The notes beneath the pieces are model-generated. The model searched no databases. It had not been told where the DNA came from and saw only the letters and a list, made by a program, of their open reading frames with translations. The translations under genes and the position numbers were made by a program. Shown one piece after another: positions 1 to 32,709 of a stretch of DNA of 32,709 bases (within the stretch, counting starts at the first letter, position 1; the number at the start of each line of letters is the position of its first letter). Source of the DNA: a virus; IMG/VR virus record IMGVR_UViG_3300043399_000301, positions 1 to 32,709 of that record; one strand, given 5' to 3'.

Positions 1-808
1 TTTGTTCCTCAATCAACAGCCCAAGGCTTTCACCTGTCGTTGGGTTGTGGTCGAATCTAGCAACACCTGATGCTGCGGTTTGAAGTACAGGTATGTAGTT
101 GGTGATAGGTTGTGAAGTTGTTGGTGTATAGGCTGTTGCGCTTGAACGTTGTTCTAGTTGAGCGCCCCAGATGTAAATGCCAGAGGTTCCGTCGCCTGTG
201 TATTGAGCGCCGTAAGCACCGAGTGTTGCTCCTGTGTCGGGGTAGCCGATGAAGCCTACTGATGCTGTACTTGTAGCACTGGCAGTGAATGTGATGGAGC
301 AACGATAATAGCCGTTACCAAGGTTAACAATACTAGCGGTTTTACTGGTGGCTCCACCTACAGGAGTACCCGCCGTACCTGCTACTAGGTCAAAACTACA
401 GGCAAAATACGCCCAACCGAATTCTGAGATATAGAGCTTGGTGTATTCAGCAGCTTTTACATGGATGCTTACCGTATATGTGACGCCACTTACTACGTTC
501 GCATTTGACGAATTGACTCCGTGATACCCTGTTGTGGCCGTTGCAACCACTTTATCAGCAGCGCTTGTTCCATCTGGTGCAGTTGTCGCATTTGCAGTTA
601 CTGTTGTATTCGTTTTATTCCAAGCAGCATTATCAAACTCCTGCGAATAACTCAGCAAGTTCTCTTCAGCTTTTGCGAAGGTTTTCCCGTCGTAATATGT
701 TGCAGTGCTTGCTCGGCTGAAGGTGATCCTTGGGTCTAGGGTTTTGGTGTTAGCGAAGTCAAGGAGAAGCGAGGGTTTGGTGCTCGGGTAGAGTGCTGCG
801 ATTGCCAT
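1..808 (-). CDS. Tail fibre/lectin-like structural protein (3' end outside window)
   Basis: An open frame starts with ATG at 808 and runs off the left edge, so at least 269 residues are visible and the C terminus is missing. The start has an AAGGAATCAAC ribosome site and lies 9 bases after the stop of the preceding gene. The N terminus carries a segment built around RITFSRASTATYYDGK, which I recognise from many phage tail and prophage structural proteins. It is followed by a jelly-roll-like beta region with a VSIHVKAAEYTKLYIS stretch resembling carbohydrate-binding modules. It is the last visible gene of the structural run, where receptor-binding proteins are common. A role in surface binding is inferred from family resemblance, not shown. 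Confidence 0.7.
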   Translation of the reverse strand, partial: MAIAALYPSTKPSLLLDFANTKTLDPRITFSRASTATYYDGKTFAKAEENLLSYSQEFDNAAWNKTNTTVTANATTAPDGTSAADKVVATATTGYHGVNSSNANVVSGVTYTVSIHVKAAEYTKLYISEFGWAYFACSFDLVAGTAGTPVGGATSKTASIVNLGNGYYRCSITFTASATSTASVGFIGYPDTGATLGAYGAQYTGDGTSGIYIWGAQLEQRSSATAYTPTTSQPITNYIPVLQTAASGVARFDHNPTTGESLGLLIEEQ

Positions 809-817
809 GTTGATTCC

Positions 818-1357
818 TTACCAAGTGCTCAAAGCAGAGCGTTTCCAAGTGTTTGTAGCTACGCATACGTAAACGTAGTTAGCATCCCACGCTACCTGTC
901 CTGTAGTTCCTGTGTCTGTTGCTGAGGCTGGTGTTTTGGATATTAGGTACAAATTATCAATACTTACAGCTTCTTTGTTCTGGTAAGCCATCGAACCAAG
1001 GTATTGATTCAGAGGAATCTCGTTGGGTTCTGTGCCTATATCTGTTTGTTGAACTACAGGTACACCTTCGTAAATGTAGTTGCCATTCTGTCCGTTGTAC
1101 AACTGAAAAGTATCGGTTGTATTATCGCTGTAATAGATGGTGTAGGTATCGGTTGTTCCAGCAGCACCAGTACCAGAAGTTCTGGCTATGTTGGTGATGC
1201 TATTGCCTTGAATACCTTGTGGCCCAGATGGGCCTTGTCCTACGTCAACAGCTAGAGTAATTTCACTGGGTAAGGTAACAGCTAGGTTTACATCAGAACT
1301 ACCGTCAGATACATTAAGATTTAAATACTGCGGAGAAGCTACTGTAATCGTAGTCAT
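818..1357 (-). CDS. Tail fibre-associated protein with short collagen-like segment
   Basis: A 179-residue protein. Residues about 42-52 contain GPSGPQGIQGNS, a short Gly-X-Y collagen-like stretch typical of trimeric phage fibre or baseplate proteins. A beta-rich segment (TYTIYYSDNTTDTFQLYNGQNG) follows, also common in fibres. The C-terminal part (about residues 120-179) ends in AWDANYVYVCVATNTWKRSAL, a motif seen at the ends of many tail proteins. Its ATG shares one base with the stop of the upstream gene (TAATG), indicating translational coupling. Exact position in the virion is unknown. Confidence 0.65.
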   Translation of the reverse strand: MTTITVASPQYLNLNVSDGSSDVNLAVTLPSEITLAVDVGQGPSGPQGIQGNSITNIARTSGTGAAGTTDTYTIYYSDNTTDTFQLYNGQNGNYIYEGVPVVQQTDIGTEPNEIPLNQYLGSMAYQNKEAVSIDNLYLISKTPASATDTGTTGQVAWDANYVYVCVATNTWKRSALSTW

Positions 1358-1758
1358 TATGCGGCATCCTTGGTCACTTCACGGAATACATTAACTTTAC
1401 CGTAGCACAATGGAATAACTCTACCTGAAGCATCTTGCAATTCCATATCCCATACGTAGGTACTTGCTGCTGCTGCTTCTGAGTCATTATCTGCTGTAAG
1501 CAGTTGAGTTACAGCAGCAGTAAATTCCCAAGTAAATACACCGTTAGCTGCGTTGGTAATAACAAATGTACCAGTAGCTCCGGGTACGAGTGTACTTGTA
1601 GCTGTCTTACGAATTTGAGCACGTAGCGTAGCACCTGTAAGGTTTACAGGGGTAGCATTTGGGTTGGTTAAAGTACAAGTATTAGGGCCGAATGTAGCAC
1701 CTTGTCTGATTAGCAAGTCCAACTCTGCGCCCTTGGTTCCGATTACTGGTGCTGGCAT
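1357..1758 (-). CDS. Baseplate/fibre-type structural protein (BppU N-domain-like)
   Basis: A 133-residue protein with the pattern LDLLIRQGATFGP...LTNPNATPVNLTGATLRAQIRK. This resembles the N-terminal beta domain of phage baseplate upper or fibre-attachment proteins. There is no signal peptide or membrane segment. It ends in a TAATG overlap with the next gene. The homing-endonuclease gene at 1848-2609 separates it from the major capsid gene, so the endonuclease has inserted between the head and tail-fibre parts of the cluster. The function is assigned by resemblance only. Confidence 0.6.
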   Translation of the reverse strand: MPAPVIGTKGAELDLLIRQGATFGPNTCTLTNPNATPVNLTGATLRAQIRKTATSTLVPGATGTFVITNAANGVFTWEFTAAVTQLLTADNDSEAAAASTYVWDMELQDASGRVIPLCYGKVNVFREVTKDAA

Positions 1759-1805
1759 ATTATTCCTTTGTTACTTTATTACTTTATTTATCTAGTTACC
1801 TTTAG

Positions 1806-1832
1806 AAATCGTACTAGCTTGTAATACGATTT
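1806..1832. terminator. Intergenic hairpin downstream of the GIY-YIG/HNH gene
   Basis: An 8-bp perfect inverted repeat (AAATCGTA / TACGATTT) with an 11-base loop lies between the endonuclease stop and the next structural gene. No U-run follows on the minus strand, so it is a weak terminator candidate or an mRNA-processing or stability hairpin. Confidence 0.4.
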
Positions 1833-1847
1833 GTGAAGGTTGATTCG

Positions 1848-2609
1848 TTAGTTGTAATGCTTTTCTTCCATACTCTTGCGCCACGCGCAAGCTAGACGAA
1901 AGGCTTCAGCTTCGCCGTATTTGTTCACGTTGAAGGATTTGCTTATTTTCTTTTCATCAACAGTAGCCACAGCCCTGAACCTACTACCATCTCTAAAAAC
2001 ACACATGACCCCTGTATTAGAGTTTATTTTCTTTTTGCTTCTGGCGTTTTGAGACTTAGTTGCAATTCTTAGATTTGAAATCTTGTTGTTCATTGAGTTA
2101 CCATCAATGTGGTCAACTACAGTATTTTCTGGAGTTTCATTTCCATGCAAAACCCATATTATTCTATGAACAAGGTGTTGTTTATTTGCGTTCTTAACTT
2201 TCCAATACTTCTTACCATGATGTTCAGCTAAGTGACCAGCAGGCCCAATAGTACCTCGTTTACCAATACCATTAAAACGTCCCGCAATCCTCACCAAACA
2301 ACTGGGGCTTGACTCATCGTATCTAAAATATTTACTAAGTTCTTCAGCGTCTAGTTCTAATCTCGAAAAACCTTTTGATATATTGATAAGACCTTCAGTT
2401 TTTGAAAGCATGTCTTTTTCTAGTTCGAGAGCCTCTGTCTCCGTAAGTCCAGCAATAAGAACCTTGGCCTCAAACCCGTCTTTACTCGTTTCTTTCCAAA
2501 TCTTTGATCTATTTGTTTTTGCAGATAGTCTCTCACCTCGTCCTTTTCCGATGTAAAATAATTTACCGTCCAAAGCGTAGTGCCCATATACATAGAAATC
2601 ATTTTTCAT
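1848..2609 (-). CDS. Homing endonuclease with GIY-YIG and HNH/AP2 domains
   Basis: A 253-residue protein with two nuclease-type domains. Residues 5-80 form a GIY-YIG domain of the 'YVYGHY...FYIGKGRGERL' class: Y6/Y8, Y19-I-G-K-G and R27 are visible, with glutamates in ALELEKD at 61-66. Residues 147-190 form an HNH_3 domain: H148, VVDHIDGNSMNN (D166, H167, N174-175) and KISNLRIAT. Residues 195-250 resemble the AP2-like DNA-binding tail that follows HNH domains in phage endonucleases. It is a free-standing gene between the capsid and fibre genes, with its own promoter and a structured leader shared with the endonuclease at 22318-23391. Probable role: a selfish DNA endonuclease that spreads itself. 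Whether both active sites work is unknown. Confidence 0.85.
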   Translation of the reverse strand: MKNDFYVYGHYALDGKLFYIGKGRGERLSAKTNRSKIWKETSKDGFEAKVLIAGLTETEALELEKDMLSKTEGLINISKGFSRLELDAEELSKYFRYDESSPSCLVRIAGRFNGIGKRGTIGPAGHLAEHHGKKYWKVKNANKQHLVHRIIWVLHGNETPENTVVDHIDGNSMNNKISNLRIATKSQNARSKKKINSNTGVMCVFRDGSRFRAVATVDEKKISKSFNVNKYGEAEAFRLACAWRKSMEEKHYN

Positions 2610-2645
2610 TGTTTCATCCCTAAAACAAATCCACGATATAAACAG

Positions 2646-2692
2646 CAGACAGGCAGGTGGATGATCTGCTTTTCGGTAGCGAACCTAGTCTG
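2646..2692 (-). ncRNA. Structured leader element of the first homing-endonuclease gene
   Basis: A 47-nt element in the 5' leader, which folds (minus strand) as outer stem CAGAC/GTCTG, inner hairpin GGT/ACC, linker GAAAA, and second hairpin GCAG/CTGC. A homologous 46-nt copy lies at 23423-23468 in front of the other endonuclease gene. The stems differ by compensating changes while the linker CCGAAAAG and flanking TAGGT are conserved. Function is unknown; translation or transcription control of the endonuclease is an inference. Confidence 0.6.
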
Positions 2693-2706
2693 TGTCATAA
2701 AAGTAA

Positions 2707-2736
2707 ATTATATCATAAATAGGGATGAGTTAACAA
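2707..2736 (-). promoter_or_regulatory. Sigma-70-like promoter for the GIY-YIG/HNH gene
   Basis: On the minus strand TTGTTA (2731-2736), an 18-base spacer and a perfect TATAAT (2707-2712) lie downstream of the capsid gene stop and upstream of the leader element. The -35 sits in the loop of a 6-bp hairpin (ATAGGG at 2719-2724 / CCCTAT at 2737-2742). This would let the endonuclease be transcribed separately from the capsid operon. Confidence 0.55.
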
Positions 2737-2774
2737 CCCTATCTAGTTATAATCTAATTAAAGATTATCTATTA

Positions 2775-3800
2775 TCAGGCCTTAGTTGCCTTAATAATAA
2801 GCTGTGGCTTCATCACAACGTTAATGAAGTTAGATTGAGCTTCAATCTCAACGCCTTCACCTTTTGGATCAGCGTAAGTCCACATATAACGCTTTTCAGC
2901 GACAGTGTTAACAAAGTCCATCTTGTTAGCGGGAGCGTACCAAGTCTTGAATACTTCAGTAGTACCAGTGGGAACGAACACAGCGGTATCAGCAGGAATC
3001 AGAGTCTGACCAGCCAATACAGTGCGAACTTCCACGAAGCGAATACCACCGTAGGTGAATTCACGGTACAGACCGTTACTACCACCAGCGCGGTTACGTT
3101 GGATCATTTGACCTTCGGTAGCCGAGAAGTATTGGTAAGCGGCTTGTACTTTAGCATGACCAATCAAGGCAGCAAAGAAACCAGGGGAGCAGTAACCGAC
3201 AATACCGGTGATGATTTCACCAGATTGTGAACCATCTTGTAGGGCTGCGATAACAGTTTCAACTTTACCGATAACGTCAGCAGAAGCGTTGGTTAGGTCA
3301 AAGTTTACGTTGGTTTGAGTAACACCGAAGTCGGTAGCAAAGTTACCAGCAACAGTGCCGTTAGGAGCGTACAAGTCAAGTGAAGTCAAGGTCTTGAAAC
3401 GAGCAACTTCCAGAGTTACGTCGAAAGACTTAGCGATACGTTCCATCTTGCGAGCCATAACAGCAGCAGCAGTTTCAGCAGCATCAGCAGAACCGTAGGC
3501 ACGACGACCCTGAATATCTTCAGGCTTAACAGCGTCTACGATTGGGAAGTGCGGAACGTAGTAAGAACGAATCTTACGGAGGTCATCACTGTTAGCAGAA
3601 GGCTTTGCACCGCGATATTGGTCGCCAATCAAGCCGAAAGACTTGTTAACTTCTTCAAAGGTTGCAGAGTAAGTGCTCAAAGATTCTTCGGAGAACAAAC
3701 CAACGTCGTTCAGCAAAGTCCAAGAGTTAGGAATGATTTGAATTTCTTGGGTATAATCCTGAACTTCAAACGCATTAGACAGGCTACGAGTAATAGGCAT
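2775..3800 (-). CDS. Major capsid protein (lambda gpE-like)
   Basis: A 341-residue protein matching the phage major capsid protein E family (HK97-type fold) in length and pattern. It has an N-terminal 'ITRSLSNAFEVQDYTQEIQ' arm, a central stretch with ALQDGSQSGEIITGIVGYCSPGFF, and a C terminus with GTTEVFKTWYAPANKMDFVNTVAEKRYMW ending in NFINVVMKPQLIIKA. Such proteins form the icosahedral shell. It follows protease, scaffold-like and decoration genes in the classical order, with a 32-base gap to the decoration gene and a clear ribosome site (AAGGATATTAAAA). Transcription probably comes from the promoter at 6090-6118. Confidence 0.93.
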   Translation of the reverse strand: MPITRSLSNAFEVQDYTQEIQIIPNSWTLLNDVGLFSEESLSTYSATFEEVNKSFGLIGDQYRGAKPSANSDDLRKIRSYYVPHFPIVDAVKPEDIQGRRAYGSADAAETAAAVMARKMERIAKSFDVTLEVARFKTLTSLDLYAPNGTVAGNFATDFGVTQTNVNFDLTNASADVIGKVETVIAALQDGSQSGEIITGIVGYCSPGFFAALIGHAKVQAAYQYFSATEGQMIQRNRAGGSNGLYREFTYGGIRFVEVRTVLAGQTLIPADTAVFVPTGTTEVFKTWYAPANKMDFVNTVAEKRYMWTYADPKGEGVEIEAQSNFINVVMKPQLIIKATKA

Positions 3801-3832
3801 TTTTAATATCCTTTATATTTATAAACTACTAA

Positions 3833-4231
3833 TTAAACAGTAGCGAGTACGCGAATGTTCTTAGCTTCCAAGGCTGCGTAGATAGCGTCTTTTTCAGCTT
3901 GCTGGTCGTGCGAAGCATCCAGAACCAAAGCACCCTTAGAGATAGCAGCAGGGCCACGAACCAGAACAACCAACTTGGTGTCGGTAGTAGCTGCAATAGC
4001 TTTGTCTTCCAGAACGATAGCGTCAGCGGTTTGTGAACCGTCTACAGCAGTTTGTACACAGATTTTGTACTTACCACCAGCGGTTACTTTACCTAGCACA
4101 GTACCCACAGCGTAGGTCTTAGCAGTTGCTTCGTTAACGGTCACAACTTCACGGCAGTAACCCAGAGAGTCCCAAAGTTCAGCTTTGAGCAAGTTGCTCA
4201 GACGTTGAGTAGATGTCGAAATTACGGACAT
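3833..4231 (-). CDS. Head decoration protein (lambda gpD-like)
   Basis: A 132-residue protein of the head decoration family. It has a central YAVGTVLGKVTAGGKYKICVQTAVDGSQTADAIVLEDKAIAAT segment followed by LVVLVRGPAAISKGALVLD, the typical layout of lambda D-type proteins that trimerise on the expanded capsid surface and stabilise it. It lies directly upstream of the major capsid gene and downstream of the scaffold-like gene, as expected. A length of 110-135 residues is normal for the family. Confidence 0.88.
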   Translation of the reverse strand: MSVISTSTQRLSNLLKAELWDSLGYCREVVTVNEATAKTYAVGTVLGKVTAGGKYKICVQTAVDGSQTADAIVLEDKAIAATTDTKLVVLVRGPAAISKGALVLDASHDQQAEKDAIYAALEAKNIRVLATV

Positions 4232-4257
4232 TATATTTTTCCTTTAATAATACTAGA

Positions 4258-4674
4258 TTACTTACCTTGCTTGGCGTACTTAGCTTTCAGCAGACGCTCA
4301 ACAGCAGATTCTTCTTTTTTAACTTCAGCTTCACCGCTTGCACCCTTTTCAACGAAAAGATCGCTTTTATCAGCAGCAGCAGTCAGTTCTTGCAAAGCCT
4401 TGACAACAGCTTCAAAGTCAGCAGCATCTGCATCCTTAACAGCCTTGAACAATACTTCAGCCTTACCTTCATCCTTCACAGCAGCCAGAACTTCGCTCTT
4501 ACGAGCTTTTTCAATAGCAGCTTTCTTCTCAGCTTCAAACTGAGCAATGGTTTCCATAGCTTTTTGCAGAGCAACCTTTTGTTCATCCAATGCTTTTTGC
4601 ACGGATTCAAATGCAGCTTTCTCTACCATTTCTACGGTCACTTCTTGCTCAACAGTTTTCACTTCTTGAGTCAT
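4258..4674 (-). CDS. Possible nested in-frame scaffold (internal start)
   Basis: Inside the longer gene an ATG at 4674 is preceded by AAGGAAACCGTA, a good ribosome site 7-8 bases upstream. The 138-residue product would be exactly the coiled-coil region (MTQEVKTVEQEVTVEM...). Lambda makes its scaffold Nu3 from an internal start within gene C in the same way. Seen: start codon, ribosome site and domain boundary coincide. Inferred: that it is used. Confidence 0.45.
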   Translation of the reverse strand: MTQEVKTVEQEVTVEMVEKAAFESVQKALDEQKVALQKAMETIAQFEAEKKAAIEKARKSEVLAAVKDEGKAEVLFKAVKDADAADFEAVVKALQELTAAADKSDLFVEKGASGEAEVKKEESAVERLLKAKYAKQGK

Positions 4675-5277
4675 TACGGTTTCCTTATTTGCTTGTTTTA
4701 ACACAGAGGCAGATACCTCTTCTTCTTGTTTAACCTCGACGTCGATCTTTGAGGTATCGTCTACCGCTGCTTGTTTAGCAACAGGTTTAGATTCTTTACT
4801 TTGTTTGTCTATTTTCTTGAAGGCTTTTTCAATCTTGGCTTGATCTTGAAGTATTGCCAAGTATTCATCTTCTTTCAAGGCAGACAAAACATCTGCTAGA
4901 CTATCAGCTTCGTAAGCTGCTTTTAGAATTTCAAATGCTTCAAGTTTGGATTGAATGTAATTCTCATACCAATCTTCAGAGTCTTCTACTACTTCTGCTT
5001 CTGGTTGTACATAACCCATCATTCGCGCTAGGACTTGAGCATCTTCATAATAAATATGAAAAAACTTCTGAAGGAAGTCAGGCAACTCCATTGTTACTTT
5101 TACTTGCTGCATCTTCTGTACGAATTCGTCAGAAAAGTTAGAGGCTTTTAGTACCAGAGCATAATCATGACCGTTAGCGGGGCCTCCTTGGTCTTTAGAT
5201 ACAAGTGCAATGTGTGCCCCTGTACTATCGAACTGTATGTTACTCAAGCGTTTCTTGGCTTTTGTTTGTGTTGTCAT
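4258..5277 (-). CDS. Capsid scaffolding-type protein (long form)
   Basis: A 339-residue protein between protease and decoration genes. Residues 1-150 contain a mixed region including KVTMELPDFLQKFFHIYYEDAQVLARMMGY. Residues 200-339 are highly charged, rich in Glu, Lys and Ala and predicted to be a long coiled coil (EKAAFESVQKALDEQKVALQKAMETIAQFEAEKK), which is typical of capsid scaffolds. Its start overlaps the stop of the protease gene (5274), a coupled arrangement. An internal ATG at 4674 with its own ribosome site could yield a shorter scaffold. The name rests on gene order plus composition. Confidence 0.65.
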   Translation of the reverse strand: MTTQTKAKKRLSNIQFDSTGAHIALVSKDQGGPANGHDYALVLKASNFSDEFVQKMQQVKVTMELPDFLQKFFHIYYEDAQVLARMMGYVQPEAEVVEDSEDWYENYIQSKLEAFEILKAAYEADSLADVLSALKEDEYLAILQDQAKIEKAFKKIDKQSKESKPVAKQAAVDDTSKIDVEVKQEEEVSASVLKQANKETVMTQEVKTVEQEVTVEMVEKAAFESVQKALDEQKVALQKAMETIAQFEAEKKAAIEKARKSEVLAAVKDEGKAEVLFKAVKDADAADFEAVVKALQELTAAADKSDLFVEKGASGEAEVKKEESAVERLLKAKYAKQGK

Positions 5278-6038
5278 TCATCATCCTTTTCTAAGTTTTC
5301 TACTGAAGCCATTGCACCAATAGAAACTCCGTTAATATCGCCTGATTTAATCAATTCCCAAAGTCCGTCATTCAAGCATTGAACTGTACAAAGCCATGTA
5401 CCTTTCTTTACGAATTTATCACCAAGGACAAAATCAGTAGGTGCAATGTACGACTCTGCGAATTCAAAAGTATCTGTCTGAACCAAATGAAACAGATTGG
5501 CTTTTTGGCAGAATTTGTTGAAATTGTGACAAGCCTTACGAACTTCATCCTCTGAAGTAATATCGCCATGAAGGTCAACTTCATCTGGAGACATTACTAC
5601 AAATGTAGCTTGTTGTAATTCTTCATTGACTGCTTTAGTAACAGGCAACTTCAAACCCTGCAATTCATTTTCATTATCAAGTTCAGCCTGAGTAATTTCT
5701 TTCTTGTAACTCTTAACAATACCTTGTTCTTTCAGAACCAGTCTAGTCCATGCTAATGCGCTAGAACCACCAGCAGCGAGAAATGCTGCGGTATCGCTAT
5801 CTACGTTGTTACCTTCAAGTCTCTTATTGGGTTGGTATTTTTGCTCTGCTTTAGTTAGGAATGAATACAGTTGTTTTACTTCATCAAGTGACAAGGCACC
5901 TTTTGAAATCTGTTCAGTAAATGGCTTTACTTTATCCCTAGCTGTTTGACTTGCTAATGATTTAGCTTTCTCAAACAATGCAACCCCTCGCAGAGAATTG
6001 TTCTTAACGGCTTGTGTTGGCTTAAATAATTCTGCCAT
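5274..6038 (-). CDS. Prohead protease, XkdF family
   Basis: A 254-residue protein. Residues about 140-245 match the XkdF putative phage serine protease pattern: ATFVVMSPDEVDLHGDITSEDEVRKA (H157 in DLHGD), then FEFAESYIAPTDF (S196 followed by YIAP), KKGTWLCTV, and WELIKSGDINGVSIGAMA. Residues 1-130 form a helical, polar N-terminal part that is probably a head-interaction region. Such proteases cut scaffold and capsid N termini during maturation. It is the first gene after the strong promoter at 6090-6118 and has the ribosome site AAGGAGACTTGG. Confidence 0.85.
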   Translation of the reverse strand: MAELFKPTQAVKNNSLRGVALFEKAKSLASQTARDKVKPFTEQISKGALSLDEVKQLYSFLTKAEQKYQPNKRLEGNNVDSDTAAFLAAGGSSALAWTRLVLKEQGIVKSYKKEITQAELDNENELQGLKLPVTKAVNEELQQATFVVMSPDEVDLHGDITSEDEVRKACHNFNKFCQKANLFHLVQTDTFEFAESYIAPTDFVLGDKFVKKGTWLCTVQCLNDGLWELIKSGDINGVSIGAMASVENLEKDDE

Positions 6039-6079
6039 CCAAGTCTCCTTAATTCTGTGGGTTAATTAACTAATTAACG

Positions 6080-6138
6080 ACCTTCTAATATAATAACATT
6101 CAACAGATTTAATGTCAAGTCTTTTTTATTTAGAAGGT
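6080..6138. repeat. 9-bp inverted repeat bracketing the capsid-operon promoter
   Basis: ACCTTCTAA at 6080-6088 and its exact complement TTAGAAGGT at 6130-6138 lie 50 bases apart centre to centre. They straddle the -35/-10 pair at 6090-6118. The symmetric placement suggests a pair of sites for a dimeric regulator. Confidence 0.6.
6090..6118 (-). promoter_or_regulatory. Strong promoter of the capsid operon
   Basis: On the minus strand the consensus TTGACA (6113-6118), a 17-base spacer ending in TGT, and TATTAT (6090-6095) form an extended -10 promoter about 50 bases upstream of the protease start. No comparable site lies nearer. It would drive protease, scaffold, decoration and capsid genes. 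Confidence 0.75.
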
Positions 6139-6159
6139 AGTTATAACAACTATAAGTTA

Positions 6160-6636
6160 TTAGGCAGACAAAGCAATCGCTGTCTTTACTGCTTTCAGAA
6201 TCTTGTCTAATTGTATTTCTTGTTCAGGTGTTAATCCACCTGTTGCGCTTTCAATAGAGTAAGCGAGGTTAGATACAGTAGCAACAACACCACCACCGGG
6301 TTGAATAATGTAAGGACTTGCTCCTGAGTCATTATACAAAGTACCTTGAATTTCAATGTAATGGTCAATTACGACTTGCCAACCGTTAATCAAAAAGTAA
6401 ATGTCACCTGCGTATTTACCTAAACCCACAGGGTCGCCACCGATAGTACGAATAGCAGGAAGGAACTTAGCGTTGTCATACAACTGTAACCATTCCTTCA
6501 TTGCGCTATACAAATCTACTTTAACATCAATGGTGCTAACATAGGGTGATATGGTTATCAACTTATTAACACCATCAAAGTTTACTTTATGATTATTACT
6601 CCATTGGTCGCCATAGGCTGACCAAAGCATTAGCAT
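6160..6636 (-). CDS. Phage minor structural (tail/fibre-type) protein
   Basis: A 158-residue protein when started at the ATG at 6636. That start is preferred over the GTG at 6642 because AAGGAG lies 8 bases upstream of it, and it overlaps the previous stop by one base (TAATG). The core ITISPYVSTIDVKVDLYSAMKEWLQLYDNAKFLPAIRTIGGDPVG...YAGDIYFLINGWQVVIDH is a recurrent motif in structural proteins of many large phages. The C-terminal LTPEQEIQLDKILKAVKTAI is a probable helix that may mediate attachment. The exact virion location is unknown. Confidence 0.65.
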   Translation of the reverse strand: MLMLWSAYGDQWSNNHKVNFDGVNKLITISPYVSTIDVKVDLYSAMKEWLQLYDNAKFLPAIRTIGGDPVGLGKYAGDIYFLINGWQVVIDHYIEIQGTLYNDSGASPYIIQPGGGVVATVSNLAYSIESATGGLTPEQEIQLDKILKAVKTAIALSA

Positions 6637-7988
6637 TACCACAACTCCTTGTAGCCAATGTTCATAGATACAGTTGTTGCATTAGCTGTTAGTCTAGTAG
6701 CCAAGACAGACCATACTTCATAAGTACCATCTGCGTTCATCAAGATACCTTCGTCATTCTTCTCAAAGAACTTATCAAGGTCTATGCTTGTAGCACCAGC
6801 AGGGAAGTACAATGTCTTGAACTTCTGTGAGCCAGTTGTACTGACGGTGCCACCATAGTTAACTTCAGCAATACTTGCCAAGGAAGTCCATGTACCACCT
6901 GTAACAGAAGTAGCTTGCCACAGGGTAATTGCAACAGGTTCATTGCAATAAACGTTCAATGTCTCTGGGTAAATAATAACTGAGTTATGTTTTGAATTAA
7001 CCGTAGCGACTGCTCTGATATTAGCAAGGGTAGTATTAGTAACCACACTAACGTTATTTGCATCAATATCAGCAAAACGCCAATAGGCGTAGTCCTGAAA
7101 GTTACCTTCTGTATATGCTGACAAGCATACCGTGCGCAATTCTGAAGTGGAACCTGTAATACCTGTGTTGGTATTTTCTGTACTGATAGGCAATGTACCT
7201 GTACGCATGAACGGAAGGGTGTTAGCACCAGCGTTCTTAAACTCGTGACAAACCAAACGAGTACCGTCTGGTAGGTAGATACCAAATCTACAACGACCTG
7301 CACCAAGCCATTGATAGTCCAACCACCATACGTTGATTTTTGTAATATCAAGAACGTGACCAGACAAACCTGTGCCGTCTAGTTTATCTACGTTCCAATT
7401 TGCTTGGTTTACTGCTGTTTCAACAACAGACCCAGAGGTACTATTACGCAATACAACTTGAAGGTTTGTATTATGCAAGCAGAAGAATGCGCCATCGTTT
7501 GTATCGAATGCACCCCAACGTCTTACGTTATTTGCTTTACCTGTATCTCCGCAAGAAATAGTCATCTTGTAGAGATTTGCACTACCGGGAAGGTAGTAAT
7601 GATAGCGATTGGTAGTTAGTTTTACAGAGCTACCAGAAGCAGATGTTGTTGATAGCACTTCGCTAGAACCAACAGCATCGTAAGTCAATGCACCACCAGT
7701 TGCAGTTGTTACTGTAAACAACGAACTGTAAGTGTCAAGAGATGATTCATAAACACCCAAAGGATGCTCGTGAGTTGTTTTCAAAGAGCCAAAGCCACCC
7801 ATGATGGGTTGACCTTCTGCAAATCGAACAGAGGCTGCACCTCGTCCATCTACAGCAAGAATTTGAGTAGGTGTGTTACTATCAGCCAAGTGCATTACTT
7901 GAGTTTCTACAGAGTCAGCACCAACTGTTTGTGTTTTACTATATACCTTTTTACCTGCTCCGTCTGGAGGAACTCTTACGTATGCCAT
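6636..7988 (-). CDS. Large minor structural protein
   Basis: A 450-residue protein that starts AYVRVPPDGAGKKVYSKTQTVGADSVETQVMHLAD, a beta-rich N terminus seen in phage virion proteins. It continues with a long beta-sandwich-like region without enzymatic motifs (for example RFGIYLPDGTRLVCHEF). No signal peptide or transmembrane helix is visible. It is coupled by TAATG to the next gene. I recognise it only as a phage structural protein, probably of the tail or baseplate. Confidence 0.6.
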   Translation of the reverse strand: MAYVRVPPDGAGKKVYSKTQTVGADSVETQVMHLADSNTPTQILAVDGRGAASVRFAEGQPIMGGFGSLKTTHEHPLGVYESSLDTYSSLFTVTTATGGALTYDAVGSSEVLSTTSASGSSVKLTTNRYHYYLPGSANLYKMTISCGDTGKANNVRRWGAFDTNDGAFFCLHNTNLQVVLRNSTSGSVVETAVNQANWNVDKLDGTGLSGHVLDITKINVWWLDYQWLGAGRCRFGIYLPDGTRLVCHEFKNAGANTLPFMRTGTLPISTENTNTGITGSTSELRTVCLSAYTEGNFQDYAYWRFADIDANNVSVVTNTTLANIRAVATVNSKHNSVIIYPETLNVYCNEPVAITLWQATSVTGGTWTSLASIAEVNYGGTVSTTGSQKFKTLYFPAGATSIDLDKFFEKNDEGILMNADGTYEVWSVLATRLTANATTVSMNIGYKELW

Positions 7989-7991
7989 TGA

Positions 7992-8285
7992 TTATTCCTT
8001 TAGTGTACCGTCTTCATTGAACAAAGACTTAGCTTCTTCTTTAAATAGGTGTACAATGTGACCAGATACAATATCAAGGTTATTCTCTTTTGAAATATCC
8101 CAAGTATCTGAGAAATCAGATACATCCAAATTGTATTTATTCAATCTAGGGATATAGTAATTGAGAATTCTGTAATGCTCACTTGTTGCTACTCCAGACC
8201 TGAGCCTGAAAATAGCATAACGTACCGTACCCCGAGGGAGTAGTTTAATTTCATCTGGAGTGAAATCTATTGCTTGTGTTTGCAC
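7992..8285 (-). CDS. Small phage protein of unknown function
   Basis: A 97-residue, mostly helical and polar protein that starts at GTG 8285 with AAAGGATTATT upstream. It contains LLPRGTVRYAIFRLRSGVATSEHYRILNYYIPRLNKYNLD and an acidic C terminus. It is the first gene downstream of the promoter at 8332-8359 and lies three bases before the 450-residue structural gene, so it is probably co-expressed with virion proteins. I do not recognise a family. Confidence 0.6.
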   Translation of the reverse strand: MQTQAIDFTPDEIKLLPRGTVRYAIFRLRSGVATSEHYRILNYYIPRLNKYNLDVSDFSDTWDISKENNLDIVSGHIVHLFKEEAKSLFNEDGTLKE

Positions 8286-8331
8286 AATAATCCTTTCGTA
8301 ATAAACTGACTATGACAGTTTGCATTTATTT

Positions 8332-8359
8332 ATTATACAATAATAAAGATAAAAAGCAA
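8332..8359 (-). promoter_or_regulatory. Sigma-70-like promoter within the structural cluster
   Basis: On the minus strand TTGCTT (8354-8359), a 16-base spacer and TATAAT (8332-8337) lie in the only 100-base gap of this part of the cluster, about 50 bases before the GTG at 8285. Confidence 0.5.
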
Positions 8360-8392
8360 GTCTAATCATAGCCAGTAGAATTAGCGCATCAA

Positions 8393-10441
8393 TTAAGCAG
8401 GGTTGCTAAAGTTACGTTCCAAGCTGGACACAGCAGAGATTGCGTTGGAGATAGAACGAGCAATAGTACCTTCAGCTTGAACGTGCTGTGCGTTGCTCAA
8501 ACCAATAGCTACCAACACCACATCAGGGCCAGGAACCACAGAACTGTTGGTAGTATCGGTAGCACCGAAAGTACCACCAGAGGTGTAACCAGTGTTAACC
8601 TTGTACCAAGTAGTGCCGTTACGGTAGAAGTCACCGATTGAGTAGGTGCGAGAAGCCGCCCATGCGCATTGTGTGTTACCGTCATAGTCGTAGTCAAAAC
8701 CAACGGTTGCACCGGGAATCGTACCAGACACAGGAGTGCTGTTGTCAGCCTTGTTCACCAGAACAGCGTTTGCTGTGCCGAAGGCACTAGAAGTACCGGG
8801 GTTGATCTGCTTGTAGAACAAACGATAAATAGCGTTTGCACCGTCAGTCTGCAAGTTGGTGTTGAACGCCAGAGTACCAGCAGCGGTATAGGGGTAAGTA
8901 CGGTTAGTACCTGTATCATCGGCAAACACCAAACGGTTGGTATCGGTGCTGTTGAAGCTGTCAATGTACACACCACCATCGGTTGCATCGTACAGAGTGT
9001 ACAAGGTATCACCCACGAACACCAACAGGTCACGAGTGGTAGCACCTACTTTAGAAGCTGCACCTTGGTCAATGTCCACACCAGTCTTACGACGCAACGA
9101 CCACTGTACGAATTCGTAAACTTGTTCAGCAGTAGCAGCACCAGAAGCTGTCGAAGCAACGGTAGTATCAGCGTCAATAATCACAGAGAAGTTACGAGAT
9201 ACACCACCAATAGTCCTAGACTGAGGTGCAGCATACCAAGTAATACTCATGTTGCTGTAAGGCGATTGGTTAGCCAAGCCGTTAGCAGCGTTAGCAGTAT
9301 CAATCGAAGTATCAGCATGAGTAATCTTCAGTGCGTCAGAGGCGTTAGAAACTGGGAAACGATAAGCCTGATAGGTGGTTGCTGTAACACCAATGTCAGC
9401 CTTGGACTGCTTACCGTACGTCCAACCTTGTTCACGAACGAAGAAACGCAGGGTAGAGCCAGCAGTACGGTAGTCAAAGTTACCGTGAGTAGCATCACCG
9501 TAGGTCTTGATAGCTTGGTTGACCTGCCCAGTCAAAGCACACAGAGTAGGTGTAGCGGTCGTAGTACCAATCTGGTAGTAGATTTGGTCTTTTGGGCGTA
9601 CGGTAACAATACCACCGTTAGCCAAAGTAATTGTCTTGCTGATTACGAATTGAGTACCGTTTGTGATACTTACAATCGTAGTACCCAGAGGAATACCAGA
9701 GCCAGTTACGAAAGAACCAGCAACCAAACCAGCAGTAGAAGCTACAGTAATGGTTGTACTTGCAGTTGTACCAGCAGTCAGGGTCAAAGGCTTGGTTGTC
9801 TTTTCAGCACCAAGTTCGCCCAGAGAAATAGCACATAGCCATTCTTCTTGAGTTACACCAGCATTGTCTTTCAAAGCCCAACCACCTGTACGAATCAGGT
9901 TGTAAGTATAATCAACATCACCCCAGAAGGTCAACGAACCAGACACAGTACCTGAGTTGTTAATATCAACCGTAATCTGAGTGTTGGAATCAACCGACAC
10001 AACCTTAGCACCAGTACCAACACCGGTTCCGCTTACATAAAGACCAGGAACCACGTTAGAGGTGTTGAAGTTACCAGTTGTAGTGATTACCTTAGTAGCA
10101 GAAGTACCAGAGTTAGTGCCACCGTGAGTAATCTTGGTAGTTGGGTTGATAGTGGTATCAAGTTGCCAACCGTTTGTAAATTCAAACTGTTCGTCCGTAA
10201 TAGGAGTCATTGCGAAAGGGTACTTAATCAGAGTAGAATCTGATTTCCAAAGTTCTTTCAGCTTGGAGTACAAGCACTTCAGGGTTACACCGTCAGAAGT
10301 CAAGTTACCAACACGAGTCAGTTTAATAATTTTGTTTGTATTGTCAATAACCAGTTCGTTACTGGTTGTTGCTGTATATGTTGCAAGTTGATAGGAAAGA
10401 CTATCCGGGTCTTGCAGAAGACCACCTAGCGTAACTGCCAT
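8393..10441 (-). CDS. Large beta-rich phage structural protein
   Basis: A 682-residue protein rich in Thr, Ser, Gly and Asn. It contains at least two short Thr/Val beta modules of the type GLYVSGTGVGTGAKVVSV and ITVASTAGLVAGSFVTGSGI, which recur in phage tail and capsid-surface proteins. An N-terminal region with LYSKLKELWKSDSTLIKYPFAMTPITDEQFEF is also typical of large structural proteins in this neighbourhood. No catalytic motif is seen. Its base composition is higher in GC than the early genes. Opposite-strand open frames over this gene are compositional shadows. Confidence 0.65.
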   Translation of the reverse strand: MAVTLGGLLQDPDSLSYQLATYTATTSNELVIDNTNKIIKLTRVGNLTSDGVTLKCLYSKLKELWKSDSTLIKYPFAMTPITDEQFEFTNGWQLDTTINPTTKITHGGTNSGTSATKVITTTGNFNTSNVVPGLYVSGTGVGTGAKVVSVDSNTQITVDINNSGTVSGSLTFWGDVDYTYNLIRTGGWALKDNAGVTQEEWLCAISLGELGAEKTTKPLTLTAGTTASTTITVASTAGLVAGSFVTGSGIPLGTTIVSITNGTQFVISKTITLANGGIVTVRPKDQIYYQIGTTTATPTLCALTGQVNQAIKTYGDATHGNFDYRTAGSTLRFFVREQGWTYGKQSKADIGVTATTYQAYRFPVSNASDALKITHADTSIDTANAANGLANQSPYSNMSITWYAAPQSRTIGGVSRNFSVIIDADTTVASTASGAATAEQVYEFVQWSLRRKTGVDIDQGAASKVGATTRDLLVFVGDTLYTLYDATDGGVYIDSFNSTDTNRLVFADDTGTNRTYPYTAAGTLAFNTNLQTDGANAIYRLFYKQINPGTSSAFGTANAVLVNKADNSTPVSGTIPGATVGFDYDYDGNTQCAWAASRTYSIGDFYRNGTTWYKVNTGYTSGGTFGATDTTNSSVVPGPDVVLVAIGLSNAQHVQAEGTIARSISNAISAVSSLERNFSNPA

Positions 10442-10476
10442 TTTTTATTTCCTTTAAGAAAAATTACGAAGTAAAA

Positions 10477-12045
10477 TTAAACGGGATTGGCATATTGCCT
10501 ATCAATCGTCTGCTGAATTGGAATTGTTGTATCAAGACCAGAGTATGTAATGGGTTGATAAATAGGCTGCCTGTCTACATGGAATATCTGTAGATACCCT
10601 GTTTGACCTGCAACTGACTGCGAGAAAGTGAAACTTGTAGTTGAGCTTTCAACACCACCAATAAGAGTTGAGGTAGCAGGGTCTGTGCCAACATAGGCTC
10701 TTACTTCAGTACCTGCTAACAAACCAGTCAAAGTAACGTTAGCTGCTGCAATAATCGTTGTACTTGCACTTGTGCCATTTCGGTATGTAGGTACATCACC
10801 ACCACCTGAAATGTTGAGTGTTATAGCACCACCTGAGTTATTGTAGATGGCTGCGTTTGTCGTACCTGTTGCACCATAACCAGTAAACAAGTTACCGCTG
10901 AAGGTATAAGTCCCAGGTGCTGTAATTGTGATAGCATGACCAGTACCTGCACTTACAAACTGATTATCCTGAATGGTTTCAGGAGTTGCAGTAGTCATTG
11001 CTGTTGTAGCGTAACTACCTGTAATCAAGTTGTTAGTGAAAATACTATTACCGTGAGTAATGGTTCCGCAGCGACGGAACGTTGTTGCATTAACTGTGGT
11101 ATTGCTAAGGAACGAGAAGGTTCCCATGTCCGTGAATGTACAAGACTCTACATTAAAGTCCGCGTTATCGGTTACTAACACTCTACCACGCGAAACAGTA
11201 GTTAGAGAACTAATTGCAATAGAAGTCCAGTCAACTCTTGATGCTGCGTTAATAATCTCAAGGGTATTGAAGTTTGTGGTTACAAAATCTGTACTCTTAA
11301 TAAAAATAGCACGGTTAGCATCTCTGAAGTCAACAGCAGTACCAGAGCTACCAAATGCCAGTCTACCCTGTAGGGTGTAAGTACCGTTGGTGAATGAGAA
11401 GATTCCCCAACGATTGTAGACTGGCCCAGTATCTGTGTTAGTATCATTTACTTCAGCGGCAGCATCAAATGTAGCGTATCCGTTTGCAAGATCACCACCA
11501 GTCATGATGATTGACCCTCGACCGGCTCTAACTGCATCCCAACAAAGAGGATAACCCCTAGCAACAGAGAAATCTACGTTTGCAGCCATACCAAAGTATT
11601 GCCAAGTGCCGTTTGGGGTTCCTTGAGTTGCAGATGCAGTTTGTGCAGGGTCAACAGCATTTACTTGCCACCCACCATATTCGATGGTATCATCGCCATA
11701 AACGTAAAACCGCTTGTAGTTAGCTGCTGTGTTGCCAACTAGAATTTGCATACCACCATTTGCTTTTGTGCTAATAGAGTTCGCGGCAAGGAAATTTGTC
11801 CACATATATACTGCACCATCTGTTGGTACAGTAACAGCCGTTGGGTTTAAAAACCCAAGACCCCCGACACCAACGGCGTTATATATCTTAGATATGCAAG
11901 CAGCGCCAACTACATAGTGGTCAGTTTCTGTGGTAATAGTTGTACCTCCTGTTGACCCAGTAGGTTCACCAACAGCGACAGGGCTAGATTCACTGTCAAG
12001 AATGTTAACTGTTGTTAAATCTGTTGTATAGCTTGCTGCTGCCAT
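10477..12045 (-). CDS. Structural protein with beta-helix-like C-terminal half
   Basis: A 522-residue protein. After an N-terminal globular beta region (DHYVVGAACISKIYNAVG), residues about 240-420 contain short repeating strands with aligned N and T residues (FNTLEIINAASRVDWTSI, FNVESCTFTDMGTFSFLSN, ATTFRRCGTITHGNSIFTNN), consistent with a parallel beta-helix. The end has VTLTGLLAGTEVRAYVG, a small beta domain. The start ATG 12045 lies one base after the previous stop, showing coupling. It may be a fibre or a capsid-surface protein. Confidence 0.6.
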   Translation of the reverse strand: MAAASYTTDLTTVNILDSESSPVAVGEPTGSTGGTTITTETDHYVVGAACISKIYNAVGVGGLGFLNPTAVTVPTDGAVYMWTNFLAANSISTKANGGMQILVGNTAANYKRFYVYGDDTIEYGGWQVNAVDPAQTASATQGTPNGTWQYFGMAANVDFSVARGYPLCWDAVRAGRGSIIMTGGDLANGYATFDAAAEVNDTNTDTGPVYNRWGIFSFTNGTYTLQGRLAFGSSGTAVDFRDANRAIFIKSTDFVTTNFNTLEIINAASRVDWTSIAISSLTTVSRGRVLVTDNADFNVESCTFTDMGTFSFLSNTTVNATTFRRCGTITHGNSIFTNNLITGSYATTAMTTATPETIQDNQFVSAGTGHAITITAPGTYTFSGNLFTGYGATGTTNAAIYNNSGGAITLNISGGGDVPTYRNGTSASTTIIAAANVTLTGLLAGTEVRAYVGTDPATSTLIGGVESSTTSFTFSQSVAGQTGYLQIFHVDRQPIYQPITYSGLDTTIPIQQTIDRQYANPV

Positions 12046-12046
12046 T

Positions 12047-15000
12047 TTAGTTTCCTATCACTTCACTAGCACGTTCAGGCAATAACAGCCCTACTTGTAC
12101 TAAATAGTTGATTGTGTCAATATTTAATTTATCTTTAGTGTTGATGTAATGAGAAGCATCTACTCTATCAATGAATGTTTTTACTATCATATCAGTTGAC
12201 GACCTTATTGCAATCATTTCATCTATAGTGAATTTGCTGAGGAACTGTGTCTTAGTATGAATTCTGCAAGTAAATACGTCATTGTCGTAATCCCAATCGT
12301 AGAAATTAAGATCAGGTATAGGCCCAGACATTTCATGAACACTAATATTGTCAAAAGTTTTACCCATAGGGTTATCGGTAGTAATTCCGACTAACTCATT
12401 ACCGTTTCTAGTCACTACCCAATACTCTAGGTCTTCATTAACTGCGTCAAATATTGGATTGCATGCTCGCTTCTCTACTAATTCAAATTGTGCTGCTAAT
12501 TTAGCTTGTACAGCATCAGCAATAGTAGCATTAGAGATTATCTCACCTTTATCCGAATCAAAAGTCCTAACGCTTCTTGCTTTGAAGTCAACTGAACCGT
12601 TTGATTCATCGTCAGGGCTTACACCCGGTTGACCATCTACAATAGGCAAGGCATCAAGACCTGCGTTGGAATAGCTAGCTTCTTTTCTTCTGAACAACCA
12701 AGAATTAACAACCAGAACATCCGTGCCATCAAATCTAATAGCTTCTGGATAACGAATACCAACTTCAGTTGCTTGCCAATTGGCTACAACATCGTATAAG
12801 TCTTCAGCAATCACTCTAGCATTGGCAATGTCAATTCGCAAAGCATCAGCATCAAAAGAAATCAGATGATTTGTACTTCCTTCGCCTCTACCTAGAATTG
12901 CAACACCAAAACCATCTTTGTTTTCTTGCTGTGCCAAAGGTATGCTTACGTTCAGTGCATTGTTGTACAGCAATTCAACAACATCGTAGCCAGCTTTACG
13001 GATGCGAACTGTATACTGCTGGATGTTATCGTTGTAAGGATACTGCATTACTGCACTTGTTGTGCTGTCATTTGCAAATGTAATAGGTACTGCACCAATA
13101 GAGGGAATACCTTCAAATATTGCAATACTGCTACCCGCTTGAACGTTAGTCAAGGTAAGTTTAGCTGTATCCAATGGGTACATTGCTGCATTTTGCAAAG
13201 TAAGAGTCGTTGTACCATCTATTCTAAAACTTGTAATCAAGTTTGTAAGGTCAGATGTATGGCAAGATATTCTTACTCTTGGTTTAAAACCTGTAGGAGA
13301 TATACCTGTTTCTGCTTGCAAGTTGGTATCATTCAATACCTTAAACGTACCTGAGAATCCATTACCTTTGTCAAGATCGTATTCGTAGGTAAAGTTTGTA
13401 GTCTTTGTACCTTGCCTGATATGACTTGTTAGGGCATTCCATCCGAGAATACTGTGAGTCCATGTCCAAGTGATAGAATCACCTTGTTGCATGGTAATAG
13501 CACCCTGTGAAGTAAACTTGGGATTACCTGAATCAATCACATAAGCCGCTGCTGTGTATGCTGTCTTTTCAGTAAAGACAATAGCAAGTCTAGCAGTTGT
13601 ATCACCTGTAAAAGCATCCCAGAAGTGCAAACCATAAACAGAAACGAAACTGCTAGGCATGTTACCTGCGTTCTGCCTATTACCTCTAATCAGAGCATTA
13701 AGTTGTTGAGCACCATGAGTCTTGCTTGCATCTACGTTGTAGCAGTTCTCCATTACTTGCTTGTTAGAAGTATTGGTGCTGGATGATAGATTCAATCTCA
13801 GGTTCTTTAACCAACAACGTTGCAATCTAATATCAATGTTGTTACCACCATCAGAATACAGATAACCGGTTGGGTTAATCGTACCTGCATCAAACGGAGC
13901 AGCAGGTGAACCAATGTTCCTGACCTTTAGTGTAGTTGCACCACTGCAATAAACAACGCCGCTGTAAGGGTGAACGTTTGCTACCAGAGGCCAGTTTTGT
14001 ATATTTTCTACAGAGCAATCTCTACTCTGTGTTGTTGTTTCAAGAGCATGGCTACCAAGTGTAGTCTGAGTTAAAGATTTAACGTTGTCAGCATAGACAA
14101 TCTTTTTAATCTTTACTCGATTGCTTGAAAACAACAAGAATCTCTTGCCAATAACTTCTGCTTCGTGAATAAGCATATCATCGCACATATTCACAAATAC
14201 AGGAGCACTGATTGCTGTTACGTCTTGAGCATAACAACCACGAACTTTATTTACAACCCAGTTGTCGTACATATTAACAAGCACGACACAGTAAGCGTTT
14301 GTATTCTGTCCTTCTGCTCTAACAGCAGATACAGTACCGATTGTCCCACCGTTGTAGCATTGCTGCACAACGAAGCTGTAAGCAGCCACTGGAATAGCCC
14401 TTGTGCTCAAACCTACGTGAATCTGGTCAAGGTAAGGAGGTAATGCACACTCACCTACAATGAATTGATCTGCTGTATGCAGATTACGAATATCAAGAGA
14501 ATAAGCCTGAATCAAGTTCCAATACCAAGAGCCTGTACTGATATTGTGATTCAATACACCAGCACCTGAGAATTGAGCCTCGTATCTGTTACCTAATGTG
14601 TTGGCTGGTTCATTGTTTACTGCTTTATTTGCAGCAGAGCAAGTCTGGAATATAATTCCGGGTACTCTTACTTTGCAACCAGCTTGAGGTAAGTCGCCAG
14701 CAGGTAAACCATCAGTACCTTGCCCAATGGTTAGAACACCTGTTGTGCTGATATGAACAAACCGACAACGATTGTCGGTAGACATATTTGTACTTGTAAA
14801 CTTAGTACCTACGTTATGCCAAAAGACGTACTCACCAGAACCCGGAGAAGTTTCAATATCTACACCAGGGTAGTAGATAGCAACTTCTGCTGAAAAGTAA
14901 GGAAGTTGCAAAGTCTGCGCTCTGTTACCGTTGGTTGTACCAACATCAAACCAAGAACCTTGGACTTGCATAGAACCCATACGAGGAATTGTAAACGTTC

Positions 15001-15475
15001 TGGTATCTACGCCAGCAACTACAATCCATCCGGGTTCGTTAGAACCTGCTGCATTAGCAGATATACCTTGTAAGTTACCTGCTGAAAATTCTGCTGTAGC
15101 ATTACGAACTTTCAACCAACCAGCGGTAGGCATGGTTCCTGTATAGACAGTTCCACCAGTTCTATTCTGCATTACACAAAGCAATTCAGCTTGTGCATTA
15201 CCTTGAGAAATTATAGTACCAGACGCAGGGACGGAACCTGTTCCTTGCTCGAAAGGAATCAAGCTGATATTTGTACTCTTGATAATCAGTTCACCACCAA
15301 GGGTTGCACTGACTGCAATGTTTCCAAGAGCACCATTGACTTGAGATTGGTTAAGACCAAATCTACTATCGCAATCAATGGTTAAAGAACCACCGTTAAT
15401 GTTGTAAACGTCATCTCCGGTTTTATTCTGTAATTGCGTTATATTTTGTGCTGTCGCAATAGTAAATGTTGTCAA
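12047..15475 (-). CDS. Very large (1142 aa) tail/fibre-type protein with TTG start
   Basis: The frame opens with TTG at 15475, directly after the stop of the zinc-ribbon gene (TAATTG), with GGAGAG about 5 bases upstream. The next ATG codons lie well inside the conserved region, so TTG is the best start. Residues 1-600 are a beta-rich, beta-helix-like region (short strands with Asn/Cys ladders such as IDIRLQRCWLKNLRLNLSSS). The C-terminal 300 residues are more globular and include VEKRACNPIFDAVNEDLEYWVVTRNG and a helical tail FTIDEMIAIRSSTDMIVKTF. It is the longest gene in the window and has no enzymatic motif I can identify. Confidence 0.6.
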   Translation of the reverse strand: MTTFTIATAQNITQLQNKTGDDVYNINGGSLTIDCDSRFGLNQSQVNGALGNIAVSATLGGELIIKSTNISLIPFEQGTGSVPASGTIISQGNAQAELLCVMQNRTGGTVYTGTMPTAGWLKVRNATAEFSAGNLQGISANAAGSNEPGWIVVAGVDTRTFTIPRMGSMQVQGSWFDVGTTNGNRAQTLQLPYFSAEVAIYYPGVDIETSPGSGEYVFWHNVGTKFTSTNMSTDNRCRFVHISTTGVLTIGQGTDGLPAGDLPQAGCKVRVPGIIFQTCSAANKAVNNEPANTLGNRYEAQFSGAGVLNHNISTGSWYWNLIQAYSLDIRNLHTADQFIVGECALPPYLDQIHVGLSTRAIPVAAYSFVVQQCYNGGTIGTVSAVRAEGQNTNAYCVVLVNMYDNWVVNKVRGCYAQDVTAISAPVFVNMCDDMLIHEAEVIGKRFLLFSSNRVKIKKIVYADNVKSLTQTTLGSHALETTTQSRDCSVENIQNWPLVANVHPYSGVVYCSGATTLKVRNIGSPAAPFDAGTINPTGYLYSDGGNNIDIRLQRCWLKNLRLNLSSSTNTSNKQVMENCYNVDASKTHGAQQLNALIRGNRQNAGNMPSSFVSVYGLHFWDAFTGDTTARLAIVFTEKTAYTAAAYVIDSGNPKFTSQGAITMQQGDSITWTWTHSILGWNALTSHIRQGTKTTNFTYEYDLDKGNGFSGTFKVLNDTNLQAETGISPTGFKPRVRISCHTSDLTNLITSFRIDGTTTLTLQNAAMYPLDTAKLTLTNVQAGSSIAIFEGIPSIGAVPITFANDSTTSAVMQYPYNDNIQQYTVRIRKAGYDVVELLYNNALNVSIPLAQQENKDGFGVAILGRGEGSTNHLISFDADALRIDIANARVIAEDLYDVVANWQATEVGIRYPEAIRFDGTDVLVVNSWLFRRKEASYSNAGLDALPIVDGQPGVSPDDESNGSVDFKARSVRTFDSDKGEIISNATIADAVQAKLAAQFELVEKRACNPIFDAVNEDLEYWVVTRNGNELVGITTDNPMGKTFDNISVHEMSGPIPDLNFYDWDYDNDVFTCRIHTKTQFLSKFTIDEMIAIRSSTDMIVKTFIDRVDASHYINTKDKLNIDTINYLVQVGLLLPERASEVIGN

Positions 15476-15652
15476 TTATCTCTCCCACTTATTCATTGGA
15501 CATTTAGATTGCGGTATTGTAGCTTTACCTGCTAGGACGCATTTGCATTTACCGCACAATGCTCCAAGAACCGAATCAGTCTTGTATTCACATTTATCGC
15601 AAACAGCGAGGCGTTCTGTACGCACAAGGATGATGGCTCGATAGTCAGTCAT
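15476..15652 (-). CDS. Small zinc-ribbon protein
   Basis: A 58-residue protein starting at ATG 15652. It has cysteines arranged as CDKCEYKT...LCGKCKCVLAGK...SKCPMNKW, a zinc-ribbon pattern that I recognise from small phage proteins inserted next to tail genes. Its stop is immediately followed by the TTG start of the 1142-residue gene, so the two are translationally coupled. The role is unknown; zinc binding is inferred from the cysteine spacing. Confidence 0.7.
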   Translation of the reverse strand: MTDYRAIILVRTERLAVCDKCEYKTDSVLGALCGKCKCVLAGKATIPQSKCPMNKWER

Positions 15653-15698
15653 TTATATTCCTTAAAAGGAAGGGCCGAAGCCCTCCCGATTACTTAGA

Positions 15699-16571
15699 TT
15701 AAGCGCCTGCGCCGTTACCACCAGCTTGACCGAACAAACGGCCACGCATTGCTGTACGGAAAGAAGCACCCAAAGCAACGCAATCAATGTTCTGGATTTC
15801 CAGTTTGATGTTGTTGATATGAGTGTGAGCACCAGCGGCTGCGGTAGCAGCAGCATCAGCAGCAGCTTGAGCACCAGCAGCTGTAACACCAGCAGCGGTA
15901 GCAGTTGCTTGAGCAGCAGCGGCAGCAGCGGCAGCATTGGCAGCGGCAGTAGCAGCAGCGTCAGCGGCAGCTTGTGCAGCAGCAACAGCAGCAGCATTAA
16001 CGCTGAGGGAAGCAACTTGAGTTTGCAGAGCAGCGATCTGAGCAGCTTGCTGTGCGTCAACGCCTTGCAGGTTAGCAATAGCGGTAGCTTGGTCAGCAAT
16101 AGCAGCAGTCAGAGCTACGCAATCACATTCGGCACCACCACCGGTTGAGTTCTGAATGGTAGTAACTTGCTGAGCCAAAGCATCCAAAGCGGTTTGGATT
16201 GCATTGATGTTGCTTTGCAGGGCAGCATCAGCATCTTGCAGAGATGTTACGCTACCAGCAACGCTGGCTTGCAGGGCAGCAACGGTAGCTTGCAGTTGAG
16301 CAACAGCAGTGCTGGTTTCCAATACGTCAAGGCGGCTATCTAGAGCAGCCAACTGAGACAGAATCGACTGAGCAGTGAGGGTGTCACCTTCGGTGTTGGA
16401 AGCCAACAGCGTATTCAGAGTAGTAATCTGAGCTTGCAGAGCATTAATGTCTACTTCGCCAAGAGCAATTACTTCGTTGATTTTATCTTGTACTGCTTGA
16501 CCAACTTCATCACCGAAGGTGGTAGCCAAACATTGAACCAATAGGGTCAAGTCGTTATTGTATTCATCCAT
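15699..16571 (-). CDS. Ala-rich coiled-coil fibre protein
   Basis: A 290-residue protein. Residues 40-150 are heptad-like (LQAQITTLNTLLASN, LDSRLDVLETSTAVAQLQATVAALQA). Residues 190-250 are almost pure Ala/Gln/Thr (repeated AAADAAATAAA units), predicted to form a long trimeric coiled coil. The C terminus, with THINNIKLEIQNIDCVALGASFRTAMRGRLFG, is probably a capping or attachment domain. The repeat DNA makes opposite-strand Ser-rich and Leu-rich open frames that are not genes. It is likely a rod-like fibre or whisker component. Confidence 0.6.
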   Translation of the reverse strand: MDEYNNDLTLLVQCLATTFGDEVGQAVQDKINEVIALGEVDINALQAQITTLNTLLASNTEGDTLTAQSILSQLAALDSRLDVLETSTAVAQLQATVAALQASVAGSVTSLQDADAALQSNINAIQTALDALAQQVTTIQNSTGGGAECDCVALTAAIADQATAIANLQGVDAQQAAQIAALQTQVASLSVNAAAVAAAQAAADAAATAAANAAAAAAAAQATATAAGVTAAGAQAAADAAATAAAGAHTHINNIKLEIQNIDCVALGASFRTAMRGRLFGQAGGNGAGA

Positions 16572-16605
16572 TTTGTATTTCCTTAATTAAGTTTGTTTAT
16601 CTGCA

Positions 16606-16791
16606 TTAAGCAGCAGAAGATGCTGTCTCATCTGTTGTTACACAGACTTCCCCGGAGAGCAAAGAGTTTAGTTGCTGAATCCTAGAGAAATTAGCAGCTA
16701 TTTCTTGCTCTATCATGCAACGAATAATATCACCCACTTGCACACCAACTTCGGCAAAGGCGCATGATAGTTTCTCTTCTAGGGTTTGCAT
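16606..16791 (-). CDS. Small hypothetical structural-cluster protein
   Basis: A 61-residue protein (starts MQTLEEKLSCAFAEVG) mostly predicted as helix. Its ribosome site GGAGG overlaps the end of the preceding gene, and the order suggests co-translation with fibre genes. No family is recognised. Confidence 0.55.
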   Translation of the reverse strand: MQTLEEKLSCAFAEVGVQVGDIIRCMIEQEIAANFSRIQQLNSLLSGEVCVTTDETASSAA

Positions 16792-16800
16792 CTAACCTCC

Positions 16801-17169
16801 TTAGATTACTGAATAAGTGATGCTTGCTATATTTGAGAAAGCATCAAGGTTGAAAACTTTTCGGAATGTGTTACTTCCTCTGATAAAATCTAACTGAACA
16901 AGGTTTGAATCAACGTCATAGGTAAGTAGCTTGTAGTTACCTGATTGATAATCAACTCTTGTTAGGTTATCTCCTGTGTAGCTGAACGTAGGATTTCTCT
17001 CGTTAACAGCTAAAAATAAATCTTCAAAAGAAAGAGCTTCAGTTACACCACCTGAAGTTCTTCTATACAACTTGTTTTCACTTACATAAAAGTGACTAAA
17101 GCCAGCATCAGGTACTGTAGCATCCGATGTGACATTAGGTAGGTCTAAACCTGTAAGGTAAGTCGCCAT
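16801..17169 (-). CDS. Small beta-rich structural protein
   Basis: A 122-residue protein with strands such as FSHFYVSENKLYRRTSGGVTEAL and YKLLTYDVDSNLVQLDFIRG. These resemble modules found in phage fibre accessory proteins. Its ATG lies one base after the stop of the 581-residue gene, so it is coupled. No enzymatic motif is seen; function unknown. Confidence 0.55.
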   Translation of the reverse strand: MATYLTGLDLPNVTSDATVPDAGFSHFYVSENKLYRRTSGGVTEALSFEDLFLAVNERNPTFSYTGDNLTRVDYQSGNYKLLTYDVDSNLVQLDFIRGSNTFRKVFNLDAFSNIASITYSVI

Positions 17170-17170
17170 A

Positions 17171-18916
17171 TTAAACCGCTACCATTCCCGTAATAGTAAT
17201 ACTCAAAAGAGGAACATCAATAGCAGTCTCTATTCGTATAGAACTACCATCAATACTCTCCACTTCAATCTGAACACTTTGATTCAGGTGAGTTGCTCCT
17301 ATCGTAAAACTGTTTCTATTAACAAGACCAAGGTTGTGATTTATTACCAAAGGTGTATAAGCACTTGTACTTACTTCTGTATAATAACCTCTAACTACGT
17401 TAGCTGGAATCTCAGCAGGAGTACCCGTAGCACCTGAATTCAAAGGTGTATAGGTAGTCAGTCTTCTGTAGTCAATGTAATTAGCACCTTCAGATGTACT
17501 TACAATTCTTGTCTTTGTTGTGTTTGTATAACTGTTAGCAGCTTGATAGATCACCGTGCCAAGTCTTACAAACTCAGCGAAAGGTAATCCTGTGATATTA
17601 GCAAGTTCAGTATTGGCACCATCTCTTGCATCTGCTTTGGTTTGGTAAGTATTACCACACACAGCAACAACAGGGTATTCAACATCATTGGTTGCTAGAA
17701 CATGAATCAACACATACTGATTGTTTGGAACTTCATCAAGCAACCAAAACCCTGCTGACTCATGATTGTAAGCAACCCTTGTAGTACCAACATAAGCACT
17801 TGCATCACCGGGTTGAATCAATGGAAAATTATCAGGAAGTTTTCTATACCAATTAGCACCAGAACCTACTCTGTAGTAAACAGGTAGTTGTGCAACGGTA
17901 CTTAACTGCTGTGGTAAGTTATTGACTATATCAATAGTAATATCTTCGTCAGCAATAGCACCATCTGTACAAGCAAATGTACTATGACTATCTAGGCTTG
18001 CATCCGCATCTTTTATGATGCTATTCAACGCAAGACCTTTTCTGTACTGCGCACCAAGGGATAAATGCAGATGAGCATGAGTTGCTCCATCCATTGTAAT
18101 CCCATGCCGTTCGTCAGCAAAGTAAATATATTCTTGAGTATCTGCTCTCCAATAAATAATACCAACAAGAGCATTATTTCTAAAGAGACTTTCATTAGGC
18201 ACTGTAGTCTGTTTTAATACAGCATCAGTAGCATCGTAATAAATAAAGTATTCTGCTGTTACGTCAGGTAGTACAACAGAATCAGATTGTTTTGTGTATT
18301 CAAAACCTTTAAGCCAAACAGTGAAGTATTGCTCAACAGCAGATACTGCAAAGGTTCTAGTTGAAACATCAAAATCAAGGTCAGAAGAAACTCTGTCTTC
18401 AAAACCAGTAGGTTCATTCATTGCTTGGAATTGTCTACCTTGATTTCCAGTAACAACTACATGGTTTTCAATGTATTCTTTGATTGCTGATTCATCGGTA
18501 ACAATTCGTTCACCGTTATCAAACTTCAGGACAAGCTGTCCCTTGGTATTAAACTCAGCATCCACAAGCTCTCTAGAAGGCTCTAAAACGACCGTAGAGG
18601 TGTTTTCAGTAGCTTTGGCTACGTGGGTATTACCTTGTGCATTTAAATCGCTTGTAGGGCGTTCTAGTGCGTTCTTACGAGCATCTAGTACAGCCTGAAT
18701 GTGTGCAGGTAGCTTGTTAGCTTCCTTTTTGACAGCTTTTGGTTTATTCTTATTCTCTTCATTGCGTACTGCTGCTAAACCAGCAAATACAGCTTCTTCT
18801 TCTGTTTGTTCTTTATCAAGTGCAGCATTAGCAACTTTGCTAAACAGGGTACGCAAGTGCAACGATTTATTCTTGACTGAATCAGGTACATTGCTTGCAT
18901 TCCAAGGCATTTGCAC
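17171..18916 (-). CDS. ChaB-like domain fused to a large fibre/structural protein
   Basis: A 581-residue protein. Residues 4-50 (PWNASNVPDSVKNKSLHLRTLF...EEEAVFAGLAAV) match the ChaB-like fold, a small helical domain with the 'P-N-x-P-x-x-V' start and 'EEEA...A-W/A-A' end found in phage and baculovirus proteins. Residues 60-140 are a charged linker. From about 180 onward it is a beta-rich structural region (YFTVWLKGFEYTKQSDSVVLPD..., AHLHLSLGAQYRKGLALN...) similar to phage tail proteins. The start ATG has the ribosome site AAGGAG. It is first downstream of the promoter at 18984-19012. Confidence 0.65.
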   Translation of the reverse strand: MQMPWNASNVPDSVKNKSLHLRTLFSKVANAALDKEQTEEEAVFAGLAAVRNEENKNKPKAVKKEANKLPAHIQAVLDARKNALERPTSDLNAQGNTHVAKATENTSTVVLEPSRELVDAEFNTKGQLVLKFDNGERIVTDESAIKEYIENHVVVTGNQGRQFQAMNEPTGFEDRVSSDLDFDVSTRTFAVSAVEQYFTVWLKGFEYTKQSDSVVLPDVTAEYFIYYDATDAVLKQTTVPNESLFRNNALVGIIYWRADTQEYIYFADERHGITMDGATHAHLHLSLGAQYRKGLALNSIIKDADASLDSHSTFACTDGAIADEDITIDIVNNLPQQLSTVAQLPVYYRVGSGANWYRKLPDNFPLIQPGDASAYVGTTRVAYNHESAGFWLLDEVPNNQYVLIHVLATNDVEYPVVAVCGNTYQTKADARDGANTELANITGLPFAEFVRLGTVIYQAANSYTNTTKTRIVSTSEGANYIDYRRLTTYTPLNSGATGTPAEIPANVVRGYYTEVSTSAYTPLVINHNLGLVNRNSFTIGATHLNQSVQIEVESIDGSSIRIETAIDVPLLSITITGMVAV

Positions 18917-18944
18917 TCCTTTGTTGTTATTATTTAAGACAAAA

Positions 18945-18967
18945 GAAAGCCTGCCCCGAAGGGCAGG
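18945..18967 (-). terminator. Intrinsic terminator-like hairpin (CCTGCCC/GGGCAGG)
   Basis: A perfect 7-bp GC-rich stem with a UUCG loop, followed on the minus strand by CTTTCTTTTG. It lies between the portal and structural genes, but also only about 10 bases into the transcript expected from the promoter at 18984-19012. Confidence 0.7.
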
Positions 18968-18983
18968 TTTATTAGTTATAATA

Positions 18984-19012
18984 ATTATAGCATAGCTTGA
19001 TTATAATTGCAA
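18984..19012 (-). promoter_or_regulatory. Promoter upstream of the structural run
   Basis: On the minus strand TTGCAA (19007-19012), a 17-base spacer ending in TGC, and TATAAT (18984-18989) form an extended -10 promoter just after the portal stop. Confidence 0.6.
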
Positions 19013-19023
19013 GTCTTCTTAGG

Positions 19024-20496
19024 TTAAGCGTTTTCTTTATTAGAAACAGAACTATCGTCACTTGACACAGCTTTACCTGTACCTGAACCCAATCCTTCTT
19101 TCATTCCATCCCCAACTCTACTTTCATTGTCTCCGAGAAGTTCATCAAGGTCAGCATCATCATCCAGCGGGTCAACACCCAATGCACCAAGAACTCTGTT
19201 GACAACATCATGAGTCTTAGGCAGGAAGCCTACAGCACCCATCCGCTGAATTGCACGAGAGAAGTCATCAAGATCAGTCTCTTCAAAGCCTTCGTAATCA
19301 ACCTTGCATCTGCGAGTTACATCCCATGAATTCAATTCATAGATTTGACGAATCAAGTCATCATTCAGAACTTGAACAATTCTACGCAAGTAATTCTCAA
19401 TAGCATTGCCTGTGATACTGTTCTTCAAAGAACCAAGTGCAAAGCTACCTGTTTGAGTATTACCCATCAAAAGAATATCAGCAGACAACCCAATGAAAAT
19501 CATTGTTCTGTAATAGTCCTTAATGGCTGCTGTATCAAATGATTTTTTACCTTCGCTAGAAAGCAGTTGCAAATCAAACAACTCTTTACGAGTCTCAGGG
19601 TCAACAGCACTAGGAAGAATCACACCTGCTTGACTACCTTGTTGAAGGTTACGAACAATGTTCTTAAAGTTTTCGTAAACAATCTTCTGGTCTGGGCTTG
19701 CATCTGCTGACATATACTGCGCAGGAAGTCTTAGCAGAGGAATACCTTGAAGGTCTTTAGAAACACCCGTTGCTTCTAGTTCTTCAATAGCTTGCAGGTA
19801 TTTCCAAGGAAGGTACACATCTCTCAAAGGAGAAGTACCATAAGGATTACTACGGTTTCTACCAATGTTAAACAGCATGAACTTAGAACGAGGTAGGATT
19901 ACTTCATTCTCAAGTCTCTTGGCATGAAAACCATAAGGGTCATGCAACCAAGAGATATTCTGCTTAACACCAAGAACGTCATTACCGTCGTCAGACATAA
20001 TGAACTTTTCAATGCTCTCTTGGCTGCGCAGCTTGAGTTTACGAGGTGCGATCAAACCATCATCGTACATACTGCCTGCTGCTTTTGTACGCCTACGATA
20101 TACTTTTTCAATAACAGAAAAACCATGAACACTCATAGTCATAACTTCACTAATGAAGTCATCCATGCTATGTTCCATATCATCAAGCATCTGAGTTACA
20201 ATCTCAGCTTTCTTCTTTTCGTCTTCTGTGTAATCCTTGGGAGGCATAACCCTGAACTTAGCTTTGCTAATCATGCAATTATACAGATTCAAAGCTGAGT
20301 TAATACTAGGATGAAGGCTCATCTGACGATAAGTCTTGATAGCATTAGGATGATTCAGTTCTTTCTTCAGTTCTTCGTTGCTTACACCATTGAAAAGACG
20401 AACAGCGTTGTAACCGATTTCACCTAGTCTAAATCTATCTGGTGTATCAAGAGAAGAAGCCTTTTCAATGGCTTCAGTCTGTTTAGCTCTAGCCAT
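19024..20496 (-). CDS. Portal protein
   Basis: A 490-residue protein of the phage portal type. It has MSLHPSINSALNLYNCMISKAKFRVMPP near the N terminus, a middle part with VMTMSVHGFSVIEKVYRRR and YLPWKYLQAIEELEATGVSKDLQGIPLLRLP, and the C-terminal FIGLSADILLMGNTQTGSFAL. This resembles the SPP1/Mu gp29 (DUF935-like) portals. Portals form the dodecameric ring through which DNA is packaged. It lies directly downstream of the large terminase, the usual order, with a 23-base gap and the ribosome site AAGGAGAAGCC. Confidence 0.85.
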   Translation of the reverse strand: MARAKQTEAIEKASSLDTPDRFRLGEIGYNAVRLFNGVSNEELKKELNHPNAIKTYRQMSLHPSINSALNLYNCMISKAKFRVMPPKDYTEDEKKKAEIVTQMLDDMEHSMDDFISEVMTMSVHGFSVIEKVYRRRTKAAGSMYDDGLIAPRKLKLRSQESIEKFIMSDDGNDVLGVKQNISWLHDPYGFHAKRLENEVILPRSKFMLFNIGRNRSNPYGTSPLRDVYLPWKYLQAIEELEATGVSKDLQGIPLLRLPAQYMSADASPDQKIVYENFKNIVRNLQQGSQAGVILPSAVDPETRKELFDLQLLSSEGKKSFDTAAIKDYYRTMIFIGLSADILLMGNTQTGSFALGSLKNSITGNAIENYLRRIVQVLNDDLIRQIYELNSWDVTRRCKVDYEGFEETDLDDFSRAIQRMGAVGFLPKTHDVVNRVLGALGVDPLDDDADLDELLGDNESRVGDGMKEGLGSGTGKAVSSDDSSVSNKENA

Positions 20497-20519
20497 ACTA
20501 GGCTTCTCCTTTAATTAAA

Positions 20520-21620
20520 TTAAGTAAATTCACCTGCGGTTAGACTTTGTACTAAATCTGAGGGAATGTCTGATTGTTGGAAACCGAAGGATGTACCTGT
20601 GGTTAGGTCAGATGGGAGGTGGAAGGATGGGAGTTGCAGTGTCTGATTCAATCCCCAAAATGCTGAGACAGCAGAATCTAGTGCGTCATCGTGCTGCTTA
20701 CCATCTCCTTGGAACTGCTCAAGTTCGGTAAAAAACCAATCATTCCATTGTGCAGAAACAGCAGAAACAACACCAGCCTGACATACAGAGGCAAAAGGTC
20801 TGAAACGTATGAGTTTAGATTTATTGCCTGTTGGATGCAGAATTACATGCCTTCCTGTTTTTTCTGCTAACTTTTGTTGTAAAGCCCTTGCGTATGCTTT
20901 TCCAGCAGCACCAGCGTCAACCGGAATTACGTAAGTAATATCAGAAGGCTCATTCCTGGATAATTCTAGCAAATACTCCTCAACTTTATGAAAACGATCA
21001 CGAAAGCGGTGAGCATGTTCTATGCAATACGAACTACCATCTCTGTTGCGCGACAGAAGAACCGTGGCCGAGAAATCTGGATCTTTATTAACTTCATCGA
21101 CAACACTACCTGCTATATCAAAACCTCTGTAACGCCTACCATGAAAAGGTGGAGTATCCACGATTTGTACCCAAGACCTTTTAAAATACCCCTCAAAGGA
21201 CTTTGTTACATACCAGTTGCCGTACAGTAGTGCTTCTTTTGATTCCCTGTCTTGCCCCTCAAGCCATGCCACGTATTCCGGTTGCCGAGCCATGAGCACA
21301 GGATTATCATACACATTGGCATTTATAAAGGTAAAAGACAGTGGTTGACAACCCGGTACTTGCTCTATAACATCCTCGCGGGTATCGCCCCATATCATTT
21401 GACTATCGCGCATGGTGAACCAACGAGTGACACCGCATTTTTCTGGGTCTGGTAGGCCATCTTCAAGCAAATACCACTCTAACCAATTCGTAAGCCAGTG
21501 TCCCTTACCAGCAGGGTTGCATGTCATACGCATTTTTGGTTTCATCTTAGCTTCTGAGCGAAGCCTTGACATAATATAAATCACTTGAGATTCAGTTACT
21601 TTTATTCGCACTGATTCGTT
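20520..21620 (-). CDS. terL: Large terminase, exon 2 (nuclease half)
   Basis: The C-terminal part of the large terminase. VTESQVIYIMSRLRSEAKMKPKMRMTCNPAGKGHW is the end of the ATPase domain (sensor motif TCNP). It is followed by an RNase H-type nuclease with RGFDIAG, a central PVDAGAAGKAYARAL, and QHDDALDSAVSAF, each carrying a candidate metal-binding aspartate. It packages DNA into the prohead and cuts concatemers. The 5' boundary is approximate: the frame is open back to an in-frame TGA near 21624 and would be joined to exon 1 by splicing of the group I intron. The preceding in-frame residues, INESVRIK, occupy the place of the Walker B motif but show Asn-Glu rather than Asp-Glu. Confidence 0.85.
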   Translation of the reverse strand, partial: NESVRIKVTESQVIYIMSRLRSEAKMKPKMRMTCNPAGKGHWLTNWLEWYLLEDGLPDPEKCGVTRWFTMRDSQMIWGDTREDVIEQVPGCQPLSFTFINANVYDNPVLMARQPEYVAWLEGQDRESKEALLYGNWYVTKSFEGYFKRSWVQIVDTPPFHGRRYRGFDIAGSVVDEVNKDPDFSATVLLSRNRDGSSYCIEHAHRFRDRFHKVEEYLLELSRNEPSDITYVIPVDAGAAGKAYARALQQKLAEKTGRHVILHPTGNKSKLIRFRPFASVCQAGVVSAVSAQWNDWFFTELEQFQGDGKQHDDALDSAVSAFWGLNQTLQLPSFHLPSDLTTGTSFGFQQSDIPSDLVQSLTAGEFT

Positions 21621-21912
21621 AATTCAGCACCGCTTTAGCTGCTTGTGCTTTCACACAAGAATAGACTATATCATGTACTTTCGTACTCCCCCGCTTCGAT
21701 GCACTTGCATCTACGGCTTACGCCTAGTCGTTGAACCTTCTCCTGAACGGAGCTTGGCTGCTGATTGCCCAATCCTGATTGTTTTCAAACCATCACGCTT
21801 ATCGTTTCCAACTACGTTGTGGTCAATCCGGCTCTAAGGGGTTTCCAGCAATTCAAGGGATTTTACAACAGCTACCTAAATCAACTGTTGGGCCTCGTCA
21901 AGTAACTTAGGT
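21612..21912 (-). other. Group I intron in the large terminase gene (ORF-less)
   Basis: On the minus strand the intervening 300 bases carry the group I core elements in order. P: AATTGCTGGAAACCCC (21838-21853). Q: GGGCAATCAGCAGCCAAGC (21752-21770). R: GGTTCAACGACTA (21725-21737). S: ATGATATAGTCTA (21662-21674). A 6-bp P9-type hairpin CTTGTG/CACAAG (21642-21659) follows. A P1 is possible between exon GGCU ending at 21913 and GGCC at 21891-21894, with the usual U.G pair. The layout resembles IA-type phage introns such as those in T4 td and phage Twort. It interrupts the ATPase domain just before Walker B. End points are approximate; no ORF lies inside. Confidence 0.88.
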
Positions 21913-22288
21913 AGCCGCTGATATTTGCCAACCCTGAAAACTGTGTTTGTCTTCTTCGTATTGACAATGCCGAAAAGAAATAGTGCCACCATTTGGATAT
22001 TCAATGACCCCATCTCTTTTCTTTATTTTCAGTTTGTTGCTATACATATCGTTGTGTAAATTCTGAAATGTCTCAAAAATACCTCCCGGCCCGTGAATTT
22101 GTGGCGTTAATCTACGTACACAAAGTCCGCGAAATTTGGGGTCATCGGTGTATTTCAGAAAGTCCATAGCACCTAAGTAACTCTTACCTGCTTTAGCCAG
22201 CACCGCCACCAAAAACGACAACATCCTGTGTCGCGTTTATATACATCTCTTGTTTTCGGCTGGCTGGGCCGATTACTTTATTGCTCAT
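21913..22288 (-). pseudogene. terL: Large terminase, exon 1 (ATPase half) with a frame break in Walker A
   Basis: ATG at 22288 has a good ribosome site (AAGGAGAG) and encodes MSNKVIGPASRKQEMYINAT then QDVVVFGGGAG, but hits TAA at 22193-22195. Skipping one base (T at 22195) continues as KAGKSYLGAMDFLKY and then PNGGTISFRHCQYEEDKHSFQGWQISAA, clearly the Terminase_6N ATPase. So the break falls exactly inside the P-loop (GAGKAGKS). Removing four bases (TAAA) would give the shorter, more usual GGGAGAGKS. It may be a programmed +1 frameshift, a real lesion, or a sequence error. Exon 1 is joined to exon 2 across the group I intron. Confidence 0.8.
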
Positions 22289-22317
22289 TAAATACTCTCC
22301 TTATTTCTTGCAAAATT

Positions 22318-23391
22318 TCACTTTTGTATTTTACTCAACCTCTCAAGAAACTCCTCTAGTGCATCCAGAGAGTAACACTCAGTAAATCCATTATGTCTAT
22401 GATAATCCTTCATGATTTCTTTTGAAAATCTGTATTTCTTCATTTCTCCGTGAATCTTTTTCTCAGTTCGCACAGCATCAATTCCTCTGGGCATTGGTAT
22501 CTCTACAAGCAACACCGCATCAGCCTTCGCGGAAACACCGTAGTTGGATTTCCTATTGGAAATATCCTTAGCAAATCCAAATTTCAACCACTGAAATCCA
22601 TCTTGGGAGAATTTAAAGAGATATAAATTACTTGGTTTAGTATAATGAGAGTCCCCACAAACCTCGCACGAGTATGAATCTGAAATAGCGTGGTCGATTC
22701 GTAAAGTCTTTTTGTGACCGCATGGCAGTATGTACTCTTTATACCTATCACCAATGTCTTTTACCTCAATCAGACCGTGCGCAGCAGCGGCATTGTAATT
22801 GTTTTCATCAGCACAAACACGGCAAACAACATTACCTTTGATTATCTGAGAATGATGCACTCGTTTAATGTGTCCGCACTTCTTAAATCGTATATCTCGA
22901 AAATATCCTACCAAATCTGTACCAGAACTTTCGTAAACATATCCATTCTTATCTGAAAAGGAATGCAACTTTTCCTCAAAACATTCCGAACAGCGTTTTA
23001 CTTTACTCTCCCTAATATTCTGAGTGGACATTTCTGAAATGTGCCCACAAGGGCGAATATATAGCTTACGACTTGCACTAACATGGTGCAAAAGTGCAAA
23101 TCCTTTGGTGCTGGCTTCTTTGGCATGTACAAGTAGTAGACAGGCCTTGCACATCGTATTATTGCGACGAACATGAGTTGGTTGATAAAATGCAGAATGT
23201 CCACAGGTATCATGAGTGTAGTAATTGTAATTTGGATCACTCGACCTACTCACAAGGGTTAGATTTACATTCTTTGCTTCTTCAGCTTGAGATTTATTTA
23301 CCGGTTTAGTGAAATCCTGTTTTATTGCACCATCAGTAAGGTGTGTAAAAAGACCTTTCTGAAACTGCCCGTATCTTTTGTATGTATCCAT
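22318..23391 (-). CDS. Homing endonuclease: four zinc repeats plus C-terminal GIY-YIG
   Basis: A 357-residue protein between small and large terminase genes. Four repeats of the form C-G-H...C-x2-C are visible: C63-G-H/C81-C84, C115-G-H/C134-C137, C172-G-H/C190-C193 and C224-G-H/C242-C245. They are probable zinc-binding DNA-contact modules. Residues 256-345 resemble a GIY-YIG-type nuclease (LYLFKFSQ...WLKFGFAKDISNRKSNYG with R280, and a glutamate in TEKKIHGEM). The start ATG 23391 has GAGGGA as ribosome site. It shares a structured leader with the endonuclease at 1848-2609. Its position near the group I intron suggests it could promote homing of that intron or of itself. Confidence 0.8.
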   Translation of the reverse strand: MDTYKRYGQFQKGLFTHLTDGAIKQDFTKPVNKSQAEEAKNVNLTLVSRSSDPNYNYYTHDTCGHSAFYQPTHVRRNNTMCKACLLLVHAKEASTKGFALLHHVSASRKLYIRPCGHISEMSTQNIRESKVKRCSECFEEKLHSFSDKNGYVYESSGTDLVGYFRDIRFKKCGHIKRVHHSQIIKGNVVCRVCADENNYNAAAAHGLIEVKDIGDRYKEYILPCGHKKTLRIDHAISDSYSCEVCGDSHYTKPSNLYLFKFSQDGFQWLKFGFAKDISNRKSNYGVSAKADAVLLVEIPMPRGIDAVRTEKKIHGEMKKYRFSKEIMKDYHRHNGFTECYSLDALEEFLERLSKIQK

Positions 23392-23422
23392 ATGTCCCTC
23401 AAAACACCCTCACAAAGAAAAT

Positions 23423-23468
23423 GAGCAGGGAGGTGAGGAATCTCCTTTTCGGTTGGCCGACCTAGCTC
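23423..23468 (-). ncRNA. Structured leader element of the second homing-endonuclease gene
   Basis: A 46-nt element folding as GAGC/GCTC outer stem, GGT/ACC hairpin, linker GAAAA, and GGAG/CTCC hairpin. It is homologous to 2646-2692, with three compensating changes in the outer stem and one in the second hairpin. It begins 7 bases after the -10 TATAAT, so it would be at the very 5' end of the transcript. Confidence 0.6.
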
Positions 23469-23475
23469 TTTTCAT

Positions 23476-23481
23476 ATTATA
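23476..23481 (-). promoter_or_regulatory. Extended -10 promoter for the second endonuclease gene
   Basis: TGG-TATAAT on the minus strand, overlapping the end of the small terminase gene. No good -35 is seen at 17 bases, so activity relies on the extended -10. Confidence 0.45.
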
Positions 23482-23489
23482 CCACAGGT

Positions 23490-23876
23490 TTAAGCAACCT
23501 TCTGGTCTTCGTTGTTAATCATCTTTAGACTAAACACTGGAGTATTAGTTTCGTTAACTTCTTCGGCTTCTGATTCATCGTAGCGATAATCAAACGTATC
23601 TAGCAAAAGCTGTCTATATGTTTGAATCAACAAAGCAGCGGATTTCAACTTGTTCTGATCTGCTGATTCTGGATTTTCAAGAATCTGAGCAGCAGCTTGG
23701 ATAGCTTTAGCTTGCAAAGGCTTGAACTTGCGGACAAGACTCAACAACTCAGCAGAACGAATCTCTCTGTTCGTCAGCGGCTTATCCAACGGCCCTCGCT
23801 TGGGTCTACCAATAGGATTGCCACTAATCCCCGGTTTCCATGCTGGATTACCAGCACCTCGTTTGTCTTCTTGCAT
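23490..23876 (-). CDS. terS: Small terminase subunit-like protein (DUF5681 type)
   Basis: A 128-residue protein starting with a Gly/Pro/Arg-rich segment, GNPAWKPGISGNPIGRPKRG (residues 8-27), the hallmark of the DUF5681 family that sits just upstream of large terminases. The rest is helical (NREIRSAELLSLVRKFKPLQAKAIQAAAQILEN), suitable for ring assembly. The start ATG has AGGAG 5 bases upstream. It recognises packaging sites in related phages. Two kinds of insertion, the endonuclease gene and the intron, separate it from an intact terL. Confidence 0.75.
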   Translation of the reverse strand: MQEDKRGAGNPAWKPGISGNPIGRPKRGPLDKPLTNREIRSAELLSLVRKFKPLQAKAIQAAAQILENPESADQNKLKSAALLIQTYRQLLLDTFDYRYDESEAEEVNETNTPVFSLKMINNEDQKVA

Positions 23877-23938
23877 AGATACTCCTGTGTTCTATTTGCG
23901 TATCAGTGCCTTGGCACCTTTACTCCTAAAAATTATTC

Positions 23939-23956
23939 ATAAGCCTCTTGGCTTAT
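23939..23956 (-). terminator. Hairpin with U-rich tail upstream of the small terminase
   Basis: ATAAGCC/GGCTTAT, a 7-bp stem with a 4-base loop, followed on the minus strand by GAATAATTTTTA. It could end the tRNA/small-gene transcript before the terminase genes. Confidence 0.45.
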
Positions 23957-24074
23957 AGTTAATCACTAAGTTGTTTGAAATAATTGCTGAAATTCACGTA
24001 TGAGGTGAATATTAACGAATAATCTAATCAAAATGAGAATAGATTGCTGAATAAATACTTGAATAGATACTTGA

Positions 24075-24262
24075 ATAGTTACTGGTTACGATTCCAGTGT
24101 AGGCATTTCGTTCCTACCGCGTACTGAACACGCTTGCGTACTTAATCTTAGTAGCGTGGCGGCTACCTCAGCCTGTTACGGTTTAACGTAGCTCCAAGTG
24201 ACTACGGACGCCTGAGCATATAGTGCTCTAACCGGTAGCGACAACGGCCCTAAGGTGGGTTC
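24075..24262. other. GC-richer, hairpin-dense non-coding segment
   Basis: About 190 bases next to the tRNA gene with no credible open frame. It holds several perfect short stems: GAGCA/TGCTC, CGTAG/CTACG, GTTA/TAAC, GTAGG/CCTAC and GTAG/CTAC. The higher GC and stems contrast with AT-rich surroundings and suggest a structured RNA. No tRNA cloverleaf could be completed here. Confidence 0.35.
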
Positions 24263-24336
24263 TGGTGCTGCTTGCTGAAATCGAATCAACACAGGTTCAT
24301 TACAAGTGAACTATTCTACCATTAAATTAAAGCAGC
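24263..24336 (-). tRNA. tRNA-Thr (anticodon UGU)
   Basis: A complete cloverleaf on the minus strand: acceptor GCTGCTT/AAGCAGC, a D-arm with ATT/AAT and the GG pair, anticodon stem GTTCA/TGAAC with loop CTTGTAA (anticodon TGT), a 4-base variable loop, T-arm with loop TTCGATT, and an encoded CCA end. The length is 74 bases including CCA. It sits between small early-type genes and the terminase genes. Phage tRNAs often supply codons favoured by the phage; ACA codons are frequent in the AT-rich genes here. Confidence 0.93.
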
Positions 24337-24349
24337 TTATCTATAACCT

Positions 24350-24511
24350 TCAGAACCTAGGAGAAACAAGATAACTGTTTACAGTCCTATCAAATTGTTT
24401 CTCTAGTTGTTCAATATCATGAACTGTCTGAGGGTTGTATTCTTTGATGTAATCTTCAAAGGTGTAAGGCTTGAAGAACATAGCAACGTTTTGGAAGAAT
24501 TCTTTAATCAT
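24350..24511 (-). CDS. Small hypothetical protein (53 aa)
   Basis: The ATG at 24511 overlaps the TGA of the upstream gene (TGATG), a classic coupled start. The protein begins MIKEFFQNVAMFFKPYTF and is largely helical, ending in VSPRF. It was probably missed by length cut-offs. No family is recognised; co-expression with the 75-residue neighbour is likely. Confidence 0.65.
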   Translation of the reverse strand: MIKEFFQNVAMFFKPYTFEDYIKEYNPQTVHDIEQLEKQFDRTVNSYLVSPRF

Positions 24512-24738
24512 CACTTCTTCTCCTGCACAAAACCATAAAGCTCTGCTGCTTTTTTGGTGATTTCTTCAATGCTATACATCGTTGGTATATACAAGCGCCA
24601 ATCATCAGGCTTTGCATTACCAATTCTGACCATGTTATCAAATGTACTCAAAGCAATTTCTTTGTTTACATCGTACTGTCGCTGAAGGTATGTTTCAGCC
24701 ATCTTGAGCATTTCTGCACGTAATTCAAAAGGTGTCAT
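24511..24738 (-). CDS. Small conserved-type phage protein (75 aa)
   Basis: Begins MTPFELRAEMLKMAETYLQRQYDV and has a C-terminal YSIEEITKKAAELYGFVQ. This layout resembles small hypothetical proteins common in T4-like and other large phages (a 'MTPFE-R-E-LK-A' start and a C-terminal helix). Its ATG is preceded by AGGAGAACACAC. Function is unknown. It is coupled to the 53-residue gene downstream. Confidence 0.65.
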   Translation of the reverse strand: MTPFELRAEMLKMAETYLQRQYDVNKEIALSTFDNMVRIGNAKPDDWRLYIPTMYSIEEITKKAAELYGFVQEKK

Positions 24739-24825
24739 GTGTGTTCTCCTAGGAGTTGTGTGTTAAAAGTTGTGTTAATACCTGAAAGGTGTCACTAAGT
24801 ACACAAAACAGGTAGTGCTGCTTCA

Positions 24826-25020
24826 TTAGAAGCCGTGGGAATCAACTTCATCATCAAATACTGGTCTTACCCTCCCTGATCTATTTTGAAGAATATTAAC
24901 CTCCACCTGAAGCTCGTCATCTAACGGCTCAGGTAATACAGATTCACAACTAGGGCATTCAAGACCAGAGTGAAACTTATTAGGTTTGAAGTAATCTCCA
25001 CAGCAGATACAGGTTGACAT
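24826..25020 (-). CDS. Small zinc-ribbon protein (64 aa)
   Basis: The N-terminal half, STCICCGDYFKPNKFHSGLE then CPSC, gives a CxxC...CxxC zinc ribbon. The C-terminal half is acidic and extended (DDEVDSHGF end). It is the first gene downstream of the strong minus-strand promoter at 25294-25322. Phages commonly encode such small zinc ribbons near tRNA and early genes, but the role is not known. No obvious Shine-Dalgarno precedes the ATG, which is unusual here. Confidence 0.6.
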   Translation of the reverse strand: MSTCICCGDYFKPNKFHSGLECPSCESVLPEPLDDELQVEVNILQNRSGRVRPVFDDEVDSHGF

Positions 25021-25110
25021 ATTTTTATTATTTGGTGTTAGGTTGATCTGAGGTACTATGCATACCTGAATAAACCCGCTTACGTTAGTAAGAAGGTTTT
25101 ACTTTGTAAA

Positions 25111-25133
25111 ATCCCGCTTACCGTATGCGGGAT
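25111..25133 (-). terminator. Terminator-like hairpin in the intergenic region
   Basis: ATCCCGC/GCGGGAT, a 7-bp stem with a 9-base loop followed on the minus strand by TTTTAC. It would end transcripts of the degenerate HNH-like gene, or attenuate those of the promoter at 25294. Confidence 0.55.
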
Positions 25134-25293
25134 AAGCAGCTTACTACCTAGAAAGGAGGTTAAAGAAGTAATAAGCTCTTATGGAATAATTCAAGCATTG
25201 ACAAAACAAAATAGTATTAAGTCAATTGAAGTCCTTAATCAAGGATTATCTTTTACTTTGATTGTTTGTATTTGTTTACTTAAACTAAGTAAT

Positions 25294-25322
25294 ATAATAT
25301 CATGAGTTATGATATGAGTCAA
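25294..25322 (-). promoter_or_regulatory. Strong minus-strand promoter with adjacent palindrome
   Basis: TTGACT (25317-25322), a 17-base spacer ending in TGA, and TATTAT (25294-25299). Immediately upstream lies CTTATAC-AAC-GTATAAG, a perfect 7-bp inverted repeat. It points toward the zinc-ribbon, small genes and tRNA. Confidence 0.65.
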
Positions 25323-25390
25323 GTCTTATACAACGTATAAGAGTTTACAAGACTTTTACGCAGTAAAGAGGATTTATAAGTCTTATACGT
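25321..25390. repeat. Repeated AAGTCTTATAC motifs
   Basis: AAGTCTTATAC occurs twice (near 25321 and 25379). An inverted AAGACTTTTAC-like copy lies between them and a CTTATAC/GTATAAG palindrome at the first copy. This is an operator-like cluster just upstream of the promoter at 25294-25322. Confidence 0.5.
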
Positions 25391-25401
25391 CGTGCAGGAA
25401 G

Positions 25402-25938
25402 TTATACTGTACTTGTGTACTTACCAAGTATCTTCGTGAAAGCAATCAGTAACTTTCTATGCAATCTCTTAGCTGAGATAACATCCTGAACTACTTTCTT
25501 ACGAAGTACACCTTCTTCTTTCCATGTAACAAGGTAATGTCCTTGTGCTGAAGCATGGGGTTTCATCTTCAAAGCAGAATTAAGGTTGTGTATAGCTTCT
25601 CTTATACTTTTCCATGTTGCTCTATCTACCAAAGCTATGTTACCAGCAGATAAATCAGATTCATCTAAGTTCTTGCAATAAAGCACATGACCTTCAGGTA
25701 CTTCTGAGTTATTAAGTATCATCCATGCTGCCTTAATCGCTTTAATCGCTCTCTGCTGCCCTCTTGTGTTGCAGGTGTACTTAAGTATCAAATCCTGATT
25801 TGGATGCTGCATAGCCCCGATAGAGCAGTCTCTCTTGCGTTTATAGAACACCCCTTGTATCGGCTCATAGAATAGTTCAGGAAGGATGGAACTGCTTAGA
25901 AGTTTAGCTGTTTGTATGTTTTGTTGGTTATGATCCAT
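25402..25938 (-). CDS. HNH-like protein lacking catalytic residues
   Basis: A 178-residue protein with the frame of an HNH_3 domain. VFYKRKRDCSIG at residues about 31-42 and AIKAAWMILNNSEVPEGHVLYCKNL...DLSAGNIALVDRATW match the usual 'VHRLIW-L-G--PEG--V-HIDGN--NNRIENL' layout. However, the histidine/aspartate pair and the Asn-Asn of the active site are replaced (LYCKNLDESD, SAGNIALV). So it may bind DNA without cutting. It lies beside the divergent early promoters, consistent with a regulatory role, which is an inference. The ATG at 25938 is followed far downstream of the promoter at 26017-26044. Confidence 0.5.
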   Translation of the reverse strand: MDHNQQNIQTAKLLSSSILPELFYEPIQGVFYKRKRDCSIGAMQHPNQDLILKYTCNTRGQQRAIKAIKAAWMILNNSEVPEGHVLYCKNLDESDLSAGNIALVDRATWKSIREAIHNLNSALKMKPHASAQGHYLVTWKEEGVLRKKVVQDVISAKRLHRKLLIAFTKILGKYTSTV

Positions 25939-26016
25939 GTAGTTTATCTTTTTGTATAGAAAACAGAAGAAATTTAGTGCATTAGAGCAAAATTCACTAA
26001 AATAGCTGTATAGGTA

Positions 26017-26044
26017 AGTATAACTTAAGATACCAAGAAGTCAA
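26017..26044 (-). promoter_or_regulatory. Divergent promoter, minus arm
   Basis: TTGACT (26039-26044), a 16-base spacer and TATACT (26017-26022), reading toward the HNH-like gene. Sequence from the spacer end through the -10 (CTTAAGTTATACTT) closely matches the promoter at 27225-27252. Confidence 0.65.
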
Positions 26045-26059
26045 GTTAAGTAATAAAAC

Positions 26060-26088
26060 TTGTCTTTGAGTCTAAAGTATGCTATAAT
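26060..26088 (+). promoter_or_regulatory. Divergent promoter, plus arm
   Basis: TTGTCT (26060-26065), a 17-base spacer ending in TGC, and TATAAT (26083-26088), 30 bases before the first gene of the plus-strand operon. Only 15 bases separate its -35 from that of the minus arm. Confidence 0.75.
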
Positions 26089-26117
26089 AGAGTTTCCAAA
26101 CAACACAGGAGGTCAAA

Positions 26118-26309
26118 ATGACAAAGCACACTGAATACTCAGCACTCAAAGAAGAAGACTTGATTGAAGCTGTAGGTAAAATGACACGACAACTCTGGTT
26201 CTACACAAAGAAAAGGTACGAACAAGATGAAGTAATGCTTCAAAAGATACACAAAGCAAAAATTAAGTACCAAATCAAGCAGCTTGAGAAGGAATTGGAG
26301 CAACTATGA
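26118..26309 (+). CDS. Small helical early protein (63 aa)
   Basis: Starts MTKHTEYSALKEEDLIEAVG with a strong AGGAGG ribosome site. It is charged and almost all helix, ending in an amphipathic stretch (YQIKQLEKELEQL) typical of coiled-coil interaction. It overlaps the next gene by four bases (ATGA), so the two are co-translated. No family is recognised. Confidence 0.7.
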   Translation: MTKHTEYSALKEEDLIEAVGKMTRQLWFYTKKRYEQDEVMLQKIHKAKIKYQIKQLEKELEQL

Positions 26310-26995
26310 ACGAAGTACAAGAACTTGAAAATATCATTGAAGAAATTCAAGCTATTGAGGTATCTGATTCAGATGACAAAGCAAGCGTAAGAGCTAAGAT
26401 TATGACACTAAAGAAAGTTTTGAACATGAAACTATCAGAAGCAGCAGAACTTAAGTTTGATGAAGTTGTTTTTGTTAACTATTGTAGAAAACTCATCAGT
26501 AGTTTTATTGCTAAGACAGTAAAACCTAAGACAACAGACGAACTCAATGCTAAACGCAACTCAACAAAGGGTCGCAGGCCTATTGTGAAGGTACTGTCTG
26601 AGTTTGAAGGGCAGTTTGACACAAGTACAGAAGCTCTTAAACTTGCTTACAACAACATAACAAGAAGCTCTACACTTGATGAACTTCGTGCTGCTTTGAA
26701 GTTGTACGAAGAAGTACAAAAACAGAATGAAGAACTTATTGAACTTAAGGAGTCACAAGAATGGTTGACTGATTTTGCCGACGAACAAGACAAAGAAGTA
26801 CGACACCTTAAGAACATAAAGGAAGACTTCAATACAGTCTATGCTGCTCTTACAGAAGATGATGAAAAACTAAGTATTGCTTTGTTGGCTCGTAGTCTTA
26901 AGAGACAAGGTAAGAGTGAACGAGAGATAGCTAAAGAGCTTAAGATAGCGCAGAAAACACTGAACAGAATAGTAAACGAGTACACATTTGAGTAG
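26306..26995 (+). CDS. Protein with C-terminal helix-turn-helix
   Basis: A 229-residue protein. Residues 1-180 are highly charged helices (EELIELKESQEWLTDFADEQDKE), likely a coiled coil. Residues about 190-226 (LLARSLKRQGKSEREIAKEL...QKTLNRIVNEYTF) fit a resolvase-type helix-turn-helix: a 'G-S-R-E-I-A-x-x-L-x-I' pattern with a following recognition helix. It is co-translated with the 63-residue protein. A role as early regulator or DNA-binding factor is inferred. The 3' end is followed by an extended hairpin at 27000-27060. Confidence 0.65.
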   Translation: MNEVQELENIIEEIQAIEVSDSDDKASVRAKIMTLKKVLNMKLSEAAELKFDEVVFVNYCRKLISSFIAKTVKPKTTDELNAKRNSTKGRRPIVKVLSEFEGQFDTSTEALKLAYNNITRSSTLDELRAALKLYEEVQKQNEELIELKESQEWLTDFADEQDKEVRHLKNIKEDFNTVYAALTEDDEKLSIALLARSLKRQGKSEREIAKELKIAQKTLNRIVNEYTFE

Positions 26996-26999
26996 CCTA

Positions 27000-27060
27000 T
27001 GGTTTATTTAGACTTTTTTCTGGTAATATAATTAAAAAGTCTAAATAGGTGTATAAACCA
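27000..27060. terminator. Long bipartite hairpin after the HTH gene
   Basis: The inner stem is 13 perfect bp (ATTTAGACTTTTT / AAAAAGTCTAAAT) and the outer arms TGGTTT/AAACCA add 6 more around a 6-8 base bulge. There is no U-run after the complete structure, so it is a terminator only loosely; an operator or RNase site is equally possible. Confidence 0.5.
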
Positions 27061-27224
27061 AGAATGAGTCAGAAGTTGACTCAAAACGTACTTTTCAGGT
27101 CATTTTGCGCTATAGAGCAAACACAGGGTAAGCACAAAAAGCACAACACAAGCAAATATACCTTTTGTTAGTAGTATATAAAAGGTATAAAAAAGTATAA
27201 GCAAATAAACTAAGAAATATCTTC
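27061..27224. other. Non-coding spacer with two small hairpins
   Basis: Together with the preceding hairpin this is over 300 bases without a gene. It contains GAGTCA/TGACTC (27066-27082) and TTTGC/GCAAA stems and AT-rich DNA. I see no open frame of interest. Confidence 0.4.
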
Positions 27225-27252
27225 TTGACTTAGCTATACCTTATGTTATACT
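27225..27252 (+). promoter_or_regulatory. Early-type promoter
   Basis: TTGACT (27225-27230), a 16-base spacer ending in TGT, and TATACT (27247-27252), about 70 bases before the next gene. It matches the promoter at 26017-26044 at TTGACTT and in the TA(C/T)CTTA(T/A)GTTATACTT block. Confidence 0.7.
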
Positions 27253-27319
27253 TTATCTAAGCAAGAAGAAACAAGTTAGCATCTTCTTAAATTTTATCAA
27301 CACAAAGGAAAGGAACCTT

Positions 27320-27610
27320 ATGTCTCAAATTAAAAAAATCACAGCTTATGACTTTACTTCATTCTTGTCTGAGTTTCAGACAGCAATACAAGAAGGTTAT
27401 GCTTTGGATACAACAAGTAACGAAAACTACCCTCAGATTATTGGTATTGTATTCACAGCTGGTTTAACTAAGGTTAAAGCCAAGGAAGCAAACAGCGCAG
27501 AACCAGTAGAAGTAATCAGTGAAAACACCAACGTAGAAACACAAGGTAAAGAAGAACAAGTAGATGCTCCTAAAGCTAGGACTTCAATCTATAAACCTAA
27601 GAAGGCTTAA
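27320..27610 (+). CDS. Hypothetical early protein (96 aa)
   Basis: Starts MSQIKKITAYDFTSFLSEFQ with an AAAGGAACC ribosome site. The first 55 residues are a folded mixed domain; the rest is a charged, disordered tail (ETQGKEEQVDAPKARTSIYKPKKA). It is first behind the promoter at 27225-27252. No family is recognised. Confidence 0.6.
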   Translation: MSQIKKITAYDFTSFLSEFQTAIQEGYALDTTSNENYPQIIGIVFTAGLTKVKAKEANSAEPVEVISENTNVETQGKEEQVDAPKARTSIYKPKKA

Positions 27611-27621
27611 TACTTAGTCTT

Positions 27622-27801
27622 ATGACACCAACAGAAATAAATACAAATATCTGTAAGTTCTTAGGTGTTGATCCTAGTGATATACAAGAGTTATATCTAA
27701 GGTTAATACCTAATGAATTACCACAGGTAGTCATAAGAAAACTATCTACTAATTCAGAAGAAGTAAAAGAAACTTATTTTAAAGTCATTCCTTTAGATTA
27801 A
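27622..27801 (+). CDS. Small hypothetical protein (59 aa)
   Basis: An ATG at 27622 opens a 59-residue frame (MTPTEINTNICKFLGVDPSD... ending VKETYFKVIPLD). Codon use resembles its neighbours. A clear ribosome site is lacking, although AAGAAGG overlaps the end of the previous gene some 18 bases upstream. It lies in an operon-like run. No family is recognised. Confidence 0.5.
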   Translation: MTPTEINTNICKFLGVDPSDIQELYLRLIPNELPQVVIRKLSTNSEEVKETYFKVIPLD

Positions 27802-27902
27802 GTTAATTCTTATAAATTAATCAACTAAGTTAATATAAATCTTTGTGTTTAACTTAATTAGATTAATCAACTTGTTTATATTTTAATCTAAGGTTAATAC
27901 CT
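27695..27902. repeat. 17-bp direct repeat around the PhoH leader
   Basis: ATCTAAGGTTAATACCT occurs at 27695-27711, inside the 59-residue gene, and again at 27886-27902. There it forms a 7-bp hairpin (TCTAAGG/CCTTAGA) just before the ribosome site of the PhoH gene. Confidence 0.6.
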
Positions 27903-27921
27903 TAGATGCACAAGGAGGTAT

Positions 27922-28674
27922 ATGCAGCAACCAGCGCGTAAGACTCGTAAAGAAAAAGCTCAGGCAGGTACACAACGAGTAATAAAAGAAAAGTTCATGG
28001 AACAAAGGGAAGAAGCTGTAAAGTCAAAACCTTTGGTTGCTATGAACAGTAAGCAACAAGAATACATTGACCTATTAGATGAAAAACCAGTAGTAATAGC
28101 TACAGGTTGGGCTGGTACAAGTAAATCTTATATTCCTGCTGTTATGGCTGCTGATCTGTACAAGCTAGGTCAAATAGACAGAATCATGCTTACCAGACCT
28201 GCTATCAGTAACAGTCAATCTTTAGGTTTCTTTAAAGGTTCAGAGACAGAAAAACTTAGTGTATGGTTAGGTAGTGTCCTACCTATCTTTAAAGATAGAC
28301 TTGGTACTGCTATGTTTGAACTTGCAGTTAGTACAGGAGATATAACCTTCGTTCCTTTGGAAGTTGTCAAAGGTTTAAGTCTTAACAGAACATTCTTCAT
28401 CTGTGAAGAAGCAAGTGACTTGACTAAGGATGAAGTAATTAAACTTATTACTCGTATGGGTAAAGAAAGTACACTTGTTCTAGCTGGAGATATTCTTCAA
28501 TCAGAACTTAAAGAAGACTCTGGTCTTGTTTGGTTAACTGAGCATCTAGAGAAGCATACTAATCTAAAGAAGAACTTTGGTTGGGTTGACTTTGATAGTG
28601 TAGACCACATTGTTAGAAGTCAAGCTGTTAAAGACTTTATTGTTAGTCTTATTCGAGATAATAAAAAGAATTAA
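27922..28674 (+). CDS. phoH: PhoH-like ATPase
   Basis: A 250-residue protein. Residues 1-40 are a basic, charged extension. Walker A is at 62-69 (GWAGTSKS), LTRPAISNSQSLGFF and the PhoH-typical 'P-L-E-V-V-K-G-L-S-L-N' are in the middle, Walker B-like FFICEEASDL at 158-167 has Cys-Glu-Glu in place of Asp-Glu, and LAGDILQSE and VRSQAVKDFI are near the C terminus. PhoH-like proteins are ATPases widespread in phages; their role is debated. The ribosome site is AAGGAGG with a hairpin just before it. It is upstream of the ClpP-like gene. Confidence 0.85.
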   Translation: MQQPARKTRKEKAQAGTQRVIKEKFMEQREEAVKSKPLVAMNSKQQEYIDLLDEKPVVIATGWAGTSKSYIPAVMAADLYKLGQIDRIMLTRPAISNSQSLGFFKGSETEKLSVWLGSVLPIFKDRLGTAMFELAVSTGDITFVPLEVVKGLSLNRTFFICEEASDLTKDEVIKLITRMGKESTLVLAGDILQSELKEDSGLVWLTEHLEKHTNLKKNFGWVDFDSVDHIVRSQAVKDFIVSLIRDNKKN

Positions 28675-28709
28675 TAAACTAACTAATAAATAAACTAGAA
28701 AGGAACCTT

Positions 28710-29450
28710 ATGACATATAAACTTATTCAAAATATCCCTAACAGAAATATCAAACCTACTTGTTCAGACGATGATGAAGACAACGAAGGTGTACCTAAGT
28801 CAATGCTGTATTTACCTTACTTTGAAGCTCAACGTACTTCTCGTAAGATTACAGCTTACTTGGATGAAAATGTAAAAGAACCTAGGTACTATAGACAACT
28901 CATTCAAGCTATGGATAGCCTATCCGAAGATGACATAGTAGAAATATCTGTTAACAGCTATGGTGGTTATCTTGATGGTGCTATCGCTCTGTTAAACGCT
29001 ATGGATAACTGCGAAGCTCAAGTGCATGTTAAGCACGAAGGAATGGCAGCTAGTGCTGCATCTTTGATTGTACTTGCTGCTCCTAGTGTCTTTGTATCTC
29101 CTAATGCAACCTTGATGATTCACAGTGCTACATTCGGTAGCTTTGGTAAACAAACAGATGTGCTAGGTCATGCAGCATTCGTAGACCAGAAGGTAAAGAT
29201 GCTTATGTCTAAAGTATATAAGGACTTCTTAAGCTCTGATGAATTTGCAGAAGTACTCATGGGTAGAGAAATGTGGATGCACTACGATGAAATTGTAGCT
29301 AGGCTTGAGAAACGACATGCTTTGCAAGAGAAAGCTCATAAGCAAGAAGAAAAAGAAATCAAGCAAGCAATGAAAGAACTAGAACAAGAAAGTAAACAAA
29401 CTAAACCTAGAAGTTCAAGAAATAAACCTAAAGTACAACCTGAAGGTTAA
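28710..29450 (+). CDS. clpP: ClpP-like serine protease
   Basis: A 246-residue protein. After an acidic N terminus the ClpP core is clear: EISVNSYGGYLDGAIALLNAM, the nucleophile in GMAASAASLIVLAAP (S115) and the histidine in LMIHSATFGSFG (H138). The usual aspartate position after 'ER-D-M' reads GREMWMHYDEI, so the third catalytic residue may be Glu187 or D193. The tail from about residue 205 is Lys/Glu-rich and not part of ClpP. Ribosome site AAAGGAACC. It may process capsid proteins or act on host proteins; the separate XkdF protease makes the second more likely, but this is inference. Confidence 0.85.
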   Translation: MTYKLIQNIPNRNIKPTCSDDDEDNEGVPKSMLYLPYFEAQRTSRKITAYLDENVKEPRYYRQLIQAMDSLSEDDIVEISVNSYGGYLDGAIALLNAMDNCEAQVHVKHEGMAASAASLIVLAAPSVFVSPNATLMIHSATFGSFGKQTDVLGHAAFVDQKVKMLMSKVYKDFLSSDEFAEVLMGREMWMHYDEIVARLEKRHALQEKAHKQEEKEIKQAMKELEQESKQTKPRSSRNKPKVQPEG

Positions 29451-29475
29451 TAAAAATATCTGTTAATACTTATGT

Positions 29476-29505
29476 AAGCCCTTGGTTAACTCCGAGGGCT
29501 TTTTT
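29476..29505 (+). terminator. Intrinsic terminator of the plus-strand operon
   Basis: AAGCCCTTGG/CCGAGGGCTT stem with a 6-base loop followed by TTTTTTC, 26 bases after the ClpP-like gene. Confidence 0.9.
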
Positions 29506-29956
29506 CTTTGTCTGAAAGCATAAATATCAACGTTGGTTATAACCTGATTAAATTACTATTTGTTATATATAGAACAGAGGGCTTTAAACAGCCTAGGAGA
29601 CGTTTTAACTAAAGTCGATACTTGGGTACTAGCTTTTAATTTAAAGCTCTCCTAGAGCCTTCTAGGGGTGTCTATGAGGGTGTTGTACAAGGGAAATATC
29701 TGCTAGAACTAATTTTTAAAATTAGAAATGCTAATAGATGCTAGGGGGTTAAACGATAGGTTGGAAATATCAAGTTTTTACTGCTGGATGGCTTAGTGGC
29801 TTGATGCCACCCGCTCCCCGACGATAGGTATTGGCTATTAAATCTAAAATATCAATAGGCGTTATTTATCATGCTATTAACTCGATATTAATTAATTGAT
29901 TATTAATATAAGCTATTGATTTTATTATATTAATTGATTTTGACTATGCCATAATG
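29506..29956. other. Convergent non-coding region with palindromes and an AT-rich tract
   Basis: About 450 bases without a credible gene. It holds CTAGGAGA/TCTCCTAG, AGCTTT/AAAGCT, CTAATTTT/AAAATTAG and GTGGC/GCCAC stems in the first 330 bases, then an AT-rich tract (29880-29945) with repeated TTAATTGATT. It could be a structured RNA, an origin-like or packaging-type region. No function can be assigned. Confidence 0.4.
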
Positions 29957-29985
29957 AAATAAAAACCCGGGGTTTAATCCGGGTT
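29957..29985 (-). terminator. Intrinsic terminator of the minus-strand module
   Basis: AACCCGG/CCGGGTT with an 8-base loop, followed on the minus strand by TTTATTTC. It lies just after the 34-residue gene and faces the plus-strand terminator. Confidence 0.7.
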
Positions 29986-29991
29986 AATTAA

Positions 29992-30096
29992 TTATTTATT
30001 TCTTAGTTTGAATCGTAGAATGCATGCTGCATAAAGAATGATCGTGAGTATATAGGGGCTAATATATAACATGAATGCATAAAAAACATATTTCAT
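29992..30096 (-). CDS. Small single-pass membrane protein (34 aa)
   Basis: The ATG at 30096 is one base after the TAA of the upstream gene (TAATATG) and has GGGAGG 6 bases upstream, inside the end of that gene. The peptide is hydrophobic (FMLYISPYILTIILYAACIL) and ends in basic residues (RFKLRNK), a typical transmembrane helix with a cytoplasmic positive end. It is last in its operon before a terminator. Function unknown. Confidence 0.7.
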   Translation of the reverse strand: MKYVFYAFMLYISPYILTIILYAACILRFKLRNK

Positions 30097-30097
30097 A

Positions 30098-30865
30098 TTA
30101 TGCCTCCCGAATTTTATTGCGTGATGATCCGTGTGCGACTACTGCGATATTTTTTGCACCATTACTGTGCATACCATTACACAATCCACAATTAACGCAC
30201 GTCGATTTATTCCCCCCTTCTGGTGTTGCCGGGCAAATAATCTCGTTACTTAACAGTTCCCCCTTTTGTTTTTCTTTCCATACGTCAACGGGTATAACTC
30301 TGAATGTTCTGTAGCCTTTCGAATGCGCGTTTATAGCGTCTCGTTTATTGTCTGCGGAGAACATGCTGGTTTTATACACACTAGCATCATGCTCTCGCAT
30401 GTTATGCACATGACTGTACCCGGTATGCCCCCGACTATATGACACAAGTAAATCGATCAATGCCACCGGTAATGCCGCCTGGTCACCATACGCACCTAAT
30501 CGAAGCATATTCCCCGATAAAAACCCCCTTACGTTAACATGGTTTGCTTCGCTATAAATACCACGCTGAAGCCCCTTATATACCGCGCTTGGGCCGTGTA
30601 TTAGATTTACATAGCATGTTCGACCATCGGCCCAACCATTGATTTTATCCGGTGCGGGTTTCCCCATATGTGGGCATTTACCGCAAACGCTTGCATCATA
30701 ACCTCCCCGACTTGCTTCTATCGGGTTTGTCTCATCGGATAAAATCCACAACTGCACCATGTTACCCGTTTTACGATTATTTGAACGGGTTAAGACAGCC
30801 ACTATCGGTTTTGCGTTATACATTGACGGCCCACGGTATACAATAATGCCTTTTGTTTTGCTCAT
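30098..30865 (-). CDS. Conserved phage protein with Cys motifs (DUF7227-like)
   Basis: The start at ATG 30865 (MSKTKGIIVYRGPS) is preferred over an upstream ATG because of AAGG 8 bases before it and because the family begins this way. The 255-residue protein has SVCGKCPHMG, the conserved RLGAYGDQAALP, GHTGYSH, RTFRVIP, and C-terminal ICPATPEGGNKSTCVNCGLCNG. I recognise this pattern from a widespread phage/plasmid family of unknown function; the two Cys clusters suggest metal binding. It is coupled to the 34-residue gene downstream. Confidence 0.75.
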   Translation of the reverse strand: MSKTKGIIVYRGPSMYNAKPIVAVLTRSNNRKTGNMVQLWILSDETNPIEASRGGYDASVCGKCPHMGKPAPDKINGWADGRTCYVNLIHGPSAVYKGLQRGIYSEANHVNVRGFLSGNMLRLGAYGDQAALPVALIDLLVSYSRGHTGYSHVHNMREHDASVYKTSMFSADNKRDAINAHSKGYRTFRVIPVDVWKEKQKGELLSNEIICPATPEGGNKSTCVNCGLCNGMHSNGAKNIAVVAHGSSRNKIREA

Positions 30866-30875
30866 GATATAAACC

Positions 30876-31202
30876 TTAAAAAGCACAATAGACAAAGCCA
30901 TTAGATACTTCACCGACTAGCATTGTACGATCGTGCAAATAATTCATGATTTGTTCTTTAGTGTTTTGTTCCGGGTCAACCTCAATCGAATAGTCTTGTA
31001 TTATTTCATCAATTGTATTTTCATTATAGTCACAAACGATTGAACACAAATCTAATTCGATCGTGGTTGAAGTCTCTTCGCTCAATTGTTCCAGATAATC
31101 GAACAACACGCGCAAACCTTCACGCGTAAAATTGTTTCTATATTGCGAAGTTTCAAAAGCATTGACGAAAGAATGAAAATCTACAGTTTGAACTATTGCC
31201 AT
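30876..31202 (-). CDS. Conserved phage/plasmid protein of unknown function
   Basis: The ATG at 31202 is favoured over the GTG at 31211, because that GTG is part of the AAGGTG ribosome site. The 108-residue protein has VDFHSFVNAFETSQYRNNFT, EGLRVLFDYLEQLSEETSTTIELDLCSIVCDYNE and a C-terminal VSNGFVYCAF. This layout recurs in small acidic proteins of many phages and plasmids. It lies 10 bases from the next gene. The function is not known. Confidence 0.7.
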   Translation of the reverse strand: MAIVQTVDFHSFVNAFETSQYRNNFTREGLRVLFDYLEQLSEETSTTIELDLCSIVCDYNENTIDEIIQDYSIEVDPEQNTKEQIMNYLHDRTMLVGEVSNGFVYCAF

Positions 31203-31241
31203 TTTGTGCACCTTGAATGCATTCGGGTAAAATCACCCAGC

Positions 31242-31265
31242 GAAAGCACTATTTCTAATGCTTTC
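31242..31265. terminator. Intergenic hairpin
   Basis: GAAAGCA/TGCTTTC, a 7-bp stem with a 10-base loop, followed by a GGGT/ACCC stem, between two minus-strand genes. No U-run, so it is perhaps a processing site. Confidence 0.4.
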
Positions 31266-31288
31266 TAGTGTAACTCTACAATCTGTAA

Positions 31289-31498
31289 TTAATCGTTCAA
31301 TGCAAAATCATCACGCATGTATTGGATTGTAACCCGCGCCGTTTCAATGGCATCTTCTAGACTATCGGTAAAATAGTCCGCATCTGTTTTGTGCGCTTTT
31401 CCATCGTAGAATTTACAAACGTATTCCGACAATTCCACGTCAAAATAAACCATTGCTTTAAACCCGATTGCAGTGTTTATTGTGTGTATCAATCGCAT
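31289..31498 (-). CDS. Small hypothetical protein (69 aa)
   Basis: Starts at ATG 31498 (MRLIHTINTAIGFKAMVYFD), with AAGGGGA 7 bases upstream; longer in-frame starts lack a ribosome site and overlap the tiny upstream peptide. It has a beta-rich first half and a helical C-terminal EDAIETARVTIQYMRDDFALND. No family is recognised. Confidence 0.65.
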   Translation of the reverse strand: MRLIHTINTAIGFKAMVYFDVELSEYVCKFYDGKAHKTDADYFTDSLEDAIETARVTIQYMRDDFALND

Positions 31499-31508
31499 GG
31501 TAATCCCC

Positions 31509-31571
31509 TTAATTGAAAAATGAAACCAACGGCAAAACAAAAAACCAAATAAAAACGTTTAAGTAAATCAT
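31509..31571 (-). CDS. Tiny hydrophobic peptide (20 aa)
   Basis: ATG at 31571 follows the upstream stop after one base, with GGGGA 5 bases before it. It reads MIYLNVFIWFFVLPLVSFFN, a single membrane-spanning stretch. Its stop (TAA) overlaps the ribosome site of the next gene (TTAAGGGG), so reading it would couple the neighbours. Small, but the placement supports it. Confidence 0.55.
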   Translation of the reverse strand: MIYLNVFIWFFVLPLVSFFN

Positions 31572-31572
31572 T

Positions 31573-31782
31573 TTATTCCCCTAAAATTTCTTTGATACGT
31601 TTTGAATAGTTTCCCCATTCTGTCAATTCCTTTTCGGCACCTTTTAATGTTCTATGCTTTGACACCTCCCCTGTTGGTCCAACAACACTGTAGCTGGCTG
31701 TCTTGCCATGATCTATCCACGAATGACCGCTGATAGGATTAGTGCAAATACTTACTTTATAATTTTCGCGTATCCTGTACAT
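31573..31782 (-). CDS. Small hypothetical protein (69 aa)
   Basis: Starts MYRIRENYKVSICTNPISGH with a conserved-looking GGAATGAA leader. The middle (HSWIDHGKTASYSVVGPTGEVSKHRTLKGAEKEL) resembles small basic phage proteins. It lies one base from the previous gene (31784) and is followed by the 20-residue peptide. Unknown function. Confidence 0.6.
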   Translation of the reverse strand: MYRIRENYKVSICTNPISGHSWIDHGKTASYSVVGPTGEVSKHRTLKGAEKELTEWGNYSKRIKEILGE

Positions 31783-31783
31783 T

Positions 31784-31981
31784 TCATTCCCCTATGGAAT
31801 AAATGTTTCTCCCAGTGTATCCATTATTGCAAGCATTATCGAATTCATGCCAGATATAATATCTAAGCATTTTCCAGCCTTTGTATTTGCGAGACAATGC
31901 AATGCTCGCTGATTTTATAGATTTATACCCATTTGGGTTTCCCACAATGCGATCATCAAATAGTTTAATATAGACTTGCAT
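31784..31981 (-). CDS. Small hypothetical protein (65 aa)
   Basis: The ATG at 31981 (MQVYIKLFDDRIVGNPNGYK) is chosen because GGAG lies about 9 bases upstream, whereas the ATG at 32008 has none. It is basic, with SIKSASIALSRKYKGWKMLRYYIW. No family is recognised. Confidence 0.6.
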   Translation of the reverse strand: MQVYIKLFDDRIVGNPNGYKSIKSASIALSRKYKGWKMLRYYIWHEFDNACNNGYTGRNIYSIGE

Positions 31982-31982
31982 T

Positions 31983-32207
31983 TTATTTTGCTCCATATGA
32001 TTTTGCATACTGCCTCAAAATCTTGTTGCCTTGTGTGTCTCGTTTCTTTCCAAACGTATCTGGCTGATACCGCACCACTTGAACACCTTTTGACGTGGTG
32101 CCAAGATATTGCCCACGTTGACCGGATTCAAGTGCAAACCACTGGCCGGGTTTTAGGCTTGAAAGTTGGTTGACGTTTGTGATGTACTGAGTAGAAATGT
32201 ATTTCAT
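31983..32207 (-). CDS. Small hypothetical protein (74 aa)
   Basis: Starts at ATG 32207 (MKYISTQYITNVNQLSSL), with GGA 7 bases upstream. The core KPGQWFALESGQRGQYLGTT followed by KGVQVVRYQPDTFGK suggests a small beta-barrel (SH3-like) domain. Unknown function. Confidence 0.6.
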   Translation of the reverse strand: MKYISTQYITNVNQLSSLKPGQWFALESGQRGQYLGTTSKGVQVVRYQPDTFGKKRDTQGNKILRQYAKSYGAK

Positions 32208-32227
32208 GATATTTTCCAATAAAAATG

Positions 32228-32416
32228 TCAAGCAATGCGAAAAGTAAAGCCAACAAATACAACGTTACCAAAATCATCGGTTATTACATCGTACATTTTA
32301 CCGAATGCATCATACCCGACGCCACCCACAACGTGGCAAACGCATAATGCATTTGCTCTCGTGTTGTTTGAAAATTTCATTACTTGACCTGAAAACACTT
32401 TTTCACGTGAAAACAT
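32228..32416 (-). CDS. Small hypothetical protein (62 aa)
   Basis: Starts MFSREKVFSGQVMKFSNNTR with AAGGAT 7 bases upstream. It is beta-rich (VVGGVGYDAFGKMYDVITDDFGNVVFVGFTF). It is the first gene of the minus-strand module, 77 bases downstream of the palindrome at 32493-32507. No family is recognised. Confidence 0.6.
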   Translation of the reverse strand: MFSREKVFSGQVMKFSNNTRANALCVCHVVGGVGYDAFGKMYDVITDDFGNVVFVGFTFRIA

Positions 32417-32492
32417 GGTTCTATCCTTACACCTTAACCCTACAACATGCTGGTTTTGTTTTGGTGTGACTGAATTATCTCATAGTATTTTA

Positions 32493-32548
32493 TGTAACTA
32501 GGTTACAAAGTGAAGGTATTTTGAATTTATTTTAGGTAACTTGGGTAC
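32493..32548. promoter_or_regulatory. Pair of operator-like sites upstream of the minus-strand module
   Basis: Site 1, TGTAAC-TAG-GTTACA (32493-32507), is a perfect 6-bp palindrome. Site 2, GTAACTTGGGTAC (32536-32548), matches its core at 11 of 13 positions. They are 42 bases apart, four helical turns, as for cooperative binding of a repressor. Confidence 0.55.
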
Positions 32549-32554
32549 ATTGTC

Positions 32555-32709
32555 GACAGCTGTACTAGGTGCCTCACGTCTTCGACGTTCGACAGCTGTA
32601 CTAGGTGCCTCACGTCTTCGACGTTCGACAGCTGTACTAGGTGCCTCACGTCTTCGACGTTCGACAGCTGTACTAGGTGCCTCACGTCTTCGACGTTCGA
32701 CAGCTGTAC
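32555..32709. repeat. 36-bp tandem repeat array (4.3 copies, runs off the edge)
   Basis: The unit starting GACAGCTGTACTAGGTGCCT and ending CACGTCTTCGACGTTC is repeated without change at 32555, 32591, 32627 and 32663, with a partial copy from 32699 to the window end. It contains ACGTC/GACGT and ACAGCTGT palindromes. No spacers are present, so it is not a CRISPR array. Confidence 0.85.

Follow-up and report, generated by a model that had tools for sequence, protein, structure and literature searches.

How is a phage gene read into protein when, taken literally, it ends within the P-loop codons of its own product? The question is raised by the gene for the large terminase subunit (terL) on the minus strand of the window (here, the whole 32,709-nt stretch of virus record IMGVR_UViG_3300043399_000301 that was analyzed). 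The ATG frame of this gene, which starts at 22288, reads MSNKVIGPASRKQEMYINATQDVVVFGGGAG and ends after FGGGAG at a TAA codon, and the next frame continues past the TAA with KAGKSYLGAMDF (KAGKSYLG). The initial annotation of this DNA described the break and its position correctly, but missed two other features of the same gene, namely, a second insert, ACCTAAG, located between WQISAA and LLDEAQQ, and a group I intron 22 nt downstream of that insert. Hence terL contains three interruptions (Table 1): its N-terminal piece stops after ...WQISAAT, and the C-terminal piece resumes near 21600. When the four coding parts are joined, a 490-residue TerL is obtained, in which Terminase_6N is matched in one stretch with 74 bits, compared to 21 and 24 bits in the fragments. 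By our estimate, the chances are about even that the short inserts are micro-introns of 2-11 nt that leave the terL mRNA, most likely, through the action of the resident group I ribozyme.

Table 1. Features of the terL region (window positions) and, in the last six lines, loci of an unrelated TerL family. Slashes mark insert borders.
Feature	Position	Strand	Remarks
Probable small terminase subunit gene (terS)	23490..23876	-	DUF5681, slightly below cut-off
int-alpA RNA	23407..23472	-	RF02996, leader of the endonuclease gene
Free-standing homing-endonuclease-like gene	22318..23391	-	between terS and terL; weak domain scores
terL exon 1	22195..22288	-	MSNKVIGPASRKQEMYINATQDVVVFGGGAG and first base of Ser; purifying selection on the 26 codons that precede the break
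Putative micro-intron 1, AAAG	22191..22194	-	in the Walker A codons, GGCU/AAAG/CAGGUAAG; removal would give GGGAGSGKS
terL exon 2	21913..22190	-	remainder of Walker A through WQISAA
Putative micro-intron 2, ACCTAAG	21906..21912	-	just before Walker B, GGCU/ACCUAAG/UUACUUGACGAG; removal would give SAALLDEAQQ
terL exon 3, 22 nt	21884..21905	-	LLDEAQQ and initial base of Leu; 3' end is CAACAGU
Group I intron, 285 nt	21599..21883	-	Rfam RF00028, 69.5 bits, E 7e-16
Internal guide GCUGUUG	21866..21872	-	pairing with GGCU also possible in a register one base away (A-GCU)
terL exon 4	20520..21598	-	LTESQV... to stop; Terminase_6C nuclease domain
L170, unrelated TerL family	near 2000		
L185, unrelated TerL family	near 1170		
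L209, unrelated TerL family	near 1990		
L210, unrelated TerL family	near 1980		
L213, unrelated TerL family	near 2000		
L218, unrelated TerL family	near 1990		

Inserts in the terL genes of relatives

TerL searches of IMG/VR returned relatives with 61-76% identity, along with more distant ones, and the layout of the window is common to seven of these, which come from several metagenomes and differ in the lengths of their inserts. Because the P-loop break occurs at the same place in all seven, a sequencing error in the window, one of the explanations considered initially, is excluded. Comparison of terL at the break site, which had been proposed as a check, shows inserts of 2, 4 or 5 nt across the eight loci: AAAG in the window, L011 and L013, AG in L007, L009, L012 and L085, and AATAG in L134. 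In the window, the parse is GGCT/AAAG/CAGGTAAG, one base away from the TAAA of the initial annotation. The inserts preceding the Walker B motif span 6-11 nt (ACCTAAG in the window, and AACTAGAAAG, GACTAGAAAG, AACTAAAAG, ACCTATATAAG, TAACAGAAAG, AGATAG and TGATAG in the relatives), and L134 contains a third insert of 10 nt, CGAAGGCT/ATCTACTCAG/TACTCC. Altogether, there are 17 inserts in eight loci, 8 in the P-loop, 8 before Walker B and one at RRLTPQ, and removing them gives back the canonical GGGAGSGKS, ALLDEAQQ and RRLTPQIHG, respectively. All 17 shift the frame or introduce a stop, and the one before Walker B in L012 contains no stop codon. In an ORF comparison of 15 records, clear inserts were found in terL only. 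A pattern match in L143 turned out to be a chance hit in another terminase.

Nine relatives (L002-L006, L010, L014, L167 and L168) have neither the inserts nor the group I intron that follows CAACAGU in the window. Several insert-free relatives contain group I introns elsewhere in terL, and in L002, L004, L006 and L014, such introns lie within or beside the P-loop codons; in phage Pollock (L140), a group I intron is located in or beside the P-loop codons of an ATPase similar to N4 gp24. No micro-inserts were seen near the related introns of Pollock, nepoznato, PAP02, Pa_WF01 and Str-PAP-1. Among isolated phages, the nearest TerLs are less than 60% identical, with no broken match among the 60 matches listed, and no prophage relatives were found in GTDB genomes.

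Strong purifying selection acts on the terL codons next to the break. When all pairs of the eight loci are pooled, the 26 codons that precede the break have a pN/pS of 0.35, the eight codons that follow it (up to the next ATG) one of 0.05, and the stretch between the P-loop and Walker B sites one of 0.18, values that come from a comparison in which synonymous sites are near saturation. The C-terminal protein is nearly identical in L010 and L012, of which only L012 has the inserts, and the 26 codons before the break differ between these two by 10 synonymous and 0 amino acid changes. It appears most improbable, then, that terL is truly inactive, decaying after endonuclease damage while a helper or another terminase takes care of packaging. 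Such decay is what the DNA suggests when read literally, and the window and most of the records are fragments. However, selection of this strength acts before as well as after the break, with the eight codons up to the next ATG included, P10 of the intron covaries (see below), and the eight loci are spread across a patchy tree. Furthermore, no second TerL was found in the 75.9-kb record behind L008 and L134, the ends of which overlap by 22 nt within the intron, as in a circular assembly. An intact terL elsewhere in the genome, which according to the initial annotation would have spoken against its reading, was found neither in the virus's own record nor in the larger ones. The few-base scar envisaged there is right insofar as the insertion is real, but a plain repair scar is insufficient, given that the codons before and after the break are under strong purifying selection and that P10 of the intron covaries.

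A boundary motif that ignores the reading frame

GGCU precedes all 17 inserts, and each of them ends in AG. A consensus is recovered with two or three alignment windows per insert, and U/..AG/ is the one window that fits all insert sites; at the P-loop, this parse yields Ser, matching the relatives with insert-free P-loop codons. The alternative parse GGC/TAAA/GCN, which suits the P-loop, puts Ala where the relatives have Ser, and it breaks down at the RRL site of L134. The codon phase differs at each of the three insert sites, the insert being located after the first base, between codons or after the second base (phases 1, 0 and 2). The P-loop glycine codon is GGC in all eight broken loci and in none of the insert-free ones, and GGCU is also found at the Walker B site in 8 of 8, even though the residue preceding that insert is Met, Ala or Gly. 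A motif that disregards the reading frame in this manner points to a feature of the RNA or DNA rather than to a ribosomal one. The AG end is shared by the inserts and most copies of the group I intron.

These observations bear directly on translational recoding, whereby the ribosome would cope with an uncorrected mRNA at the GGC-stop of the P-loop in the style of prfB or T4 gene 60. At all eight P-loop sites, UAA or UAG directly follows GGC; T4 gene 60 provides a precedent, and in the case of Streptomyces phage Hau3, a bypass has been suggested for its terminase (PMC5009743). We nevertheless consider recoding unlikely. The variable phases and lengths of the inserts disfavor both programmed frameshifting and bypass: a place that gains 2, 4 or 5 nt, depending on the locus, demands different shifts, so that the programmed +1 frameshifting suggested initially would have to be +1, -1 or +2 in different relatives, and every locus has a second break and L134 a third, in three codon phases, which would require three shifts in L134. 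Neither the P-loop nor the Walker B site in this family offers matching take-off and landing codons for a protein of native length. At the P-loop, tRNA-Gly has no matching codon with which to re-pair (a move from GGC to GCU mismatches the middle base), and a hop from GGC to GGN loses two P-loop residues; the Walker B site has neither a constant codon before the stop nor a landing codon, and the L012 insert lacks the stop itself.

The other point in favor of recoding comes from an unrelated TerL family (native FGGGAGGGKTALGCYW), in which the P-loop is broken in 17 of the 80 loci compared (L170-L249). Seven kinds of break occur, with +1, +8 or +10 nt, and in every kind, a stop immediately follows a Gly codon (GGN-stop). 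No group I intron was found near the breaks or in two larger records, and several of the breaks have a GGY landing codon such that a hop from GGY to GGY, as in gene 60, would yield the native protein; others do not fit such a hop. In the kind represented by L213, the same junction is occupied by an HNH-like gene. The breaks in this second family imply that terL P-loops are hit repeatedly, and phages may have several ways of surviving such breaks.

The resident group I intron as candidate catalyst

The third interruption of the window terL is a group I intron, predicted to be self-splicing, with the catalytic core and the P7 region present. Its borders, CAACAGU/UGAUUU...AAUAAAAG/UAACUG, were set by comparison with intron-less relatives. 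In P1, the 5' exon sequence CAACAGU is paired with the guide GCUGUUG, with the usual U.G, and the intron ends in AAAAG; in P10, which is formed with UAACUGAA, 7 of 8 positions pair, and compensatory changes are observed among the loci. The retention of P1 and of a covarying P10 indicates that splicing of the terL mRNA is under selection. The searches of the apparently circular record and of two others returned no group I intron apart from that in terL, and none was detected outside terL in the larger records at the thresholds used. A second group I intron in terL of L013 (5287-5544, at the SANV/YDNP site) is not accompanied by micro-inserts.

We consider it probable that the inserts are removed at the RNA level. 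In the mechanism proposed here, the P-loop break would be a 4-nt micro-intron, one of two in the window terL, and excision of the GGCU/..AG/ micro-introns would produce the continuous terminase. The guide strand of the group I ribozyme would bind the GGCU 5' flank, and the ribozyme would cleave 3' of the U and ligate the flanks at the border that lies 3' of the insert's final G. Engineered group I ribozymes cut out segments as long as 28 nt in vitro, and in E. coli, they remove single nucleotides from mRNA (PMC4094466, PMC6155759). The substrate rules of this trans-excision reaction, a U before the segment, a G at its end and a length of no more than 28 nt, hold for all 17 inserts of 2-11 nt. 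Because the preceding U and the terminal G are group I rules, the resident intron is the best candidate for the catalyst, and we rate this role at, or somewhat short of, an even chance. The more specific proposition that this is natural trans-excision splicing, in which a resident ribozyme removes several non-autonomous introns of 2-11 nt from the same essential phage mRNA, is a serious but tentative one, with the balance tilted slightly against it.

The details of pairing are less clear-cut. GGCU could pair with A/G-GCU, a conserved site that overlaps the intron's own guide in a register displaced by one base, with U-A in place of the usual U.G at the cut in all loci except L011, where the U is opposite G; by chance, 17 of the 64 4-mers ending in U would find a conserved guide site that close. 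Comparison by eye revealed no consistent P10 pairing with the 3' flanks of the micro-introns. This imperfect pairing leaves some room for a different catalyst, that is, for removal from the mRNA by a host or phage nuclease together with an RNA ligase, or by another trans-acting ribozyme. A single boundary motif in 17 of 17 inserts is in line with such an activity, and a protein pathway is conceivable because an RNA_ligase-family gene (PF09414) is present in two of the four larger records (G001, 28337-28819; G004, 55189-55677). RtcB, however, was not found in the records, no group I intron that could act from outside terL was detected in those searched at the thresholds used, and the U and G at the borders obey group I rules. 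Together with the perfect co-occurrence of the inserts with one specific group I intron, this makes a different catalyst rather unlikely.

If confirmed, removal by the resident ribozyme would bring intron length down to as little as 2 nt, less than in any natural intron known, and would mean that in nature a group I ribozyme serves splice sites beyond its own, so far achieved only by engineering. It would also reveal a route by which a selfish cassette becomes essential, the gene being unreadable without the ribozyme. Because terL genes of this kind look broken, they would be missed or called pseudogenes in annotation.

A probable endonuclease cassette and its counterparts

The intron that follows CAACAGU is present in all eight loci with inserts and in none of the nine insert-free loci. 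On the TerL tree, the insert/intron state requires 6 changes, 5 of which are forced by well-supported branches, so the insert and intron unit is patchily distributed. The co-occurrence could stem from homing co-conversion because all the parts lie within about 300 nt.

The initial annotation linked the break to homing endonucleases, and this link is borne out: each of the eight broken loci contains a gene at the terS/terL junction (the L085 contig starts inside it), whereas three relatives with an intact P-loop, L003, L005 and L010, have no gene there. In the window, the junction gene encodes zinc-binding-like repeats and a C-terminal GIY-YIG-like MUG113/T5orf172 domain, with weak scores; a search for relatives of this endonuclease found none. 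The junction genes are HNH or GIY-YIG-like in seven loci, most of them GIY-YIG-like with zinc-binding-like repeats and that of L085 HNH, and no domain was found in the L012 product. Besides the int-alpA RNA listed in Table 1, matches to this RNA were found at 2631-2695 of the window (below the gathering score) and at 3015-3080 of L009; it may be a leader element of homing-endonuclease-like genes because such a gene follows it immediately in 3 of 3 cases. A second homing-endonuclease gene (HNH_3 and AP2 domain) is located among the structural genes of the window at 1848-2609, and a tandem repeat (TAVERRRREAPS...) occupies 32498-32707 at the contig end.

Given these neighbors, the inserts might be regarded as scars of homing-endonuclease repair that are tolerated through chance leakiness, with the GGCU and AG ends marking a cut site rather than splice sites. 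Homing-gene-like ORFs do occupy the junction in all eight loci, and 22 nt separate the Walker B insert from the intron insertion site downstream of it; GIY-YIG enzymes, for example I-TevI, cleave at close to such a distance upstream of the site into which their intron inserts. Nevertheless, the motif is constant although the endonucleases vary by locus (GIY-YIG-like, HNH or unassigned), chance scars would not need to disrupt translation in 17 of 17 cases, and leakiness would be required at two or three sites simultaneously. Tolerated scars are, accordingly, very unlikely in our assessment. On the best reading of the gene order and motifs, the homing-endonuclease gene, the micro-introns and the group I intron would form one cassette, in which the inserts probably shield the carrier's own terL from endonuclease cutting and terL would depend on the ribozyme to be read.

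Parts of such an arrangement are familiar from other phages. In the collaborative homing described for cyanophage psbA, a free-standing endonuclease gene lies beside an intron-bearing essential gene, an organization to which the terL interruption adds micro-inserts at further sites. Also comparable is the T4 system of MobA and the 50-nt bypass insert of gene 60 (reviewed in PMC5009743): in both cases, a homing-endonuclease gene adjoins an essential phage gene with a frame-disrupting insert, and the gene 60 insert is thought to protect against the nuclease and to be masked during expression, much as proposed here for terL. Unlike in gene 60, however, the terL inserts are 2-11 nt long and are distributed over two or three sites, with three codon phases among them, have GGCU/..AG/ ends and a resident group I intron, and lack matched take-off and landing codons. 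Group I introns in the terminase large-subunit gene, with small exons and exon skipping, are also known from Bastillevirinae (PMC11878797), and in the parts of that report considered here, micro-inserts of a few nucleotides, as in the window, are not described. Our literature searches found no case of natural trans-excision splicing or of micro-introns. A further parallel is engineered trans-excision splicing by the Pneumocystis and Tetrahymena ribozymes (PMC4094466, PMC6155759). Whereas in terL the guide pairing is weaker than in these designed ribozymes and P10 is not seen, the candidate substrates are of the same kind, namely, short mRNA segments preceded by U and ending in G.
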